Assembly: GCA_937775205.1 (NCBI GenBank)
Contig: CALKBX010000023.1
Coordinates: 1 to 64,000 of the forward strand
DNA length: 64,000 bases
Direction of reading: 5' to 3'
From: an uncultured Verrucomicrobiae bacterium
Lineage (GTDB): Bacteria; Verrucomicrobiota; Verrucomicrobiia; Limisphaerales; UBA1100
In this document: positions 1 to 64,000 of the stretch, one piece after another
Layout: every line of letters starts with the position of its first letter
Position numbering within the stretch: position 1 is the first letter of the stretch
The notes under the pieces: model-generated
Told to the model about the DNA's origin: nothing
Database searches by the model: none
Seen by the model: the letters and a program-made list of their open reading frames with translations, nothing else
Translations under genes and position numbers: made by a program

Positions 1-2030
1 CGTACTGTCTCAGCGCGCGTCTCCGTTTTTTTCAATGGCGCGTTGAGTAATTCCGCCGCGTTGGCAGGCGCTTGTAAATTGCGTTCGTTCGCGGCGTTCA
101 CCAATGCGCGCAGCACGGGCGGATGCGTCGCGGCCAACTTCAGCGCTTGGGCGGCATCGGCGCTGTTGCCGATGTGGGCGAGCAACTCCGCGAGAACAAA
201 TTTGCGCTCGGCGGACAACGCGGGGTCGGCCAGTTTTTGGCGCACCACGCCGGCGACCTCGTTGCCGCCGCCTTCGCGCACCACGCTTACGAGATGCGCC
301 GGTTTGGCAAAATCCAGTTTGCCTGCCAATAACGCGGGCTTCCATTCGCTTGCGAGGGCGTGGACGGCGTTTTTGAAGGCGAAGGTGATAAAGCGATCCG
401 CCGAGCCATCGGCGGCTTGCGCGGCGATGGCGATGGATTCCGGCTCGCGCACATCGCTCGCGGCCACGATGGCTTCGAGCCGCACGCGCGAATGTTCGTC
501 GGTCGCGCTGCGGCGCAAAAGTGTCAGTGGATTTTTCAATCGATCGTGCCAGCGCCCGACCACGCGCGTGGCATACGCGCGCGCACGATAATCCTTGGCG
601 GCGAGCAAGCGCTCGAGCAAGGGGCGGCTCACCACTTCGTGCGATTCAAAGACGCCGATGGCCTCAAACAGTTTGGCTTCGAGCGCGGGGTCGGTGGGTT
701 TCAGCGCGTCCACCCATTTTTGCGTGGCGGCAATGGCTTCGACCTTGGGCAAATCCATGAGTCGCAACTTGGCCAGTTGTCGCGTGCGGCGATGGGGCGC
801 GGCGAGTTGATCGCATAATTGCGCGGCATTCATCTTGGCCAACGCGGGCGATTTGAGCAGCGGCGCACCCTTGGCCGTGATGCGCCAAATGCGACCGTGT
901 TTTTTGTCGCGATCGGGATGACGCAAAGAGGCCTGATAATGGCCGATGATGGGGTTAAACCAGTCGGCGACGTACAGCGCACCATCGGGGCCGGTGCTGA
1001 GGTCCACGGGGCGGAAGGCGTTGTGCGAAGAGGTAAGAATGGGCGCGAGCGTTTGCAGCTTGTGACCCGCACCGTTCACGCTGGGGCGGAGTCGGGCGAT
1101 GTTGCGCGCGTAGTAACCGGCTATTAAGAAGTCTCCCTGAAAATCCTTGGGTAACGCGGGGGTGTCGACAATTTCAATAATCATCGACTTGATTTTCGTG
1201 CCGCCAATGGCCATCGCGCCTCCATAGTAACCACCGAAGATGTGTTCGCTCGCCACCATCCCCGGCAACAGTTCGCTAACTGTCGAGTCGTTGCTCTTGA
1301 TAAAGGGCTCACCCCAATTGCCAAATGCAAAGCCCCAGGGATTGCCACCACCGGATGTGCGCCGGTGCGCGTGCAATTGACGGCGCAACGGGCGTAACCG
1401 CCATGAACCATGCTCGTCGAGCTTGCGAATGCCCCACGGCGTCTGTACGCGCGAGAAGCAGTGTAGCCCCTGGCTAAAAAACAATTCTCCGCCGGGACTC
1501 CACGCGAAGGAGTTAATGTTTTGATGCGTGTCGCCTGTGCCGAACCCGGTGAAGAGGACTTCCCGTTTATCCGCCTTGCCGTCGCCGGTGGTGTCACGCA
1601 CATGGATGAGATCGCGACCGTTACCAATGTACGCGCCACCGTGGCCAAGCGCAAAACCGGTGGGCATGTTGAGCCCATCGATGTAGGTGGAAATCTTGTC
1701 TGCCCTGCCGTCGCCCTTGGTGTCTTCCAGAATGAGCAGCTTATCATTAGGCTTCGTGCCCGGCTTGAGCTGCGGATAGGCCCACGTGCATAGCACCCAC
1801 AACCGCCCGCGGGCGTCCCACCGCATGCAAACGGGATTGGCGATGCCCATCGATTCATCGGCAAAAAGATTCACCTGCAACCGTTTGTCCACCGCGAACG
1901 AGGCCAGCTCGGCTTTGACCGAGTTGTCGGCTTCGGGTTTGGAAACGGAAAGCGGGTTTTGTGCGTGCAACCCACTGGTCGCAAAAAATGCAACGGCGAA
2001 TATTTGGCGAATTGTGATTTCAGTTTTCAT
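1..2030 (-). CDS. PVC membrane-bound-dehydrogenase-like propeller/HEAT protein (C-terminus off window)
   Basis: N-terminal 676 residues of a large exported protein; the frame stays open to the left edge, so the C-terminus is outside the window. Residues 1-23 resemble a signal peptide. Residues about 35-400 form an NHL/sugar-dehydrogenase-like beta-propeller, with acidic turns GDGRADK and GDGKADK and the blocks NPWGFAFG and TGPDGALYVADW. From about residue 430 the chain consists of Ala/Leu-rich helical pairs like HEAT repeats. Members of this PVC family usually end in a CxxCH heme domain, which would lie beyond base 1. It starts 18 bases after the SGNH tail on the same strand, and these domains are often neighbours or fused in PVC bacteria. 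An extracytoplasmic electron-transfer role is inferred from the family; the substrate is unknown. Confidence 0.85.
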   Translation of the reverse strand, partial: MKTEITIRQIFAVAFFATSGLHAQNPLSVSKPEADNSVKAELASFAVDKRLQVNLFADESMGIANPVCMRWDARGRLWVLCTWAYPQLKPGTKPNDKLLILEDTKGDGRADKISTYIDGLNMPTGFALGHGGAYIGNGRDLIHVRDTTGDGKADKREVLFTGFGTGDTHQNINSFAWSPGGELFFSQGLHCFSRVQTPWGIRKLDEHGSWRLRPLRRQLHAHRRTSGGGNPWGFAFGNWGEPFIKSNDSTVSELLPGMVASEHIFGGYYGGAMAIGGTKIKSMIIEIVDTPALPKDFQGDFLIAGYYARNIARLRPSVNGAGHKLQTLAPILTSSHNAFRPVDLSTGPDGALYVADWFNPIIGHYQASLRHPDRDKKHGRIWRITAKGAPLLKSPALAKMNAAQLCDQLAAPHRRTRQLAKLRLMDLPKVEAIAATQKWVDALKPTDPALEAKLFEAIGVFESHEVVSRPLLERLLAAKDYRARAYATRVVGRWHDRLKNPLTLLRRSATDEHSRVRLEAIVAASDVREPESIAIAAQAADGSADRFITFAFKNAVHALASEWKPALLAGKLDFAKPAHLVSVVREGGGNEVAGVVRQKLADPALSAERKFVLAELLAHIGNSADAAQALKLAATHPPVLRALVNAANERNLQAPANAAELLNAPLKKTETRAETV

Positions 2031-2048
2031 TTGCAAAAAATGTGGCGG

Positions 2049-2379
2049 CTATTGGCGCGTGCGTGCGGCTTCTTTGGTGATGGCGTTTTCGAGTTTCTCG
2101 AGTTCGGGGAGGATGGCTTGGATTTCTTCGGGGAACCATCGGTAGCTGCCGTTGATGTGGCTGCGGCTGCTGGCGGTTTGTTGGCGGTTGCCGTAGAGGA
2201 AGGCCCAGTTGGAGGGGAACCAATACTGCTGCCAAAGGGCATTCTTTTTTAGGATGGCTTGGCGCAGAGGTTCGGTGTTGGCTGGAAGTTTGGGTGAAAA
2301 ACTAAGTTGCTTGGCAAAGGCCTGGGCCGCGAGTTGATGGCCTTTTTCCGAAAGCAATAACCCATCACTGGTAACTGAC
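2049..2379 (-). pseudogene. Detached C-terminus of the upstream SGNH protein (frameshifted)
   Basis: Directly after the TAA that ends the upstream multidomain gene, another frame continues the same domain: TSDGLLLSEKGHQLAAQ is the usual SGNH C-terminal block holding the catalytic histidine region. It is followed by a helical tail (LRQAILKKNALWQQYWFP) and a stop at 2049. One extra base near 2380 (in the run reading ACGCGGTAAGTC on the minus strand) would fuse the two into a protein of about 1,110 residues. On its own the fragment has no convincing start. Either a genuine recent frameshift or a one-base consensus error. Confidence 0.75.
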
Positions 2380-5379
2380 TTACCGCGTCAATGCAGCGAA
2401 GAGATCCACCAGTGGTAGGTTGCGATCGCGCGCAATTTGGCGAATAGCCGAAGCGTATTTTGCAAGAGCGGCGTTCCGGTCCTTTACCTTGAACCCAAGA
2501 CTCAGCGGATCTTCAGCGGGCACGGGTGTCACCAGCACCAATCGACCCGTATAGCTGGAAAACTGCGTAAGTATCTCGATATACGTTTTTGTGAAATCAT
2601 CCAATCGAGCGGTGTCCTCAAGTGATTCCATCTGGCCGAACCATACAAACAGTACGTCCGCGGCCATGGCCGGTCGGCGGTCCTTCTCGCCGTAACCGGG
2701 TTTGTTGGTGGCGAAAAAGTTGCGTGGGCGTTGTTGGGTATAAATCGTATCGGCAGCCCATGCCATGTTGCGCACGTGCAATTGTTTGCCGGGGTTTGCA
2801 GAAGCCAGCAACGTCTCAAGATAGCCGTAGCGCTGGCACTCTGCGGCATTGGCTCCACCGACAATGACGATTGATTGATTACCCTTGAGCGTGAAGCCAT
2901 TAGCAAATCCAGGAATGGGCGCAACGGGCTTGGTGAGGGGGCGCAAAAGGGCATGATTAGCAAGCGCGGCGTATTTATTGAGAGCATTCAGATTCGCCCC
3001 CGGAGCAAAATGCCAGAGATTGGCGAGGGAAACGGTTTCCTTCCCCAATTGTAGAGAGAGCTGCTCCGGTTTCCCGGCGATGCCTCCCGGAGAAGCGTGG
3101 TCCATGACGCGAACGGCTATCGCATTCTTGCCCGTTTTCAGAAGACCCGCGGTAATGGGATATTTCCGCACCGTGTAATGGTGACCGGGATTCTCGTAGC
3201 CACCAACGCGCTTGCCATTGATCCAAGTGACGTCCATGTCGTCAATCTGGCCGAGGTTTAGAATGGCCTTGGACTTGGCCTGCTCGGCGGACAGTTCGAT
3301 GATTTTACGAAACCAAACCACGCCATCGTGGCCGGGCAACCCGGCGTTTTGAAAATGACCCGGCACCTCCATGGTTTTCCACTTACCATGATCAAATGCC
3401 GGCTTGGCCCAAGCTTCGCCTTGGGAGCCCGGATCAACTGCCATGATCAGTCTCGTCCAGTGAGGTAACGGAGTAGAGATCGGCTTTTTGGGCGCGGGCT
3501 TCGGAGCCTCCGCCTTTTTCGGCAGAGCAGCGAGCAATTGCGCCTCGGTCTGCTTCTCGAGGGCAATCTTCGGGTTATGTGTCAGCGTTGGGTTGCGGTA
3601 GTGGACTGTCTGAGGCGGTCCGTCATGGATCTGAAACGCAATCCTGCCGGATAGTTCGCCTTTTGGATCTTCAATAGCCACACAGAGTTTGCCGTTGATC
3701 GCCGTCCAGATGCGATGGCCGACTGCAAGGATTTCATACCGGTTCCAGTCACCTTTCTTCACGACCTGGACGGCGCGATCATTCCAGTCCAGTTTCCCGC
3801 GACCATGTTCGTGGTACAGGTTGCCCCACACATTGCCAATCACCTGATCGTGACCGACGTCCGCCTGATAACCGTGCGCATTACCGTAAGCATCCACCGG
3901 ATTTGAACGAAACTGAATCCCTGCATTACGATCATTCGGCGTCAACTTTACATCGACTGTCAAATAGAAATCCTTTACTTCAACGTCGGACCAGATGAAT
4001 TCATTCTTCGGTACGTTGACCGCCGAATGCCCCACGATGGCGCCGTCCTTGATCGACCAGTACTTCCTCTCTGAAGCCGCCCAGCCGGTGAAGTCCTTAC
4101 CATTGAAGAACTCGGTATTCTTCAATGCAGTCTTCTCCTTCTGTATCTGGGGAAGTTGCTGTCCAAATTCTCCACTGTGAACATCACCGCCGGCTGTATT
4201 GGTCACGCCATCAACTGTGGTATTGACCGCAGCGGCGGCAAATTTGACATCGCCAATGTTTAAGCCTTTCGTATGCCCGAAATTGATCGCCTTGATGACG
4301 TCTTTGAGATCGAGAGCCGCCTGGCTTTTCACGATCGCCACCCGATCTGGGGAACCTGCTTTTCCCTTTGATAAAATCAAGCCGCCAAGATGGAGGGGGC
4401 CCTTGATTTCAATGTCGATATTACCATCGGTGAGAGTAAAAGTATGGCGGAGTACGCTTCCATGGTCGAAGTTTCCCCCTTGCTCTTTGAACATGTCATA
4501 CGCTGCTCTCACCGTCTTCCCCTCGATCACGATATCCGCAGATCGTGATCGCCATCCTTCATAAAGAAGGAGTTGCAGGGTGTACGTCCCATTGGGTACG
4601 GCAATATCCACATTCGGCGATCCGTGGATAGACGCTGCGAAAAGCTCCGGCAAGTTGGGTCGGGTGGCTTTTTTTGATTCGGCCGCAGCGGCCAAGTTGA
4701 GCAATGCGGCGAGCAATTGCGCCTCGGTCTGCTTCTCGAGGGCAATCTTCGGGTTATGGATCAAAGTGGGGTTGCGATAGAGAACAGTCTGGGCAGGGCC
4801 GCCGTGAATTTGGAACGAGATCTTGCCCGACAGTTCCCCCTTGGGGTCTTCTATGGCCACGCACAGCTTGCCGTTAATGGCGGTCCATATCTTGTGACCG
4901 ACGGCGAGGATTTCATAGCGGTTCCAGTCGCCGGGTTTCACCGCGCCCACCGCGTTGTCGTTCCAGTCCAGCTTGCCGCGGCCGTGCTCGTGATACAATT
5001 TGCCCCACACCCCGGCGCCTACATCCGCCTGGTAGCCAACGGCCTGACCGGAGGCATTGGCTTTCTTAGAACGAAACTGTATGCCGGCGTTACGGTTGTC
5101 TGGGGTGAGCTTCACGTCCACCGTCAGGTAGAAGTCCTGCACCTTGCCGTCCGCCCAAATGAATTTGTTCCCCGGTACGTTGACCGCGGAATGCCCCACG
5201 ATGGCACCGTCCTTGACCGACCAGTACTTCATCTCGGAGGCCGACCAACCCGTTAGATCCTTGCCGTTGAAGAAGGTGGCATCAGGTTGAGGCTTACCAC
5301 TCTTTTTGGGTTCGGCTGCCTCAACCAGGGGCAGCAGCGCGGCAAACAGACCGAAGGTAAGGGGAATTCGTATTTTCAT
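2380..5379 (-). CDS. Exported DUF1080 x2 / malectin-like / SGNH multidomain protein (3' frameshift)
   Basis: Predicted exported carbohydrate-active protein of 999 residues. I chose ATG 5379 because it gives a clean signal peptide (MKIRIPLTFGLFAALLPLVE) and avoids overlap with the upstream sulfatase; an in-frame start at 5421 would overlap it. Domains in order: DUF1080 (3-keto-disaccharide hydrolase-like lectin fold, about 30-215); malectin-like sandwich (about 235-345); a second DUF1080 closely similar to the first (about 420-610); GH2-like jelly roll (about 645-785); SGNH-like domain (about 815-999). The block that should hold the SGNH nucleophile reads VIVGGANAAE, with no serine where GDS is expected, so esterase activity is doubtful. 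The C-terminus is cut by a frameshift near 2380. The next gene downstream is the propeller/HEAT protein. Role in glycan binding or cleavage is inferred. Confidence 0.85.
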   Translation of the reverse strand: MKIRIPLTFGLFAALLPLVEAAEPKKSGKPQPDATFFNGKDLTGWSASEMKYWSVKDGAIVGHSAVNVPGNKFIWADGKVQDFYLTVDVKLTPDNRNAGIQFRSKKANASGQAVGYQADVGAGVWGKLYHEHGRGKLDWNDNAVGAVKPGDWNRYEILAVGHKIWTAINGKLCVAIEDPKGELSGKISFQIHGGPAQTVLYRNPTLIHNPKIALEKQTEAQLLAALLNLAAAAESKKATRPNLPELFAASIHGSPNVDIAVPNGTYTLQLLLYEGWRSRSADIVIEGKTVRAAYDMFKEQGGNFDHGSVLRHTFTLTDGNIDIEIKGPLHLGGLILSKGKAGSPDRVAIVKSQAALDLKDVIKAINFGHTKGLNIGDVKFAAAAVNTTVDGVTNTAGGDVHSGEFGQQLPQIQKEKTALKNTEFFNGKDFTGWAASERKYWSIKDGAIVGHSAVNVPKNEFIWSDVEVKDFYLTVDVKLTPNDRNAGIQFRSNPVDAYGNAHGYQADVGHDQVIGNVWGNLYHEHGRGKLDWNDRAVQVVKKGDWNRYEILAVGHRIWTAINGKLCVAIEDPKGELSGRIAFQIHDGPPQTVHYRNPTLTHNPKIALEKQTEAQLLAALPKKAEAPKPAPKKPISTPLPHWTRLIMAVDPGSQGEAWAKPAFDHGKWKTMEVPGHFQNAGLPGHDGVVWFRKIIELSAEQAKSKAILNLGQIDDMDVTWINGKRVGGYENPGHHYTVRKYPITAGLLKTGKNAIAVRVMDHASPGGIAGKPEQLSLQLGKETVSLANLWHFAPGANLNALNKYAALANHALLRPLTKPVAPIPGFANGFTLKGNQSIVIVGGANAAECQRYGYLETLLASANPGKQLHVRNMAWAADTIYTQQRPRNFFATNKPGYGEKDRRPAMAADVLFVWFGQMESLEDTARLDDFTKTYIEILTQFSSYTGRLVLVTPVPAEDPLSLGFKVKDRNAALAKYASAIRQIARDRNLPLVDLFAALTR

Positions 5380-5393
5380 GATTAGCTTACTTT

Positions 5394-6814
5394 TTAATTT
5401 CGACCCGTTTCCTTGACCCATTTGTTGAGTGTTTGGAGCAACTCACGCGCTTTCCCGGGTTCCTTCTTCGCGAGGTCGTTCCTTTCTCCCTCATCTTCAT
5501 CCAAATTGTAAAGCTCTGTCTCGTTCTGATTCATCCAGTGAACGAGCTTCCATCCGTCTTTCAAGATAGCCTGGCAGGGCTGAGCTCCATGCCCAGAGTG
5601 GGGATACCACCAGGCCAGGAAGGGCCGGCCCAACGTCTTCGTCTTGCCATGAGATCAGTGGAACCAGGGAGTGACCGTCGATGGTCTGCTTCGGCAACTG
5701 CTTGCACCCGGTCAATTCCAGTAGCGTGGGGTAAAGGTCCATCGTGATTACGGGCTCGTCCGTTTTCATGGCGGGAATTTTGCCGGGCCAGGTGATGAAT
5801 GTGGGTATGCGGATGCCTCCCTCGTAGTTCCAACCCTTACTGGCGCGGAGCGGATAATTGCTGGTTGGCCTTTTTACCGGTGTACCCGGCATGCAGGACC
5901 CGCCGTTGTCAGACGTGAAAACGATGATGGTGTCCTTGGTCAACCCGAGCTCGTCCAAGGCATCGATCACTTTGCCGACGTTCGTGTCCAGGTTCTCCAT
6001 CATGCCGGCATAAACGGGGTTTTGCTGCCTTGCCGGGACCTTGCAATTGAAGCGCTCGGGTATCATTTTCAGCGGCGTGGTCGCCGTACATGCGCTTCTT
6101 CTTCGCCTGGTACTTCTCGACCAATTTTTTTGGAGCTTGGATCGGTGTGTGAACCGCATAGTGGCCCAGGATGAGAAAGAACGGCTTCTTGCCCTCCTTG
6201 GCGGTCTCCCGGATGAACTCGATGCCCTTGTCCGTCAGGACGTCGGTCAAGTAATCGCCAGACTTGCCATCCTCCATGTCCGGCACATCGGCGCTGGGCA
6301 GCCCTTTCTTCTTATAGGGATGGAAATAAGATCCGGGCAAGCCGTGCCTTGCGGTGGCCATCTGCCAATCGAACCCATGCTGTTTGGGCATCCCGATCTT
6401 TTCGGAACCAACGTGCCATTTGCCGATGTATCCGGTCCGATAGCCTGCTTGCTGGAAGGCTTCGCCTATCGTCGTCTCGGCTGCGGGAATATAAGTGGCG
6501 GCGCTGTTGGGGCCGTTCGGTTTGCGCGGATTGAGCCAACTGGTGAAGCCAATGCGTTGGGGATACTTGCCCGTCATCAAGGATGCTCGTGTCGGTGAAC
6601 AGACGTTGCATGAACTGTAGGCCTGAGTGAACATGGCGCCCTGCTTGGCCAACCGGTCAATGTGGGGCGTCTCGTAAAACTTCGATCCGTACACACCGAG
6701 ATCAGTCCAGCCTAGATCATCGACAAAGACAATCACGACATTGGGTTGCTTGGTAGCTGCTGAAATAGCCTGAGCAAATAACAGGGCAAATAGAGTAATG
6801 ATTAATTTCTTCAT
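5394..6814 (-). pseudogene. Family S1 sulfatase interrupted by two frameshifts
   Basis: A type I sulfatase of about 470 residues if repaired. It has a signal peptide (LIITLFALLFAQAISAA), the metal-binding VDDLGWTDLG, the formylglycine precursor motif C72-S-P-T-R, and later the SDNGG metal ligand segment. Frame 1 covers 6814 to about 6070 (ending near KKRMYGD). A second frame covers about 6070 to 5635 (PVYAGMMENLDTNVGK to DGHSLVPLISWQDED). A third runs from about 5635 to the stop at 5394 (FLAWWYPHSGHG to WVKETGRN). All conserved blocks remain in order, so only two single-base-scale indels separate it from an intact gene: recent inactivation or consensus error. Expected function: periplasmic hydrolysis of sulfate esters on polysaccharides. 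It lies in a minus-strand run of secreted enzymes. Confidence 0.85.
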
Positions 6815-6835
6815 ATCGTTTTCTTCAGCGAGCGA

Positions 6836-6940
6836 CTAAATAAGTTTCCAACCCTTACGGTGAGCGCGCCTAATGAACTGCTCGGCATCGGGAGCGTTGG
6901 TTTTCAGAAACAATCGGCGATTGAAACGTTTAGTTGTCAT
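6836..6940 (-). CDS. 34-residue ORF with a Tat-like N-terminus (remnant?)
   Basis: ATG at 6940 is preceded by a good Shine-Dalgarno (AGGAGA, 6 bases upstream) and opens with RFNRRLFLKTNAP, which looks like the beginning of a Tat signal (RRxFLK). Instead of a hydrophobic segment it continues with a charged stretch and stops at 6836, 21 bases before the sulfatase start. The strong ribosome site with an aborted Tat leader suggests the start of a deleted exported protein; it may also act as a translated leader for the sulfatase. I do not recognise a family. Confidence 0.4.
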   Translation of the reverse strand: MTTKRFNRRLFLKTNAPDAEQFIRRAHRKGWKLI

Positions 6941-7000
6941 TATGTTCTCCTGTATTAAGGGTTAGTACACTGAAGGCAATTAATTCCAAGAATCCCACGG

Positions 7001-8014
7001 CTATTTCGTTAGTTTCGAAGGAACTCCTTTTCGGTTAGCCGAAGGTATTTGAGCTGTAAGTTCGTTCACCCAGTTACGCAATTTCTTTCTTGAAGAAGTA
7101 TCGTAAAGTGTCCATTGGCCGTCGTGGTTAACCCATGGGAATGTATGAAAAGTGATTCTAGCGTTGGGGTGATTTTTAGTAATGAACGCCTGAATTCCTT
7201 CCTGAATAAGTATGGTTTGGAGATTTAAGTCGCGCTTGACCGCTTCAAGGCTGTCATAGTTTTCCGTTTGCACCATTGCGAGCAGTTTTTTGTCGTTGTG
7301 TTGCTCGGCAAGATGGTGTTCGCCGCAAACAAATTGGGGTGTCTTCCCCAGTCGGCGGAGGCGTTCCACCTTTCTCGAAAATTCAGCCTTGCCCTGTTTC
7401 CACGGTCGGTTGTCGTAATGACTGGCCGGAATCATGCCGAGCCATAGTTTCGCAATATCATCGTTGCGCAGCCCGATGTAGTTGCAAGCAATCGCTCCAC
7501 GGGAGTGCCCGGTGAGAATGACTGCCTTCGGATTTCCACCCCATTTTTTGCACACGGATTTTATGGCGGCTATCGCGTAATCGGCGGTCCTGTCCGGGTC
7601 TCCCCACCACCAGTCCATGTCGGTCTTCCCGTCCTCGCTCACGAAGGGCAGCGTGATCCACAGGAATCCCTTACCACCACTGATACCATACCCCTGGCAA
7701 GCCTTGCCGCCTGCGACCGTTCCGTTGTTTCCTGTGTACTCGGCAATCACGGAATACGTTTTTCCCTTCACCCAATCGGTCGGCAGGTAGAGTGCGTGGC
7801 GCACTTTTGAATTCTCGTAATCCGGCAGTGCCTGTAGAACCCGCTTTCCGGGAACAGGTTCGCCCTTGGTGACTTCCGGCACGCTCAAGTCACGGGGGTG
7901 CTTTGTCACGTCCGGAGGCGCGGCGTTGCCCACAGAAAACAGCGCGACAAAGAGATAAAGGGTAACAGGGACTCGGGTTGCCCTCATCAGTATCTTAATT
8001 CGGGTCCTAGTCAT
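7001..8014 (-). CDS. Exported alpha/beta hydrolase
   Basis: Predicted secreted serine esterase/hydrolase of 337 residues. The N-terminus is a signal peptide (VPVTLYLFVALFSVGNAA); ATG 7987 is an alternative start, but 8014 overlaps the preceding stop as ATGA and has a weak purine-rich site upstream. The nucleophile elbow is GHSRGAIACNYIG (serine near residue 168), preceded by DMDWWWGDPDRTADYAIAAI. The conserved FPWVNHDGQW near the C-terminus probably carries the catalytic histidine. The length suits a single-domain PVC esterase. It is the first recognisable gene of a minus-strand series leading into the sulfatase and the DUF1080/SGNH gene. The substrate is not readable; acyl or feruloyl esters on polysaccharide are plausible from context only. 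Confidence 0.8.
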   Translation of the reverse strand: MTRTRIKILMRATRVPVTLYLFVALFSVGNAAPPDVTKHPRDLSVPEVTKGEPVPGKRVLQALPDYENSKVRHALYLPTDWVKGKTYSVIAEYTGNNGTVAGGKACQGYGISGGKGFLWITLPFVSEDGKTDMDWWWGDPDRTADYAIAAIKSVCKKWGGNPKAVILTGHSRGAIACNYIGLRNDDIAKLWLGMIPASHYDNRPWKQGKAEFSRKVERLRRLGKTPQFVCGEHHLAEQHNDKKLLAMVQTENYDSLEAVKRDLNLQTILIQEGIQAFITKNHPNARITFHTFPWVNHDGQWTLYDTSSRKKLRNWVNELTAQIPSANRKGVPSKLTK

Positions 8015-8184
8015 TCTTCTTGTTTGCCTTTTGCGTTAGCACGATTCGGCGCCTTCCCTTTCTGCATCTTGGGAAGTTTCGAGCCATCACGTTCATACGG
8101 AAACGGTGAGGATAAAGGGGGGTGTGATGTATTGTCATCTCTTTTATCATCATTGCCTTTTACTGTATTTACACGTAAAAACCC
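8011..8184 (-). other. Possible C-terminal tail of a deleted gene
   Basis: An open minus-strand frame ends at 8011 and overlaps the hydrolase start as ATGA, the arrangement of translationally coupled genes. Its last residues (GSKLPKMQKGKAPNRANAKG) look like a hydrophilic protein tail. There is no room for a gene body, because the divergent sulfatase begins at 8187. It may be the remnant of a gene removed when the sulfatase arrived, or chance. Confidence 0.25.
8153..8181 (+). promoter_or_regulatory. Candidate promoter, nearly leaderless
   Basis: TTGCCT (8153-8158), 17-base spacer, TAAAAA (8176-8181); the ATG at 8187 is 5 bases after the -10, so the transcript would begin at or within the start codon. 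One of several similar cases in this window. Confidence 0.4.
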
Positions 8185-8186
8185 CC

Positions 8187-10091
8187 ATGCGCTTTTTTCT
8201 CTTTCTACTGGCAACGTGGTGTGTCGCGGTGTGCACGGCGAATCAACCGAACATTCTTTGGATTACCGCTGAGGACATGAGCGCGACGCTCGGTTGCTAT
8301 GGCGACAAGTACGCCACCACGCCGAACATCGACAAGCTCGCCACCGAGAGTGTGCGATACACGAAGGCGTTTGCGAGTGCGCCGGTGTGTTCGCCTTCGC
8401 GGTCGTGTTTGATTACGGGATGTTATCCCACTTCCCTTTGCACGCAGCAGATGCGGTCGGGGTTTGCGATTCCCAAAACGATGCGTGGGTTTCCGGCATT
8501 GCTGCGGGCGCGCGGGTTTTACACAAGCAATAATGTTAAGACCGATTACAACACCGGCAACTACGCGGACATCATCAAGCACTCGTGGAACGAAAGCAGC
8601 GCTACCGCGCATTGGCGCAAGCGCGCCGACAAGGAGCGACCGTTCTTCAGCATTTTTAATCTGATGACCTCGCATCAGAGCCGCACGATGGTTTGGCCGT
8701 ACGCGCGTTTTCAAAAAGAGGTGCAGAGCAAACTTTCACCCAGCGAAATCCATGACCCCGCCAAGGTGTTGTTGCCTCCGTATTATCCGGACACGCCGCT
8801 CATCCGGCGCGAGGTCGCGCGCTTTTACGATTGCGTCACGGCGATGGACAAAGAGGTCGGCGCCATCCTGCAACAGCTCGCAGACGATGGCCTCGCCGAA
8901 AACACCATCGTCTTTTTTTACAGCGACCACGGCAGCGGCATGCCCCGCCACAAACGCGCGCTGCTCGATAGTGGAATGCACGTGCCACTCATGATTCGCT
9001 TCCCCAAAAAATGGCAGCACCTCGCGACCGGCAAACCTGGCACCACCACCGACCGCCTCGTGAGCTTTGTCGACTACGCCCCCACCGTGCTAAGTCTCAC
9101 CGGCATCCCAATTCCTGAAGCCATGCAGGGGCAGCCATTCCTCGGCCCAAAAAACACGCGACCTCGCCGGTACGTCTTTGGCCATCGCGACCGCGTCGAT
9201 GAAGTGCGCGACCTCGCCCGATCCGTGCGCGATGGGCGCTATCTTTACATTCGCAACTACATGCCGCACCTCGGCTACAATCAACCGACGGTATGGCCCG
9301 ACAACGGCGAAATCCGCCACGAATTTTATCGGCTCACCGACGAGGAAAAAATGACCGCCCCCCAATGGCATTTCGCCGCCCCCACGCGCGCGGTCGAGGA
9401 GCTCTACGATTGCCAAGTCGACCCGCAAAACCTCCGCAACCTCGCCGACTCCAGAAAACACCAAGCCATCCTCAACCGCCTTCGCGCCGCCCATCGCAAA
9501 CACATCCGCGACACCGTCGACCTCGGCTTCCTGCCCGAAAGCGAGGCCTGGGAAATGTTTAGTGAAAAAACAGGTTGGGAACTCGGCCAAGGCGGCAATG
9601 TGAAAATGGGCGCCATCCACCGTGCCGCCGCCCAAGTGGGCATCGCCGACGAAGCCGCCCTCGCCAAAAATCTATCTTCGCCCAACGCCAGCATCCGCTA
9701 CTGGGGTGCCATTGGCCTTGCGCATCGCAAAGCATTGCGTATCGAAACGAAGCAACAACTCCGCAAAGCGCTGGGCGATCCCTCCCCCGCCGTCCGCATC
9801 GAAGCCGCCAACACCCTCGCTCGCAACGGCATACCCAACCCCGCCATCCGCGCGCTCATTAAGGATCTCGCCCACGAAAACCTAATCATCGTCAGCCACG
9901 CCGCCCGCACCATCGAGCTGCTCGGCGAACAGGCCATCGCCGCCAAAACTCCGATGGAAGCCGCCCTTATCCGCGCCGAAAAAATCCGCCCGCCCGACCT
10001 CTCCCCCGTAATCGTCCTCCCCGGAGACAAAGACCTCGCCATGTTCGTCGCCTTCTCCTGCCGCGCATTCCTGACAAAGTTGGGGAAGTAG
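8187..10091 (+). CDS. Sulfatase with C-terminal HEAT-like repeats
   Basis: Type I sulfatase of 634 residues. ATG 8187 gives a signal peptide (FFLFLLATWCVAVCTA); longer in-frame starts lack one. The catalytic domain covers about 20-480: WITAEDMSATLGCYGD metal site, formylglycine motif C68-S-P-S-R, and YSDHGSGMPRHKRALLDSG with metal-binding Asp/His and lysine. After about residue 490 the chain turns into helical repeats (LAKNLSSPNASIRYWGAIGL, LGDPSPAVRIEAANTLARNG) matching HEAT/PBS-lyase repeats, giving an extra domain of about 130 residues. Formylglycine activation would need a maturase, none of which is certain in this window. It lies upstream of an acetylesterase gene (7-base gap), consistent with co-transcription and joint attack on sulfated, acetylated glycans; the exact substrate is unknown. 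Confidence 0.9.
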   Translation: MRFFLFLLATWCVAVCTANQPNILWITAEDMSATLGCYGDKYATTPNIDKLATESVRYTKAFASAPVCSPSRSCLITGCYPTSLCTQQMRSGFAIPKTMRGFPALLRARGFYTSNNVKTDYNTGNYADIIKHSWNESSATAHWRKRADKERPFFSIFNLMTSHQSRTMVWPYARFQKEVQSKLSPSEIHDPAKVLLPPYYPDTPLIRREVARFYDCVTAMDKEVGAILQQLADDGLAENTIVFFYSDHGSGMPRHKRALLDSGMHVPLMIRFPKKWQHLATGKPGTTTDRLVSFVDYAPTVLSLTGIPIPEAMQGQPFLGPKNTRPRRYVFGHRDRVDEVRDLARSVRDGRYLYIRNYMPHLGYNQPTVWPDNGEIRHEFYRLTDEEKMTAPQWHFAAPTRAVEELYDCQVDPQNLRNLADSRKHQAILNRLRAAHRKHIRDTVDLGFLPESEAWEMFSEKTGWELGQGGNVKMGAIHRAAAQVGIADEAALAKNLSSPNASIRYWGAIGLAHRKALRIETKQQLRKALGDPSPAVRIEAANTLARNGIPNPAIRALIKDLAHENLIIVSHAARTIELLGEQAIAAKTPMEAALIRAEKIRPPDLSPVIVLPGDKDLAMFVAFSCRAFLTKLGK

Positions 10092-10098
10092 GTTCTCC

Positions 10099-11625
10099 AT
10101 GAGAAAATCATTTGTAGCCTTTGTCACAGCCTTCATCTTTTCATGCGCGGCGTATGTATCTGCTGCGGTCCACCCAGTCAAAATTTTCTCTGACCACATG
10201 GTGCTGCAGCGCGAACTGCCGGTGCCCATCTGGGGCAAAGGGGATGTAGGAAAAGTGGTCACAGTTCAATTCGCCGGCCAGTCAGTGAAGACAATGACTG
10301 ATCTTGCGGGTCACTGGAAAGTGTGGCTCAAGCCCATGAAAGCTAACAGCACTGGACGCAAGCTCAAGATAAGCAGTGGTGAAGATACCGTCATCATTCG
10401 TGATGTGCTGGTGGGGGAAGTGTGGTTTTCCGGTGGCCAATCCAACATGGGCTACACCGTCCGTGGTATGGCACGCCGTTTGCCCGAGGGCAAAGCGTTG
10501 GCTGACGCAGCAGACTTCAACGGCATTCGTTACCGCAAGGTGAACGAGAAAAATTCACCCACACCGCAGGCCGATCTTACCGGTGGTAGTTGGTTGGTTT
10601 GCAACCCCAAGACTGTGCACGGCATTTCCGGCGTGGGTTTCGTGTACGCGCGGCGCTTGCATCTGGAACTTAAGGTGCCCATTGGCATCATTGACTGCTC
10701 GTGGGGCGGTACACCGATTGAGCCATATATTCCTGCCGAAGCATTTACCGGTCACCCGACCCTTGAACGATTGGTCGCACTAGCCAAGGTTGGTGATGTT
10801 GAATCCATCAAGAAAATGCGTGGTGGCACCTTCGTGCGCAGCCCTGCGTGGCTGGCCGGGGCAATCTATAATGGCCGCATCGCACCGGTTGCGCCCTACG
10901 CCATCCGCGGCGCCCTCTGGTATCAGGCTGAATCCAACTGCGGCACTGGCGAAGACCCGCGCGATTACGCGCACAAAATGCGCGCACTGATTAATGGTTG
11001 GCGAAGCGTATGGAACCGCCCGGATCTCCCATTCTACTATGTGCAACTGCCCCAATGGCGCAGCTACGCATGGACGTATGCCCGTGAAGAACAGCGACGG
11101 GCGATGGATGTCAAAAACACTGGCATGGCCGTCACCGTTGATCTGGATTTTCACAACGACATTCATCCGCCCAACAAGATTGATGTGGGCGAACGTCTGG
11201 CTCGCTGGCCCTTGGCAAAGGTCTATTCACGCAAGATCCACTTCAGCGGACCTTTGTACCGGGCAATCACGATCAAGACCGGAGCCATCCACGTTGCATT
11301 CGATCACGCAAACGAAGGACTCATGATCGGTAAGGCAGGCGTGGGCAAGGTTACTGAATTGAAGGACGGAACACTGAATGGGTTTGAGGTGGCGGACAAG
11401 GCAGGGGCATGGCACCCGGCCAAGGCAGTCATTCAGGGTAAAGGCGTGGTGGTGAGGAGCGACGCAGTCAAAGAGCCGGTTGCGTTACGTTACGCCTGCC
11501 ACCCACAAGCGCCCAAGGATCGGCCTTGGAATCTGTACAATAAAGCTGGCCTACCCGCATCCCCCTTCTGCTCAGACTGGAGCAAGATGCCCTACGATCC
11601 AGACCGCAACCCGATTTCGAAGTAG
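10099..11625 (+). CDS. Sialate O-acetylesterase-like SGNH esterase
   Basis: Exported carbohydrate O-acetylesterase of 508 residues (SASA/DUF303 type). It starts 7 bases after the sulfatase stop. Signal peptide 1-22; N-terminal sandwich with HMVLQRELPVPIWGKG; SGNH block GGQSNM (nucleophile S115) after LVGEVWFS; GALWYQAESN (block III-like); and NDIHPPNKIDVGERLA, the Asp-x-His catalytic segment. The family removes acetyl groups from sialic acid or, in PVC bacteria, probably from acetylated plant or algal polysaccharides. It is clearly paralogous to the gene on the other strand at 11782-13251. Family assignment is firm, substrate is not. Confidence 0.9.
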   Translation: MRKSFVAFVTAFIFSCAAYVSAAVHPVKIFSDHMVLQRELPVPIWGKGDVGKVVTVQFAGQSVKTMTDLAGHWKVWLKPMKANSTGRKLKISSGEDTVIIRDVLVGEVWFSGGQSNMGYTVRGMARRLPEGKALADAADFNGIRYRKVNEKNSPTPQADLTGGSWLVCNPKTVHGISGVGFVYARRLHLELKVPIGIIDCSWGGTPIEPYIPAEAFTGHPTLERLVALAKVGDVESIKKMRGGTFVRSPAWLAGAIYNGRIAPVAPYAIRGALWYQAESNCGTGEDPRDYAHKMRALINGWRSVWNRPDLPFYYVQLPQWRSYAWTYAREEQRRAMDVKNTGMAVTVDLDFHNDIHPPNKIDVGERLARWPLAKVYSRKIHFSGPLYRAITIKTGAIHVAFDHANEGLMIGKAGVGKVTELKDGTLNGFEVADKAGAWHPAKAVIQGKGVVVRSDAVKEPVALRYACHPQAPKDRPWNLYNKAGLPASPFCSDWSKMPYDPDRNPISK

Positions 11626-11781
11626 TGTGTGATGGGAATCGAACCCAACGAACATCAAATCCCGCGTTTTCAGGGGTTTTTCCGCCAGATCATAGGTTTC
11701 ACCCGCCAAACCATGGGCTAATCACGTCGATTCATGTGCAGGTTTTGCCCCTTGACGACAAGGCGACTAATCTGCGGATTA

Positions 11782-13251
11782 CTACCAACCGTCGGTTCGG
11801 AAGGGGCTGGCGGGGATACCTTCCTTGTTATAGAGATTGGCTTTCGCGGGGTTCATGGTGTAGCCGTAACGAACGGCAACCGGCTTGGGGACGTCCGATG
11901 ATTTGACGACCACAGTTTCCCCGTCGATGGTGGCCTCGGCCCAGAACCATTTCTTGTCTTCACCGGCAATGGCGAAATGCTCCAGCTTGCCGCCCTTTAC
12001 TTCCGCGGTGGGCTCCAGCTTGGTCTTCTTGCCAACCATCAGGCCTTTGCCAACGTGGTCGAACGAGAGGTGGATGGCATTTCCTTTGATCTTGTGGCTC
12101 TTGTAAAGCGGTCCGGTCGGGACCAGATCCTTCTTGCCATAGGTCTGGTGTAGGGCCCATTGGGCGAGGCGCCCGCCCACGTCTTGCTTGTTTCGCGGGT
12201 GGATGTCATTCGGGTTGTGGGCGTCTGCCAAGTCGATAGCAACCGCCATCCCGGTGTGTGGAATGTCGAGCGCTTTGGTTTGTGCTTCGCGGATTTTGGC
12301 CCAACCGTCCCCGCCGGCGGGGTTCTTGTTCGGTTGCCGGAAGTTGGCCAATTGCACCCAATAAAAGGCGAGATCCTTGTTCTGGAAAACTTTTCGCCAG
12401 CCATTCACCAGCGCATGTTTCTTGTGGTAGTAGGTGACGCCTTCGCTGCCGTTGGATTCGCCTTGGTACCAAATTCCGCCGCGCATCGCGAAAGGCGCCA
12501 GCGGGTGAACCATCGAGTTGTAAATAGCAGAGGGAGAGCCACCGCCGACCTTGGTGTCAGCTTTATAGTTTTTCACCTGATCAGCAATCTTGGAAAGTTC
12601 AGGAACCGACTCGAAGCCAGCCAAAGTCGTCCATGGCTCAATGCGTGTGCCACCCCAATTGGAGCCAACCAAACCGACCGGCACGCCCAGTTCCTTTTGC
12701 AAACGGCGCCCAAAGAAATAGCCAACCGCGCTGAAGCCGGTTGCCGATTTCGGGTTGCACACCTGCCAACTGCCGGCGCCTTTTTCCTTGGGCAAAGGGC
12801 TGGTGGTATGGCCGGGCACATTGAAGAGCCGGATCTGCGGGTGATCCGCAGCCGCAACTTCTTCTTTCGCGTTCATCGACGAACGAAGAGCCCACTCCAT
12901 GTTCGATTGGCCCGAGCAAATCCACACCTCACCGACCAGCACGTTGTCGAGGGAGATCTTATTATTGCCGGTCACGATCAGGCTGTTGGCCTTACTGTTG
13001 GCCTTAAGCGGGTCGAGCTTCACCATCCACTTTCCATCGTCGCCCGCCTTGGTGGTCTTGGTTTGGCCGGCAAAGGTGACCGAGACTTTTTCGCCCGCAT
13101 CAGCCCAACCCCAAACGGGCACGGGCAAGTCGCGTTGCAAGACCATACCGCTGCCAAGAACCGGCGGCAAAGTGACATCGGCCGAGGCTGTAAAGGCAAC
13201 GGTCAGAAGGGTCAGAAAAGTTAAACAGCGGTTCAGTATATGGAATTTCAT
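11782..13251 (-). CDS. Sialate O-acetylesterase-like SGNH esterase (second copy)
   Basis: Paralogue of the convergent 10099-11625 gene, 489 residues. ATG 13251 places the signal peptide (LTFLTLLTVAFTASA) at the N-terminus; an upstream in-frame ATG at 13278 adds a hydrophilic extension. Conserved blocks: MVLQRDLPVPVWGWADAG, VGEVWICSGQSNMEW (nucleophile S116), GGIWYQGESNGSEG, and DIHPRNKQDVGGRLAQWAL with the catalytic Asp-His pair. The intergenic 11626-11781 between the two convergent esterases shows no gene and no convincing terminator. Expected periplasmic or extracellular O-deacetylation of glycans. Confidence 0.9.
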   Translation of the reverse strand: MKFHILNRCLTFLTLLTVAFTASADVTLPPVLGSGMVLQRDLPVPVWGWADAGEKVSVTFAGQTKTTKAGDDGKWMVKLDPLKANSKANSLIVTGNNKISLDNVLVGEVWICSGQSNMEWALRSSMNAKEEVAAADHPQIRLFNVPGHTTSPLPKEKGAGSWQVCNPKSATGFSAVGYFFGRRLQKELGVPVGLVGSNWGGTRIEPWTTLAGFESVPELSKIADQVKNYKADTKVGGGSPSAIYNSMVHPLAPFAMRGGIWYQGESNGSEGVTYYHKKHALVNGWRKVFQNKDLAFYWVQLANFRQPNKNPAGGDGWAKIREAQTKALDIPHTGMAVAIDLADAHNPNDIHPRNKQDVGGRLAQWALHQTYGKKDLVPTGPLYKSHKIKGNAIHLSFDHVGKGLMVGKKTKLEPTAEVKGGKLEHFAIAGEDKKWFWAEATIDGETVVVKSSDVPKPVAVRYGYTMNPAKANLYNKEGIPASPFRTDGW

Positions 13252-13530
13252 AGTAATAGAGTTTCGGTTTGTATGCACTGGTGTCTTGGCAAGACGTTAA
13301 AGTCTTGAACCCTTCTCGGCAAAACAAAAAAATTAGAAACTTCACGGCATATTTGGAAGGAGAGTTGCCTTCCACCTGGAAATTACCCGAGACTATCTGG
13401 GCTTTCCTGAATCAGGATGGTGGAATGGGTTTTCTGTAACCTTATTGCTCTTGCGGCTGTAAGCTCTTTAAACTTAAGGCTATTGCCTGAGGGGGGTGGC
13501 TTGAGCTAAGCTATCCCCACAAAAACTATT

Positions 13531-14877
13531 ATGAAAAATGTAATTCTGATGTTGGCGGCTGCGGCGATAGCCTCGGGTGCGACGTTTTTGCTGGTTTCCA
13601 CCGGAAAATTCTCAACGCAAGAAGAGGCAGTGAAGGATTTGGCGCGCGAGCACGGTGAGGCGCAAGCGGGGATGCGCAACGAATTGAATGCAGCGAAAGC
13701 GCAGCGGCCGGTGATTATAACAGTGAGCGACAATGAGGGCGAAGAGCCCACGGTGGCGACGGTGGGGGAAATCCTGACGCGCTTGCAGGAATTGAAGTCG
13801 GGCGACAAACGCGTGAAACGCCGTGCGGTGTATTACTTGGAATCGCTGGTGGACCGCGGGGATGCAGCGCTACCGGCCATCGCGGAGTTCTTGGAACAGA
13901 ATGTGGACTTAGAATTACAGTCGCTGGGCGACCCCAAGTCGCAACCGGCCAAGGAACAGAAGATTAGAGGAGGCAAGGGCGGAGATAAGAAGGAATCCAA
14001 GGGACTGGTAAAAAATGGGGCCAAGAAACTGGTGAAAGGTAGCGGCAAAGAGGGGAAGCAACCCACGGCGGCGGCGTGGAATTATTTCCGGCCTTTCCCG
14101 AAGCCGAACGATTCATTTCCAGCTACGCTGAGGCTGGGGTTGCTGGAAGTCGTGACGGCCATTGGCTCGACGCAGGCGGAGAAGCTATTGCTGAAGATTT
14201 TGGAAAACACCGGGCGCGGGGTAGAGGTTGCGTATCTCGAGATCGCCCTGCAGGACATCGCACGCGACCTGTATGTGGATGAAATTCTTGAAGCCACCCG
14301 CCGATTACTTGCCGCACTTCCGCCTGTCACAGATGATTCAATGGCGGTAGATCGCCGCGCCAAAGGTTATCTGTATGCAATCCTCGTGAAATATAAGGAC
14401 CTTGTGTTTGTGGACACAGCCAAGACGCTGCTCATCACCGCCGATGGTCGGCTCGATGGCGATGTGCTTCGCTATTTGCGGCAGGTATTGGGTGCGGATG
14501 CGATGCCGGTTTTTCATACGGTAATGAATGACGAACGACTCACAGATGAGCTGGACCGCTATGCCATCCGCGACGCCATCCTCCGGCACATCGGCACCGA
14601 CCCACAAGCGGACGTTTTGCTAATGCAGACCGTGCGGGAAGGGATGGCCCAACAGGAGGAAGGCGAGGCTTTCAGATGGGGCCCCATAAAATTGCCACTC
14701 AGCGCGCTGATGCAGGGCGTTAATGAGGTACCTGCACAAAATATCGCTAACCGCCGCGAGTTGATTGAAAATCTACGCGAAGAATTCGACCACCCTCAAC
14801 TCAACGGAGTCCTGAACAAAATGGATGCCGGCCTCGAGGCTGCCCAGCAAGGGATTATTCAGGGCGGCGGCAAGTGA
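13531..14877 (+). CDS. Exported or anchored protein with HEAT-like helices, unknown function
   Basis: 448 residues; not assigned to a named family. An N-terminal hydrophobic segment (ILMLAAAAIASGATFLLV) is a signal anchor or signal peptide. It is followed by a charged helical stretch (30-75), a short repeat with LKSGDKRVKRRAVYYLES resembling a HEAT helix pair, and a Lys/Gly-rich linker (about 140-180). The remainder is helical, with LGLLEVVTAIGSTQAEKLLL and LQDIARDLYVDEILEATRRLL suggesting further HEAT-like pairs. It precedes the ankyrin lipoprotein by 76 bases on the same strand. A scaffold or binding role is guessed from repeat architecture only. A TTGCCT/TAAGCT pair lies upstream, with about 18 bases between the -10 and ATG. 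Confidence 0.75.
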   Translation: MKNVILMLAAAAIASGATFLLVSTGKFSTQEEAVKDLAREHGEAQAGMRNELNAAKAQRPVIITVSDNEGEEPTVATVGEILTRLQELKSGDKRVKRRAVYYLESLVDRGDAALPAIAEFLEQNVDLELQSLGDPKSQPAKEQKIRGGKGGDKKESKGLVKNGAKKLVKGSGKEGKQPTAAAWNYFRPFPKPNDSFPATLRLGLLEVVTAIGSTQAEKLLLKILENTGRGVEVAYLEIALQDIARDLYVDEILEATRRLLAALPPVTDDSMAVDRRAKGYLYAILVKYKDLVFVDTAKTLLITADGRLDGDVLRYLRQVLGADAMPVFHTVMNDERLTDELDRYAIRDAILRHIGTDPQADVLLMQTVREGMAQQEEGEAFRWGPIKLPLSALMQGVNEVPAQNIANRRELIENLREEFDHPQLNGVLNKMDAGLEAAQQGIIQGGGK

Positions 14878-14953
14878 ACTTCGAGAAAAAATTTGCAACC
14901 AAAACCATCAGTCAAGCGTAGTGAGAGTAACAAGGTGCACTGAATTTAAAAAA

Positions 14954-15499
14954 ATGAAACAACTACTCATAACCCCATTGATTGCCACGCTTCTGATTGG
15001 CTGCGGCAAGAAAGAAGAAGAAACCTCGAAACCAGCCCCACCCGATGTGGAAGTCTTCAAGGCAGCAGGTGAAGGGAATCTTGAGGCACTCAAGCAACAT
15101 ATCGCAGCCGGCACCGACCTGAATCAGCGTTCGACGGACGGTCAAAAATCCACCCTGCTGATAACGGCTGCCGCCTTCGGGCATGTGGAAGCGACCAAGG
15201 CGCTTATTGAAGCCAAGGCGGACTTGAACCTCCAAAACAAGGATGGCAGTACCGCATTGCATACGGCCGCGTTCCTGTGTCACCCCGAGATCGTGGAGGC
15301 ACTCCTGAAGGCGGGCGCGGATAAGGCAATCAAAACCAATACAGGTGCAACCGCACTTGATGGAGCACAAGCACCTTGGGATGATATGAAGCCTATCTAT
15401 GACCTTTTAAACACATTCATCTACAAACCGAGTGGCATCCCATTGGATTATAATCGAATCCAGCAGACTCGGCCCAAGATCGCCGAAATGTTGCGTTAG
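14954..15499 (+). CDS. Ankyrin-repeat lipoprotein
   Basis: 181-residue lipoprotein: MKQLLITPLIATLLIGCGKK is a signal peptide with lipobox LIGC (lipidated Cys near 17). The mature part is mostly ankyrin repeats: AAGEGNLEALKQHIAAGTDL, TAAAFGHVEATKALIEAKA, DGSTALHTAAFLCHPEIVEA, NTGATALDGA. A distinctive tail (IPLDYNRIQQTRPKIAEML) follows. ATG 14954 is chosen because upstream in-frame codons are not signal-like. The whole mature domain, including the tail, recurs inside the next gene's acyltransferase, and most aligned positions match by eye, so one derives from the other or both from a recent common source. Anchored in the inner or outer membrane facing the periplasm; the binding partner is unknown. 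Confidence 0.9.
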   Translation: MKQLLITPLIATLLIGCGKKEEETSKPAPPDVEVFKAAGEGNLEALKQHIAAGTDLNQRSTDGQKSTLLITAAAFGHVEATKALIEAKADLNLQNKDGSTALHTAAFLCHPEIVEALLKAGADKAIKTNTGATALDGAQAPWDDMKPIYDLLNTFIYKPSGIPLDYNRIQQTRPKIAEMLR

Positions 15500-15515
15500 C
15501 ACTGGGTAACTTTTT

Positions 15516-17288
15516 GTGGAGCAATCTCCTGTCATTGAGTCCACACCGCTTCCGTCGGTGTTGGAAAAGAAACGCTACCATGACCTGGACGCGTTGCGGG
15601 CCTTCGCGATGCTGCTGGGCATTGTACTGCACGGAGCCCTCTCGTTTTTTCCCGTGCCCATTTGGCCGGCGCAGGATTTGCAGCAACCGGAGATCAATGT
15701 GCCCGCCGTACTGGCCGCGCCGCTCGAAAGCGCAGGACTCAAAGTGCCGGCAGACTACAGCCCTTACGAATTTATGCTGCATGCCATTCACGGCTTTCGC
15801 TTACCTTTGTTTTTTTTGGTGAGTGGATTTTTCACGGCGATGCTTTGGAGGAATCGTGGACTCAAGCAACTGGCTAAACATCGTGCCAAGCGGATTCTCC
15901 TGCCCCTTGCCATCTTCGTGCCCATTATCTGGATACTCATTATTCCCGTGGCCATTTATGGTGGTGCTAAAAAGGAGGAGGTAAGAAAACTGCGTGCTCA
16001 GTCAGCCAAGGTAGTTCAACCGAAGGCAAAGCCCCGGGCAAAAAATGATCCTCAGGCTCCAATCGATATCGGTAAGGCCGCAGGCAACGGAAACCTCGAG
16101 GCGATTGAGAGGCACATCAAGGCGGGCACGGGTTTGAATCAGCGCGGGCCCGATCAATCCACCCCACTCATGACTGCAGCCACCTTCGGCCGAGTGGAGG
16201 TTGCCAAGGCATTGATTGAGGCCGGTGCGGATCTGAATATGAAGAGCAAGGATGGTTCAACCGCTATGTTGATTGCATCATTCTTTGCCCATCCTGAAAT
16301 TGTCGAGGCACTACTGGAAGCGGAAGCAGACCCAAATATCAGGAATAATGATGGAGCAACTGCTTTGGATGTGGCTCAAATGCCATGGGAACAAATTAAA
16401 CCTATTTACGATTATGTGGGCCCGATCATGAGCCCGACTGGACTTAAACTGGATTACGAACGGATCCGGGAAACCCGCCCGAAAATTGCAGCAATGCTCA
16501 AGGAAAAGGGGGCGGAAGAGGGAGGGGGCGTCGAGGCCGGTCTCGAAGGATTGGTGATGCTGATTTTTTTCGCGCCGGTGTTTCACCATCTCTGGTTTCT
16601 TTATTATCTGATCTGGTTAGTGCTGGGGTTCATTGCGATCACGTGGTTGCTGGGAAAACTCAAGTGGAAGGCATTACCTGATTGGGTGGTTACTTCGCCC
16701 CTGCGCTTGTTTTGGCTGCTGCCGGTTACCTTTCTAGCACAGTTGTTGATGAAGGACAGTTTTGGGCCCGCTACTGCGACCGGTTTCCTCCCTTGGCCGC
16801 CCATTCTGATTTATTACGCTATTTTCTTTCTCTTCGGCGCTATTTGTTTTGGCCGCGATACGTTTGAAACCAAAGTAGGCAAACTGTGGCCGCTTAGCTT
16901 TGTCCTCGCCGTGCCCCCGCTGCTGGCGGGGTTGTGTCTGGTTAAGAGCCAGAACAACGGTCTCCTGTTGGCCGCCTGCTCTGTTGCCTACGCATGGCTG
17001 ATGATCTCCGGTTTCATCGGTTTCTTCCGCCACTTTTTCTCGAGCGAAAATTCGCGCATCCGGTACATCTCCGATTCCTCTTATTGGCTATACATTATGC
17101 ATCTGCCGGTGATCATGTTCTTCCAGGCAATGGTCAGCACTTGGGATATGCCAAGCTTCCCAAAATTCCTGATTGCATGTGCAGCCACAACACTCCCTTT
17201 GCTTTTGATCTACGCATTTGTGGTCCGGTATACCTTTATTGGCACCTTGCTCAATGGCAAGCGCACCCGGGAAAAAACTCGAGCCTAG
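15516..17288 (+). CDS. Acyltransferase-3 membrane protein with an inserted ankyrin domain
   Basis: 590 residues from GTG 15516; the TTG at 15561 (reading LEKKRYHDLDALR) matches the start of its paralogue and is a good alternative. The family transfers acyl groups to extracytoplasmic sugars (OpgC/acyltransferase 3). Segments: TM1 with the family's conserved His (LLGIVLHGAL, H39); TM2 (FRLPLFFLVSGFFTAML); a basic loop (WRNRGLKQLAKHRAKR); TM3 (ILLPLAIFVPIIWILIIPV). Then residues about 185-335 are an ankyrin domain homologous to the upstream lipoprotein, followed by the remaining helices (HHLWFLYYLIWLVLGFI onward). By the positive-inside rule the insert faces the periplasm, the same side as the lipoprotein. 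The paralogue at 17370 has only a short loop here. Fusion or insertion is seen directly; its function is inferred. Confidence 0.9.
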   Translation: MEQSPVIESTPLPSVLEKKRYHDLDALRAFAMLLGIVLHGALSFFPVPIWPAQDLQQPEINVPAVLAAPLESAGLKVPADYSPYEFMLHAIHGFRLPLFFLVSGFFTAMLWRNRGLKQLAKHRAKRILLPLAIFVPIIWILIIPVAIYGGAKKEEVRKLRAQSAKVVQPKAKPRAKNDPQAPIDIGKAAGNGNLEAIERHIKAGTGLNQRGPDQSTPLMTAATFGRVEVAKALIEAGADLNMKSKDGSTAMLIASFFAHPEIVEALLEAEADPNIRNNDGATALDVAQMPWEQIKPIYDYVGPIMSPTGLKLDYERIRETRPKIAAMLKEKGAEEGGGVEAGLEGLVMLIFFAPVFHHLWFLYYLIWLVLGFIAITWLLGKLKWKALPDWVVTSPLRLFWLLPVTFLAQLLMKDSFGPATATGFLPWPPILIYYAIFFLFGAICFGRDTFETKVGKLWPLSFVLAVPPLLAGLCLVKSQNNGLLLAACSVAYAWLMISGFIGFFRHFFSSENSRIRYISDSSYWLYIMHLPVIMFFQAMVSTWDMPSFPKFLIACAATTLPLLLIYAFVVRYTFIGTLLNGKRTREKTRA

Positions 17289-17369
17289 ATATTACTCGCC
17301 TCAAATCATTGACCTTTACGGCTGGTTGTGATTTTAGGGACCTTGGGTTAAGTTGCCCTACCCGACCCC

Positions 17370-18575
17370 TTGGATAAAAAACGCTATCATGATCTGGATG
17401 CCTTGCGCGGCTTTGCCATGCTTCTAGGCATTGTCATTCACGGCCTCTTGTCTTTCATGCCGATCCCGATTCCGGGTGTTCCACAGGATATCAACCAAAA
17501 TCCGGAGGTATACGGGTATGTGTTTAATTTTATTCATGGGTTTCGAATGCAGCTCTTTTTCCTGATCAGCGGGTTCTTCACAGCCATGCTGTGGCGTAAA
17601 CAAGGCCTACGAAAGCTCTTCAAGCATCGTGCCAAGCGTATTCTGGTTCCACTGATAATTGCCATGCCGATTCTCTGGATATTTGGGATTGCCATTATAG
17701 GGATGGATGCCGATTTCCCCTTCGCGCAGGCGGAGGCGAAGTTTGAAGAAAGCATTAACAATCCCATAGCATTGTTGGCTATGGGGATATTGGCTCCCGT
17801 GACAGGTCACTTGTGGTTTTTGTACTATTTGCTTTGGTTAATAGTTGGCTTTGCGGTTGTCATAAAACTGATAGAAAGATTTCGGATCAAGCCGCTCTCC
17901 TCACGGATGATTCGCTCACCCTGGCTCTGGCTGGGACCGCTCACCCTATTACCACAACTCTTCAATGGCTTGATTGGCATGATTATTGGCCTCCCCATGA
18001 TCGGTCCCGATACTTTTGGTGGAGTAATCCCCTGGCCGCCTCAACTCATTTACTACGCGGTCTTTTTTGGCTTTGGCGCCATTTGCTATGGCCGCGAGGA
18101 ATTTGACTTAGCCATTGGACGGCGATGGCAGGCTAGTTTTATTTTGTCTATTCCCGCATTGCTACTGGCTATCCATTGGATCGAACTGCGCAATGCAGCA
18201 TTCAAGGCGGGCTGGAATGGCAACCAGTCGGAAATTATTTGGTATCACTTCCTAAGCAACCTGGGTCAGTTATTTTTTGCCTGGCTGATGATCTTTGGCT
18301 TCATCGGATTCTTCCGGCGTTTCTTTTCCAAGGAAAACAAAAGGGTGCGCTACATCTCCGATGCATCCTACTGGATCTATATAGCGCATATGCCCCTCAT
18401 TATGGCGTTGCAATTTTGGGTAAGCAAATGGCCCTATTCGAGTTTTCTGAAGTTCCTTTTTATTTTCACCATAACGTTAGGAATTCTCATACTGATCTAT
18501 GAATCCGCCATCCGCTACACTTGGGTCGGCACCATGCTCAATGGCAAACGGACGCGTGAATCAGCTAGCACCTAG
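17370..18575 (+). CDS. Acyltransferase-3 family membrane protein
   Basis: 401-residue polytopic membrane protein, about ten hydrophobic segments, beginning at TTG 17370 (KKRYHDLDALRGFAMLLGIV). The conserved TM1 histidine is H24 (IVIHGLL). It is a close paralogue of the preceding protein throughout (FRMQLFFLISGFFTAMLWRK, GHLWFLYYLLWLIVGFA, RRFFSKENKRVRYISDASYW, YTWVGTMLNGKRTRES) but has a loop of about 30 residues where the neighbour carries the ankyrin domain. Similar proteins acylate or succinylate periplasmic glucans and surface polysaccharides using cytoplasmic acyl donors. It sits 81 bases after the paralogue and 41 before the peptidase gene, so co-transcription is likely. Confidence 0.88.
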   Translation: MDKKRYHDLDALRGFAMLLGIVIHGLLSFMPIPIPGVPQDINQNPEVYGYVFNFIHGFRMQLFFLISGFFTAMLWRKQGLRKLFKHRAKRILVPLIIAMPILWIFGIAIIGMDADFPFAQAEAKFEESINNPIALLAMGILAPVTGHLWFLYYLLWLIVGFAVVIKLIERFRIKPLSSRMIRSPWLWLGPLTLLPQLFNGLIGMIIGLPMIGPDTFGGVIPWPPQLIYYAVFFGFGAICYGREEFDLAIGRRWQASFILSIPALLLAIHWIELRNAAFKAGWNGNQSEIIWYHFLSNLGQLFFAWLMIFGFIGFFRRFFSKENKRVRYISDASYWIYIAHMPLIMALQFWVSKWPYSSFLKFLFIFTITLGILILIYESAIRYTWVGTMLNGKRTRESAST

Positions 18576-18580
18576 TTTGC

Positions 18581-18599
18581 TTGCCTCAGCCTGAGGCAA
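18581..18599. repeat. 19-base palindrome between acyltransferase and peptidase genes
   Basis: TTGCCTCAG, central C, CTGAGGCAA: perfect 9-base arms starting 5 bases after the acyltransferase stop and ending 17 bases before the peptidase ATG. With almost no loop it suits an operator better than a hairpin, but there is no independent support. Confidence 0.5.
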
Positions 18600-18616
18600 A
18601 CGGCAACCTTCCGGCC

Positions 18617-20869
18617 ATGCATCGATTTCTACTAACAGCTGTGCTGTTTCCATTTATCACCCTGGCTGCGGATAAAAAGAAACTTGAGCCCGGGCCTCTG
18701 CTGACACTGGATCGCATCTATGTCAAAAAGGAATTTGACTCAAAGAGCTACTCACTCAAATGGCTGGAGTCGGGGCAGGGCTACGTGCGGCAGGAGAAAT
18801 CCAAAGAGACCAAGGACGCACAGGACATTGTCCAATACAATCCGGCCACTGGGGAAAAGAAAATCCTCGTGGCCGCCAAGTCCTTGATTCCCAAGGGCCA
18901 AAAGAAGCCGCTGAAATTGAGCGGCTACACTTTCACCAAAGACTTGGCTAAGGTGCTAATTTACACCAATTCAAAACGTGTGTGGCGATCCAATACGCGT
19001 GGGGATTACTGGGTGCTCGACCGCGCCAGCGGTAAGTTGCAGAAACTGGGAGGTAAGGCCAAGCCATCAACGTTAATGTTCGCCAAGTTTTCTCCAGCCA
19101 ACAGTAATCACGTGGCATACGTGCGAGAAAAGAATGTGTATGTAGAGAATTTAAAGAGCGGCAAGATTCGTGTCCTGACAGAACGCTCCAGCGATACAGT
19201 GATTAATGGGACCTTCGACTGGGTGTACGAGGAGGAACTAGGCCTGCGCGATGGCTATCGCTGGAGCCCTGATGGCAAGTCGATCGCCTACTGGCAATTG
19301 GATGAGGAAGGTGTGCCCCTGATGCACATGCTCAATAATGTGTCCGGTTACTACCCTAAACTAATTACCTTTCGTTATCCGAAAACCGGCGAGACCAATG
19401 CAATTTGTCGCGTAGGGGTGGTGCAACTAAAGAATGGTAAGACTACCTGGATGAAAGTGCCCGGCGAGCCGCGCAATCATTATCTTGCTCGCATGGAATG
19501 GGCAAAGAGTTCTGAAGAATTGCATCTACAGCAACTTAATCGTCTTCAGAACACAAATCGCGTAATGCTTGCCAACGCGCGCGATGGCGAAGTGAAAACT
19601 GTGTACACCGATCGTGATGACGCATGGATTGAGGTTCGATTCGGATTCACAAAATGGATTGATAAAGGCAATCAATTCACCTACGTGAGCGAGCGCGAAG
19701 GATGGCGACAAGTATATTTGGTGGGTCGTGAAGGCGAGGCTGTCCAGAAGGTGACCGGTGGGAACTACGATGTTATTCGCGCGCTCAAAATTGATGAAGC
19801 TAATCAGTGGCTGTATTTTATCGCCTCTCCTCATAATGCAACTCAGCGTTATCTTTATCGTGTCGGCCTAGATGGAAAAAATTTAATCCGACTATCGCCC
19901 GCAGAACAAATCGGTTCGCACAGTTATAATATTTCGCCTGATGCAAAATGGGCAGTACATACCTTTTCAAGCTTTGCCTTCCCGCCAGTCTCCAGCCTTA
20001 TCAAGCTGCCTTCCCATGAAATAGTCCGAACATTGGAGGAGAATCAGGCGTTGCGCGACAATCTGGCCAAGTTGCAGCGACCAAAGACAGAATTCTTCCG
20101 TGTGAAGATTGGGAAAGGTGTGGAGGTAGATGCCTGCGCTGTGAAACCGCCTAATTTGGATAAAACAAAAAAACATCCTTTGCTCATTTATGTGTATGGC
20201 GAGCCGGCGGGGCAAACGGTGGTGGATCGCTGGGGCGGATCTGGCGGGATGTGGCATTGGATGCTGGCCCAAAAAGGATATGTGGTAATGAGTATAGACA
20301 ATCGCGGCACAACCGCACCGCGCGGTAATGCGTGGCGCAAGTGTGTGTACCGGCAGGTCGGAATTTTGGCGGCGGAAGACCAGGCGGCAGCGGTTAAGCA
20401 GATGTTGAAAGATCGGCCCTACCTTGATGCAAAGCGCGTGGGTGTGTGGGGTTGGAGTGGAGGCGGATCGATGACACTCAATGCGATGTTCAAATTTCCC
20501 GATTTGTATCACACCGGCATCTCGATTGCGCCAGTGCCAAACCAACGCCTTTACGATACCATTTATCAGGAACGTTACATGGGTCTTCCGAAGAATAATG
20601 CGGAGGGATACAAGAACGGCTCGCCAATCACTTACGCCAAGCAACTTAAGGGCAACCTGCTGCTAATCCACGGTACGGTGGATGATAACGTACACTATCA
20701 GGGCATGGCCAAACTCATCCATGAACTTGTGGCGCACAACAAGAAGTTCGAGATGATTGCCTACCCCAACCGCACCCACTCCATCCGCGAGGGCAAGGGC
20801 ACCACGCTGCATTTGCGCACGGCGATGACGGATTTTTTACGGCGAGCGCTTCCGCCCGGGCCCCAGTAG
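18617..20869 (+). CDS. Dipeptidyl-peptidase IV-type serine peptidase (S9B)
   Basis: 750 residues, exported (FLLTAVLFPFITLAA signal peptide from ATG 18617). N-terminal eight-bladed propeller (about 40-490) with the DPP-IV substrate-gating motif DWVYEEELGLRDGYRWSPDG, then an alpha/beta hydrolase domain. The nucleophile sits in VGVWGWSGGGSMTLNAMF (serine about 613; canonical enzymes have GWSYGG), the acid in HGTVDDNVHYQGM and the histidine in YPNRTHSIREG. Length and motif spacing match bacterial DPP IV. It removes X-Pro or X-Ala dipeptides from the N-termini of extracellular peptides, fitting a protein-degrading role. Its 3' end overlaps the convergent gene 20837-21511 by 33 bases. Confidence 0.9.
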   Translation: MHRFLLTAVLFPFITLAADKKKLEPGPLLTLDRIYVKKEFDSKSYSLKWLESGQGYVRQEKSKETKDAQDIVQYNPATGEKKILVAAKSLIPKGQKKPLKLSGYTFTKDLAKVLIYTNSKRVWRSNTRGDYWVLDRASGKLQKLGGKAKPSTLMFAKFSPANSNHVAYVREKNVYVENLKSGKIRVLTERSSDTVINGTFDWVYEEELGLRDGYRWSPDGKSIAYWQLDEEGVPLMHMLNNVSGYYPKLITFRYPKTGETNAICRVGVVQLKNGKTTWMKVPGEPRNHYLARMEWAKSSEELHLQQLNRLQNTNRVMLANARDGEVKTVYTDRDDAWIEVRFGFTKWIDKGNQFTYVSEREGWRQVYLVGREGEAVQKVTGGNYDVIRALKIDEANQWLYFIASPHNATQRYLYRVGLDGKNLIRLSPAEQIGSHSYNISPDAKWAVHTFSSFAFPPVSSLIKLPSHEIVRTLEENQALRDNLAKLQRPKTEFFRVKIGKGVEVDACAVKPPNLDKTKKHPLLIYVYGEPAGQTVVDRWGGSGGMWHWMLAQKGYVVMSIDNRGTTAPRGNAWRKCVYRQVGILAAEDQAAAVKQMLKDRPYLDAKRVGVWGWSGGGSMTLNAMFKFPDLYHTGISIAPVPNQRLYDTIYQERYMGLPKNNAEGYKNGSPITYAKQLKGNLLLIHGTVDDNVHYQGMAKLIHELVAHNKKFEMIAYPNRTHSIREGKGTTLHLRTAMTDFLRRALPPGPQ

Positions 20870-21511
20870 CTTTTGAAACACCGCCGGGGCCAGCGCGGGC
20901 TGGTCAATCCATTTGCCGTAAAAGACGTGCTGCTTGTAGCGTTCCACGTCGCGGTCGGCTTCGGCCTGCCAAATTTGCGAGTGGCGCGGGGTGTTGTAGT
21001 AGGCGGGGTTGGGGTTGGCGTAGAAAGCGTTCTGGATGGCGACCAACGCCGCCTTGCGATTCGCCTTTGGGATTTGGGGATGATGGACAATGGCTTGGCG
21101 CAGCACTTTGAGGCTGGGTTGGTCGAAATGGAAAAAGGCGAGGCGCGAGGGGGTGCAGGAATACATCAACTCTCGCGGGGAAGCTTCAAGCGCGGAAGAA
21201 CGGGCGTGGTAATGCTCCAGTTCCTCCATCACGGCGGCGGTTTTGTAAATGCCGTTATCAACGCCGCCGTCAATCACGCGGATGACTTTGCGCGGTTGGC
21301 GGTAGGGAAAATGATGAATGTAAAGTTTGTCATGATACATCAGGATCACCCCACGGCCGTCGGGGTTGCCCGTGGAGCGCGCGACAGCGGGCACGTAAAT
21401 TCTTGCCCCGGAAAGAGTTGTGCCGTCCTTGAATTTGAGTTTCAGCCCGTCGGCGGCATGAACGAATAGGCTAATTGCGAAAAACGAAATCCACAGGGAG
21501 GGCAATGTCAT
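20837..21511 (-). CDS. Exported protein of unknown function
   Basis: 224 residues from ATG 21511 (MTLPSLWISFFAISLFVHAA signal peptide); longer starts at 21550 would hide it. The mature protein starts with a small beta segment (LKLKFKDGTTLSGARIYVPA) and then describes a mostly helical domain with YHARSSALEASPRELMYS and AALVAIQNAFYANPNPAYYN. I do not recognise the family. It converges on and overlaps the end of the DPP-IV gene, and diverges from the sulfatase at 21587 with a 75-base shared upstream region. Confidence 0.7.
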   Translation of the reverse strand: MTLPSLWISFFAISLFVHAADGLKLKFKDGTTLSGARIYVPAVARSTGNPDGRGVILMYHDKLYIHHFPYRQPRKVIRVIDGGVDNGIYKTAAVMEELEHYHARSSALEASPRELMYSCTPSRLAFFHFDQPSLKVLRQAIVHHPQIPKANRKAALVAIQNAFYANPNPAYYNTPRHSQIWQAEADRDVERYKQHVFYGKWIDQPALAPAVFQKLLGPGRKRSP

Positions 21512-21586
21512 ACACCAATATAGCACACGCGCGTCCATTTCGCTAGACAATCGCCGGGCAGCTGCTAGCTTCGCCGCCTACCTTTT

Positions 21587-23206
21587 ATGCTCATGAAAAA
21601 TTATCTTTTACGTTTGATTGCCCTGATTATTGTGCTGGTTTCCCCAGCCCAAGCTAAGGACCAGCGGCCGAATATATTATTTGTCTTCAGCGATGACCAT
21701 GCTCCCCACGCAATAGGTGCCTACAATGGTTGGCTGAAATCGGTAAACCCCACACCGAACATCGACCGGCTGGCACGGGGCGGGATGTTGTTCGAGAAAA
21801 GTTTTTGCTCCAATTCCATCTGCGGCCCGAGTCGTGCGGTGATTATGACCGGCAAGCACAGCCACAAAAATGGTTTCATGAACAACGGCAACAGCTTTGA
21901 CTGGAAGCAGCAGATTTTCCCCAAGCTATTGCAAAAGGCCGGCTACCAAACGGCCATCTACGGCAAGAGTCATCTCAAGGGCCAACCGCAGGGGTTTGAC
22001 GACTGGGCGGTGCTGCCGGGACAGGGGCTTTATTATAATCCCGACATGATTTTTCCCGATGGCCGAAAGCGCATCGATGGCTACTGCACGGATGTGGTGA
22101 CGGATCTTGCGGTCGAGTGGCTCACCAAAAAGCGCAAGGATGGCCAGCCCTTCATGATGATGGTGCAGCACAAGGCGCCGCATCGCAACTGGATGCCCGC
22201 ACTGCGCCATTTGCATCTTTACGACGACATCGAAATCCCCGAGCCGGCCACGCTCTTCGACAAATGGGAGGACAACGCCCCCCCCGCGCGCCATCAGGAG
22301 CTGGAGATCGACCGGCACATGGATTTGAATTACGACCTCTTTGTCGACCTCACGCCCGATTATAACCAGCCCGCATCGCAAAAGCGCCAGGACCGCTCCG
22401 CGTGGCACAATATGAAGCGCATGTCTCCCGCGCAGTTGAAACAATGGCGCGCCGCCTACGCCCCCAAGGACGCTGCGTTTCACAAAGCCAACCTCTCCGG
22501 CAAGGCACTCGTGCGATGGAAATTTCAACGTTACGCAAAAAATTATTTGCGATGTGTGAAAGGCGTTGATGAAAGCGTCGGCCGACTACGCGCGACACTA
22601 AAAGATCTGGGCCTCGCCGATAACACTATTGTCATCTACTGCTCCGACCAGGGTTTTTACATCGGCGACCACGGCTGGTATGACAAGCGCTGGATGTACG
22701 AGGAATCGCTGATGATGCCCTTCATCGTCAATTGGCCGGGCGTCACCAAACCCGGATCGCGCGATCAGCACCTCATCCAAAACCTCGATTACGCCGAAAC
22801 CTTTCTCGACATCGCCGGCGCGAAAATACCCGCCGACATGCAAGGCGCTTCGCTCGTCCCATTGCTCCGCGGGCAAACCCCCAAAGACTGGCGCAACAGC
22901 ATTTACTATCACTACTACGAATACCCCAGCGTGCACATGATCCCCCGCCACTACGGCATCCGCACCGAGCGCTACAAGCTGATGCACTTTTATCAGTTTG
23001 GAAATGAATGGGAACTCTACGACCTGCAAAGCGACCCCGATGAGCTGCAAAATCTCTACGGCAAAAAAGGCACCGGCAAGCTCGCTGCCAATTTGAAAAA
23101 GCAACTGCGCGATCTGCAAAAACACTACGAAGACAACAGCGACATTTCAGAGAAGCCGATGGAGTGGCAGGACAAAGTTCGCCCGGGTACAGCCGAGAAA
23201 AATTAA
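21587..23206 (+). CDS. Exported type I sulfatase
   Basis: 539 residues. Signal peptide LLRLIALIIVLVSPAQA; ATG 21593 (third codon) is equally possible. Metal site NILFVFSDDHAPHAIGAYNG; formylglycine motif C79-G-P-S-R-A followed by VIMTGKHSHKNG; lysine/histidine pair AIYGKSHLKG; second metal site YCSDQGFYIGDHGWYDKRWM; C-terminal YYHYYEYPSVHMIPRHYGIR and ELYDLQSDPDELQNLYG typical of the DUF4976 subdomain in polysaccharide or mucin sulfatases. Intact, with none of the frameshifts seen in the sulfatase at 5394. Probable substrate: sulfated algal or animal glycan; specificity cannot be read. Confidence 0.92.
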   Translation: MLMKNYLLRLIALIIVLVSPAQAKDQRPNILFVFSDDHAPHAIGAYNGWLKSVNPTPNIDRLARGGMLFEKSFCSNSICGPSRAVIMTGKHSHKNGFMNNGNSFDWKQQIFPKLLQKAGYQTAIYGKSHLKGQPQGFDDWAVLPGQGLYYNPDMIFPDGRKRIDGYCTDVVTDLAVEWLTKKRKDGQPFMMMVQHKAPHRNWMPALRHLHLYDDIEIPEPATLFDKWEDNAPPARHQELEIDRHMDLNYDLFVDLTPDYNQPASQKRQDRSAWHNMKRMSPAQLKQWRAAYAPKDAAFHKANLSGKALVRWKFQRYAKNYLRCVKGVDESVGRLRATLKDLGLADNTIVIYCSDQGFYIGDHGWYDKRWMYEESLMMPFIVNWPGVTKPGSRDQHLIQNLDYAETFLDIAGAKIPADMQGASLVPLLRGQTPKDWRNSIYYHYYEYPSVHMIPRHYGIRTERYKLMHFYQFGNEWELYDLQSDPDELQNLYGKKGTGKLAANLKKQLRDLQKHYEDNSDISEKPMEWQDKVRPGTAEKN

Positions 23207-23216
23207 CGGCTGCGTA

Positions 23217-23575
23217 TTATTTGCCCTTGCGCAATTCCAGCATCGTCTCGCCGAAGGCGTGACCAATTTTCGAAAACGTAATCGTGCTGCCGAGGTAAGG
23301 GTAAGGCCGATCGGCGCCGATTTTTTTCCATGCCTCGAAGTTGTCGCGCCATGTCGGATAGGCATCGTCGGCTTTTTTGTCCCAGTAAACATCCGTGGGA
23401 ATAGCCTTCACGTTGCCCTTGAATGCGGAGATATCGTTCATCGATAACTGCGCGGCCTTCACAAGGGCCATGTTGCCTTGCTGCCTATGGCGTCCAAGTT
23501 GAACAGGGGCTCGTGAAATTGCTCGACGCGCCGGGCTTGGGGATACAGAAACTGTTGTCCGCCACATGAAATCAG
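23217..23575 (-). pseudogene. C-terminal remnant of a sialate-acetylesterase-like gene
   Basis: About 115 codons matching only the end of a DUF303/SASA-type esterase: the piece CGGQQFLYPQARRVEQFHE to LFNLDAIGSK is in one frame, then GNMALVKAAQLSMNDI, FKGNVKAIPTDVYWD and DRPYPYLGSTITFSKIGHAF in another, with the shift near 23475. The catalytic N-terminal part is missing, and homology stops where the divergent hydrolase gene begins (23566). It is the debris of an esterase gene truncated by whatever placed the hydrolase here, and it ends 10 bases from the convergent sulfatase stop. Confidence 0.7.
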
Positions 23576-24681
23576 TCGCCACATTTTTTCTCTGCCTGCT
23601 TCACGTTTCAGCCGCCTCGTTGACGGTGGCGGTGGATACTGCGATGCGGGATGAAATGAAGCAGCAGGAATTGGTGGGGCTCGCGGTGGGGGTGATTCAA
23701 AACGGGCGCGTTGAATATCTGAAGGGCTACGGCTGGGCGGATCGTGAGAAGCAAACGCCGGTGACACGGCAGACGCTGTTTCGCTGGGCGTCCATTTCCA
23801 AGAGCCTCACGGGCGTGACGGCGATGCAGCTTTGGGAGCGTGGCCAACTGGAGCTGGGCGCGGACGTGCGGCGGTATGTGCCGGAGTTTCCCGCCAAGCC
23901 CGCGCCCATTTCGGTGCGGCATTTGCTCTGTCATCAGGGCGGCATTGTGCATTACTCAAACGGGCCGGTGGTGGTGACGGTGCGCGGGTACAAACAGGCC
24001 AATCCATTTGAGAGCGTGGTGTTGGCGCTGGATACTTTCAAAAGATCGCCGGTCGTCAATGCGCCGGGGGAAAAATACGCGTACACCACGCACGGTTTTA
24101 TTTTGCTGAGCGCGGCGGTGGAGCGCGCAGGGAAACAAAAATTCGCGCTGCAAGTGCGCGACCGCATCGCCAAGCCGCTGGGGATGACCACGTTGCAGCC
24201 GGATTATCAGTGGGTGCGCATCCCCAATCGCGCCGTGGGCTATCGCAAACAGGACGGCAAAGTGGTGGTATCCACGGACACCGACGTGAGCTGGAAACTC
24301 GCCGGCGGCGGTTTTATATCAAACATCGACGACCTCGCGAAGTTCGCTAATGGTTTGCTAAACCATCGCCTCGTGAAACCCACCACCCGCGCCAAAATGT
24401 GGACCCAACAAAAAACCAACGACGACCAACTCACCGGCTACGGCCTTGGCTTCAGTTTCAAGCAATACGAAAAAGGCGAGTTGTCCAGTTGGAAGGCGGG
24501 CCGAACAGCGGTGGTGTTGGTCGGCCACAGCGGCGCACAGGAAAAAACGCGTACGTACATGATTCTCTGGCCCGCGAAAAAAATGGCCGTGGTGGTGATG
24601 ACCAATTCCCAGCACGCCAATATCAACAAACTCACCGGCCGGTTGCTTTCGATCGTGTGGCCACCGGAGCCTTCGCGTTGA
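23566..24681 (+). CDS. Serine hydrolase of the beta-lactamase/class C-like family
   Basis: 371 residues, exported (SVATFFLCLLHVSAAS). It carries the S-x-x-K pair S76-I-S-K79 in FRWASISKSLTGVTAMQLW, a tyrosine motif region APGEKYAYTTHGFILLSAAV in place of YxN, and a GHSGAQEKTRT segment corresponding to the third active-site motif. Family members are D-amino-acid amidases, esterases or peptidases as well as lactamases, so antibiotic resistance should not be assumed. Codons are G/C-rich at third positions like the surrounding genes. Its start sits in the remnant of an esterase gene, suggesting insertion or rearrangement there. Confidence 0.88.
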   Translation: MKSVATFFLCLLHVSAASLTVAVDTAMRDEMKQQELVGLAVGVIQNGRVEYLKGYGWADREKQTPVTRQTLFRWASISKSLTGVTAMQLWERGQLELGADVRRYVPEFPAKPAPISVRHLLCHQGGIVHYSNGPVVVTVRGYKQANPFESVVLALDTFKRSPVVNAPGEKYAYTTHGFILLSAAVERAGKQKFALQVRDRIAKPLGMTTLQPDYQWVRIPNRAVGYRKQDGKVVVSTDTDVSWKLAGGGFISNIDDLAKFANGLLNHRLVKPTTRAKMWTQQKTNDDQLTGYGLGFSFKQYEKGELSSWKAGRTAVVLVGHSGAQEKTRTYMILWPAKKMAVVVMTNSQHANINKLTGRLLSIVWPPEPSR

Positions 24682-24696
24682 GGAACTCTTCGGACG

Positions 24697-24750
24697 GGTA
24701 GGGCGGTTTCTCCAAAACCGCCTTGGCGCGCTCGGAGAGCACGCCCTGCC
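24697..24750. repeat. Composite intergenic palindrome
   Basis: Between two convergent genes: outer arms GGTAGGGCG and CGCCCTGCC (one mismatch) flank an inner hairpin GGCGGTTT / AAACCGCC (24702-24709 and 24715-24722). The layout resembles repetitive extragenic palindromes common in Verrucomicrobia, and could also terminate both transcripts. Only one copy of this exact type was seen here. Confidence 0.5.
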
Positions 24751-24756
24751 TTGCAT

Positions 24757-26178
24757 CTAAGCCAAAATGTCTTTGATCACCTCGCCGTGCACGTCGGTGA
24801 GGCGCATGTCGCGGCTGCTGAAGCGGAGGGTGAGTTTTTTGTGATCCATGCCCAGCAGGTGCAACATGGTAGCGTGGAGATCGTGGATTTCCAGTTTCTT
24901 GTCGACGGCCTTGTAACCGTACTCATCGGTGGCACCGTAAGTCATGCCGCCTTTCACCCCACCGCCAGCCATCCAAAGGCTGAAGCCGAATGGGTTGTGG
25001 TCGCGACCGTTGTTGCCTTGCGCAAAGGGAGTACGACCGAATTCACCCATCCAAACAAGCAATGTGGTATCGAGTAACCCACGCGCCTCGAGATCCTCCA
25101 GTAGCGCGGCGATCCCTTGATCGACGGACTTGGCGTTTTTGGTGTGACCTTCCTTGAGTCCGCCATGCTGATCCCAGCGATCACCGTTGCCGCCAGGGCA
25201 AGTAAGCTCGATGAAACGCACACCACGTTCGACCAGCCGACGAGCAATGAGGCAATTGCGGCTGAAAGTAGCTGTGTTCTTGAAGCTCGCATCGAGGCCG
25301 TAGAGTTGTTTGGTAGCGTCAGTTTCGCCTTTGATATCCATCAGCTCCGGTACCGCACTCTGCATACGGTAAGCCAGCTCGTGGTTGGCAATGGCTGATT
25401 CAATTTGGTCCAGCCGGCCCATGCGCTCTACCACGCCTTGGTCCAGCGTGCGTAGGAGTTTCAGCTTGTTTTGCTGCAGTTCCGGTGTGCGCTCGGTACG
25501 GGCGATGTTGGCGATCGGTTTGTCACCGTACTTGAATATGCTGGCCTGATAGGCGGCAGGCAGGAAGCCATTGGAGAAGCAGCCCAATCCGCCGGGTGGT
25601 ATGAGGCCTCCATTGAGCACGATAAAGCCGGGCAGGTTTTGGTTTGTGGTGCCGAGCCCATAGTTGACCCACGATCCCATGCTGGGCCGGCCTACCTGAC
25701 CGAAACCGGTGTGTAGAAAGTAATTGCCATTGGTGTGCTCGGAAAAATCCGAGGTCATCGAGCGGATGACGCACAACTTGTCCGCGTGCTTGGCCACGTG
25801 CGGGAAAAGATCGCTGATGGGGATACCGGCTTGGCCGTAGTTTTTAAACTTCCAGGGACTACCTAGGGTATTGCCGCGGCTGTTGAACTGCGTGGCCTCC
25901 ATCTTCAGGCCGAAAGGTTTCCCGTTCTCTTTGGTTAAGCGCGGCTTAGGATCAAAGGTGTCCATGCTTGCCGGTCCGCCGTCCATGTAGAGGAAAATGA
26001 TGCTCTTGGCCTTGGGCGCGAAGTGCGGCGGCTTGGGCGCAAGCGGATTGGTTGGCTTGGCTATGGCCTCATTAGCCAGCATCGAGGCCATAGCAATCCC
26101 ACCAAATCCATTTGCGCAGCGCGCAAGCATATCGCGCCGCGTCAGTGGTGGCTGCTGAAAATTACCGCAATGGGCCAT
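24757..26178 (-). CDS. DUF1501 protein, Tat-exported (no PSD1 partner)
   Basis: 473-residue DUF1501 protein with a Tat-type leader (PLTRRDMLARCANGFGGIAM). The alkaline-phosphatase/sulfatase-like fold blocks are present: IIFLYMDGGPASMDTFDPK, NTGFGQ-type HTGFGQVGRPSMGSWVNYGL, CLIARRLVERGVRFIELTCP, WMGEFGRTPFAQGNNGRDHN and LHATMLHLLGMDHKKLT. Such genes usually follow a PSD1 (DUF1549/DUF1553) gene; here the next gene on the strand is a redoxin with its own terminator, so it stands alone. Biochemical function is unknown in the family; it is probably exported folded with a bound cofactor or metal. A TACAAT box lies 6 bases before the ATG. Confidence 0.92.
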   Translation of the reverse strand: MAHCGNFQQPPLTRRDMLARCANGFGGIAMASMLANEAIAKPTNPLAPKPPHFAPKAKSIIFLYMDGGPASMDTFDPKPRLTKENGKPFGLKMEATQFNSRGNTLGSPWKFKNYGQAGIPISDLFPHVAKHADKLCVIRSMTSDFSEHTNGNYFLHTGFGQVGRPSMGSWVNYGLGTTNQNLPGFIVLNGGLIPPGGLGCFSNGFLPAAYQASIFKYGDKPIANIARTERTPELQQNKLKLLRTLDQGVVERMGRLDQIESAIANHELAYRMQSAVPELMDIKGETDATKQLYGLDASFKNTATFSRNCLIARRLVERGVRFIELTCPGGNGDRWDQHGGLKEGHTKNAKSVDQGIAALLEDLEARGLLDTTLLVWMGEFGRTPFAQGNNGRDHNPFGFSLWMAGGGVKGGMTYGATDEYGYKAVDKKLEIHDLHATMLHLLGMDHKKLTLRFSSRDMRLTDVHGEVIKDILA

Positions 26179-26184
26179 GAGCTG

Positions 26185-26213
26185 ATTGTAGACCGGCCAG
26201 CTTCAGTTGCCAG
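26185..26213 (-). promoter_or_regulatory. Candidate leaderless promoter for the lone DUF1501 gene
   Basis: On the minus strand: CTGGCA (26208-26213), 17-base spacer, TACAAT (26185-26190), then 6 bases to the ATG at 26178. The -10 is close to consensus and the -35 partial. It lies just downstream of the redoxin terminator, supporting independent transcription. Confidence 0.5.
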
Positions 26214-26217
26214 CCAT

Positions 26218-26248
26218 AAAAAAAGCGCAGGGGAAACCCCTGCGCTTT
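26218..26248 (-). terminator. Intrinsic terminator of the redoxin gene
   Basis: Perfect 9-base arms GCGCAGGGG (26225-26233) and CCCCTGCGC (26237-26245) with a 3-base loop; on the minus strand the stem is followed by seven T's (26218-26224). It starts 15 bases after the redoxin stop. Confidence 0.9.
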
Positions 26249-26262
26249 GGGTGGCTAAAAAT

Positions 26263-26841
26263 CTACTTCTTCGGCTGCACCGGCTTCTTATTTTTGTCCA
26301 CCTGCGTTTTGATGTCCACCTTCGCGGTGTTCAACAACGTGGCGGTCTTGTCGCCGAGGTTGCGCGCGATGAGGCCGCTCGGGTCGCAGCCTTTGCTGAT
26401 GGCGATGACCTTGCCGCCCTTGCCGATGAGGAAATTGCTCGGCATCGTCTTGGTGCCAAAGACGCTCCAGCTCGTCCGTTTCGGGTCGGTCGCGTAGAGC
26501 ATATTCAGCTTCTTCGTCTTCACGTACTTGGCGAACTTCTCGTCCGGCTCGGCAAAGACGGCGACCAGCCGGATGCCCTCCTTCTGGTACGCCTTGTGCA
26601 GCGCCTGGAAATACGGCAGCTCGCGGTCGCACCCGAGGCAGCCGCAGGTCAGCCGCACCAGCACCGGCCCCTTGATGGTCAGCTTGGCGAGGTCGATTTC
26701 CTTGCCGTTGGTGTCCTTGATTTTAAATGCCGGCGCGGCATCGCCCACCTTGAGGGCCTTGACTTTTTTCTTGGGTGATTCCGCGTTGGCGACCAGCGCC
26801 ACTGCGAAGGTGAGAGCGAGCGAGACAATAATTTTCTTCAT
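26263..26841 (-). CDS. Exported thioredoxin-fold protein (redoxin/AhpC-TSA-like)
   Basis: 192 residues with a signal peptide (IIVSLALTFAVALVANA). Redoxin-like start KVGDAAPAFKIKDTNGKEID and a CxxC in VRLTCGCLGCDRELPYF (C-L-G-C, preceded by another cysteine), where thioredoxins have WCxxC. Then IRLVAVFAEPDEKFAKYVKT, a cis-proline-like region KTMPSNFLIGKGGKVIAIS, and a basic tail. It probably reduces or isomerises thiols, or transfers electrons, in the periplasm; the lack of the usual Trp and the extra Cys leave the exact reaction open. Monocistronic, with a strong terminator. Confidence 0.85.
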   Translation of the reverse strand: MKKIIVSLALTFAVALVANAESPKKKVKALKVGDAAPAFKIKDTNGKEIDLAKLTIKGPVLVRLTCGCLGCDRELPYFQALHKAYQKEGIRLVAVFAEPDEKFAKYVKTKKLNMLYATDPKRTSWSVFGTKTMPSNFLIGKGGKVIAISKGCDPSGLIARNLGDKTATLLNTAKVDIKTQVDKNKKPVQPKK

Positions 26842-26945
26842 GGCAATATGGGTGGTTCAGTTGAAAAAACCCTACACCAATAGACGCGCGAGGCAAGCGC
26901 CTATTCGGGGAAATTGCCGGAACCTCCCCCGCGCCCCAGCCGGCG

Positions 26946-26973
26946 TTGACAGCTCTCCCGTGGCCTATACACT
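26946..26973 (+). promoter_or_regulatory. Sigma70-type promoter, leaderless
   Basis: TTGACA (26946-26951), 16-base spacer, TACACT (26968-26973), and 6 bases to the ATG at 26980, so the expected transcription start coincides with the start codon. Confidence 0.6.
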
Positions 26974-26979
26974 AGCGGC

Positions 26980-27835
26980 ATGCGGCAAACCCTTCTTTTA
27001 ATAGCAGCGATGGCGTTGGTGGGGTGTGGGAAGAAAACCACTCCGGCGGAACCTGTAACCAATGCCGAACCCAAGGTGGCAGCAGAGAAGCAGGAGCCAC
27101 CCAAGACCGAACCCAAGCAGGTGGGGAAGAAGCCAACACCACCCAAAGCTTTCACCAACACCTTGGGCATGAAGTTTGTGCCGGTGTCTGGGACGGACGT
27201 TCAGTTTTGCATATGGGAAACGCGGGTGAAGGATTACGCGGCGTACGCGGCGGCGAATGCGGGGGTGGATGAGAGTTGGAAAAACTTTGGCCTCGGGTTC
27301 AAGCAGGCGGACACGCATCCGGTGGTGAAGGTGAGCTGGAATGATGCGCAGGCGTTTTGTGAGTGGCTGACGAAGAAGGAGTTGGCGGAAGGGAAAATCA
27401 AGGCCGGCCAACGCTACCGGTTGCCGACGGATGCGGAGTGGAGCGTGGCGGTGGGGTTGGGCAAGGAGAAGGGAACTTCGCCCGAGGAAAAGAGCCGAGG
27501 CATCAAAGACGTGTACCCGTGGGGCAAAGGGCCGCCGCCTGTGGGGGCGGGGAATTATAATAAGTTCATGAAGTTGGACAATTTTGAGTACACTTCACCG
27601 GTGGGGAGTTTTGCATCCAACAAGGACTGGCCTGCACGATATGGGCGGCAACGTGTGGGAATGGTGCGAGGACAAGTACAGCCCAACCTTCACGCGCCGT
27701 GTGTTGCGCGGTGCGTCTTGGCTCGACGGCAATCCCGACGACCTGTTGTCGTCCAGCCGCGACAGCGGCACGCCCGGTGGTCGCTACTTCAACATCGGCT
27801 TTCGGTGTGTGTTGGTGGGTGGTTCCGGTGGGTGA
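26980..27835 (+). pseudogene. FGE/SUMF1-fold lipoprotein with one frameshift; DGR-target-like C-terminus
   Basis: Lipoprotein ([15 protein letters not shown], lipobox LVGC), Pro/Lys-rich linker to about 55, then a formylglycine-generating-enzyme-sulfatase domain (C-type-lectin fold): [54 protein letters not shown]. Near 27625 the frame shifts; the continuation [20 protein letters not shown] and RVLRGASW lies in the next frame and ends at the TGA at 27833. Repaired length is about 285 residues. Only one cysteine lies near the C-terminus (GFRCVLV), so the two-cysteine site of true formylglycine-generating enzyme is absent and sulfatase maturation is unlikely. The end of the domain has the layout of diversity-generating-retroelement variable regions. 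A single indel may be decay or a consensus error. Confidence 0.8.
27695..27835 (+). other. Candidate diversity-generating-retroelement variable region
   Basis: Codons after RVLRGASW read [28 protein letters not shown]. In C-type-lectin targets of DGRs the template has AAC/AAT codons here and the variable copy has any base where the template has A. Here the matching codons are CTC, GAC, GGC, AAT, GAC, AGC, GAC, AGC, GGC, GGT, TAC, TTC, AAC: nearly all NNC or NNT, exactly what A-to-N replacement of AAY would give. A G/C-rich stretch (27805-27832) follows, like an initiation-of-mutagenic-homing region, then a short inverted repeat GTGATC-GAC-GATCAC (27951-27965). No reverse transcriptase or template repeat was found in the window. 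Confidence 0.5.
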
Positions 27836-28062
27836 GGTTGGCTTCGTTACCTTATGGCCTTGCCCCCTTGAACCTTAGTGCTTGAACCTCAACCCTTCAA
27901 GGCGAGCGAAGCGAGGCTTTGCCCAATTCCTGGACGTGCCCGTGTGGAATGTGATCGACGATCACGTTTACATCCGACGGTGTTGTTTTTGAAAAACGAA
28001 GAGGGCAGCGACCATAGACATTTATGCCCCTTCTTTATTGGTTGCTAGCATGAAAGCTGTTT

Positions 28063-28860
28063 CTAACCGTATCGCTGATGGGCTTCCTTGGAATCGATCA
28101 ACCGCGCGCGGATTAAGCCGTCATCGAGTTTTTCCCCGTTGGGATCGATGTACACCCGGCTGGTTCGCTTGCCGGCGCCCGGGTTCAGGCCGAACACGTG
28201 GATATTGAAAATGAACGCCGGTTCGTCCTCGGCCTTGAACCAGTGCACGTTGTCCTTCTCGTCCGAAATGCTCGAGCCGGTTCCGGGGCCGAACTTGGCG
28301 TCGATCGTGGGCTTGATGATCATGTGCTTTTTCTCGTCGGTCACGCGGTCGTAATGCCGCCCGTGGAAGTTGCCTTTTAAAACCAGGAACGCGGTCGCCA
28401 TGTTGTTGTGGCCATGCGGCACGACCGAGCGGCCTTTCTTGAGCGCAAAAATCTGTTTGCCAAACACCAGCTTGTCCGGAGCCCCTTCAATCTTCGGGAA
28501 CCGCGGGCGGATGCTGCGCGCGCCGTTGTCGACCAGTTTCGTGGTCTTCGCGATGCGGTCAAAGTCGATCAGCTTAAGCAGATCCGGCAGGGCGATCTTG
28601 TTCTTTAGCAGATCCTCGATCTGGGCCTGCCACTCGACCTGTTTGATCTTCCTGCCTTTGATGTCCACCCCGATTTGGTTGACCTCATTGAGCCACTGCT
28701 TGGCCGTCAGCTTGGCGTTGGCCGCCAGGAGATTGGCCGAGCAAAGATGATCGAGCAGCGATATGGTCAGGAGCGCTTGGATGGAGCGCTTCGTAAAATC
28801 GCGCCGCGATGAAACGGCGGTGGGATTTGAGTCCTCAAGTTCGGTAATGGAAGTCTTCAT
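28063..28860 (-). CDS. Exported cupin-like protein (Tat leader)
   Basis: 265 residues. The N-terminus SSRRDFTKRSIQALLTISLL is a Tat signal. The C-terminal half carries a cupin-type metal motif, VVPHGHNNMATAFLVLKGNF followed by GRHYDRV, and a second half DNVHWFKAEDEPAFIFNIHV, so a metal-bound beta-barrel like cysteine dioxygenase or quercetinase-type cupins is probable. The middle region (LLKNKIALPDLLKLIDFDRI) is helical. It lies 57 bases downstream of the small cytochrome c gene on the same strand, forming a two-gene unit: an exported oxygenase-like cupin with an electron carrier. The actual substrate is unknown. Confidence 0.75.
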   Translation of the reverse strand: MKTSITELEDSNPTAVSSRRDFTKRSIQALLTISLLDHLCSANLLAANAKLTAKQWLNEVNQIGVDIKGRKIKQVEWQAQIEDLLKNKIALPDLLKLIDFDRIAKTTKLVDNGARSIRPRFPKIEGAPDKLVFGKQIFALKKGRSVVPHGHNNMATAFLVLKGNFHGRHYDRVTDEKKHMIIKPTIDAKFGPGTGSSISDEKDNVHWFKAEDEPAFIFNIHVFGLNPGAGKRTSRVYIDPNGEKLDDGLIRARLIDSKEAHQRYG

Positions 28861-28917
28861 GTTGGTCGAGCGATTCAGCTTCGGGATTGTCCACTGTCAA
28901 TCCGGTTTGGTCAATGA

Positions 28918-29280
28918 TTACGGCTTCGCCCCCGAGGCAATCCACTGGCGGATCCGCTCGATGTCGTCCGCGCCCGGCATCTTCCCCTCCGGCGGCATTT
29001 GCTCGTCGTGAATCATTTCAAAAAGGATGCTCTCATCCGGCTTCCCGGGAACGATGGCGGGCCCGCTTTCTCCGCCAGCCAGAATTGACTCGACCGTTCG
29101 CAGATCGAGTTCGGCCTCCTTGTGCTCAACCCCGTGGCACTCGAAACAATACTTCGCCATGATGCCCTTGATGTCCCGAGAAAAACCAAGGGGACTTTCG
29201 CCATCCGAAGATGCCTTCTTTCCACACCCCACACCCAGCACCAGGGCTAGCAAGGCTGCGAGGGTGGTGAAACAGTTCAT
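28918..29280 (-). CDS. Planctomycete-type c-type cytochrome lipoprotein
   Basis: 120 residues from ATG 29280 (a GTG at 29283 is alternative). Signal peptide with lipobox (LLALVLGVGCGKK), then the PSCyt1-type core FSRDIKGIMAKYCFECHGVE with heme motif C-F-E-C-H, LDLRTVESILAGGESGPAIV, and the distal MIHDEQMPPEGK, where Met is the likely sixth heme ligand. Such domains usually form the N-terminus of PSD1 proteins; here it is a free-standing lipoprotein. It probably passes electrons to or from the cupin protein encoded next. Confidence 0.85.
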   Translation of the reverse strand: MNCFTTLAALLALVLGVGCGKKASSDGESPLGFSRDIKGIMAKYCFECHGVEHKEAELDLRTVESILAGGESGPAIVPGKPDESILFEMIHDEQMPPEGKMPGADDIERIRQWIASGAKP

Positions 29281-29289
29281 CACGCGCCA

Positions 29290-29317
29290 CTATTACCGTT
29301 ACCACTGGGCGGGGCAA
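29290..29317 (-). promoter_or_regulatory. Candidate promoter of the cytochrome-cupin unit
   Basis: On the minus strand: TTGCCC (29312-29317), 16-base spacer, TAATAG (29290-29295), then 9 bases to the ATG at 29280. Confidence 0.5.
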
Positions 29318-29357
29318 GTGCCCGGGAAATGAAAGCTGCGGAGGGCAGGAGGCAATC

Positions 29358-29379
29358 GCCCCATCCGTCAGGGTGGGGC
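29358..29379. repeat. Intergenic hairpin
   Basis: GCCCCATCC / GGGTGGGGC arms with one mismatch and a GTCA loop, upstream of the metalloprotease. It resembles the G/C-rich palindromes scattered between genes in Verrucomicrobia. Confidence 0.45.
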
Positions 29380-29427
29380 TACATCGTTTCGGCTTGTCAG
29401 TGGCGGGTCGGCGGTTTATCAGGCGGC

Positions 29428-30621
29428 ATGCTGTTTCACCGAATGATTGTTTGCGTAGCGTTGGTTGCGGGGTTGGTTTTGCAGGCCGCGCCAAAGGTTG
29501 CCGCGCCGCCGGCCAAGGTGCGGGCGGCGTTGGGGCTCGATGTGTTTTACCAAAAGCACGTGGACGTGGGCGGGTTCTCGATTGTGTCGTCAAAAAATGT
29601 CTCGGACTACGCACTGCTGGAGGCGGCGTATCTCATCCGCCAAATGGTCGGGCCACGCGACGATATCCTGAAGGCGATGGCGAAAAATAAAGTGCGTTTT
29701 GCCATCATGGCCCATAACGAATACACCACGCAGATCCCTGAACATAGCGACCTGCAGCCGCGGCTCTACTGGAACAAGCGCGCGCGTGGTCTGGGTGCCA
29801 CGCCTGAGCGGCCGGCTGTAAGCTGTGGCGAGGAAAATCTACTGCTCTACCCGAAAGACCCCTACTCAACGGAAAACATTCTTATCCATGAACTTGCCCA
29901 CGCCATTCACCAGATGGGCTTATCGGAAACCGATCCCACCTTTGATGAGCGGCTCGAGGCCACTTATGAGGCCGCCGTGAAGCAGCGGCTCTGGAAAGGG
30001 AAATATGCCGGTCGCAACCATTACGAGTACTGGGCCGAGGGAGTGCAGTCATGGTTTGGCACCAACCGGGAAAATGATTTCGACCACAACCATGTGAACA
30101 CACGCGTTGAGCTGAAACAATACGATCCACGCCTTGCCAAGCTCGTGAAGGAAGTTTTTGGCGATGGCAAATGGCGCTATCAACGGCCGGCGGCCCGCAA
30201 ACCCGCGTCTGCGCACCTCAAGGGCTACGATGCCAAGAAGGCGCCCACCTTCGCCTGGAGTGCTCCATCAAAAACGTGGTACAAGCGATTCGAATCCGGG
30301 CTAGAGTCCCTTGCGCCGGACAACGCCTTGACGCTGCAGCTTATTTCGCCCAAGTCGGAAAATTGGCGCTCGCCGCGCACGCCTGATCGCACACGCATTT
30401 ATATCTCCAATGCCAGCACTCGTTCCATTCGTCTGGAATGGATTGATTTTACCGGCAACCCCCGTTCTTTTGGAGCCGAAATGCGCCCCACCGATCATAC
30501 TCAGCAACAAACCTACGCTGGCCACGTTTGGCGACTCGTAGACGACAAAACCAATACCGTATTGCACTACTTTGTGGCGACCAAGTCTCCGGGCAAACTG
30601 ATCTACAAACCCGCCAAATAA
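29428..30621 (+). CDS. Exported zinc metalloprotease with C-terminal VHL beta domain
   Basis: 397 residues from ATG 29428; signal peptide IVCVALVAGLVLQAAP. The zincin motif is ILIHELAHAIHQMG (HExxH with HELAH), followed by EYWAEGVQSWFGTNREN, where a downstream Glu/Asp would complete the zinc site; the overall pattern recalls anthrax lethal-factor-type or related PVC zincins. Residues about 325-397 (IYISNASTRSIRLEWIDFTG, FGAEMRPTD, YAGHVWRLVDDKTN) match the von Hippel-Lindau beta domain, a small sandwich better known in eukaryotic E3 ligases but also found in PVC bacteria, where it probably binds ligands or hydroxylated peptides. A 112-base stretch of this domain recurs 4.4 kb downstream. Confidence 0.85.
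   Translation: MLFHRMIVCVALVAGLVLQAAPKVAAPPAKVRAALGLDVFYQKHVDVGGFSIVSSKNVSDYALLEAAYLIRQMVGPRDDILKAMAKNKVRFAIMAHNEYTTQIPEHSDLQPRLYWNKRARGLGATPERPAVSCGEENLLLYPKDPYSTENILIHELAHAIHQMGLSETDPTFDERLEATYEAAVKQRLWKGKYAGRNHYEYWAEGVQSWFGTNRENDFDHNHVNTRVELKQYDPRLAKLVKEVFGDGKWRYQRPAARKPASAHLKGYDAKKAPTFAWSAPSKTWYKRFESGLESLAPDNALTLQLISPKSENWRSPRTPDRTRIYISNASTRSIRLEWIDFTGNPRSFGAEMRPTDHTQQQTYAGHVWRLVDDKTNTVLHYFVATKSPGKLIYKPAK
30491..30602 (+). repeat. Direct repeat copy 1: VHL-domain tail
   Basis: 112 bases encoding the end of the metalloprotease's VHL domain; repeated at 34897-35008 with a single mismatch (C versus T in ATTGCACTAC/ATTGTACTAC). Such identity between non-adjacent copies means a recent duplication or conversion. 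Confidence 0.95.
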
Positions 30622-30659
30622 AAGTGACTACCATCCGTCAGTGAGTTGCATTTACCTGC

Positions 30660-30953
30660 GTGCTGGTTTCCGGCGCGGTGCACGCGGTCGATTTCCAACG
30701 CGATGTGCGGCCCATCCTCGCCGGCCATTGTTTTAAGTGCCACGGCCCTGATGACAAGGCGCGCAAGGCGAAGCTGCGGCTGGATATGCGGCCGGAGCAG
30801 GATGTGCTGAAGGAGATTTTGCTGCGCATTGACCACACCACGCAACAGACCTTCGCCGGCCACGTCTGGCGCCTCATCGACGACAAGACCAACCGCGCGC
30901 TGCACTACTTCATCGCCCCCAAGGCGCTGGGGAAGTTGATTCTCAAGAATTAA
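30660..30953 (+). CDS. Chimeric mini-ORF: PSCyt1 heme head fused to VHL tail
   Basis: 97 residues from GTG 30660. The first half is the start of a PSD1-type protein ([20 protein letters not shown] with heme motif C-F-K-C-H, then [13 protein letters not shown]). The second half ([20 protein letters not shown] to the end) is the last two-thirds of a VHL beta domain, diverged from the neighbouring protease copy. Neither half is complete: the PSCyt1 lacks its Met-ligand region and the VHL lacks its first strands. It looks like a deletion product between duplicated genes. No signal cleavage site is obvious. It could be expressed but is probably debris. Confidence 0.55.
30727..30769 (+). repeat. 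Direct repeat: PSCyt1 heme-motif segment (copies 30727-30769 and 35193-35235)
   Basis: 43 identical bases around the codons for [14 protein letters not shown] occur here and at 35193-35235, with diverged flanks. Together with the VHL-tail repeats they mark the borders of a duplicated block. Confidence 0.9.
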
Positions 30954-31001
30954 GTTGGCTTGCTCATCGGGCCGAAATTCGGGAACATCACCCCACACAA
31001 A

Positions 31002-33316
31002 ATGAGAATCTTTTGGAGCTTAATTTTTCTGGGAGGAGTGGCAGCGACACTGTCCGCGGCACCCGTTGACTTCGCGCGTGAAGTGCTGCCGATTCTTTCC
31101 AACAAATGCTTCGTCTGCCACGGGCCGGATGGGGAGGAGAAAAAGGTGCTGCGGCTGGACTCCTTTCAGGAGGCGACGCGCGACCTCGGCTGGATACACG
31201 GCCATCGACCCAAAGCAACCGAACGAAAGTGAGTTGCTCATGTGCGCCTGCACGACAAGGAGGAGCCGATGCCGCCGCGCAAGGCGGAGAAGCAGTTGAC
31301 AGCGGCCGAGCGCGATGTCCTGACGCGTTGGGTGAAAGGGCGGCGGGAAGTACGCGAAGCACTGGGCGTTCGTCCCGCCGAAAGAAGCTGCGGCCGGACT
31401 GGACGGGCAATGCGGTGGATGCGTTGGTGGGGCGGCAGCTGAATGCGCAGGGGGTTAAATTCGCGCCGGAGGCGGACAAGGCGACGCTGGCGCGGCGGGT
31501 GGCGTTGGTGCTCACAGGGCTTCCGCCGGAGCTCCGCGTTGTTGGAAAAATTCTTAGCGAACAAGAAACCAGACGCGTACGAGCGACTGGTCGATGCGCT
31601 GCTGGCGAGCCCGCACTACGGCGAGCATCAGGCGCGGTATTGGCTGGACGCGGTGCGCTACGGCGACACGCATGGGCTGCACCTCGACAACAAACGCGCC
31701 ATTTATCCGTACCGCGACTGGGTGGTGCGTGCGTTTAATAGCAATCAGCCGCTGGACGAATTCATTACGTGGCAATTGGCCGGTGACCTGTTGCCTAAGC
31801 CGACGCTTGCGCAGCTGGTGGCTACCGGCTTTGTGCGCATGAATCCTTCTACGGCCGAAGGCGGCGCGATTCCAGCAGAGTTTCAGGCGAAGAATAATTT
31901 TGATCGTGTCGAGACGTTGGGCACCGCGCTACTCGGCATGTCGCCTCACCTGTGCGCGCTGCCATACGCACAAGTATGATCCGATTCCGCAGGTGGAGTA
32001 CTATAGCATGATGGCGTTTTTCAACAGCACTGCCGAGTCCTCGATGGATGGTAATCGCTACGAATATGGCCCCACGGTGAAGGCACCGGCGGACATCGCG
32101 GCGTGGGAAAAGTGGGAGGCGATCAATGCTCGGCACGTGAGCCTCACGAAACAGGCAGGAAAAAATACGGATCTAAAACCCGAGGTGGACGCGCTCGCAA
32201 AACAGATCGCCGATTTGAAAAAAAAGTTTGTATCCACGCTTGTGGCACGCGATTTGCCCAAGCCGCGCCAGATGAAACTGCTCGAGCGCGGCGAATACAA
32301 TCTGCCGAAGGGCGAACCATTGCAGCCTGGGGTGTTCGCGGTGATGGGCGCGTTACACAAGGATGCGCCGGCCAATCGCCTCGGGCTCGCGCAATGGCTC
32401 ACGGCGCGCGGGCATCCGCTCGTGTCGCGCGTACTTATCAACCGCGTGTGGCAGCGCACCTTCGGCGAAGGGCTCGTGCGCACGCCGGCGGATTTCGGCT
32501 TGCAGGGCGAGCAGCCGACGCATCCGGAACTGCTAGACTGGCTGGCGGTGGATTTGCAGGATCGCGATTGGAACCTCAAGGCGATGCTGCGGCTGATGGT
32601 CACCAGCCGCACGTTCAAACAAAGCTCGGCGTATCGCGGACAGGTCGATGACCCCGAGAACCGTCTGTGGGCGCGCGGGCCCAGTCATCGGCTGGACGCG
32701 GAGGCACTGCGCGACGTGGCGCTATGGGCGAGCCGTTTGCTCGATAGCTCAATGGGCGGCGAGGGCGTGAAGCCTTATCAGCCCGGTGGTCTGTGGAAGG
32801 CGCTGATGCATCCGGGTAGCAACACGAAAAATTATGTGACCGACAAGGGCGCGCGCCAGTATCGCCGCAGCCTTTATGTGTACTGGAAGCGTACAAGTCC
32901 GCACCCAATGATGACGCTCTTCGACGCGCCGAGCCGCGAGAGCAGTTGCGTGAAACGCTCGCGCACAAGCACGCCCTACGCAATCGCTGGCGTTGCTCAA
33001 TGAAAAACAACGCGTGGAGATGGGGCGCATGCTTGGGCAACGGTTGCTACAAGAGGCGAAGGATGACGCGGGCCGCTTGAACCTGCTCTTCACGCTGGTG
33101 GCCAGCCGCAAGCCGAATGTTGCTGAACGCGTCGCATGCATGAATCTTTTCAGCAAATTAAAAAAGCGTTACGCGGGAAACGCGAAGGACGCGGAGGCGT
33201 ATTTGTCCATCGGCGATTCGCCGCGGGACATAAAACTGAATGCTGCCGAGCACGCGGCGTGGTCGCAACTGGCCATCACTGTGCTAGCCAGCGACGTGGC
33301 TCTTTGGGTTTATTAA
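31002..33316 (+). pseudogene. PSD1 gene (PSCyt1-DUF1549-DUF1553) with at least seven frameshifts
   Basis: Reading across frames gives a nearly full-length PSD1 protein: signal peptide IFWSLIFLGGVAATLSA, PSCyt1 heme motif C-F-V-C-H, MPPRKAEKQLTAAERDVL, DUF1549 ([39 protein letters not shown]), a second heme-like [11 protein letters not shown], and DUF1553 (NRVWQRTFGEGLVRTPADFG, RRSLYVYWKRTSPHPMMTLF). The frame changes near 31195, 31240, twice between 31335 and 31385, 31540, 31955 and 32985. The conserved motifs themselves are not eroded and few stops have accumulated. The stop overlaps the region of the DUF1501 ribosome site downstream. PSD1 proteins are exported heme-containing partners of DUF1501 proteins; their reaction is unknown. 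Confidence 0.85.
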
Positions 33317-33332
33317 TTTGGAAGGAATGATG

Positions 33333-34823
33333 ATGAACGACTTGTTTCATGAAACGGAATTGATGATGACACGCCGGCAATTGTTCGGGCGCTCGGCGCT
33401 CGGGCTTGGCACGGCGGCGATGGCGGGGCTGATGGGGCGCGATTCGCTGGGCGCGGATTCGAAGAACGGGATGCACCATCCGGCCAAGGCGAAGCGAGTG
33501 ATTTACCTTTTCATGAGTGGCGGGCCATCACATCTGGATTTGTGGGATTACAAGCCGAAGATGCGCGAGATGTATGGCAAGGATTTGCCAAAGGAAGTGC
33601 GCGATGGTCAACGCATCACGGGTATGACCTCGCGGCAAAAGACGCTGCCGGTGTGCCCGACAAAATACAAGTTCACCAAGCAGGAAAACAACGCCGACGG
33701 CGTGTGGGTGAGCGAGTTGCTGCCGCACACGGCGACTGTGGCCAAGGAATTGTGCGTGGTGCACACGGCGTTTACCGAGGCGATTAATCATGACCCGGCG
33801 ATTACGTACATCCAGTCGGGCAGCCAAATCCCCGGCCGGCCGAGCCTTGGCGCGTGGCTAAGCTACGGTCTCGGCAGCATGAACGAAAATCTGCCGAACT
33901 ATGTGGTAATGCACGCGCGGACGAAGCACCCGGAGCAGAGCCTGTTTGGCCGCCTGTGGGGCTCGGGCTTCATGTCGTCGCAACATCAGGGAGTATTACT
34001 GCGCAGCCAGGGCGATCCGGTATTGTATCTGAATAACCCCGCCGGCGTGACGCGCGGTGACCGGCGTGCACAGCTCGATGCGCTCACCGCTCTGAATCAG
34101 GCGCAGCACAAACGCTTTGCCGACCCTTCGATGTTGGGGCGCATCAAGCAACACGAGATGGCCTATCGCATGCAGGCATCAGTGCCGGAATTGATGGATT
34201 TGAGCAAGGAACCCGACTCGACTTTCAAGCTCTATGGTAATGATGCCAAGACGCCTGGCACGTTTGCAGCGTGCTGCTTGAACGCTCGCCGACTGGCAGA
34301 GCGCGGCGTGCGCAACATCCAGATTTTCCATCGCGGCTGGGACGCCCATGGCAACCTCGCCGGCGAGCACGGCAACCAATGTAAAGATGTTGATCAAGGC
34401 AGTGCCGCGCTTATCAGGGATTTAAAAAACCGTGGCCTGCTCGACGACACATTGGTGGTGTGGGGTGGTGAGTTTGGCCGCACGCCGTATTGCCAGGGCA
34501 AACTGGGTAAGGACAATTACGGGCGTGACCATCACCCTCGCTGCTTCTCCGTCTGGATGGCCGGCGGCGGCATTAAGCCCGGCATCACCTATGGCCGAAC
34601 CGACGATTATGGCTATAACATTGCCGACGCCGATGGAAACATGCTCAAGCCGCAGCCACAAAAGGACAAGTGGACGCCGGGCACCATGCACATCCACGAC
34701 CTCAACGCCACCATCCTGCATCAGTTGGGCATCGATCACCACAAACTAACCTATCGCTATCAAGGCCGTGACTTCCGCCTCACCGACGTCCACGGCCACG
34801 TGGTCAAGGACATCATCGCGTGA
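33333..34823 (+). CDS. DUF1501 protein, Tat-exported (intact, beside broken PSD1)
   Basis: 496 residues. The Shine-Dalgarno GGAAGG at 33320-33325 is followed by three ATGs (33327, 33330, 33333); 33333 has the best spacing of 7. Tat leader [20 protein letters not shown]. Core blocks: [116 protein letters not shown]. The frame is undisturbed over 1.5 kb although the adjoining PSD1 genes on both sides are full of indels. Expected partner: the PSD1 protein encoded just upstream, if that is functional. Confidence 0.92.
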
Positions 34824-34896
34824 AGCTCGGCTTTGCCACGGCAATTCTTCCGGAGCTGTGGCTGGTTACGACTGCATTGAGGTGATATGCTGGCCG

Positions 34897-35008
34897 CCGA
34901 TCATACTCAGCAACAAACCTACGCTGGCCACGTTTGGCGACTCGTAGACGACAAAACCAATACCGTATTGTACTACTTTGTGGCGACCAAGTCTCCGGGC
35001 AAACTGAT
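34897..35008 (+). repeat. Direct repeat copy 2: VHL-domain tail
   Basis: Second copy of the 30491-30602 segment (111 of 112 bases). It is not part of a gene here: the preceding DUF1501 stops at 34823 and there is no zincin upstream; the frame ends at a TGA at 35026. About 75 bases of unrelated sequence (34824-34896) separate it from the DUF1501 stop, and a PSCyt1 head follows, reproducing the order seen at 30.6 kb. Confidence 0.95.
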
Positions 35009-35092
35009 TTATAAAGCCCGGAAGTGAAAAAATCTGTCCAGATCCCCTAACGGCGGGAGTGATAGTTCAATGAAGGATAATCAAACTTTTTA

Positions 35093-37986
35093 ATGGTCGC
35101 TTTTCGATCATTGCTGACGATGGTCATTTTGACTGTTGGTTCCTTAATGGCCGTAGATTTCCAGCGGGATATCCGCCCGGTTCTGGCGTCACATTGTTTT
35201 AAGTGCCACGGCCCTGATGACAAGGCGCGCAAGGCCAAGTTGCGGCTGGATGAGCGGCCGGATGCAGGACCAGTTAAAGCAGATTATTACTCGAACGCAT
35301 CGACCATCACGGATCCTGAGGAACTGATGCCGCCACCGGCCGCGAAAGAAGCCACTGTCAGCTACACAGCAAAAGAATATGCTGCGCGCAATGGGTCAAC
35401 GACGGTGCCGAATATACTCAGAGCACTGGGCGTTCATCGCACCTCAATCATGCCGCCCCGGCCGAAAGTCAAAGCAGGCCGACTGGCCGCGACAACTGAT
35501 CATGGACTCGCTTCATCGCTTGCGCGCATTGGAGAGCATGCGGGACTAAAGGCCATCGCTCGAGGCCGATCGCCACCGGTTGATCCGCCGCCTCTCGCTG
35601 GACCTTATCGGCCTGCCGCCCACGCCGGATGAGGCGCAAGCGTTTATCAAGGACAAGCGGCCCGACGCCTACGAACGGTTGGTGGATCGGCTGTTGGCCA
35701 GTCCGCATTATGGCGAGCGCTGGGCGCAGCCGTGGCTGGATCTCGCGCGCTACGCCGACACCAATGGTTACGAGAAGGATCGCCCGCGCTCCATCTGGCC
35801 GTGGCGCGATTGGGTGATCAAAGCGCTCAATGCCGATCTAGCCGTTCGATCAATTCACCATCGAGCAATTAGCCGGTGACCTGCTGCCCAACGCCACGCA
35901 GGCCCAGCGCGTTGCCACCGGCTTTCATCGCAACACCATGGTCAACGAGGAGGGCGGCATCGACCCGTTGGAGTTTCGGTTTTATGCGCTGGTAGATCGG
36001 GTGAACACCACGGCCACCACCTGGTTGGGCCTTACGCTCGGCTGCGCCCAATGCCATACGCATAAGTTCGATCCCGTGCCGCATCGTTCCTACTATCGAG
36101 ATGATGGCGTTCCTGAACAACGCCGCCGAGCCGGAGCTGGCCGCTGTCCTACGCCTCGCAGCAGATACGGCCCAGCGAGGAAGCTCGTTAAGGAGATTGC
36201 CGCTGCTCAAGCTTGCCAAGCTGCCACTGGACGAAAAGAAGTTTGCGGCGTGGCTTGCAGGCTCGGCCGAGCCGAAGCGCTCGACTGGAGATACGCTCCG
36301 TCCTACCCAAGCGAGAGGACACGAATCTCGGCTGGATGGAACTTGAGGACGACGGCTCGCTTTTCGTGCAGGGCGACACGAGCAAGCACGACACGTACGA
36401 GCTGGAGTTTAAGAGCTTGCCCGCGGGCATCACCGCCCTGCGGCTGGAGGCGCTTGCCCGATGAGCGCCTGCCCAAGGGCGGCCCGGGCCGCGCGTATTA
36501 TGAAGGGCCGAAGGGAGATTTCTTTTTGAGCGAACTCAACGTGACCGCCGATGGCCGGCCGGTGAAGTTGTCCGGCGGCACGGAAAACTACGCCAAGCAA
36601 TGGATCGGCAAGGGCAAGCCCGGCGCGCTGGCCGCGTTGGATGGCGACCTGCAAACTGGCTGGTCCGTCAGCGGGCGGGAAGGCAAGGCGAGTCAGGCTG
36701 TGTGGCAATTCGCCGCGCCGCTCACGGCCAAGACGCTCAAGTTGCGGCTGGATTTCAGCCGGCATTACTCGGCGAGCCTCGGCCGGTTCCGCATCGCTGT
36801 CACCACCAGTCAAGCGCCCCGCCAAGGCGCAGGAAATCCCCGCTGAGTTTGAAGCCATGCTCGCCGAGCTCGGCAGACTGCGCTCGGCAAACAAGGGCTG
36901 TTCATCCTGCGCTATTATTATCTCGAAAGCTCTGCGGACATGGCCGCCGCACGCAAGCCGATCGAGGCGCTGCGCAAAAAGCTGCCTAAGCCGCCCACCA
37001 CATTGGTGATGCAGGAGCGTCCATTCGCCCAGCCGCGCGCCACGCATCGGCATCATCGCGGCGAGTTTTTGTCCCCACGCGAAGTGGTACGACCTGAAGG
37101 TGCTACCGTTCCTGCCGCCGCTGGCCAAGGATCAGTCACGCGAATCGCCTCGGCCTCGCCCGATGGCTTGGTGGATCCACGCAACCCGCTCACTGCGCGC
37201 GTCGTCGTAAACCGCTACTGGGCCGCGCTCTTCGGTCGCGGGCTGGTGCGCACGCCGGATGATTTCGGCTACACCGGTATATGCCCACGCACCCGATGTT
37301 GCTCGATTGGCTTGCGCTGGAATTCATGCGGCAAGGTTGGTCGCAGAAAAAACTCCACCGCCTGATCGTCACCAGTGCAACCTATCGCCAAAGCACGGGC
37401 GCGCGCTTTCGTCTGCCAGCCGAGCAAATCCGCGACTCGGTGCTGCGTGTGAGTGGGCTGCTGCATCCAAAAGCTCGGCGGCCCCAGCGTGTTTCCGCCG
37501 CAACCCAAGAGCATGGGCGAGGGCATTTACGGGGGTGGTGGATGGAAGACCAGCACGGGGCCGGATCGTTACCGGCGCAGCTTGTACACCTACAAAAAAC
37601 GTTCCATGCCCTTCGCCATGCACGACACCTTTGACGCCCCCAGCCACGAGACTTGCGTGGCTCGGCGTGATCGCTCCAACACCCCGCTGCAAGCGCTCAC
37701 GCTGCTCAATGACAAACTCTTCCTCGAGGCCAGCCGCAAGCTCGGCGAATGGGCCATGACTCAAAAAGGCGGCGAGACCGGCATTGCCCGCGCACTTTTC
37801 CAACGCTGCCTGACGCGTCCGCCGGATTCGAAGGAGCAAAACTTAATGATGAACTTTTACCACACCCAACTCGCGCGTTTCCAAAAAGGCGAAGCGAAGG
37901 CCGAGCCACTAGCCGGCAAGGGTGAGGGCGATGTGAACCACCGCGCGGCTTGGACGGCGTCTGGCACGCGTGCTTTTAAACACTGA
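35093..37986 (+). pseudogene. PSD1 gene with at least ten frameshifts
   Basis: Fragments in all three frames rebuild a PSD1 protein. Start at ATG 35093 with hydrophobic leader and PSCyt1 (VDFQRDIRPVLASHCFKCHG); PEELMPPPAAKE; DUF1549 ([40 protein letters not shown]); CAQCHTHKFDPVPH; an inserted discoidin-like/coil region (GWMELEDDGSLFVQGDTSKH, FFLSELNVTADGRPVKLSGG); [75 protein letters not shown]. Frame changes occur at short intervals, several within 100 bases (for example around 37080-37180). The final frame overlaps the next DUF1501 start (TGATG). Few substitutions erode the motifs. Either rapid indel accumulation or a badly resolved consensus. Confidence 0.85.
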
Positions 37987-39392
37987 TGAATTCATTACCC
38001 GCAACTGATCCGCAATCGGTCACGCGCCGGCACTTTTTTAACGAGTGCGGTTACGGCGTGGGCAAGCTGGCGTTGGCTGGGTTGTTGACCGATACCCTTG
38101 GCAAGGCGCGACCCGCGCACTTCGCGCCGAAGGCCAAGGCGGTGATTCACCTTTTCATGGCCGGCGCGCCGAGCCAGTTGGAGCTCTTCGACAACAAGCC
38201 CAAGCTCAAGGCGCTGGAGGGCAAGCCGCTGCCGCCTTCGGTAATCGGCGATCAACGCTATGCCTTTATCCAACGCGATGCCGCCGTGTTGAGCCCGCGC
38301 TTTCCGTTTGCCAAACACGGCCAGTGCGGCACGGAGCTTTCGGACAAGTTGCCGCATTTGGCGAAGGTGGTGGACGACGTCGCCATCATTAAGTCGATGT
38401 ATACCGAGCAGTTCAATCACGCACCGGGACAAATATTTTTTAACACCGGCTTTCCCCAACCCGGCCGGCCATGCCTTGGCTCGTGGCTGAGTTACGGGCT
38501 CGGCGCGGCCACCGATAATCTGCCGGCCTTCATCGCGATGTCTACTGGCGGCGGCATCAGCGGCGGCTCGGCACTGTGGTCGGCCGGCTTCATGCCCGGC
38601 AAACACGCGGGCGTGCGCTTGCGCAACTCAGGCGATGCCATCCTTAATGTCAGCAGTCCCACCGGCGTGGACGCGAAACTGCAGCGTGATTCGCTGGATC
38701 TCATCGGCGCGCTTAATCGCCGCCGGTTGGCCATTGAAAACGACCCGGAAATTGCCACGCGCATTGATGCTTACGAGATGGCGTTTCGTTTGCAAACCAG
38801 CGCGCCGGAATTGATGGATCTGAAAAGTGAACGGCCCGAGACGCTGAAGCTTTACGGTGTTGATCCCAAAAAACCATCCTTCGCGCGCGCGTGTCTTTTG
38901 GCTCGGCGGATGATTGAGCGCGGGGTGCGTTGTGTGAATATCATCCACTCCGGCTGGGACGCCCACTCCAATGTCGCGGGTAATGTGACCAACAATGCGC
39001 GCGCGACCGATCAGGGCAGCGCGGCCCTGATCACCGATTTAAAACAGCGCGGCCTGCTTGAGGATACACTGGTGATCTGGGGCGGGGAATTTGGGCGCAC
39101 GCCTATGGTGGAAAGTAATCCCACGCTCAACCGCAAGCTGGGTCGTGATCATCACCCGCAGGCCTTTAGTTTGTGGATGGCCGGCGGCGGAGTGAAAGGC
39201 GGTATGACCTTGGGGGCGACTGATGAACTGGGCTTCCATATCGCTGAGCGCCCAGTGCACATTCATGATCTGCAGGCGACCATCCTGCATCTACTGGGGC
39301 TGGACCATGAACGGCTGACCTTCCGCCACGGCGGACGCGATTACCGGCTCACCGATGTGCACGGCAAGGTGGTGAAGGAAATTCTGAGTTAG
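37986..39392 (+). CDS. DUF1501 protein, Tat-exported (intact, beside broken PSD1)
   Basis: 468 residues; ATG shares one base with the stop of the broken PSD1. Leader VTRRHFFNECGYGVGKLALA. Blocks: VIHLFMAGAPSQLELFDNKP (GAPSQ where others have GGPSH), [96 protein letters not shown]. Intact over 1.4 kb. It ends 5 bases before the convergent esterase gene. Function as a Tat-exported partner of PSD1 is known only from gene pairing. Confidence 0.92.
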   Translation: MNSLPATDPQSVTRRHFFNECGYGVGKLALAGLLTDTLGKARPAHFAPKAKAVIHLFMAGAPSQLELFDNKPKLKALEGKPLPPSVIGDQRYAFIQRDAAVLSPRFPFAKHGQCGTELSDKLPHLAKVVDDVAIIKSMYTEQFNHAPGQIFFNTGFPQPGRPCLGSWLSYGLGAATDNLPAFIAMSTGGGISGGSALWSAGFMPGKHAGVRLRNSGDAILNVSSPTGVDAKLQRDSLDLIGALNRRRLAIENDPEIATRIDAYEMAFRLQTSAPELMDLKSERPETLKLYGVDPKKPSFARACLLARRMIERGVRCVNIIHSGWDAHSNVAGNVTNNARATDQGSAALITDLKQRGLLEDTLVIWGGEFGRTPMVESNPTLNRKLGRDHHPQAFSLWMAGGGVKGGMTLGATDELGFHIAERPVHIHDLQATILHLLGLDHERLTFRHGGRDYRLTDVHGKVVKEILS

Positions 39393-39397
39393 TAAGG

Positions 39398-40123
39398 CTA
39401 AGGGTTTTTTGCCGCGGCCTTCCTTTTCTGCGCAAAGAGCCACTCCCAGAGTTTTTCCTCTGCATAGGCCGGGCCCCATGAGCCGTGGCCCACACCAGCG
39501 TACTCGGTATAGATCGGTTTTCCGCCGGCTTTCTTGAGGGCCGCCACCATTTCCCGGCTGTGACGGGGGGGAATCAACGAATCCTTTTCACCGTGAAATA
39601 TCCAGATAGGCAAGTGCACGATCTTCTTGGCCTGATCGGGTTGGCCACGGCCACACACGGGGACGGCAGCGGCAAAGAGGTGGGGTTCAGCCAAAATGGC
39701 CGAGTAAGTGCCGAATCCTCCCATGGACTGGCCGGTCACATAAATGCGCGAGGGATCAATGGGGTGTTCCTTGAGGGATGACTTGATAAGTTCAATCAGG
39801 GCGGCAAGCGGCGCGCCATCCCACCTTTGATTGGGGTCAACAGTGGGGGCAATGATGTAGCAAGGATACTTCTGGCGCATGGCCGGCTGGGAGAGCGCCT
39901 TGTTGGCCGCACAATTGCCTTGCCATTTTTTGCTTCCGCGCCCGCCAGCACCGTGCAGGGACACGACCAGTGGATATTTTGTGTCGGGCTTAATCTTGGC
40001 GGGCTTGAGGATGGCATAACGCAGCAGGGTTCCCTTGGAATCCTTGAACTCCGTCTGCACAAAGCCCGCAGCGTGGAGGGTTGCACCAAGGCTAAGGGTC
40101 AGTAAAAGAGTGAGTAATTTCAT
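39398..40123 (-). CDS. Exported esterase (dienelactone-hydrolase/LpqC-like)
   Basis: 241 residues; signal peptide LLTLLLTLSLGATLHA. Alpha/beta hydrolase with oxyanion region YPLVVSLHGAGGRGSKKWQG, nucleophile IYVTGQSMGGFGTYSAILAE, acid in IWIFHGEKDSLIPPRHS and histidine in YAGVGHGSWGPAYAEEKLWE. It has the size and motif spacing of PVC-type phospholipase/carboxylesterase or feruloyl-esterase-like proteins. It follows the eight-blade lipoprotein by 3 bases on the same strand, so the two are almost certainly co-transcribed. Confidence 0.85.
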   Translation of the reverse strand: MKLLTLLLTLSLGATLHAAGFVQTEFKDSKGTLLRYAILKPAKIKPDTKYPLVVSLHGAGGRGSKKWQGNCAANKALSQPAMRQKYPCYIIAPTVDPNQRWDGAPLAALIELIKSSLKEHPIDPSRIYVTGQSMGGFGTYSAILAEPHLFAAAVPVCGRGQPDQAKKIVHLPIWIFHGEKDSLIPPRHSREMVAALKKAGGKPIYTEYAGVGHGSWGPAYAEEKLWEWLFAQKRKAAAKNP

Positions 40124-40126
40124 AAC

Positions 40127-41296
40127 TTATTTTTTCTTGGGTGCGCGGCCGGTGTGTTGGGCATTCTGGCCACGCATGGGCCACGGGCTTTTGGCTAGGC
40201 CAAGGCTCTCGGTCTTGATGGCATAGAGCTTTTTGTCCTTTGACCCGACGTAAACCGTGCCATCAGAACCGATAGCGGAGGAGGAGTCCACAATATCTCC
40301 CGTTTCAAATTCCCATAGCTTGACCCCACTCTTGCCATTGATGGCATAGAGCTTTTTGTCCTTTGACCCGAAGTAAACCGTCCCATCAGATCCGATGGCG
40401 GGGGAGGAGATCACCCAATCTCCCGTTTCAAACTCCCATAGCTTGTCCCCACTCTTGCCATTGATGGCATAGAGCTTGTTGTCAAATGACCCGACGTAAA
40501 CCGTGCCATCAGATCCGATGGCGGGGGAGGAGTTCACATAACCTTCCGTTTCAAATTCCCATAGCTTGACTCCACTCTTGCCATTGATGGCATAGAGCTT
40601 TTTGTCAACTGACCCGATGTAAATCGTCCCATCAGATCCGATGGCGGGGGAGGATCGCACCCAATGTCCCGTTTCAAATTCCCATAGTTTGACCCCACTC
40701 TTGCCATTGATGGCATAGAGCTTTTTGTCCTTTGACCCGACGTAAACCGTGCCATCAGATCCGATGGCGGGGGAGGTCTCCATAGAACCTTCCGTTTCAA
40801 ATTCCCATAGCTTGCCCCCACTCTTGCCATTGATGGCATAGAGCTTTTTGTCAACTGACCCGACGTAAACCGTCCCATCAGATCCGATGGCGGGGGAAGA
40901 CACAGTACCTCCCGTTTCAAATTCCCATAGCTTGACCCCGCTCTTGCCATTGATGGCATAGAGCTTTTTGTCACCTGACCCGACGTAAACCGTGCCATCA
41001 GATCCGATGGCGGGGGAGGAGGTCACAATACCTCCCGTTTCAAACTCCCATAGCTTGTCCCCGCTCTTGCCATTGATGGCATAGAGCTTGCCGTCCCATG
41101 ACGCGACGTAAACCGTGCCATCAGAACCGATGGCGGGGGAGGAGTTCAGAAAACCTCCCGTTTCAAATTCCCAGAGGACGGTGACGGGTTTCTTGGCTTT
41201 GGTCGGCTCTGGCTTGGTCGCGGAGGGTTGAACGGGTTCTTTCTTCCCACACCCCACCAACGCCACCACCGAAATCATCAAGAGAATCTGTTTCAT
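40127..41296 (-). CDS. PQQ-like beta-propeller lipoprotein with eight near-identical blades
   Basis: 389 residues from ATG 41296; lipobox LVGC ([15 protein letters not shown]), Pro/Lys linker, then eight copies of a 41-residue blade (third copy 40) of the form xxSSPAIGSDGTVYVGS-x-DKKLYAINGKSG-x-KLWEFET, ending in a short basic tail. The family (PQQ_2/BamB-like) folds as an eight-bladed propeller, so the count is exactly one full ring. Blades differ mainly at three to five positions in the GG-FLN/IVT/EGYVN loop and at SWD/SGD/SVD/SKD; the rest is nearly invariant at DNA level. No PQQ-ligand cluster is evident, so a scaffold or ligand-binding role on the periplasmic side of a membrane is more likely than a dehydrogenase. 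It precedes an esterase in the same transcript. Confidence 0.9.
   Translation of the reverse strand: MKQILLMISVVALVGCGKKEPVQPSATKPEPTKAKKPVTVLWEFETGGFLNSSPAIGSDGTVYVASWDGKLYAINGKSGDKLWEFETGGIVTSSPAIGSDGTVYVGSGDKKLYAINGKSGVKLWEFETGGTVSSPAIGSDGTVYVGSVDKKLYAINGKSGGKLWEFETEGSMETSPAIGSDGTVYVGSKDKKLYAINGKSGVKLWEFETGHWVRSSPAIGSDGTIYIGSVDKKLYAINGKSGVKLWEFETEGYVNSSPAIGSDGTVYVGSFDNKLYAINGKSGDKLWEFETGDWVISSPAIGSDGTVYFGSKDKKLYAINGKSGVKLWEFETGDIVDSSSAIGSDGTVYVGSKDKKLYAIKTESLGLAKSPWPMRGQNAQHTGRAPKKK
40216..41176 (-). repeat. Eight tandem 123-bp coding repeats
   Basis: Unit of 123 bases (one of 120) repeated eight times inside the propeller gene; the segment CGTTTCAAATTCCCATAGC recurs at 123-base spacing (for example 40301, 40424 and 40547). 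Such identity allows slippage or unequal recombination in whole blades. Confidence 0.95.
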
Positions 41297-41363
41297 GCGC
41301 CGCCACCCTACAGGAAACTGCTCGCACCTACCCACTACAATTAACCGGAAAGATTATCATGGA

Positions 41364-41395
41364 GAGCCGCAGGGGAATACACTCCCCTGCGGCTC
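41364..41395 (-). terminator. Perfect 13-base hairpin, terminator-like
   Basis: GAGCCGCAGGGGA (41364-41376), 6-base loop, TCCCCTGCGGCTC (41383-41395). It follows the 41437-41835 gene on the minus strand and precedes the propeller gene. There is no T-tract on either side, so it may be a Rho-independent-like pause or a processing hairpin rather than a classical terminator. Confidence 0.6.
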
Positions 41396-41436
41396 CACTC
41401 CTTGGAGTGTGCTCCAGCACCCTGTTGACGAATCAC

Positions 41437-41835
41437 CTAGGCGGCATCTTCCAAACCAACGGTGTCATCCTTGGGCAGTTCGGCCCCTGATTCTTCCGTG
41501 GATTTACGGGTCAACCCACTCTTGCGCTCGGCCTTGGTCTTGAAGCCGAGGAACCGATAGAATTCCGAGTCTTCCCCGAAATCTTCGTGTCCACGGATAC
41601 AGTGCACGATGCGCCCACGGATATCCCGCAGCTCCAGCCCCATGGACTGGCGCGCGGCGATCTTGCCGCGATATTCAAGCCTCAAGGCATCCATGGCCGC
41701 CATCAATTCCTTGAGCGACGCAATGAGCGCCTTGAGCTGTTCCAGTGTGTAGCCGCTGAATGTGTAGTTCAGGCTATATTTCTCCCAGCCGATGGCTAGG
41801 ACCTCTAGTTCTTTTAACAATATATGAATCTTCAT
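41437..41835 (-). CDS. Small helical cytosolic protein, unknown function
   Basis: 132 residues, no signal peptide. A helical N-terminal half (GYTLEQLKALIASLKELMAA and MDALRLEYRGKIAARQ, coiled-coil-like) precedes a conserved-looking second half (LRDIRGRIVHCIRGHEDFGE, YRFLGFKTKAERKSGLTRKS) and an acidic tail. The RGHEDFGEDSEFYRFLGF-type segment is family-like, but I know no function for it. A perfect TATAAT lies 8 bases before the ATG, and a long hairpin follows the stop, so it is a separately expressed gene. Confidence 0.75.
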   Translation of the reverse strand: MKIHILLKELEVLAIGWEKYSLNYTFSGYTLEQLKALIASLKELMAAMDALRLEYRGKIAARQSMGLELRDIRGRIVHCIRGHEDFGEDSEFYRFLGFKTKAERKSGLTRKSTEESGAELPKDDTVGLEDAA

Positions 41836-41843
41836 ATTGTACC

Positions 41844-41849
41844 ATTATA
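41844..41849 (-). promoter_or_regulatory. TATAAT box directly upstream of the 41835 start
   Basis: Consensus -10 on the minus strand, 8 bases before ATG; the -35 (about TTAGAA) is weak. Predicts a leaderless or nearly leaderless transcript. Confidence 0.5.
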
Positions 41850-41910
41850 GGAAGCAGGCCGGTGGAATTCTAAAATTTCTCAAATTATTTCCATGTTTTT
41901 TTGGAATGCG

Positions 41911-41932
41911 AAAAAATCCCTGAAAATCAGGG
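41911..41932 (-). terminator. Minus-strand hairpin plus T-run
   Basis: Read on the minus strand: CCCTGA, loop TTT, TCAGGG, then ATTTTTT. It could end a short minus-strand RNA starting in the 21-bp repeat array, or be chance overlap with the array's last unit. Confidence 0.4.
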
Positions 41933-42092
41933 GTTTCCAGTGACTTGGAACCCTCAGCCAACGGCTTGGCAACGCCCGCCAACTAGTTGGCAAGCCGTGC
42001 CAAGTGGTTAGCAAGCGATGCCCAAGGCCGGACAAAGGGTGCCGGATCAGGGGCAGGCCTTGCCATATTGTTGGCGAACTGTTGCCGGCAGC
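41925..42092. repeat. Eight degenerate 21-bp tandem repeats
   Basis: Between the 41835 gene and the SDR gene, which are divergently arranged. On the minus strand, eight consecutive 21-base units share the pattern NNNNNNTGGCNNGGCTTGCCA, for example ACCACTTGGCACGGCTTGCCA at 41988-42008 (longest match). A perfect 14-base palindrome GCCAACTAGTTGGC lies at 41978-41991, and TTGGCAA recurs at 41966 and 41987, exactly 21 bases apart. Two helical turns per unit suggests a protein-binding array. The remaining intergenic sequence (41836-42157) shows no gene. Confidence 0.7.
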
Positions 42093-42157
42093 TTGGCGGG
42101 GTGTTCCAAGGTGAAACTTGCTCCTTCCACAGACCGTGCGTACCCTGCAGCCCATCT

Positions 42158-42922
42158 ATGAGTGACGAATTATTTTCATTGAAAGGCAAGGTGGCACTGG
42201 TGACGGGCAGTTCCACCGGGTTGGGCAAGGTGATGGCCAAGGCGTTGGGCAAAGCGGGAGCCAAGGTGGCCATGAATTACTTCAACAACGAGGAGCGTGC
42301 CGCCAAGGCGTTTGCGGAGTTTGAAGCAGCCGGTTGTGAGGGCGCAATGATCCGCGCCAATGTCACCGACGAGGATGAGGTGAACCGATTGGTGAGCGAG
42401 GCCTCGGAGAAGCTTGGGCCCATTGATATCGTGGTGCTTAACGCGACGCCGGATCAGCCGCAAAAATCCATTGAGGAATACGACTGGGATTTTTACCAGA
42501 GCATGCTCGATTTCTTCATCAAGAGCCCGTACCTCGTCACGCGCGCGGTGTTGCCGCACATGAAGGAGCAAAAGTGGGGCCGCATTATCAACATCGGCTC
42601 GGAGACATTTCATCTGGGCGTGAAACCCTTCACTGCCTACGTCGCTGCCAAGGGCGGCCAGAACGGATTCAACCGCAGCCTCGCCCACGAGCTTGCCGAA
42701 TGGAACATCACCGTGAACATGATTGCGCCGGGCTGGATTCCCGTGGAACGCCATGAAGATGATCCGCAGGAACTTAAAGATGGCTACCTCGCGAGCATCC
42801 CCATGGGCCGCTGGGGCGTGCCGCAGGATTTGGATGGGACACTCGTTTATCTGGCCAGCGAGGCCTCAGGCTTTGTCACCGGCCAGAACATCCACGTGAA
42901 CGGCGGCACCACGGTGCATTAG
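42158..42922 (+). CDS. Short-chain dehydrogenase/reductase
   Basis: 254-residue cytosolic oxidoreductase of the classical SDR family. Cofactor motif VALVTGSSTGLGKVMAKALG (TGxxxGxG), VVLNATPDQP in place of NNAG, catalytic Ser in IINIGSETFHLG, Tyr and Lys in YVAAKGGQNGFNRSLAHELA, and C-terminal GFVTGQNIHVNGGTTV. ATG 42158 is chosen because upstream in-frame codons belong to the repeat array. The next gene, a sugar kinase, starts 6 bases downstream, indicating an operon; together they suggest interconversion of a sugar or polyol before phosphorylation. Substrate unknown. Confidence 0.9.
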   Translation: MSDELFSLKGKVALVTGSSTGLGKVMAKALGKAGAKVAMNYFNNEERAAKAFAEFEAAGCEGAMIRANVTDEDEVNRLVSEASEKLGPIDIVVLNATPDQPQKSIEEYDWDFYQSMLDFFIKSPYLVTRAVLPHMKEQKWGRIINIGSETFHLGVKPFTAYVAAKGGQNGFNRSLAHELAEWNITVNMIAPGWIPVERHEDDPQELKDGYLASIPMGRWGVPQDLDGTLVYLASEASGFVTGQNIHVNGGTTVH

Positions 42923-42927
42923 CCGCG

Positions 42928-43854
42928 ATGGCTGGCACATTCACCATCGTCGGCTTGGGCGAAGCGGTGTTCGATATGTTCCCCGAACGGCAAGTCCTCG
43001 GCGGCACCTCACTCAATGTTGCAGTGCAAGCGCATCAACTCCTCGCTCCGCTCAGTGGCAATGGCGGCCGCGGCGTGTTGCTCAGCCGAATTGGCAGCGA
43101 CGAATTGGGCGAACGATTGCAAACAGAGTTTCGTGAACGCGAGTTGCCGCTGGACTTCGTGCAAATCGATGACACCAAACCCACCGGCCAAGTGCTCGTG
43201 AGTTTTGTCGATGACGCGCCGAGCTACGAAATCGTGATGGACACCGCGTGGGATCATCTGCAATTCACCGAACACGAAGCCGCCCTTGCGCGCGCGTGCG
43301 ATGCCGTAAGCTTCGGTAGCCTGAGCCAGCGGCATCCCGTCGCGCACGCCGCCACCCAAGCCTTCCTCGCCGAAGCCAAACACGCGCTCAAGATTTTCGA
43401 CGTCAACCTCCGTATGGATCTGTTCACGGCGGAGATTCTTGGTGAAGGCTGCCGTGCCGCCGACCTCGTGAAACTCAACGATGAAGAAATCGCCACCGTC
43501 GCCAATCAACTCGGTTTGCCCGAAGGCAACGCCCGTGCTCACGCCGAAGCCCTTCGCGAAAAATACAACCTCGAAGCTGTAATTCTCACCCGCGGCAAAC
43601 AAGGCACCACCGCCTTCACGGCCCAAGGCTGGCACGAAGGTGCGACCGCCAGTTTCGCCTCCGCCCCAAACGCCGATAGTGTGGGTGCCGGTGACGCCTG
43701 CACAGCCGCACTCCTCACCGCGCGCCTCCTCGGTCGCGATTGGCAATCCACCCTCAACCTCGCCAACCACCACGCCGCGTACGTCGCCAGTCAACCCGGC
43801 GCCACCCCGCCTTTGCCAATGGAAATCTGGGCCAATTACGGGTTGACTAAATGA
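42928..43854 (+). CDS. PfkB-family sugar kinase (fructokinase-like)
   Basis: 308-residue cytosolic ribokinase/PfkB enzyme phosphorylating a sugar with ATP. N-terminal GLGEAVFDMFPERQVLGGTS with the substrate-side GG, RIGSDELGERL, IFDVNLRMDLFT, KLNDEEIATVANQLGLPEG, and the signature DSVGAGDACTAALLTARLLG holding the catalytic Asp in GAGD. It is coupled to the SDR gene by a 6-base gap. Length and motifs match fructokinases, but ribokinase or KDG-kinase specificity is not excluded. It ends 57 bases before the PSD1 ATG. Confidence 0.9.
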   Translation: MAGTFTIVGLGEAVFDMFPERQVLGGTSLNVAVQAHQLLAPLSGNGGRGVLLSRIGSDELGERLQTEFRERELPLDFVQIDDTKPTGQVLVSFVDDAPSYEIVMDTAWDHLQFTEHEAALARACDAVSFGSLSQRHPVAHAATQAFLAEAKHALKIFDVNLRMDLFTAEILGEGCRAADLVKLNDEEIATVANQLGLPEGNARAHAEALREKYNLEAVILTRGKQGTTAFTAQGWHEGATASFASAPNADSVGAGDACTAALLTARLLGRDWQSTLNLANHHAAYVASQPGATPPLPMEIWANYGLTK

Positions 43855-43910
43855 TTGAGCAGCGGGGATTGCGCGTCTATGATTTTGGCGTTCAGCACAA
43901 AGCATTGATT

Positions 43911-46850
43911 ATGATGAAGACAACACGTTGGTTTTTTCTTTCCTTGATTCTCCCGGTCGCGAACGCGCTGGCGGAGGAGGCGTTGCCGGCGACGGTAGAT
44001 TACAATCGCGACATCAAGCCCATCCTCTCCAACAACTGCTACGCGTGCCACGGGCCGGATGCGAAACAGGTGAAGGGTGGGTTGCGACTGGATTCTTTCA
44101 AATCTGCGACAAGCGAACTCAAGTCGGGCGAGCGGGCGATTGTGCCGAAGGATTTGGCGGAGAGCGCGCTGGTGTATCGCATCACGGCAGAGGACGTGGA
44201 CGAACGCATGCCGCCGGCGGACTCCATCAAGAAACTCACGGCGCGGCAAAAGGAGTTGCTGAAAAGATGGGTAGCACAGGGCGGCGAGTACGCGAAGCAT
44301 TGGGCGTATGTGGCGCCAAAGAAAGCCGTTGCGCCGAAGGCGGTGCAGAAGGGGTTCACACAAAACGATATCGACCAGTTTGTGCTCGCGCAAATGAAGG
44401 TCAAAGGATTCACGCCCGCGAAGGCCGCGGACAAGCGGTCTTTGATTCGGCGGTTGTCGTTTGATCTTACGGGGCTGCCACCGACGTGGGCGCAAGTTCA
44501 GGCGTTTGTGAACGACAAGTCGCCCGACGCCTACGGCAAGCTCGTCGACCGGCTGCTTGCCAGCAAACACTACGGCGAGCGCATGGCGGTGTACTGGCTG
44601 GACATGGTGCGCTACGCGGACACGATCGGTTACCACTCGGACAATCACGAGACGAAGCCGCTTTATCGCGAATACGTCATCAACGCCTTCAACGACAACA
44701 AGCCGTTCGACCAATTCACGCGCGAGCAAATCGCGGGCGACCTTTTGAAAGACCGCACCGGCACGCAGCTCATTGCCTCGGGCTACAACCGGCTGAACAT
44801 GAACACGCGCGAGGGCGGCGCGCAGCCCAAGGAGTACACCGCGAAATATCTCGCCGACCGCGTGCGCAATGCGTCCACGGTGTGGATGGCCAGCACGCTC
44901 GGCTGCTCGGAATGTCACGACCACAAGTTTGACCCATTCACCTCGAAGGATTTTTACAGCTTCGGCGCGTTCTTCGCGGACCTGCAGGAAACTCCCGTGG
45001 GAGCGCAGAAGGCTACAAAGGTGCCGTTGCCGCGTGATGAGAAAAAACTCGGTGCCATCGAGGCCGACATCGTGGTGTTGGCCAAGCAACTCGAGGGCAC
45101 GGACGTTTCCACCGGCCAAGCCAAATGGGAGGCTTCCCAAAAAGCAGCGGCCGCCAACAGCGTGGCGCTTTCGCCATGGCATCGCATCGGGCCCTTCGCC
45201 GCGCCGAACTTTGACCAGGCGCACGCGAAGTCATTCGTGAACGAGGCGGCCGTGGACTTGAAAAAGACGCATGGCAAGTTGAAGTGGGCCGAGGCGAAAA
45301 ATTTGGCCGACGGCAAGGTGCATGCCTTGACCGGCGCGAACAGCGCGCATTATTTTTATCGCACCATTCAATCCGGCTCGGTGCGGCCACTGGAGCTTTC
45401 GCTGGGCAGTGATGATAGCTTTCGCATTTGGCTCAACGGCAAACTTGTCGCCGACAAAAAAATCGGCCGCGGCGTGGCGCCCGATCAGGACAAGGTGAAA
45501 GTGAATCTCGTGGCCGGCGAAAACAAGCTGCTGCTCAAGGTGGCCAATGGCGGCGGCCCCTCCGGTTTTTATTTCAAGGCTCAACAGGTGACGCTGCCAG
45601 GCGCGGTGGTGACCGCACTGAAGATCGAGGGCGCCAAACGCACGCCCGCGCAGAAGGCGGTGATTGCCGCGCACTACCGCACCCTCGCCCCGGAGCTGGC
45701 CACTCTTCGTCAAAAAATTTCCACCAAAAACGCCGAGAAGACGGCGGCCATCAACGCTAATTCCACCTCGCTCGTGTCCGTTTCTATGGCCAAGCCGCGC
45801 ATGGTGCGCGTGCTGGCGCGCGGTAACTGGCTTGATGACACCGGTGAAATCGTGCAACCGGCCGTGCCGGGATATCTCAAGTTGGGCAAGGTGCCCGAGG
45901 GCCGTGCCTCACGGATGAACTTGGCGAACTGGATTATCGCACGCGACAATCCGCTCACCGCGCGCGTGATGGTGAACCGTCTGTGGGCGATGTTCCACGG
46001 GCGCGGGCTGGCGATGCCGCTGGATGATTTCGGTTCGCAAGGCACGCCGCCCACGCATCCGGCGCTGCTCGATTGGCTGGCGGTTGAATTTATGGACAAA
46101 GGCTGGGACGTGAAACACATGGTCAAGCTGATGGTCACCAGCGGCACGTATCAGCAAACCTCCATCGCCAGCAAAGCCGGCATGGAAACCGACCCGTACA
46201 ACTTCTGGCTCGCTCGCCAAGGCCGTTGGCGGCTTGAGGCCGAGATGGTGCGCGACAACGCACTAGCTGTCAGTGGTTTACTCGTGAAAACCATCGGCGG
46301 CCCCAGCGTGAAGCCGTATCAACCCGCCGGCTATTGGGCGCATCTGAATTTTCCGAAACGCAGTTGGAAAGCCGACGCCGGCGACGCGCTGTATCGGCGC
46401 GGGATGTACACTTATTTGTGCCGCACTTTCATGCACCCCAGCCTCGCCGCCTTCGATGCCCCCAGTCGCGAGGAATGCACCGTCGAACGCGTTCGCTCCA
46501 ACACCCCGCAACAGGCGCTCGTACTATTAAATGACCCCACATACGTTGAAACTGCGCGCATCTTTGCCGAACGAATCCTGCACGAAAGCGGCAAGGACGT
46601 GGAGACCCGCATTGCCTTCGCCTATCAACAAGCGCTGCACCGGAATCCAAATGCAAAAGAACTGATCCTCCTCACCGCCCTCGCCGCGAAACATTTGAAG
46701 CAATACCAAGCCGATGCCCCCGCCGCAGCCGCCGTACTGAAAGTCGGGGCCAAACCCGCCGACACAAAACTAGACAAAGCCGAACTCGCCGCATGGACGT
46801 CAATTGCGCGGGTGGTTTTAAACCTTCACGAAAACATTACACGGAACTGA
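43911..46850 (+). CDS. PSD1 protein: PSCyt1-DUF1549-DUF1553 (intact)
   Basis: 979 residues from ATG 43911 (MMKTTRWFFLSLILPVANAL signal peptide); in-frame upstream ATG 43851 is not signal-like. Domains: PSCyt1 heme C-Y-A-C-H (about 53-57) and VDERMPPADS; DUF1549 ([52 protein letters not shown] second heme-like site); jelly-roll insert (LELSLGSDDSFRIWLNGKLV); DUF1553 (NPLTARVMVNRLWAMFHGRG, THPALLDWLAVEFMDKGW, NTPQQALVLLNDPTYVETAR). The only undamaged PSD1 of three in the window. Two DUF1501 genes follow with almost no gap. Exported heme protein of unknown reaction. Confidence 0.92.
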   Translation: MMKTTRWFFLSLILPVANALAEEALPATVDYNRDIKPILSNNCYACHGPDAKQVKGGLRLDSFKSATSELKSGERAIVPKDLAESALVYRITAEDVDERMPPADSIKKLTARQKELLKRWVAQGGEYAKHWAYVAPKKAVAPKAVQKGFTQNDIDQFVLAQMKVKGFTPAKAADKRSLIRRLSFDLTGLPPTWAQVQAFVNDKSPDAYGKLVDRLLASKHYGERMAVYWLDMVRYADTIGYHSDNHETKPLYREYVINAFNDNKPFDQFTREQIAGDLLKDRTGTQLIASGYNRLNMNTREGGAQPKEYTAKYLADRVRNASTVWMASTLGCSECHDHKFDPFTSKDFYSFGAFFADLQETPVGAQKATKVPLPRDEKKLGAIEADIVVLAKQLEGTDVSTGQAKWEASQKAAAANSVALSPWHRIGPFAAPNFDQAHAKSFVNEAAVDLKKTHGKLKWAEAKNLADGKVHALTGANSAHYFYRTIQSGSVRPLELSLGSDDSFRIWLNGKLVADKKIGRGVAPDQDKVKVNLVAGENKLLLKVANGGGPSGFYFKAQQVTLPGAVVTALKIEGAKRTPAQKAVIAAHYRTLAPELATLRQKISTKNAEKTAAINANSTSLVSVSMAKPRMVRVLARGNWLDDTGEIVQPAVPGYLKLGKVPEGRASRMNLANWIIARDNPLTARVMVNRLWAMFHGRGLAMPLDDFGSQGTPPTHPALLDWLAVEFMDKGWDVKHMVKLMVTSGTYQQTSIASKAGMETDPYNFWLARQGRWRLEAEMVRDNALAVSGLLVKTIGGPSVKPYQPAGYWAHLNFPKRSWKADAGDALYRRGMYTYLCRTFMHPSLAAFDAPSREECTVERVRSNTPQQALVLLNDPTYVETARIFAERILHESGKDVETRIAFAYQQALHRNPNAKELILLTALAAKHLKQYQADAPAAAAVLKVGAKPADTKLDKAELAAWTSIARVVLNLHENITRN

Positions 46851-46851
46851 C

Positions 46852-48270
46852 ATGAACAACATTCAACTTTTTAATACTGACGTCAGCCGCCGCGCCTTTC
46901 TGGGCCGCGCGGGCCTGGGCACTATGGGGCTTGCGTCGTTATTGCAAGCAGCTGACCGTCCGCAGATTGACAAATGGCCAGGTGTCCTCGCGCAGTTGCA
47001 TCACAAGCCAAAGATTAAGCGGGTGATTCATCTTTGCATGGCGGGTGGGGCGAGTCATTTGGAGACGCTCGATTACAAGCCGAAGCTGCGGGAGATGCAC
47101 GGTAAGCCGATGCCCAAGAGCATCACGGAGGGGCAGCCGATTGCGCAGCTACAGGGCAAGCGCAACAACCTCACGTGCCTCGGTCCGCAGCATGATTTTG
47201 AGAAGTTCGGAAAATCGGGCCAGCACATTTGCAAGCTCTTCCCGCACATCGGCAGCGTGGCGGATGAACTCGCGATTATTCGCTCGATGACGACGGACGC
47301 CATTAATCACGATCCCGCGCACACGTTGATGAATACGGGCACGACCATTTCCGGCCGGCCGAGCATGGGGTCGTGGATGCTTTATGGGCTGGGCTCGGAG
47401 ACGGAAAATCTGCCGGGCTATTGCGTGCTCATCTCGCGCGGCGGTGGGCAGGATCAGCCGGTGGCCGCGCGCCAGTGGCATGCGGGATTTTTGCCGAGCC
47501 GTTTTCAGGGTGTGCAGTTGCGCGGGAAGGGGAATCCGGTGCTGTACGTAAAACGCCCCGACGGCGTGGATGTCAATCGCCAACGCGATGTTGTGGATGC
47601 GGTTCAGCAGCTCAATCAATTGCAGGACGCGGAGGTGAACGATCCGGAAATCACCACGCGCATTTCACAATACGAGATGGCGTTCCGAATGCAAATGAGC
47701 GTGCCGGAATTGGTGGATATTTCCAAGGAACCGAAGCAGGTGCTCGACCTTTACGGCGCCAAGCCGGGCGATGGATCCTTCGCCAGCAACTGTTTACTCG
47801 CTCGCCGTTTGGCCGAGCGCGGCGTGCGGTTCATTCAACTTTACCATCGCGGCTGGGATCATCACGGCAACATCAAAGGCGCGATGCAAACCTCCGCGAA
47901 GCTTGTGGATCAAGGGTGCGCCGCGCTCATCAAGGACCTCAAGCGCACTGGTTTGTGGGACGACACCCTTATTTTATGGGGCGGCGAATTTGGTCGCACA
48001 CCGATGGCCCAAGGCAGCGGCCGCGATCATCACATCAAAGGCTTCAGCTCATGGTTCGCCGGCGGCGGCATCAAAGGCGGAACCAGCTACGGCGCCACGG
48101 ACGACTTCGGCTACAACGCCGTGAAAGACATTGTACACGTCAACGATCTCCACGCCACCATCCTGCACCTGATGGGCATCGACCACGAGAAGTTGACCTA
48201 CCAATTCCAAGGCCGCGACTTCCGGCTCACCGATGTGCACGGGAAAGTGTTGAAGCCAATTTTGGCTTGA
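46852..48270 (+). CDS. DUF1501 protein (first of tandem pair after PSD1)
   Basis: 472 residues; starts one base after the PSD1 stop. Tat leader DVSRRAFLGRAGLGTMGLAS. Blocks: [116 protein letters not shown]. It is highly similar over its whole length to the next gene, which begins on the base after its stop: a local tandem duplication. Expected to be co-translated with PSD1 as one transcript. Confidence 0.93.
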   Translation: MNNIQLFNTDVSRRAFLGRAGLGTMGLASLLQAADRPQIDKWPGVLAQLHHKPKIKRVIHLCMAGGASHLETLDYKPKLREMHGKPMPKSITEGQPIAQLQGKRNNLTCLGPQHDFEKFGKSGQHICKLFPHIGSVADELAIIRSMTTDAINHDPAHTLMNTGTTISGRPSMGSWMLYGLGSETENLPGYCVLISRGGGQDQPVAARQWHAGFLPSRFQGVQLRGKGNPVLYVKRPDGVDVNRQRDVVDAVQQLNQLQDAEVNDPEITTRISQYEMAFRMQMSVPELVDISKEPKQVLDLYGAKPGDGSFASNCLLARRLAERGVRFIQLYHRGWDHHGNIKGAMQTSAKLVDQGCAALIKDLKRTGLWDDTLILWGGEFGRTPMAQGSGRDHHIKGFSSWFAGGGIKGGTSYGATDDFGYNAVKDIVHVNDLHATILHLMGIDHEKLTYQFQGRDFRLTDVHGKVLKPILA

Positions 48271-49695
48271 ATGCAGACAGTCACTGACATCAACCGGCGC
48301 GCATTCATTGGTCGTTCGGGTTTGGGTCTTGGCGCGGTGGCGCTATCTTCACTGTCGGCGCTCGGGGCAGGCCGCGATTTGGAACGGTGGTCCGGCGTGG
48401 TGCGGCCGTTGCATCATGCGGCGAAGGTGAAGCGCGTCATTTATCTTTATATGTCCGGTGGGCCTTCGCATTTGGAGACGTTTGATGCAAACAAGCCGGA
48501 GCTGGTGAAGATGAATGGCCAGCCGATGCCGGCGGAGTTTACGAAGGGGCAATCGATCGCGCAGTTGCAGAACAGTCGGCTCACGTGTTTGCGCCCGCAG
48601 TTTCCTTTCAAAAAATACGGGCAAAGCGGCACGGAAATGACGTCGCTCTTTCCCCATCTCACGAAGCACGTGGATGAGTTGGCGGTCATCCGATCGATGC
48701 ACACTGACGCCATCAACCACGATCCCGCCAACACCTTGATGAACACCGGCACCACCATCAGCGGCCGGCCGAGCATGGGGTCGTGGATCCAATACGGGCT
48801 CGGCAGCGAGGCAGAAGATTTGCCGGGGTTCGTGGTGCTCAGCTCGCATGCCGGGCGGAGTCCACAGCCAATTTCCACGCGCATGTGGCACAGCGGATTT
48901 TTGCCGAGCCAGTTTCAGGGCATCCAACTGCGGTCCACCGGCGACCCCGTGATGTACGTGCGCCGCCCCGGCGGCGTGGATGCCGGCCGCCAGCGCGATG
49001 TGGTCGATGCCGTGCAGCAGCTCAACAATTTGCAGTTAGGTACCACGCACGATCCCGAAATCACCACGCGCATAGCGCAATACGAGATGGCCTTCCGCAT
49101 GCAAACGAGCGTGCCCGATTTGATGGATGTTTCCAAAGAGCCGAAAGAGGTGCTGGGACTCTACGGCTGCAAGCCCGGCGACGGCTCCTTCGGCAGCAAC
49201 TGCTTGCTCGCACGCCGCTTGGCCGAGCGTGGCGTGCGGTTCATCCAGCTTTATCATCGCGGCTGGGATCACCACAACGGCATTGTCAACTTCATGAAGA
49301 ACCACTGCTGCCCGTCGGTGGATCAGGCCATTGCCGGACTCATCACCGACCTCAAGCGGCGTGGACTGTTCAAGGACACTCTCATCGTATGGGGCGGCGA
49401 ATTCGGCCGCACGCCAATGGCGCAAACCAGCAAAGGCAGCGCCGGTCGCGATCATCATATGAAAGGCTTCAGCCTTTGGCTCGCCGGCGGCGGTGTCAAA
49501 GGCGGCGTCACCCACGGCACGACTGACGACCTCGGCTACAACGCCGAGCAAAACCGCACCCACGTCAACGACCTCCACGCCACGCTGCTGCATCTGCTCG
49601 GCATCGACCACACCCGCCTCACCACACGCTTCCAAGGCCGCGACTTCCGGCTGACGGATGTGGCCGGGAAATTGATTAAGCCGGTGTTGGCGTAG
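48271..49695 (+). CDS. DUF1501 protein (second of tandem pair)
   Basis: 474 residues; ATG directly abuts the preceding stop. Leader INRRAFIGRSGLGLGAVALS. Blocks match the previous paralogue ([45 protein letters not shown]-type [38 protein letters not shown]). Notable differences lie in the region around CCPSVDQAIAGL, where an insert HNGIVNFMKNHC adds two cysteines. Two paralogues behind one PSD1 suggest a heteromeric partner or two alternative partners. The transcript probably ends at the inverted repeat at 49734-49800. Confidence 0.93.
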   Translation: MQTVTDINRRAFIGRSGLGLGAVALSSLSALGAGRDLERWSGVVRPLHHAAKVKRVIYLYMSGGPSHLETFDANKPELVKMNGQPMPAEFTKGQSIAQLQNSRLTCLRPQFPFKKYGQSGTEMTSLFPHLTKHVDELAVIRSMHTDAINHDPANTLMNTGTTISGRPSMGSWIQYGLGSEAEDLPGFVVLSSHAGRSPQPISTRMWHSGFLPSQFQGIQLRSTGDPVMYVRRPGGVDAGRQRDVVDAVQQLNNLQLGTTHDPEITTRIAQYEMAFRMQTSVPDLMDVSKEPKEVLGLYGCKPGDGSFGSNCLLARRLAERGVRFIQLYHRGWDHHNGIVNFMKNHCCPSVDQAIAGLITDLKRRGLFKDTLIVWGGEFGRTPMAQTSKGSAGRDHHMKGFSLWLAGGGVKGGVTHGTTDDLGYNAEQNRTHVNDLHATLLHLLGIDHTRLTTRFQGRDFRLTDVAGKLIKPVLA

Positions 49696-49733
49696 CGGCG
49701 GGAGGGACGAGTTCCTCCTTGTCCCATTCTAAT

Positions 49734-49800
49734 TTCACCACAGAGGCACAGAAGTTTTCTTTTCTAACTTTCTTTGTGAACTCTGTGTCTCTGTGGTGAA
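49734..49800. terminator. Inverted repeat between convergent genes (bidirectional terminator)
   Basis: TTCACCACAGAGGCACAGA (49734-49752) and TCTGTGTCTCTGTGGTGAA (49782-49800): 18 of 19 positions pair, separated by a pyrimidine/T-rich 29-base loop. It lies between the DUF1501 stop and the methyltransferase stop. The same CACCACAGAG..CTCTGTGGTG hairpin is a familiar intergenic repeat in Verrucomicrobia genomes. Confidence 0.75.
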
Positions 49801-50556
49801 TTACGATTCATTTTGGGGCGAGGTGGAACTTGCCCCTCCCAGCGCGTGCATGGCGATGCCGGCGGCTACGGAGGCGTTTAGGGAATTCACTCTGCCGAAT
49901 TGCGGGATGCCGATGATGTGGTCGGCCATGTTCAAAATAAATTGACCGACGGATTTATCTTCGCCGCCAATGACGAGCATTAGCTTTTCCGGCGCGGCGA
50001 TCCGAACAGTTTCGAGGGTGGCGGTGCCGTTCATATCCAGCGCGGCGATGGCGTAGCCTTCCTCGGCGGCTTTGCGGGCGTATTGGTTGGCGGAAAATTG
50101 CCGGGCGATTTGCATGAACTCCGTAGCGCCGGCGGAGACTTTCACGATGGAGGGATACACCTCGGGCACGCCGCGATTGGGGAGGCACACGCCGTTGAAA
50201 CCAAACACCTCGGCGCTGCGCAAAATGGCACCGACGTTTTGCGGGTCCTCAATGTTATCGAGCAACAGCAACCGTGGATGCGCCAGCAAATCCTCGAAGG
50301 GGGTGTACGGGTAGACCGAAGTATTCAGCACCACTCCTTGATGATCGCGACTGGTGGAGAGCTGGATGAGCCGGCCTTTTTCCACCCACTCAATGCGCAC
50401 GGAATTTTGCTCGAGCAGGCGCACGAGCTTTTGGGTGCGCGGCTTGTCGCGGGCGGATTGGTTCAGCCACGCGCCATACACCTTGCGCCGCTGCGCGCGC
50501 AGCACTTCAAAAGCGGGGTTGATACCATAAACATATTCGCGAGTAACCTTGGCCAT
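49801..50556 (-). CDS. rlmB: 23S rRNA 2'-O-methyltransferase, RlmB/TrmH (SpoU) family
   Basis: 251 residues. SpoU-type SAM-dependent enzyme methylating a ribose 2'-OH of rRNA (Gm2251 in E. coli RlmB). N-terminal RNA-binding SpoU_sub_bind-like domain (EYVYGINPAFEVLRAQRRKV), then the knotted catalytic domain: LDNIEDPQNVGAILRSAEVF, GVCLPNRGVPEVYPSIVKVS, VIGGEDKSVGQF and IGIPQFGRVNSLNASVAAGI (trefoil-knot motif 3). Length equals RlmB. The orthologue call is likely but other SpoU members (TrmH-like) cannot be excluded. Monocistronic, convergent with the DUF1501 pair. Confidence 0.85.
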   Translation of the reverse strand: MAKVTREYVYGINPAFEVLRAQRRKVYGAWLNQSARDKPRTQKLVRLLEQNSVRIEWVEKGRLIQLSTSRDHQGVVLNTSVYPYTPFEDLLAHPRLLLLDNIEDPQNVGAILRSAEVFGFNGVCLPNRGVPEVYPSIVKVSAGATEFMQIARQFSANQYARKAAEEGYAIAALDMNGTATLETVRIAAPEKLMLVIGGEDKSVGQFILNMADHIIGIPQFGRVNSLNASVAAGIAMHALGGASSTSPQNES

Positions 50557-50594
50557 GGGCGGGGAGACTAGGGCACGCCGCAGCTCGGAGCACG

Positions 50595-50626
50595 AAAAAA
50601 CCCCGCAGCAGTTTTGCCGCGGGGCT
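50595..50626 (-). terminator. Intrinsic terminator of the small exported protein gene
   Basis: On the minus strand CCCCGCGGC, loop AAAACT, GCTGCGGGG, then six T's (50595-50600). It starts 22 bases after the stop at 50648. Confidence 0.85.
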
Positions 50627-50647
50627 GATTGAGAGAAGCAACTCGAG

Positions 50648-50962
50648 TTACTTATCCTTGTTCTCGGTCAGCTTAGCCACGGTGAGCTTGTCGCCGTCGA
50701 GTTTACCGGTCACCTTTACGTCCACCGAAGAATTCGGCTTGCAGATGCGGCCGTGCTTAACGGATTTCGCACCATCACCGGTCAGAAAAGCAATCGCTTC
50801 TTTGCCGTCCTTGCCTTTGTACACGAGCGCGGGGCCACATTTTTTGGCCTTCTTCAGCGTGCATTTCTGGCATTGGAGTTTGCCTTCGAGTGTGGTCTCA
50901 CCGGCGAACGCGACAGTCGCGCTCAGCCCGAGAGCCAATGCAGTCATTTTGATGTATTTCAT
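50648..50962 (-). CDS. Small exported protein, DUF6370-like
   Basis: 104 residues: signal peptide (MTALALGLSATVAFA), then a compact beta domain with two Cys pairs, TLEGKLQCQKCTLKKAKKCG and HGRICKPNSSVDVKVTGKLD. It matches the PVC family in which C-x-x-C-type clusters hold a metal or disulfides (DUF6370-like); no activity is known. It is transcribed away from the cytochrome gene at 51138, sharing a 175-base intergenic region, and ends at a strong terminator. Confidence 0.8.
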   Translation of the reverse strand: MKYIKMTALALGLSATVAFAGETTLEGKLQCQKCTLKKAKKCGPALVYKGKDGKEAIAFLTGDGAKSVKHGRICKPNSSVDVKVTGKLDGDKLTVAKLTENKDK

Positions 50963-51101
50963 AGCTATGTATTTTTTAACGCAATTGTCCTAGGGCGTTA
51001 ATCCTCGGACGCACCGAATATAGCTCAAATTCACCTTTTGGCAAGTTTTGACAGGAAAAATTTTCTCTGGTTCAGGAGATGAGGGCTTGCATCGCACACA
51101 T

Positions 51102-51131
51102 TTGAGCGGTTGAATTCGGCGGTTTTAACAT
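51102..51131 (+). promoter_or_regulatory. Candidate leaderless promoter
   Basis: TTGAGC (51102-51107), 18-base spacer, TAACAT (51126-51131), 6 bases to the ATG at 51138. A TTGACA at 51046-51051 (in TTTTGACAGG) lacks a well-placed -10. Confidence 0.5.
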
Positions 51132-51137
51132 AATCCC

Positions 51138-51479
51138 ATGAAACTCACTATTTGCACCCTATTGTTCGTCGGCTTCTGCATGACGATGGTTCAGTCCGCC
51201 CCGGTAGCCGACAAAGTTACGCACGAACAGATCGAGGAAGTAATGAAGAAAGGCTTCAAGGCCAAGCTTCAGGATGATCTGGCTGCCAATAAGGAGGTGC
51301 TCGCCAAGTACGCCGCCTGGCTAGCTGAGTACAAGCCGCCGAAAGGAGATGCAGAAAGCTGGAAGAAGAAAACCGGAGCCATTGTTGCCGCCATCAAGGC
51401 CGACAATCAGGCGGCCTTGAAGAAAGCCGTCAACTGCAAGGCTTGTCACAACGTGCACAAGAAGAAGTCTTCCAAGTAA
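51138..51479 (+). CDS. Small c-type cytochrome
   Basis: 113 residues; signal peptide (LTICTLLFVGFCMTMVQSA). A mostly helical, Lys-rich protein with the heme-binding C-K-A-C-H near its C-terminus (KKAVNCKACHNVHKKKSSK), the arrangement of cytochrome c'-like/'cytochrome c, class II' carriers where the CxxCH is C-terminal. Periplasmic electron carrier by family; partner unknown. Its own leaderless-type promoter and a strong terminator mark it as monocistronic. Confidence 0.85.
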   Translation: MKLTICTLLFVGFCMTMVQSAPVADKVTHEQIEEVMKKGFKAKLQDDLAANKEVLAKYAAWLAEYKPPKGDAESWKKKTGAIVAAIKADNQAALKKAVNCKACHNVHKKKSSK

Positions 51480-51493
51480 ATTTATTTCTCAAG

Positions 51494-51521
51494 ACGCCGG
51501 CTTTAACGCCGGCGTTTTTTT
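51494..51521 (+). terminator. Intrinsic terminator of the cytochrome gene
   Basis: ACGCCGGC (51494-51501), loop, GCCGGCGT (51508-51515), followed by a run of seven T's counting the stem's last base; 15 bases after the stop. Confidence 0.9.
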
Positions 51522-51561
51522 ATGCCCCCATTGCGCCTAAGAACATAAAATGCACATGCAT

Positions 51562-52710
51562 TCAGGCCAGCTTCCAATGGGCCTGACGCAGCACGGCAAG
51601 CGAATCCCCTGCGAGTTTTTCGTACCACACCGTCACCAACGAGCCGTCCTCAATCTGTACCGTGGACGGATAACCGAGATCGTGTCCCGCTCCATCGCCG
51701 GAGACAATGATGGGGCCACTCCACGTCTTGCCGTGGTCGGCGCTGACGCGGGCTTGGTTACCGTAGGGTTTACTTCGATGACCATAACTCATCAATAGCC
51801 GCCCGTCTTTCAAGCGCAACAAGTGTGAGGGCAATCCCCACACGCCGATGTTATGCGGCTCGCTCCACGTTTTGCCGCCATCTTTAGATTCACTCTGTAA
51901 CGTTTCGCCGGCGTTCTTTTTATTATGGTTCCGGATGTGCGCGATGAGATCACCGTTGGTCGCCTCCACTGCGTGCAGCTCGTGATATTGTTTTGGGTCA
52001 TCGCCCTTGCGCGTGGGGATTTGCGCGAGGCGTTGCCATGACTGACCGTCATCCTTCGATTCGCACACGCCAACCCATGTTTTTTCGCGCCACAAATTTT
52101 TCCCGGCGTACAGCAAGCGGCCATCCTTCAAATCCATCGGGCCGTGCGGGCTGTTTACTAGAGAGTCATAGCGTGGGCTCCACGTCACGCCACCGTCGGT
52201 GCTGCGGATCATCCATGTGCCCAGCTCCTTTTTGCGCGCGGCGGCGGGCACACGATTGTGCGCGGCTAACCAGCGCGCACGTTTTTCCTCAGGCCATTTC
52301 TTATGGGAGCCTTTCTTGAGATAATATTCATCGTAGGCGTTGGAGGTAAACGTGGTGGCGAGCAATGTGCCCTTGGCAGTTTCCAGCACACCGGCGTCGC
52401 GATCATCAATGGGGCTGTCCAGCAACACGCGCGGGAAGCTCCAGGTCTTGCCGTCGTCGCTTGAACGCATCAGTTCCACCTGCCCGAAGGGGCACACGTG
52501 TGACTCGCGGCCGCCCGAACACACTAGGAGCAGTTCGCCATTCTTGCGGCGCGCCAGCGTGGGCCAGCCGTGGTAATGGTTGGGGCGCAGGCTGATGACG
52601 CGGGTATTGGTAATCTTCGCCTTGGGCGATGCGGCGCGGGTGATGAAAGGAAAAGCGAGGCTGGCTCCGGCAAGGGTGCCGAGCATTTGGCGGCGGGAGA
52701 GCGTGGTCAT
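51562..52710 (-). CDS. Exported sialidase-like protein (BNR/Asp-box repeats)
   Basis: 382 residues from ATG 52710, which yields a Tat leader ([20 protein letters not shown]); the longer in-frame start is not signal-like. Six-bladed sialidase propeller with Asp boxes [41 protein letters not shown] and [11 protein letters not shown], an [20 protein letters not shown] entry blade, and a C-terminal [20 protein letters not shown] with the conserved YPS. Catalytic residues of true sialidases (Arg triad, Tyr) are not securely assignable, so it may act on another glycan. Together with the acetylesterases it fits removal of sialic-acid-like or other terminal sugars. Confidence 0.85.
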
Positions 52711-52768
52711 GGGCCCCGAGTCTGCCGTAATCCTACATACAAACAAGCCTGCAACATCGGCTAGTGGA

Positions 52769-52797
52769 GTGACAAGGGCCCGGGGTGCGAGTAAGAT
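52769..52797 (+). promoter_or_regulatory. Candidate leaderless promoter of the LVIVD gene
   Basis: GTGACA (52769-52774), 17-base spacer, TAAGAT (52792-52797), 7 bases to the ATG at 52805. Confidence 0.5.
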
Positions 52798-52804
52798 TTT
52801 CCGC

Positions 52805-55060
52805 ATGAAACTCATCTACTGCCTTGCCCTGTTGTCCTTTGCCCTGCTGATTGGCTGCGGGAAGACAGCTCCGGAACCAACCAAGGCCACGCTGACGCTT
52901 GGAATGCAAGCAGCCAAGAAGGCATATGATGAAGGCCGGTATGCGGATGCGGTGCGGGCGTACACTGCTGAGTTGGCGACCGAGGAGGCCAAGGACGCGC
53001 CGAACACGGTTTCCATCCGGTTCGAGAACGAACTGCATCCGACGGCAGATGCCGGGATCGGGCCGGGGATGGATGTTGCCCGCGACGGGAAGCATTTGTT
53101 CATGCTCCAGGGACGGAATCTGGCGATTCTCTCGGTGAAGGATCCAGGGAAGCCAGAATTGGTCGGAAAACTGAAGAACGTCGGGAACCTTCGGCAGATT
53201 GTCGTTCGTGATGACGTCGCCTACATCACGGCTCGGGCGGACGGCCTGTTCGTCATTGATGTTTCGGATCGGACGGCCCCGAAACTGTTGTCTCACTACG
53301 ATACCACTGAATTCGCCACCGGGATCGCGGTGCAAGGCCGGTTCGCGTTCGTTGCCCAGCGCTGGTTCGGCGTGGAGATCATCGACATCTCCAACCCCGC
53401 GAAGTTGCGCCATGTCTCTGTGGTGCGAGTCGGCGAGGCCCAGTCGTGCGTGGTTTCCGACGGTTACCTCTACGCCGGCGCCTGGGAAGAATGCCGCGTC
53501 GCGATTTGTGACGTTCGCAATCCCGCCAAGCCGAGACAGGTCGCCGAAGTCGAACTCAATGGCCGGGGCGACGGCCTGTGCGTGGAGAACGGAATTCTCT
53601 ATGCGGCCTACGGACACCATCAACCGGGCGCGGAGCTTTCGCTGGATGATCCGCGCTACGGCAATGGCAACGGGATGGATATCTTCGATGTGTCGGATCC
53701 CGCCCAGCCGAAGCAGTTGTCCCGGGTTCAATTCGCCTGGCGGTACTATGGCGGTTGGCCTGATACCTGGCGGGTGAAACTTTCCTTCCCTTACGCCTAT
53801 CTCTATCACACGCACAACGGAGTTTTCATCCTGGACGTTTCCAATCCGAAGCAACCGAAGGAACTGGCACAGATTCGGATTCCTCGTTTTCCGGGAGAGA
53901 AAGGTTTTCGCAAGTTCAAGACCGAGGACAAATCTGGAACCCGGCCCAAGGTCATTCCCTTCGACCCGGAAAAGGTCAGCTACAGTCCCGTTTGCGGCTT
54001 GGAGACCGTCGATGGCCATATGTATTTCACGGGTCTCGACACGGACCTGCATGTCTTTAAGAACAATGAATTCGTCCGGGCGATTTCGGATGGAGACGAC
54101 GATGCCGGGAAACTGAAAGCCCGCGGCGATTTCCATGACTTCAAGGCGCTTGAACCGTTCGGGCTGAAGAACCTGAGCGCCTATCGGCCGGGCGGACAGG
54201 TTTACGCGGCGGTGGCGCATGACGGATATGTTTATGCCGCGTGCGGGTCTGCCGGGATTCATGTTTTGGACGAGGAGTTGGGCCTGCTGAAGCAGTATCC
54301 GACCGCCGGTTTTGCAATGGACGTGTGGGTGCTCGGAAAGAAGCTGTATGCCGCTCAGGGCGCTGAAGGTCTGGTGTGCTACGAAGTGGACGGCCCGGAG
54401 CTCAAGCGAGTGAACTCGTATGAGACGAATCGGGCGATCCGGCAGGTGCGCGTCGCGCCGAATGGCCGATACGCGGTCGTTCATGCCGGCGGAGGAGGCT
54501 ACGAGATTCTTGATGTATCCGGCGGGAACGAGATCAAACGGACGAAACAGGTAATCGGTTGGGGGGGGCTGGTGTATTACCGGCAACTCTGCAACGGGTT
54601 CATCGACGAGCGGTATATCTGCGGGACCTGGTGCGCGGGCCGCACCTTCATGTCCGATCTGGGCGGAGACGAACCCGCGGAGCTGCCGGACCCGCTGGGA
54701 CTCCTGCCGGACATGAAAGAGGGTGGTTATGCTGCCTCTGGCAAATACGCACTGGTCACCCGCGATGGGGGATACTCCTTCTACCAGCCGCTGCGAGAGG
54801 GCGAATACGATTTCGATCTGCCCGTCCACCGGATTCCGGACGGTCCGGCTTTCCGTGGCAAACCAACGGTTCGGGGCAATATCCTGGTCGCGTGCAATCG
54901 TATCGACGGGGCCGTAACGGTCGTCGACATCACGGATTTGAAAGCGCCGAAACTGGTGCGCCAGTTCAAGATCAGTGGTAATCCCGACCTGGCCTTTATC
55001 GGCGACGGGTATGTCATGATTCCAGCCGGTCGCCAGGGACTGATCAAATTTGATCTGTGA
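52805..55060 (+). CDS. LVIVD-repeat lipoprotein
   Basis: 751 residues; lipobox LIGC ([15 protein letters not shown]). A TPR-like helical hairpin at about 35-62 ([20 protein letters not shown]) precedes a long beta-propeller made of LVIVD-type blades: [96 protein letters not shown]. Such repeats form surface-exposed propellers of unknown ligand. Third codon positions are strongly G/C, which also leaves the opposite strand free of stops over the whole gene. Its TGA is directly followed, in the same frame, by an amidotransferase-like remnant. Confidence 0.9.
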
Positions 55061-55459
55061 GACAATTACTCGTGGTCGCTCAAGATCGTCCATGCCAAGA
55101 CGAGGGACACGAAGAACAGGCACTGGAAGCGAGAGGAAGGCATGGTGAAGATGGAGTTGGCCAAGCGTGGGCGTGAATTGTTAGGCGGTTTCGGTGGATC
55201 GGTGGACGTGCGCTACGCCCATGCCCTGATCTTCGCTCCCGCGGGGATGGAAGACCTGCCCGATTTCGAGGCTTTGGCGCATATTCGAAGCGAACTTGCC
55301 AAGAACGGGGCTTGCCCCAGCGTGATGGTTGATTCACCCGCCATCTTGTGTGGCCCGATGGGAAAGGGAAATGTGATTTGCATAAGCCCGCATCCCGAGT
55401 CGAGCGAAGCCCTTTACGGCATTATCCGGAGAGCGGCAATCCACTTGTTCGAGAAGTAG
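55061..55459 (+). pseudogene. C-terminal remnant of a BPL_N/glutamine-amidotransferase-like protein
   Basis: From the base after the LVIVD stop, the same frame runs 132 codons to a TAG: SWSLKIVHAKTRDTKNRHWK, MVKMELAKRGRELLGGFGGS, VDVRYAHALIFAPAGMEDLP, and FEALAHIRSELAKNGACPSV up to GPMGKGNVICISPHPESS. This is the latter half of the biotin-protein-ligase N-terminal-like amidotransferase fold. The first half with the nucleophile elbow is missing and no own start region exists (the ATG at 55142 is internal). Truncation by a deletion joined it exactly to the LVIVD stop. Expression would need readthrough. Confidence 0.7.
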
Positions 55460-55553
55460 CCGGGGAGGGTTCGCTGTCGGCCCGCGGGTGAAGAGCAAAC
55501 CGATTCCACCGAAGTGGAGGAGTAATGCTCTCCATCAATCCATAAAACGGCGG

Positions 55554-55569
55554 CAGGCCTTCGGGCCTG
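55554..55569. terminator. UUCG tetraloop hairpin
   Basis: CAGGCC-TTCG-GGCCTG: a very stable 6-base stem closed by the UUCG-type loop, between the remnant (ends 55459) and the convergent exported gene. There is no T-run. It probably stops or stabilises transcripts from the LVIVD side. Confidence 0.5.
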
Positions 55570-55642
55570 TTGACCGGTGGTGAGCAAAGGCCGCATGTTC
55601 CTCTGCGGCTTCGCGAAGCTGTACTGCCTCGAGGCAAAGCAG

Positions 55643-56195
55643 TTACTTCTTCACTGGGATAAACTGCACGGCATCGACGATGACGTATTTGCCCCCGGTG
55701 CCATCGGTGCTAATGGTGACGGAACCCTCACGACCTTTCTTGAATTCAAAAATTCCGATCGAACGGAATAGCTTGGCGATAGGTGCGGGCTTCGCCCTCA
55801 TTGATCTTCACCACGGTCTTGCCCTTGGCATGGAGCACGGTGATGGGCACGTCGTTGGCGCGGCGGATGTTGCTGTTGTGCGCCACACGCACCTCATAGA
55901 GGCCGGTGCGCGGGAGGTTGGGAGTGAAAGTGGCGCTCTTTTGCCCTTTCTTTTCCTTCATGTCGTGAATGTAGCTGGTGCCGACAAAAGGCGGAGTGTG
56001 AACGCTATGCTTCCATTCGCCGACAAGCTTGGCCTCGGTGTTGTCGACCACAATGCCCGGCAGTTTCGATTTATCGAGCACGATGAATTTGATGTTCTCG
56101 GGCTTATCGACTTCATCCGGCCGAGGCAGGCGCGGCTCATCGGCAAAGGTGCCTGTTACAAACACAAACAAACAAAGTGCGTGCGGCAATTTCAT
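55643..56195 (-). pseudogene. Exported golvesin/xanthan-lyase C-terminal-like domain protein, frameshifted
   Basis: Signal peptide (LPHALCLFVFVTGTFA) from ATG 56195, then a beta-sandwich of the golvesin/xanthan-lyase C-terminal type: GIVVDNTEAKLVGEWKHSVH, PPFVGTSYIHDMKEKKGQKS, GLYEVRVAHNSNIRRANDVP, TVLHAKGKTVVKINEGEA. The main frame then falls out of register near 55780. One base later the domain continues as LFRSIGIFEFKKGREGSVTI and KYVIVDAVQFIPVKK up to the stop at 55643. Repaired length is about 183. Stand-alone small carbohydrate-binding domain; a single indel, recent or a consensus error. Confidence 0.75.
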
Positions 56196-56201
56196 TGAAT
56201 A

Positions 56202-56230
56202 AAAATACCCGTCAAAATGGCAGGCTACAA
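56202..56230 (-). promoter_or_regulatory. Candidate leaderless promoter (divergent, minus)
   Basis: On the minus strand TTGTAG (56225-56230), 17-base spacer, TATTTT (56202-56207), 6 bases to the ATG at 56195. Confidence 0.5.
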
Positions 56231-56236
56231 ATCAAT

Positions 56237-56265
56237 TTGCGCTCCGGCGTTTGACCTATTACCCT
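56237..56265 (+). promoter_or_regulatory. Candidate leaderless promoter (divergent, plus)
   Basis: TTGCGC (56237-56242), 17-base spacer, TACCCT (56260-56265), 8 bases to the ATG at 56274; arranged back-to-back with the minus-strand promoter. Confidence 0.45.
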
Positions 56266-56273
56266 AGCGGCAC

Positions 56274-57509
56274 ATGAAACGCATTTTCCTTTTTCTTACG
56301 TTAAGTGGTGCACTGACAATATCCGCTGCCCAATGGAGCCAGTTCCGCGGGCCTAATGGCGCGGGTAAAACGGATGCCAACCTGCCGCTCACGCTGGGTG
56401 AGGGGAAGAACGTGAAATGGAAAACGCCAATGGCCGGCAAGGCGTGGAGTTCCCCGGTGATGTGGGGCAACCAGATTTGGTTCACTAACGCGGAGCCAGA
56501 CGGCCACAAACTGTGGGCAGTATGCCTCGATGCCGCCACGGGCAAGGTGCTACACAACAAACTGGTGTTCGAAGTCGCCAAGCCGCAAACCTGCAAGGTG
56601 ACCATGAACAGCTACGCATCGCCCACGCCGGTGGTGGAAGCAGGGCGCGTATATGTGAGCTTCGGTGCGCACGGCAACGCTTGCCTGGATACCAAGAACG
56701 GAACGGTGATTTGGCAGCGGCAGGATGATGAATTGTATTGCGATCACTTCCGTTTACCCGCCAGCTCGCCGATCCTCCATGGCGATACCTTGATTTTACA
56801 ATTCGATGGTGCGGACAAGCAGTTTGTCGTGGGGCTCAATAAAAAAGACGGCAAAACCAAATGGCTGCACAAGCGCGCCTTTAACTATGGCACCAATAAT
56901 CCCGACCGCAAAAAGGGGTACGGCACGCCCGCGCTTATTTCGAACGGTGGCCGCCAGCAACTCATCACCCCAGCCGCTGTGGCCACGGAGGCACTGGACC
57001 CGGACACCGGGAAACTGCTATGGACCGCCCGCACCGGCGGCATGAATGCCAGCGGCCTGCCGCAGTTTGCGCACGGGCTGGTGTTCATCAACAACGGGTC
57101 GGGGGCCATGAGTGCCGTTCGCCCCCAAGCCGGTGCCAAAGCCGAACTGAATGCCGTGTGGAGCGAGCGGCGCAACATCGCAAAAAAATCGTCTCCGATC
57201 ATTCATGGCGACCATATTTATATGGTGACCGACAACGGCGTAGCAACCTGTCTTGAGGCTAAAACCGGGAAATCCATTTGGAGCGAACGCCTTGATGCAG
57301 GCGAGTTTGCCGCCTCACCCATCCTGTGCGGCGATCGCATTTATTGTTTTAGTATGAACGGCAATGCGGTGGTATTCGCTGCCAAGACGGAATTCAAAAT
57401 CCTCTCCCGTGGCAAATACGAATCCGGCTTCATGGCCACCCCGGCCGTAACTGGTAACGCCCTGATTTTGCGAACTAAAACAGCGGTTTATCGGGTGGAA
57501 GGCAAATAA
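56274..57509 (+). CDS. Exported PQQ-like beta-propeller protein
   Basis: 411 residues; signal peptide (IFLFLTLSGALTISAA). WSQFRGPNGAGKTDANLPLT opens the PQQ-like family typical of PVC bacteria. Blades: VKWKTPMAGKAWSSPVMWGN, CLDAATGKVLHNKLVFEVAK, CLDTKNGTVIWQRQDD, ALDPDTGKLLWTARTGGMNA, TCLEAKTGKSIWSERLDAGE. Compared with the lipoprotein at 40127 the blades are diverged, as in an old propeller. The family includes BamB-like scaffolds and alcohol dehydrogenases; ligands for PQQ are not apparent, so a binding role is more likely. Monocistronic with a leaderless-type promoter. Confidence 0.88.
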   Translation: MKRIFLFLTLSGALTISAAQWSQFRGPNGAGKTDANLPLTLGEGKNVKWKTPMAGKAWSSPVMWGNQIWFTNAEPDGHKLWAVCLDAATGKVLHNKLVFEVAKPQTCKVTMNSYASPTPVVEAGRVYVSFGAHGNACLDTKNGTVIWQRQDDELYCDHFRLPASSPILHGDTLILQFDGADKQFVVGLNKKDGKTKWLHKRAFNYGTNNPDRKKGYGTPALISNGGRQQLITPAAVATEALDPDTGKLLWTARTGGMNASGLPQFAHGLVFINNGSGAMSAVRPQAGAKAELNAVWSERRNIAKKSSPIIHGDHIYMVTDNGVATCLEAKTGKSIWSERLDAGEFAASPILCGDRIYCFSMNGNAVVFAAKTEFKILSRGKYESGFMATPAVTGNALILRTKTAVYRVEGK

Positions 57510-57587
57510 CCGAACTGGGATTCGGAGTTTGATCATTGGGACTTATAAAAGGGTTGCGCCTTTTCGTGATGGGGTCACACTCTATCC

Positions 57588-57803
57588 ATGGTTCACATCC
57601 CCGAAAAGTCCGTGCATTCGTTGAGCCCCGAATCGCGGCAAACCGAATTGGGCTTGTTGGATGCGGAGATTGGCACGCTGCGGGCCGACAACAAATCGCT
57701 GCGCGCCATCAACCGAATTCTCGAACGTGAGAAGAAAGAATTGGAGGCCGAGGTGGAAACCTTGCGTGCGGAAGCAAAGAGCGAAAATGACCCGCATATC
57801 TAA
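57588..57803 (+). CDS. Small coiled-coil protein, unknown function
   Basis: 71 residues. From residue 20 it is a continuous leucine-heptad coiled coil (LLDAEIGTLRADNKSLRAIN and LEREKKELEAEVETLRAEAK), probably dimeric and cytosolic. The start ATG 57588 has no clear ribosome site. No family recognised. Support comes from composition and its position 78 bases downstream of the propeller gene; a competing minus-strand frame here shows no such pattern. Confidence 0.5.
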   Translation: MVHIPEKSVHSLSPESRQTELGLLDAEIGTLRADNKSLRAINRILEREKKELEAEVETLRAEAKSENDPHI

Positions 57804-57817
57804 ACTTCTTTAAATTT

Positions 57818-57845
57818 TTGTGCGCCCAGCTGCGTCTGATATACC
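57818..57845 (+). promoter_or_regulatory. Candidate promoter of the second-type DUF1501 pair
   Basis: TTGTGC (57818-57823), 16-base spacer, TATACC (57840-57845), 9 bases to the ATG at 57855. Confidence 0.45.
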
Positions 57846-57854
57846 TGTGTTGCT

Positions 57855-59243
57855 ATGCTACATTTGACTGACAACTCGTTGAGCCGCCGGAATTTCCTTT
57901 CCGTGGGTAGCCTTGCGCTTGGGGGACTGGCGTTGCCGGAGTTTTTGCGGGCGCAGGATGCGTTGCAAAAACTCGGCGGCGTGGCCAAGGATAAAACGGT
58001 GGTATTCCTTTTCATGCACGGCGGACCCTCGCAGACGGAGACGTTCGATCCCAAGATGGGCGCTCCCTCAGGCATTCGAAGCATGACCGGTGAAATTCCC
58101 ACGCGGCTGCCGGGCATCACATTTGGATCCACGTTTGAAAAGCTCGCTAAGCTGAATGATAAATTTTCCATCGTGCGATCCTTTACTACCGGGAGTGGCG
58201 CACATGATTCAAAACCCATTGTCAGTAAATATTCCAAGAATGCACAGATTGGTGGGCATTACGCTCGCGTGGCAGGCAGCAGTCATCCGGAAACCGGCAT
58301 GCCCCGTAATATTTGGCTCCATCCGCAGGCGGTTGACCCCAAGGCGACCGACCCTATCATGAAGCTCGGAAAATTTGATGTGACCGGACCTTTGGGGCCA
58401 GCTTTTGCGCCGTTCCAACCCAGTGGCAAAGGTGACTTCCGTGCGGATATGAAATTATCCGTAGACCCATCACGGCTGGGTGACCGACGTTCACTATTAG
58501 GTAGCTTGGATCAATTCCGACGTGAAGTAGAGTCAGGCAAGGCAACCAGTGGATTGGATAAATTTCAATCACAGGCATTTGAAACTTTAACCGGCGGCAT
58601 CGGTGATGCCTTTGACATTACGAAGGAAGCCCCGAAGGTACTGGCCCGTTACGACACGTCCACCCTGATGGACGTGGAGAAAATCAGTAAAAGATGGAAC
58701 AACCGGCCACGTTATCAGAACCACGTTAACAATCTGGGTAAACTCATGTTGATGGCGCGACGTTTGGCTGAGCGTGGAGCGGGCTTTATCACAGTCACCA
58801 CCGATTTCGTGTGGGATATGCACGCAGATGCGAACAATGCCACCATGACTGAAGGCATGGGCTATGTGGGCACACCGTTTGACCACGCAGTGAGTGCATT
58901 TATTGAAGATGTGGAAGCGCGCGGATTACGCGATAAAATTTTACTTGTGTGCTGCGGCGAAATGGGGCGGACACCTCAAGTGAATAATAAGGGAGGTCGT
59001 AATCATTGGGCGGGCAGTGCGCCTTTGATGTTATATGGAGGTGGCCTAAAAATGGGGCAGGTGGTGGGGAGTTCCACCAAAGATGGAGGGGAGCCTGCAA
59101 GCGATCGCGTGACTATCCCAAACCTTTATGCGACTCTTATGGAGACGTTACTGGACACGGGTGCGGTGCGCGCCATGGCGGGTATCCCGCAGGAAGTAAA
59201 TGATGTCATTAATGGGGCGTCCCCCATCCGCCAGTTGATGTAG
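57855..59243 (+). CDS. DUF1501 protein, second subfamily
   Basis: 462 residues; leader LSRRNFLSVGSLALGGLALP. Same fold as the other DUF1501 genes ([60 protein letters not shown]) but a clearly separate subfamily: LPGITFGSTFEKLAKLNDKF, GHYARVAGSSHPETGMPRNI, LGDRRSLLGSLDQFRREVES, and the C-terminus ends in INGASPIRQLM instead of LTDVHGKV. Third codon positions are more A/T-rich than in the other DUF1501 genes. No PSD1 gene precedes it. It is followed 31 bases later by a paralogue. Confidence 0.92.
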   Translation: MLHLTDNSLSRRNFLSVGSLALGGLALPEFLRAQDALQKLGGVAKDKTVVFLFMHGGPSQTETFDPKMGAPSGIRSMTGEIPTRLPGITFGSTFEKLAKLNDKFSIVRSFTTGSGAHDSKPIVSKYSKNAQIGGHYARVAGSSHPETGMPRNIWLHPQAVDPKATDPIMKLGKFDVTGPLGPAFAPFQPSGKGDFRADMKLSVDPSRLGDRRSLLGSLDQFRREVESGKATSGLDKFQSQAFETLTGGIGDAFDITKEAPKVLARYDTSTLMDVEKISKRWNNRPRYQNHVNNLGKLMLMARRLAERGAGFITVTTDFVWDMHADANNATMTEGMGYVGTPFDHAVSAFIEDVEARGLRDKILLVCCGEMGRTPQVNNKGGRNHWAGSAPLMLYGGGLKMGQVVGSSTKDGGEPASDRVTIPNLYATLMETLLDTGAVRAMAGIPQEVNDVINGASPIRQLM

Positions 59244-59274
59244 GAGGGCTAATAAACTGCTGTTTTAGCGGAGT

Positions 59275-60678
59275 ATGTTTTCTTTATCAGATATTGCGCC
59301 GAACCAAACCTGCGAGGGTTCGAGCCGTCGTGATTTTCTTCAAGCGGGCGTATTAGGGAGCCTGACGTTGCCGGCTTTATTAGCCAATAAAGCGCTCGCA
59401 GCCCAAGCGGGACTACACCTTAAGGACAAGTGTGTAGTACTCCTGTTTCTTTCAGGCGGTTCACCACACATTGAATTGTTTGATCCAAAAATGACCGCTC
59501 CCAAAGAGATCCGTTCCATCACAGGTGAGGTGAAAACAAATATTCCTGGTGTCACTTTTGGGGGAACTTTTCCAAAGTTGGCAAAGATGACCGATAAGTT
59601 TTCGGTAGTGAGATCGTATGGTTCCAAGAACAGCGGACACACCTACCATCCGGTAACTGTTTCGGGTAATCCGCTTAAAGCCTCGATGGGTGCTCTCTAT
59701 ACAAAAGTGGCCGGAGCGAATCATCCGGACACAGGAATGCCGCGTAATACTTTAATTTTACCTGAGGCAATAGATCCGAAACTGAAGCTCGGTAGCAATT
59801 TTGAAACTAAGGCACTCGACACTCTTACTCAGGCCGGAGATTTGGGTGCAAGTTATGCTGCCTTTAACCCTGCTGGTGGCGGAGATGTGAATGCGGATAT
59901 GCGTTTGCAGATTGAGCCAGAGCGCTTAAACGATCGTCGTGGATTGCTTGATCGTTTGGATGGTCTGCGCCGTGATATTGATGCCAATGGAGAGCTAGAG
60001 AGTGCGGATAAATATCAGCAACAGGCTTTCGACACTATTTCACGTGGAGCGGCCGATGCATTTGATTGGTCTAAAGAAGACCCAAAAACCATTGCGCGTT
60101 ACGATACGCGTCCACTTTTTGATCAAAGAAAACTTCAACGATGGCATGACATGAAACGTGCAAGTAATTTGCTGGGCTTACAGATGCTCATGGCACGGCG
60201 AATGTGCGAGGCAGGTTGTGGATTCGTGACGGTGAGTGATTGTGGTTGGGATTATCACGCAAACAACAATAGTCCCAAAAACATGGCCGGTATTTATCCC
60301 ATGGGAAATCAGGTTGATCATGCGGTCAGTGCATTTATACAGGATGTGCATGAGCGAGGATTGAGTGAGAAGATATTACTTGTGGTTACCAGCGAAATGG
60401 GACGCTCGCCCCGAATTAATAGCGGCGGTGGCCGCAATCACTATGGTAATTTGACTTCTCTTTTGGTTTCCGGGGGCGGTCTAAAGATGGGCCAGGTAAT
60501 TGGCCAAAGTGACCGTCAGGCGGCCGAGCCAGCCACGCGTCCGTACGAACCGAAACATCTGATGAGCACAATTATGCACACGCTTTTTGACATTGGCCAA
60601 CTGCGCGTGAAGGATGGTCTACCCAAGAGTCTGGTGGACGTGATCACCGGCGGTTCTCCCATTGAGGAACTGGTGTAA
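59275..60678 (+). CDS. DUF1501 protein, second subfamily (tandem paralogue)
   Basis: 467 residues; leader SSRRDFLQAGVLGSLTLPAL. Blocks parallel the previous gene: VVLLFLSGGSPHIELFDPKM, IPGVTFGGTFPKLAKMTDKF, GALYTKVAGANHPDTGMPRN, LNDRRGLLDRLDGLRRDIDA, LMARRMCEAGCGFVTVSDCG, GRSPRINSGGGRNHYGNLTS, ending TGGSPIEELV. Codon usage is likewise A/T-leaning compared with neighbours. The two form a transcription unit without a PSD1 partner in the window. The intergenic 60679-60945 downstream holds T-rich stretches and a GGGAGG at 60882-60887, too far from the next start to serve it, and no gene. Confidence 0.92.
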   Translation: MFSLSDIAPNQTCEGSSRRDFLQAGVLGSLTLPALLANKALAAQAGLHLKDKCVVLLFLSGGSPHIELFDPKMTAPKEIRSITGEVKTNIPGVTFGGTFPKLAKMTDKFSVVRSYGSKNSGHTYHPVTVSGNPLKASMGALYTKVAGANHPDTGMPRNTLILPEAIDPKLKLGSNFETKALDTLTQAGDLGASYAAFNPAGGGDVNADMRLQIEPERLNDRRGLLDRLDGLRRDIDANGELESADKYQQQAFDTISRGAADAFDWSKEDPKTIARYDTRPLFDQRKLQRWHDMKRASNLLGLQMLMARRMCEAGCGFVTVSDCGWDYHANNNSPKNMAGIYPMGNQVDHAVSAFIQDVHERGLSEKILLVVTSEMGRSPRINSGGGRNHYGNLTSLLVSGGGLKMGQVIGQSDRQAAEPATRPYEPKHLMSTIMHTLFDIGQLRVKDGLPKSLVDVITGGSPIEELV

Positions 60679-60945
60679 ACTGTTTAAAGGAAACAAATTT
60701 TCAATCAACGGCACCTCACTGATTCGCCGGTTGATGTGATGTTCTCACGGCAAAATGCCGGCAATACTTTTTCACTTGAATTTTAGGGCGGGCTTCTCTG
60801 TCATAACTGCAAGTTGCAAACCTATAAAACGGCGTTTTTTATTGCAAAAATCGGCTTTTTTGGCTATTTTATACTCTTCTTAGGGAGGTTTGTTTCCAAT
60901 GAAAGCTGACGGGACAGGTGTGTCAGTCGGCAACGCTGGTAATTT

Positions 60946-62454
60946 ATGAATTTTGTGTCCCGCATTTGGCTGCCGTTGGCGGTGTTTGTGGCGTTTCTTT
61001 TGGCGCTACTCAACCGTGAGGAGTTGTATGATCAGTTCGTCGACAACGGGCGGTTTGTCACGGAGGGGTTGTTCACTCACGGCGTGCAAATCGGCGCGTG
61101 GATCTCGGCGGCGTTTTTGGCGAACCGGCTGATCACGATTTTTTTCTGGGATGGATTTATTGGTGCGTTGTCCGAACGACCGGTGCCGCGTTTGCCGAAG
61201 GACGTGACGGGGATTGTGATTTTCTCCATCGCGGGCCTCGCGATTGCCTCCACAGTTTTTCATCAGGACACCACCAAGATCATCGCCGCCTCGGGCGCAG
61301 TTAGCATTGTAGTGGGGCTGGCGCTGCGCACGGTGATTCTTGATTTGTTTATGGGGTTGGCCATTCACGTGGATCAACCGTTCAAAATGGGCGACTGGAT
61401 CATGGTGCATCAAAACCGTGTGGAGACACATATTGTGGCGGAGATTATTGAAATCAACTGGCGCACCACGCGGCTGCGCACCACGGCGAATAATATGGTA
61501 GTGGTGCCCAACAGCAAACTGGGCGAAACCATCGTGACCAATTATATGGAGCCCACGCCGCATTTCCGGATGGATCTGGATTTCATAATTGATTTCGAGG
61601 TATCCGCCGAGCGGGCCACTCGGGTGCTGACCGCGGGCATCCGCGCCGCGTGCGAACACAAAGGCATCCTCGCCCAGCCCGAGCCGGAAGTGCGGATGAA
61701 GGAAGCGTCTCTCAATGGCATGGTATACGAGGTGCGTTATTTTATATTGCCCCGGCACATTTCCCCCAATGAATCGCGGCACGAAGTGAATCGAACGGTG
61801 CTTGAACATTTGGTGCATTCAGGTATCATGCCAGCGCACTCGAAGGAGGAGGTGACCTTGACGCGCGGGAAACAGCGGACGCTGGATGTGTCGCTGGACG
61901 AGGACTTGTACCAACTGATCACGCGCACGGAATTATTCCGGAGCTTGAGCGCGGGCGAATTCGCGAAGGTGTTTCCCCAAATGCAAAAGCGCACGCTCGC
62001 GGAAGGCGAGGTGCTGTACGCGCAGGGCGACGCCGGCGATTCACTCTTCGTGTGCCTTGAGGGTTTGCTGGAGCGGTTTGTGGATGGCCCGAAGGAGCGG
62101 ATAAAAGTGGACACGTTGCGGGCCGGTCAACATTTTGGCATCGCCGCGATGCTGGATGGCACGGCGCGCGCCACCACGATGGAAGCCTGCACGGGGGCAT
62201 TGGTTTATGAAATCGGAAGGGACGCGTTCGCGCCGTTGTTGGAAAATCACGACGAGTTACGGGCGTTGCTGGAGGAGGGCGCGAAACAAGCGGCCGACCA
62301 AATTCGAGTAAAACAGGTGGCGGCGCAGCGCGCCAAACAATCCAAGGCGAAGGGGGAAAAGAAAACGGCGATGCAAAAGGTGATGCAATCGTTTTTCCCG
62401 GGCTTCACAAAGTCAGATAAAAACAAGGGGGATGATGGGGATGAACAAAAATAA
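60946..62454 (+). CDS. MscS-type mechanosensitive channel with cyclic-nucleotide-binding-like domain
   Basis: 502 residues. Hydrophobic helices at about 5-24, 46-66 and 89-107 precede the pore helix IIAASGAVSIVVGLALRTVI. The MscS beta domain follows (KMGDWIMVHQNRVETHIVAE, TTANNMVVVPNSKLGETIVT), then a C-terminal cNMP-binding fold at about 325-440 (LFRSLSAGEFAKVFPQMQKR, GEVLYAQGDAGDSLFVCLEG). The phosphate-binding cassette reads FGIAAMLDGTARATT: the arginine is there, but the usual Glu of FGE is replaced by Ile, so ligand binding is uncertain. A basic Ala/Lys tail ends the protein. Comparable channels are called bCNG. Its last 14 bases overlap the secretin gene. Confidence 0.9.
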   Translation: MNFVSRIWLPLAVFVAFLLALLNREELYDQFVDNGRFVTEGLFTHGVQIGAWISAAFLANRLITIFFWDGFIGALSERPVPRLPKDVTGIVIFSIAGLAIASTVFHQDTTKIIAASGAVSIVVGLALRTVILDLFMGLAIHVDQPFKMGDWIMVHQNRVETHIVAEIIEINWRTTRLRTTANNMVVVPNSKLGETIVTNYMEPTPHFRMDLDFIIDFEVSAERATRVLTAGIRAACEHKGILAQPEPEVRMKEASLNGMVYEVRYFILPRHISPNESRHEVNRTVLEHLVHSGIMPAHSKEEVTLTRGKQRTLDVSLDEDLYQLITRTELFRSLSAGEFAKVFPQMQKRTLAEGEVLYAQGDAGDSLFVCLEGLLERFVDGPKERIKVDTLRAGQHFGIAAMLDGTARATTMEACTGALVYEIGRDAFAPLLENHDELRALLEEGAKQAADQIRVKQVAAQRAKQSKAKGEKKTAMQKVMQSFFPGFTKSDKNKGDDGDEQK

Positions 62455-64000
62455 AATTCGGTTAATGGCGGCGCTGTGGGTGGCGACTGCCGGAACACTT
62501 TTGGCCCAACCACTGCCGGGCACGGGCCCCACGCGCAGCCGCATCAAGCCGTGGCTAAAAAATGCCCTCGGCGAATTGGCGGCGCTGAAAACCACCAACG
62601 ATGTGAAGGTGATGTCCAAGCGCATCACGCTGAGCTACATCGATCCCGCGCGCGCCACGCAATTGCTGGCGCTGCACGGCTACACCATCGGCAAGGCGGA
62701 GGAGCCGATGGATCACACCAAACTGCCGGTGGTGATTTCCCTGCCGGGCACGGCCTTCCACGAAACCATTCCCAAACCGGAAGACAAGTTTCCCCAAACG
62801 GAAACCGATCCGATGAATGAGTTGATTGTGTTTCACAATGAAAATGAACCGGGACAGTTGAGCCGGCTGTTGGATTTGTTGCAGCGCGATGTGGACAAGC
62901 CCGCGAAACAAATCATCATCGAAGCGATGATTTTGGAAATCTCATCCACTGCGCTGGAGGAAATGGGCGTGAAATGGTCGCGCTCAGGCAACCCCACCGG
63001 CAGTGGGTTTACCGATAAAACCAGCACGCTGACTTTCGGCACGCTGAAATTTCCCAGCACGGATGAAGCCCTGAATCTCGCCACCTCCGGCGTTTTCCAC
63101 GGACTCAACGCGCAAATCAAGGCACTCGTTCGCGAGGGCAAAGCAGAGGTGCTCTCGCGCCCGAGCGTGCTCGCGCTGAACAATCGCATGGCTTTCATCA
63201 ATGTTTCAAAAGAAATTCCCGTGGCGAACACGACGTACGCGCCGGGAAATAATTACCAGCGCACTTCGTTTGAAATGAAAAAAGCGGGCATCTCGCTCGC
63301 GGTGCGCCCGCGTGCCAGCGCCGATGGCAGCGAAGTGAGTATGCAAATCAACGCGATGGTCACCGCCCAAGTGCCCAACGAAGATGTCGAGGTGAAGCAA
63401 GGCGCCAACGTGGTGGCCAAGTCGCCGACCATTTCCGTGCGCGAAGTGAAGACCACCGCGCGCGTGGCCAACAATACCCCCTTCATCATCGGCGGCCTCA
63501 TCGCGCGCGACAAGCAAAGCAGCGTCGACAAGGTGCCGCTGCTCGGCGACCTCCCGCTGCTCGGCGGGCTCTTTCGCAGCAAACAGGAAAAAGCGGTGAA
63601 GCGCGAAGTCATCATCGTCCTCACGCCCACGGTGTTGCCCGATAATCCCGTGGGCGGAAAACACATTCCCGAGGATGAGGATTTGTTCGATAGCTTTGGC
63701 AATCAACTCTTCCGCGACGCCTATCGCATTCGCGCCGAGGACACGTTTGACCTCAATTACCTCACCCAAAACCGCCAACTCCAACGAATGAAAGCCCTCG
63801 CCAGCCGCATTGTGGCGGGCAATGCGCAATTGCGCGGGCAGTATCCGTACAATCATTTTGTGGACAAGGCAGTGCCGGGCGAGGAGATTTTATGTTATCG
63901 CCAGATTTACGAAGTGCTCAAGCGGCAGGATATGCAGGAGCAAATGGCCTCGACCAAAATCATTTTCTTTGAACCGGACAAAAATATCAAGTCCGGCCAT
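62441..64000 (+). CDS. Secretin (GspD/PilQ-like outer-membrane channel), C-terminus off window
   Basis: 520 codons from ATG 62441, open to the right edge. Signal peptide MAALWVATAGTLLA in the first 25 residues. A secretin N-domain-like part (SKRITLSYIDPARATQLLAL, NELIVFHNENEPGQLSRLLD) leads to the secretin core (KAEVLSRPSVLALNNRMAFI, VPLLGDLPLLGGLFRSKQEK, EVIIVLTPTVLPDNPVGG); the VPLLGDLPLLGGLF block is the family hallmark. An uncommon C-terminal extension (DSFGNQLFRDAYRIRAEDTF onward) continues past the core. It overlaps the channel gene by 14 bases. Such proteins form the outer-membrane ring of type II secretion or type IV pilus systems; partners would lie beyond the window. Confidence 0.88.
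   Translation, partial: MNKNKIRLMAALWVATAGTLLAQPLPGTGPTRSRIKPWLKNALGELAALKTTNDVKVMSKRITLSYIDPARATQLLALHGYTIGKAEEPMDHTKLPVVISLPGTAFHETIPKPEDKFPQTETDPMNELIVFHNENEPGQLSRLLDLLQRDVDKPAKQIIIEAMILEISSTALEEMGVKWSRSGNPTGSGFTDKTSTLTFGTLKFPSTDEALNLATSGVFHGLNAQIKALVREGKAEVLSRPSVLALNNRMAFINVSKEIPVANTTYAPGNNYQRTSFEMKKAGISLAVRPRASADGSEVSMQINAMVTAQVPNEDVEVKQGANVVAKSPTISVREVKTTARVANNTPFIIGGLIARDKQSSVDKVPLLGDLPLLGGLFRSKQEKAVKREVIIVLTPTVLPDNPVGGKHIPEDEDLFDSFGNQLFRDAYRIRAEDTFDLNYLTQNRQLQRMKALASRIVAGNAQLRGQYPYNHFVDKAVPGEEILCYRQIYEVLKRQDMQEQMASTKIIFFEPDKNIKSGH

Follow-up and report, generated by a model that had tools for sequence, protein, structure and literature searches.

The acyltransferase encoded at 15516-17288 in the window, a 64,000-nucleotide stretch of DNA from an uncultured Verrucomicrobiae bacterium, is an AT3/TmAT enzyme with a four-repeat ankyrin module inserted between its third and fourth transmembrane (TM) helices. 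About 130 other genes have an ankyrin module at this position, and comparison of near-identical enzymes with very different inserts suggests that this loop accepts cassettes. In the reading favored here, which is given about even weight, the module sits at the periplasmic acyl exit of the enzyme and serves there in docking or specificity, as a domain that can be exchanged. The features of the locus, which include an adjacent ankyrin lipoprotein and a plain AT3 paralogue, all three genes on the + strand, are collected in Table 1.

Table 1. Features of the ankyrin lipoprotein and acyltransferase locus (window positions)
Feature	Position	Strand	Basis
Ankyrin lipoprotein CDS, 181 aa	14954..15499	+	ORF; Pfam Ank_2 E 2.3e-17
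Lipoprotein signal peptide and lipobox LIGC (residues 14-17; Cys17 expected to be lipidated)	14954..15004	+	sequence pattern MKQLLITPLIATLLIGC
Lipoprotein ankyrin module, residues 32-181, C-terminal cap LDYNRIQQTRPKIAEML	15047..15496	+	
AT3 acyltransferase with ankyrin insert, 590 aa, GTG start	15516..17288	+	Pfam; AF2
AT3 N part, residues 20-148, TM1-TM3	15573..15959	+	Pfam stretch 22-144; invariant columns
AT3 ankyrin module, residues 183-330, four repeats and cap helix 314-330	16062..16505	+	Pfam 188-277; AF2 helices 185-330
AT3 C part, residues 356-586, TM4-TM10	16581..17273	+	PF01757 positions 116-325; AF2 helices
Plain AT3 paralogue, 401 aa, short TM3-TM4 loop	17370..18575	+	Pfam; fold match HGSNAT

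A split acyltransferase core

The original prediction, made from the letters of the DNA, held that ankyrin repeats interrupt the acyltransferase and that the paralogue at 17370 has only a short loop at the same place. Profile searches bear out both statements, including the coordinates of the insert. In the window enzyme, Acyl_transf_3 is split in two with Ank_2 between the halves (Pfam, residues 188-277, E 1.1e-15), and in the paralogue the same domain runs without interruption. The enzyme scores 99.2 bits against PF01757, for which the curated cut-off is 31, and five ankyrin models exceed their cut-off in consecutive repeats. The acyl-CoA/catalytic motifs D25xxR28x10H39 in TM1 and R123xxR126 at TM3 are invariant in 35 of 35 ankyrin-AT3 proteins, for which reason the window enzyme looks competent. 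DxxRx10H is found in 124 of 128 ankyrin-bearing AT3 genes, the remaining four being N-terminally short ORFs.

An AF2 model from a 23-sequence alignment (mean pLDDT 82.9, pTM 0.67) contains TM1-TM2, a TM3 helix at 116-166, a disordered linker at 167-181, ankyrin helices at 185-330, a second low-confidence linker at 338-355, and then TM4-TM10, for a total of 10 TM helices. This model leaves the ankyrin domain without a fixed placement against the pore, given its pTM value and linker pLDDT below 50. Structural comparison of the plain paralogue by VIA-align gives HGSNAT (Z 14.0, rmsd 5.3, 297 residues aligned) and GWT1 (Z 11.8), both of them TmAT proteins, with the next unrelated row at 6.4. These two surfaced only with VIA-align: Foldseek with the paralogue returned nothing under E 0.3, a sequence search of solved structures with the paralogue gave no match, and Foldseek with the whole window enzyme returned mostly ankyrin structures, largely designed ones. 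Taken together, the modeled helices of the enzyme and the HGSNAT match of its paralogue predict a 10-TM TmAT fold.

Position and content of the TM3-TM4 loop

The inside loops of the enzyme contain 3, 7, 2, 3, 2, and 6 Lys and Arg residues and the short outside loops 1, 1, 0, and 0, a distribution that places the ankyrin insert outside. Together with the AF2 helix order, this count predicts that the insert in the TM3-TM4 loop is periplasmic, the side originally proposed, with the module seated on a prolonged TM3 helix followed by a flexible linker. Between the N- and C-terminal acyltransferase blocks lie 165-348 aa (median 200) in the 128 AT3 genes that bear ankyrins, compared with 24-65 aa in 12 plain AT3 genes. 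A long periplasmic TM3-TM4 loop has already been described in OafB and Oac (PMC9833829); the window AT3 uses the same loop but fills it with a domain. The loop can hold a second domain as well. In some members of genus g5, as at L046 (7699-9930, − strand), the ankyrin repeats in the AT3 loop are followed by a PA14 domain.

The module might instead act in cis as a lid, closing or shaping the pore mouth and binding a glycan or lipid acceptor with no protein partner, much as SGNH does in AT3-SGNH enzymes. OafB models place this loop on the side of the acceptor (PMC9833829), PA14 follows the ankyrins in the same loop of some relatives, and most ankyrin-AT3 genes are found without a module-bearing neighbour, all of which would suit such a role. 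Its linkers, however, are predicted to be flexible, and the occurrence of the module in many unrelated exported proteins better fits a general binding module, leaving the lid an unlikely alternative.

Relation to the adjacent lipoprotein

The lipoprotein and the window AT3 share their ankyrin repeats and tail, as first noticed from the sequence and now seen by Pfam and BLASTP (E 7e-59; 103/200 identical, 52% over 200 aa). Identity over the module is about 61%, and the alignment extends through the tail (LDYNRIQQTRPKIAEML in the lipoprotein, LDYERIRETRPKIAAML in the enzyme). Because this tail lies beyond the canonical repeats, the likeness exceeds general ankyrin resemblance, supporting a common origin of the two modules. 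BLAST also pairs the lipoprotein signal peptide with TM3, which is taken as hydrophobic chance. By its lipobox pattern, the product of 14954-15499 is plausibly a bacterial lipoprotein and plausibly resides in the same compartment as the AT3 insert, in keeping with the original proposal that the two act on one side of the membrane.

The further proposal that the lipoprotein domain was copied into the neighbouring acyltransferase is not supported. The two modules are homologous and adjacent, and the window module nests among lipoprotein-type modules, as a recent local duplication would have it, but the insert is 98% (G001) and 82% (L150) identical to other AT3 inserts versus about 61% to its neighbour, and inserts occupy the same site across phyla. 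Such a duplication is thus very improbable. An older event at the base of the family, in which an emptied loop received a lipoprotein module again, could still have taken place, because the plain paralogue adjoins the ankyrin-bearing clade. An artificial assembly join, envisaged in the original prediction as a possible refutation, can be set aside as practically negligible. The window does come from a draft genome of 31 contigs, but a survey found the same arrangement in independent assemblies (G001, G003-G006, and L150-L155) as well as in K23_9, the record of a complete genome.

Separate histories of enzyme and module

The enzymes of the window genome and G003 are 93% (N) and 91% (C) identical in their flanks and 47% identical in the module; for the window and L150 enzymes, the corresponding values are 85%, 82%, and 82%. 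A tree constrained to unite the window, G001, and G003 modules is rejected (AU p 3.6e-14). Forcing the flanks into the module grouping gives AU p 0.03, and genus-level incongruence of the flanks is no stronger than this. In a wider set, a single clade of all AT3 modules is rejected (AU p = 0.00026). The AT3 modules of the window family nest in the tree among lipoprotein, CotH, and propeller modules, apart from other AT3 modules, and the AT3 flanks of the same family form one clade (98/95). Plain paralogues of the family adjoin its ankyrin-bearing clade (82/85) within the ankyrin-bearing part of the AT3 tree.

These sequence comparisons show module and enzyme histories to be incongruent, and they support derivation of the window family's AT3 module from the pool of lipoprotein, CotH, and propeller modules. 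The native module may have been replaced outright, or the loop may first have lost it and later gained one of lipoprotein type. Two module types run through the genus, L150-L152 included, where the AU test for one clade gives p = 0.050; a swap confined to the window lineage was dropped as a reading once L150-L152 had entered the tree. In the best explanation, a second exchange would separate members of the genus. Near-identical flanks with 47% identical modules, and the mixed grouping of those modules, therefore argue that the loop takes up cassettes that can be exchanged, drawn from a pool of exported ankyrin proteins, which are sometimes encoded in the same gene cluster as the AT3. A single genus with near-identical enzymes and different modules amounts to a natural swap experiment.

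Distribution

AT3 proteins with an ankyrin module at the TM3-TM4 site occur in 68 genomes of the order, representing 11 families. Among named GTDB contigs, ankyrin-AT3 is present in 80 of the best 80 loci, so that the spread is a lower bound of at least 80 loci: 52 from Verrucomicrobiota, 19 from Planctomycetota, 2 each from Acidobacteriota and Chloroflexota, 1 from Poribacteria, 1 labelled Legionellales, and 3 unplaced. The single odd phyla in this set may be binning errors. The complete genome of Planctomycetes bacterium K23_9 contains an ankyrin-AT3, as does Thalassoglobus neptunius KOR42. The ankyrin-AT3 on the contig labelled Legionellales (L169, 4676-6370), the module branch of which is among the longest, possibly reflects transfer or mis-binning. 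A literature search for ankyrin with AT3, CotH, or Planctomycetes, with subscription journals mostly outside its coverage, found no description, in accord with the earlier statement that no ankyrin-interrupted acyltransferase-3 was known. The architecture is thus widespread and apparently undescribed.

Other hosts of the module and their linkage to AT3

Beyond AT3, lipoproteins carry between one and three copies of the module, CotH kinase-like proteins have it at either the C or the N terminus, and YNCE-propeller proteins of ~1090 aa have it C-terminally. An RDD-family membrane protein at L139 (3507-5642, − strand), with a C-terminal module of the same type, and a PQQ-propeller protein are further hosts. 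In many of these proteins the sequence pattern indicates a lipobox or another signal for export. The window genome encodes one of the YNCE beta-propeller proteins (contig C5), a 1087-aa product at L052 (7024-10284, − strand) with a C-terminal module of the same type; a search of this genome for a CotH protein found none. Two cap residues are highly conserved across host groups, Arg321 being near-invariant (91-100% in all groups) and Leu328 present at 90-100%.

For 30 of the 131 distinct ankyrin-AT3 genes, at least one further gene with the module is found within 6 kb; of the 41 neighbours of this kind, 33 are upstream on the same strand. These counts lean on families f1 and f2 and include one ORF (L112, 9091-9681) that is probably a wrong-frame artefact. 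Chance proximity would be expected at ~1%, because the same query finds two non-AT3 module genes in the 3.25 Mb window genome. For the other 101 of 131 genes, some of them on short contigs, no second module gene lies within 6 kb, and a co-encoded partner is therefore not obligatory. One gene run in family f2 encodes ankyrin-AT3 together with a lipoprotein and a two-module CotH protein. The run at L103 (1505-13451), on one strand throughout, comprises a PQQ propeller, DUF1501, ankyrin lipoprotein, CotH with two modules, GYF_2 protein, ankyrin-AT3, PEMT, ECF sigma, zf-HC2, and ankyrin-YbjQ (the YbjQ domain assigned from the L099 orthologue), and may be a sigma-controlled envelope operon. At L035 (1009-2187, G003), a CxxCH protein, the N terminus of which resembles that of the adjacent lipoprotein, is encoded between tandem ankyrin lipoproteins and the ankyrin-AT3 gene.

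The linkage raises the question of whether the lipoprotein, AT3, and, in relatives, CotH modules bind one another to form a single envelope complex, with Arg321 and Leu328 of the cap in the interface. The same module and cap in all hosts, the clustering of hosts in one family f2 gene run, and the upstream same-strand linkage are consistent with homotypic assembly of this kind. The lipoprotein modules of the window genome and G004, however, are 87% identical and the AT3 modules of the pair only 41%; this independent variation between genomes argues against an obligatory pair. The lack of a CotH hit in the window genome and the lack of an ankyrin lipoprotein within roughly 5-8 kb on either side of ankyrin-AT3 in L150 and L152 also weigh against it. 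Ankyrin modules bind unlike proteins more often than they bind each other, a further count against homotypic assembly, which is accordingly considered improbable. The domain-swap pair raised in the original prediction is weakened by the same G004 comparison and by L150 and L152.

Proposed role

In the docking reading favored above, the AT3 pore would take an acyl group from cytoplasmic acyl-CoA and offer it at the periplasmic mouth. There, to judge from its position, host range, and exchange, the ankyrin module would hold the acceptor or a partner protein. The lipoprotein, or in relatives the CotH-like protein, might bind the same kind of partner, either bringing it to the enzyme or competing for it. 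A broader and more tentative proposal, somewhat doubtful at present, is that the four-repeat module with its conserved cap is a cell-envelope plug-in of Verrucomicrobiota and Planctomycetota. Lipoproteins, CotH, beta-propeller, and AT3 hosts would all dock through it on one shared partner, which would bring acyltransferase and kinase-like protein together at a single target; the AT3 loop would be the site of exchange.

Comparison with known systems

The window AT3 resembles the AT3/TmAT enzymes (PF01757; OafB, Oac, and OatA) in its Pfam match, 10 predicted TM helices, DxxRx10H and RxxR motifs, and TmAT fold, with HGSNAT and GWT1 as fold relatives, and it differs from OafB, Oac, and OatA in the ankyrin module of its TM3-TM4 loop. 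Described fusions of AT3/TmAT proteins include a C-terminal SGNH, an N-terminal NRF, the HGSNAT luminal domain, and a racemase (PMC9558356, PMC12423673), none of them ankyrin. The nearest named model is the glucan succinyltransferase MdoC/OpgC (NCBIfam PRK03854; E 1.6e-30 for the window AT3 and 1.4e-43 for the paralogue), but both proteins fall below its cut-off of 338, at 106.5 and 150 bits, respectively. The window genome, 92% complete, has no PF04349 match for mdoG, and classical glucan succinylation by the window AT3 was rejected on this ground.

How AT3 enzymes without SGNH choose and hold their acceptors is posed as an open question in the AT3 review (PMC9558356), for which the ankyrin-AT3s provide a large natural set with a soluble domain of protein-binding type on the acceptor side. 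With AT3-SGNH enzymes such as OafB and OatA, the window AT3 shares an AT3 core and an extracytoplasmic soluble domain on the acceptor side. Its domain, however, is internal rather than C-terminal and needs no 11th TM helix; a Pfam scan of the window AT3 finds no SGNH domain, and the protein ends after TM10. Ankyrin, unlike SGNH, has no known hydrolase or transferase chemistry. Ankyrin repeats in exported proteins are familiar from periplasmic proteins of the AnkB type, as in the hosts of the present module. Unlike the AnkB type, the window module resides in a membrane enzyme and belongs to a family with its own cap helix, common to CotH and beta-propeller proteins.

Follow-up and report, generated by a model that had tools for sequence, protein, structure and literature searches.

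A dispersed family of verrucomicrobial lipoprotein genes with the features of remote diversity-generating retroelement targets

The window, a 64,000-nucleotide stretch from the genome of an uncultured Verrucomicrobiae bacterium, carries a lipoprotein gene that is very probably a remote target of a diversity-generating retroelement (DGR), as a preliminary description had proposed. The gene is one of about ten paralogs whose variation is almost confined to the positions that hold A in an actual DGR template of a related family, and the variable regions (VRs) of this family have been rewritten since the species of the genus separated. No DGR-type reverse transcriptase (RT) and no template were detected in seven assemblies of the genus. 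Since the window gene behaves as a DGR target and its genome does not show a complete DGR, the copies are best described as an orphan or remote DGR target family. Remote targets are missed by DGR surveys that start from the RT (PMC8144416); setting paralogs and orthologs against a template from a related genome reveals RT-less targets and dates their rewriting.

The window gene and its variable region

The features of the locus, in window positions, are as follows.

26980-27630, plus strand: N-terminal part of the formylglycine-enzyme (FGE) fold lipoprotein gene, in frame 1, with the lipoprotein signal and PF03781 profile positions 35-175
27614-27835, plus strand: C-terminal part of the FGE domain, past the frame break near 27,625, in frame 3, with PF03781 profile positions 172-254 and a TGA stop at its end
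27697-27819, plus strand: DGR variable region, with the sites matching template A at 27722-27794
27796-27832, plus strand: A-free, G/C-rich end of the VR, resembling an initiation-of-mutagenic-homing (IMH) site, a role it may fill; nearly invariant in the genus
27836-27919, plus strand: conserved non-coding 3' segment common to most copies and to sister species, putatively functional, with an imperfect hairpin at 27898-27919
26907-28055, no strand assigned: stretch for which sister species G001 and G002 have only about 100 nt at the corresponding site, and which is lacking in G004 as well

The sequence and the open reading frame translations show a lipobox, with the codon for Cys16 at 27025-27027, and Pfam places an FGE-sulfatase domain (PF03781) in the gene, which bears out the earlier assignment as an FGE-fold lipoprotein. 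The domain follows frame 1 until about 27,624; its frame 3 part begins at about 27,614 and runs to 27,835. Because one domain is split over two frames, the assembled gene is interrupted by a frame break near 27,625, where the sequence is GACTGGCCTGCAC. An FGE lipoprotein thus does lie at 26980-27835 as first described, but in two reading frames, and the break between them had been missed. The window copy as assembled is either a pseudogene or an assembly error. In intact copies of the family PF03781 reaches the C-terminus, and the intact copy on contig C3 matches variable protein 1 of Treponema denticola (2y3c, E 2.6e-6) as well as structures of sulfatase-modifying factors. In all likelihood, then, the window gene encodes a lipoprotein with the FGE fold whose last ∼40 codons are a DGR VR. 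Elsewhere in the window, a gene of the cytochrome-c/DUF1549 type at 30960-33316 is apparently broken into several frames.

When the copies are aligned, the blocks CCGTGTGTTGCGCGGTGCGTCTTGG, CCTGTTGTCGTCC and TCGGCTTTCGGTGTGTGTTGGTGGG are identical, synonymous sites included, and between these blocks the differences fall on positions one and two of NNC or NNT codons. At the variable codons of five copies, 79 of 80 third positions are as a template predicts, an agreement with a chance of ∼1e-28 under the window's own codon usage when the shared ancestry of the copies is ignored. For D, N, Y, F and I, codons ending in C and in T are about equally frequent in the window genes. The codon signature first noticed, NNC/NNT codons between fixed ones, is confirmed, and the G/C-rich stretch reported to follow it is real, being a 37 nt A-free run (27796-27832) nearly invariant across the genus. 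The small inverted repeat, also reported, is present at about 27898-27919, but it is imperfect and its fold is no better than that of shuffled sequence.

Copies in the genome and the genus

At the DNA level the source genome of the window (G000; an assembly of 3.25 Mb in 31 contigs, 92% complete) has ten copies of the gene, the window copy among them, spread over seven contigs. The other nine, overlooked when the gene was treated alone, have 73-90% identity with it. Scattered over the genome, copies occur singly or in small tandem pairs, their gene bodies look mosaic, and in several of them homology begins at the ATG and stops about 84 nt past the stop codon. The genes that flank the window copy adjoin each other in G001 and G002 across a gap of about 100 nt; G004 is without the gene too, so that the window copy is, most simply, an insertion in the G000 lineage. 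Within the genus, copies appear to have been gained and lost. The tandem pairs on contigs C13 and C4 have duplication flanks about 99% identical around lipoprotein genes that are far more different; C13:143500-150500 and C4:110500-118500 form a segmental duplication whose tandem lipoprotein genes differ by up to half.

Frame breaks occur in nine of the ten G000 copies, and copies in sister species are mostly intact. Thirty long open reading frames occupy most of the window and most of its other genes are intact, so the breaks are concentrated in the lipoprotein repeat family and a generally poor assembly was rejected as their source. The genes may be changing or decaying rapidly, or copies of the repeat may have been mixed during assembly. 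Nine broken copies in ten are what a decaying family is expected to show, and this counts against the remote-target reading.

A proxy template from another family

An all-A template was guessed from the aligned copies and then searched for in relatives. In G052 (CAIUEN01, an uncultured Verrucomicrobiales MAG of another family in the same order) it matched stretches better than any VR of that genome. These belong to a DGR that comprises a target gene with a VR, a template (TR1), a divergent gene matching bAvd (PF22296), an RT with GLPIGNLTSQ and a further template (TR2) inside the RT reading frame. The closest solved relative of this RT is 8ub7 (E 7e-36), which we take to be the DGR RT of a Bordetella phage. 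TR2 is 89% identical to the guessed template and, as part of a canonical DGR, serves as an independent proxy template. Two templates, the second in frame within the C-terminal open reading frame of the RT gene itself, are found in verrucomicrobial DGRs at two loci, L099 (G052 C358, 2848-4780) and L141.

Among five indel-free G000 copies 28 of the 30 TR2 A columns vary, as against 4 of the 93 other columns (p = 3.7e-21), and with sister species added the counts are 30/30 and 7/93. The earlier DGR-target reading is thus upheld by about ten paralogs whose variation falls almost entirely on the A positions of a real template. At the template-A sites of ten VRs (300 cells) the bases are A 109, G 100, T 75 and C 16. 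DGR misincorporation has been described as roughly equal among bases (PMC8144416), and the rarity of C counts against a DGR unless selection removes it.

Rewriting since the species separated

Orthologs of one locus, that on G000 contig C5, lie between the same flanks in G003, G001 and G004. Between C5 and its G003 ortholog (contig C48), identity is 97% and 96% in the flanks, 91% in the gene body and 95% at the non-A sites of the VR, and falls to 40% at the A sites. For the ten indel-free VRs of the genus, pairwise agreement at A sites is 35%, the value expected of independent draws. A-site agreement at the C5 locus is 60% with the G001 ortholog (C398) and 40-43% with that of G004 (C26), two comparisons that include an in-frame length difference, and the effect size is accordingly taken from the C5/G003 pair only. 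A sites at 40%, close to the 35% of unrelated VRs, between flanks at 96-97% mean that the VRs were rewritten after the species split; on this between-species comparison, diversification took place in the genus after its species had separated. A-specific variation, whose absence together with that of any template or RT from a complete genome would, by the preliminary description, have left an ordinary lipoprotein, is strong between paralogs and between species alike, so that this refutation does not apply.

Search for a reverse transcriptase and template

The preliminary description saw neither RT nor template near the window gene, and we found none there. It also suggested looking elsewhere in the genome for an RT and a near-identical A-rich repeat; neither turned up in the 92%-complete G000 or in six congeners, which fits its alternative of a remote target or an orphan. 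BLAST and pattern searches gave no template in these seven assemblies (five of them 92-95% complete), and an RVT_1 search and the G052 DGR RT as query gave no DGR-type RT in them. The G052 type of RT is absent from all 20 sampled genomes of the family, the sole exception being a weak match in G015 to a nadA-linked RT discussed below; the same query matched 29 of 146 relatives, several through non-DGR RTs. A search for the accessory protein Avd, run without a positive control, gave no match in 40 relatives. An AAC-rich match of 20-27 nt on C13 and C4 was rejected as a template, since it lies within the coding region of a dehydrogenase-like gene.

Of the 17 copies or fragments in congeners with fragmented assemblies, 12 sit no more than 70 nt from the end of a contig, and the bins could therefore easily lack a cassette that has repeats of this kind on its flanks. 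This caution applies less directly to G000, with its long contigs, but about 8% of that genome is missing.

The template pattern was found, among the species genomes, only in G052 and in one MAG labelled Methylacidiphilum. Plasmids and phages gave no matches or short ones to the conserved FGE core only, and pattern scans did not find the VR blocks of the genus in viral contigs. A looser template pattern picked out two viral contigs with a different template and their own RT. The viral contigs L137 and L138, identical over 5.2 kb, carry a DGR RT, an FGE target with a VR and a template that codes for NRNNNTPDNRNNNIGFR, and the neighbouring genes look phage-like. In another genome (G055 C4, locus L101, about 8370-8810, minus strand) a large NTPase-FGE gene has at its end a VR and, adjoining it, an A-rich template; searches gave no DGR-type RT in the 96%-complete assembly, which makes it a second RT-less case.

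The nadA-linked reverse transcriptase

The RVT_1 search found one RT in G000 and in each congener bar the 73%-complete G006. That of G000 adjoins nadA and is broken by a frameshift; it is intact in several relatives, and within the family it is confined to genera g1 and g5. Its best model is RT_UG26 (E 1.1e-33; residues 94-438, profile positions 67-388 of 398), and by sequence its nearest assignment is to the unknown group RT_UG26, a candidate defence RT, with that function putative. In place of the GLPIGNLTSQ of DGR RTs it has G[VI]AFGTAIACFFAN, and so lacks the GNxTSQ motif. In a tree its position as sister to the DGR RTs is weak (support 0.74) and its branch very long, and among solved structures its closest relatives are group II RTs, ahead of 8ub7. 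An ungapped, A-tolerant scan for a template beside it gave noise only. At the loci in G000 (C10:46709-48107, L002) and G004 (C45:54569-56056, L064) it adjoins genes for large proteins, some with an L7/L12 C-terminal domain.

How the variable regions may be rewritten

In the mechanism that we propose, an RT would copy an A-rich template RNA, making errors opposite A, and the cDNA would replace the 3' end of the window gene and of its roughly nine lipoprotein paralogs. Randomisation would thereby fall on NNC/NNT codons whose residues presumably face the ligand, and W, P, LLSS, R, TP and IGFRCVLV would be restored in each round. The RT and template would act in trans from outside the present assemblies, and the products may be displayed at the surface and bind ligands. 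Most likely the cassette has stayed out of the assemblies or was lost recently; a gap in the bins, or a place on an unbinned element, is a likelier explanation than loss in all species, and the balance tips slightly towards a cassette that still exists in the genus and has escaped assembly.

The cassette may instead have been lost in the ancestor of the genus, with the VRs as frozen remnants of old diversification. The lack of a DGR RT or template in the genus and the family and the broken frames of nine G000 copies would suit such a history, and a similar one has been proposed for T. denticola isolates without RT and template (PMC4891356). The orthologs, however, differ at A sites like unrelated VRs while their flanks are 96-97% and their fixed VR codons 95-98% identical; rewriting therefore postdates speciation, and an ancestral loss, though credible, is unlikely. 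Recent loss within each species separately is possible. Hardly credible is a reading as an ordinary lipoprotein of the FGE fold, diversified by selection, whose NNC codons are a product of C-ending codon usage. FGE-domain proteins are indeed common in G000, but C- and T-ending codons are near parity in the window genes and third positions nonetheless follow the template, the variation falls where TR2, a real template of another family, has A, and the TR2-column, C5/G003 and third-position results already contradict this reading.

Recombination among silent copies, a gene conversion like that of pilS or vls, could shuffle VRs without current reverse transcription, and about ten copies, mostly frame-broken, with mosaic-looking bodies and conserved islands around the variable block, are what it would work on. 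Yet pairs of VRs share A-site letters, and runs of them, no more than columnwise shuffles do (p 0.46 and 0.16). Haplotype sharing at chance level argues against a simple conversion process among the copies sampled, and gene conversion can move A-directed variation but cannot create it; we consider it distinctly unlikely. The nadA-linked RT might itself diversify the VRs as a non-canonical, DGR-like enzyme. Every g1 genome with a detected RT has this one and no other, g1 and g5 are the two genera of the family with close lipoprotein homologs, its frameshift in G000 coincides with the breakage of most targets there, and its place in the tree is, with weak support, beside the DGR RTs. Against this stand the missing motif, the RT_UG26 match, the closer group II structures, the lack of an adjoining template and several g5 genomes that have the RT but weak FGE matches only, and such a role is very unlikely. 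We are similarly doubtful of the broader proposal that the genus rewrites dispersed lipoproteins with neither a canonical DGR RT nor a resident template, through the nadA-linked RT or through a mobile RT and template. If closed genomes were to hold no RT, the remote-target reading would need A-directed hypermutation to be the work of a different enzyme, or of a mobile element acting in trans.

Comparison with known systems

A close parallel is the TvpA DGR of T. denticola (2y3c), which likewise has lipoprotein targets of the FGE/C-type-lectin fold and several remote VRs, and some isolates of which keep target genes without RT and template (PMC4891356). RT-less target genes are thus already known, and the window family is a further case. 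Other strains of T. denticola carry the cassette, whereas here neither template nor DGR RT was found in any of seven genus genomes and the VRs differ between species at orthologous loci. G052 has a template close in sequence to the one guessed for the window family, but its RT, Avd-like gene and templates lie on one contig and its targets there are large FGE-tailed proteins rather than short lipoproteins. Cyanobacterial DGRs resemble the present family in having many dispersed paralogs with VR-like C-termini in one genome, and differ in that those genomes carry the cassette (PMC7517822). Five Bordetella phage records match the G052 RT. The DGR of Bordetella phage BPP-1 works by the A-directed mutagenic retrohoming that we assume here; its target (Mtd) is phage-borne and in cis, unlike the remote lipoprotein family of this genus.
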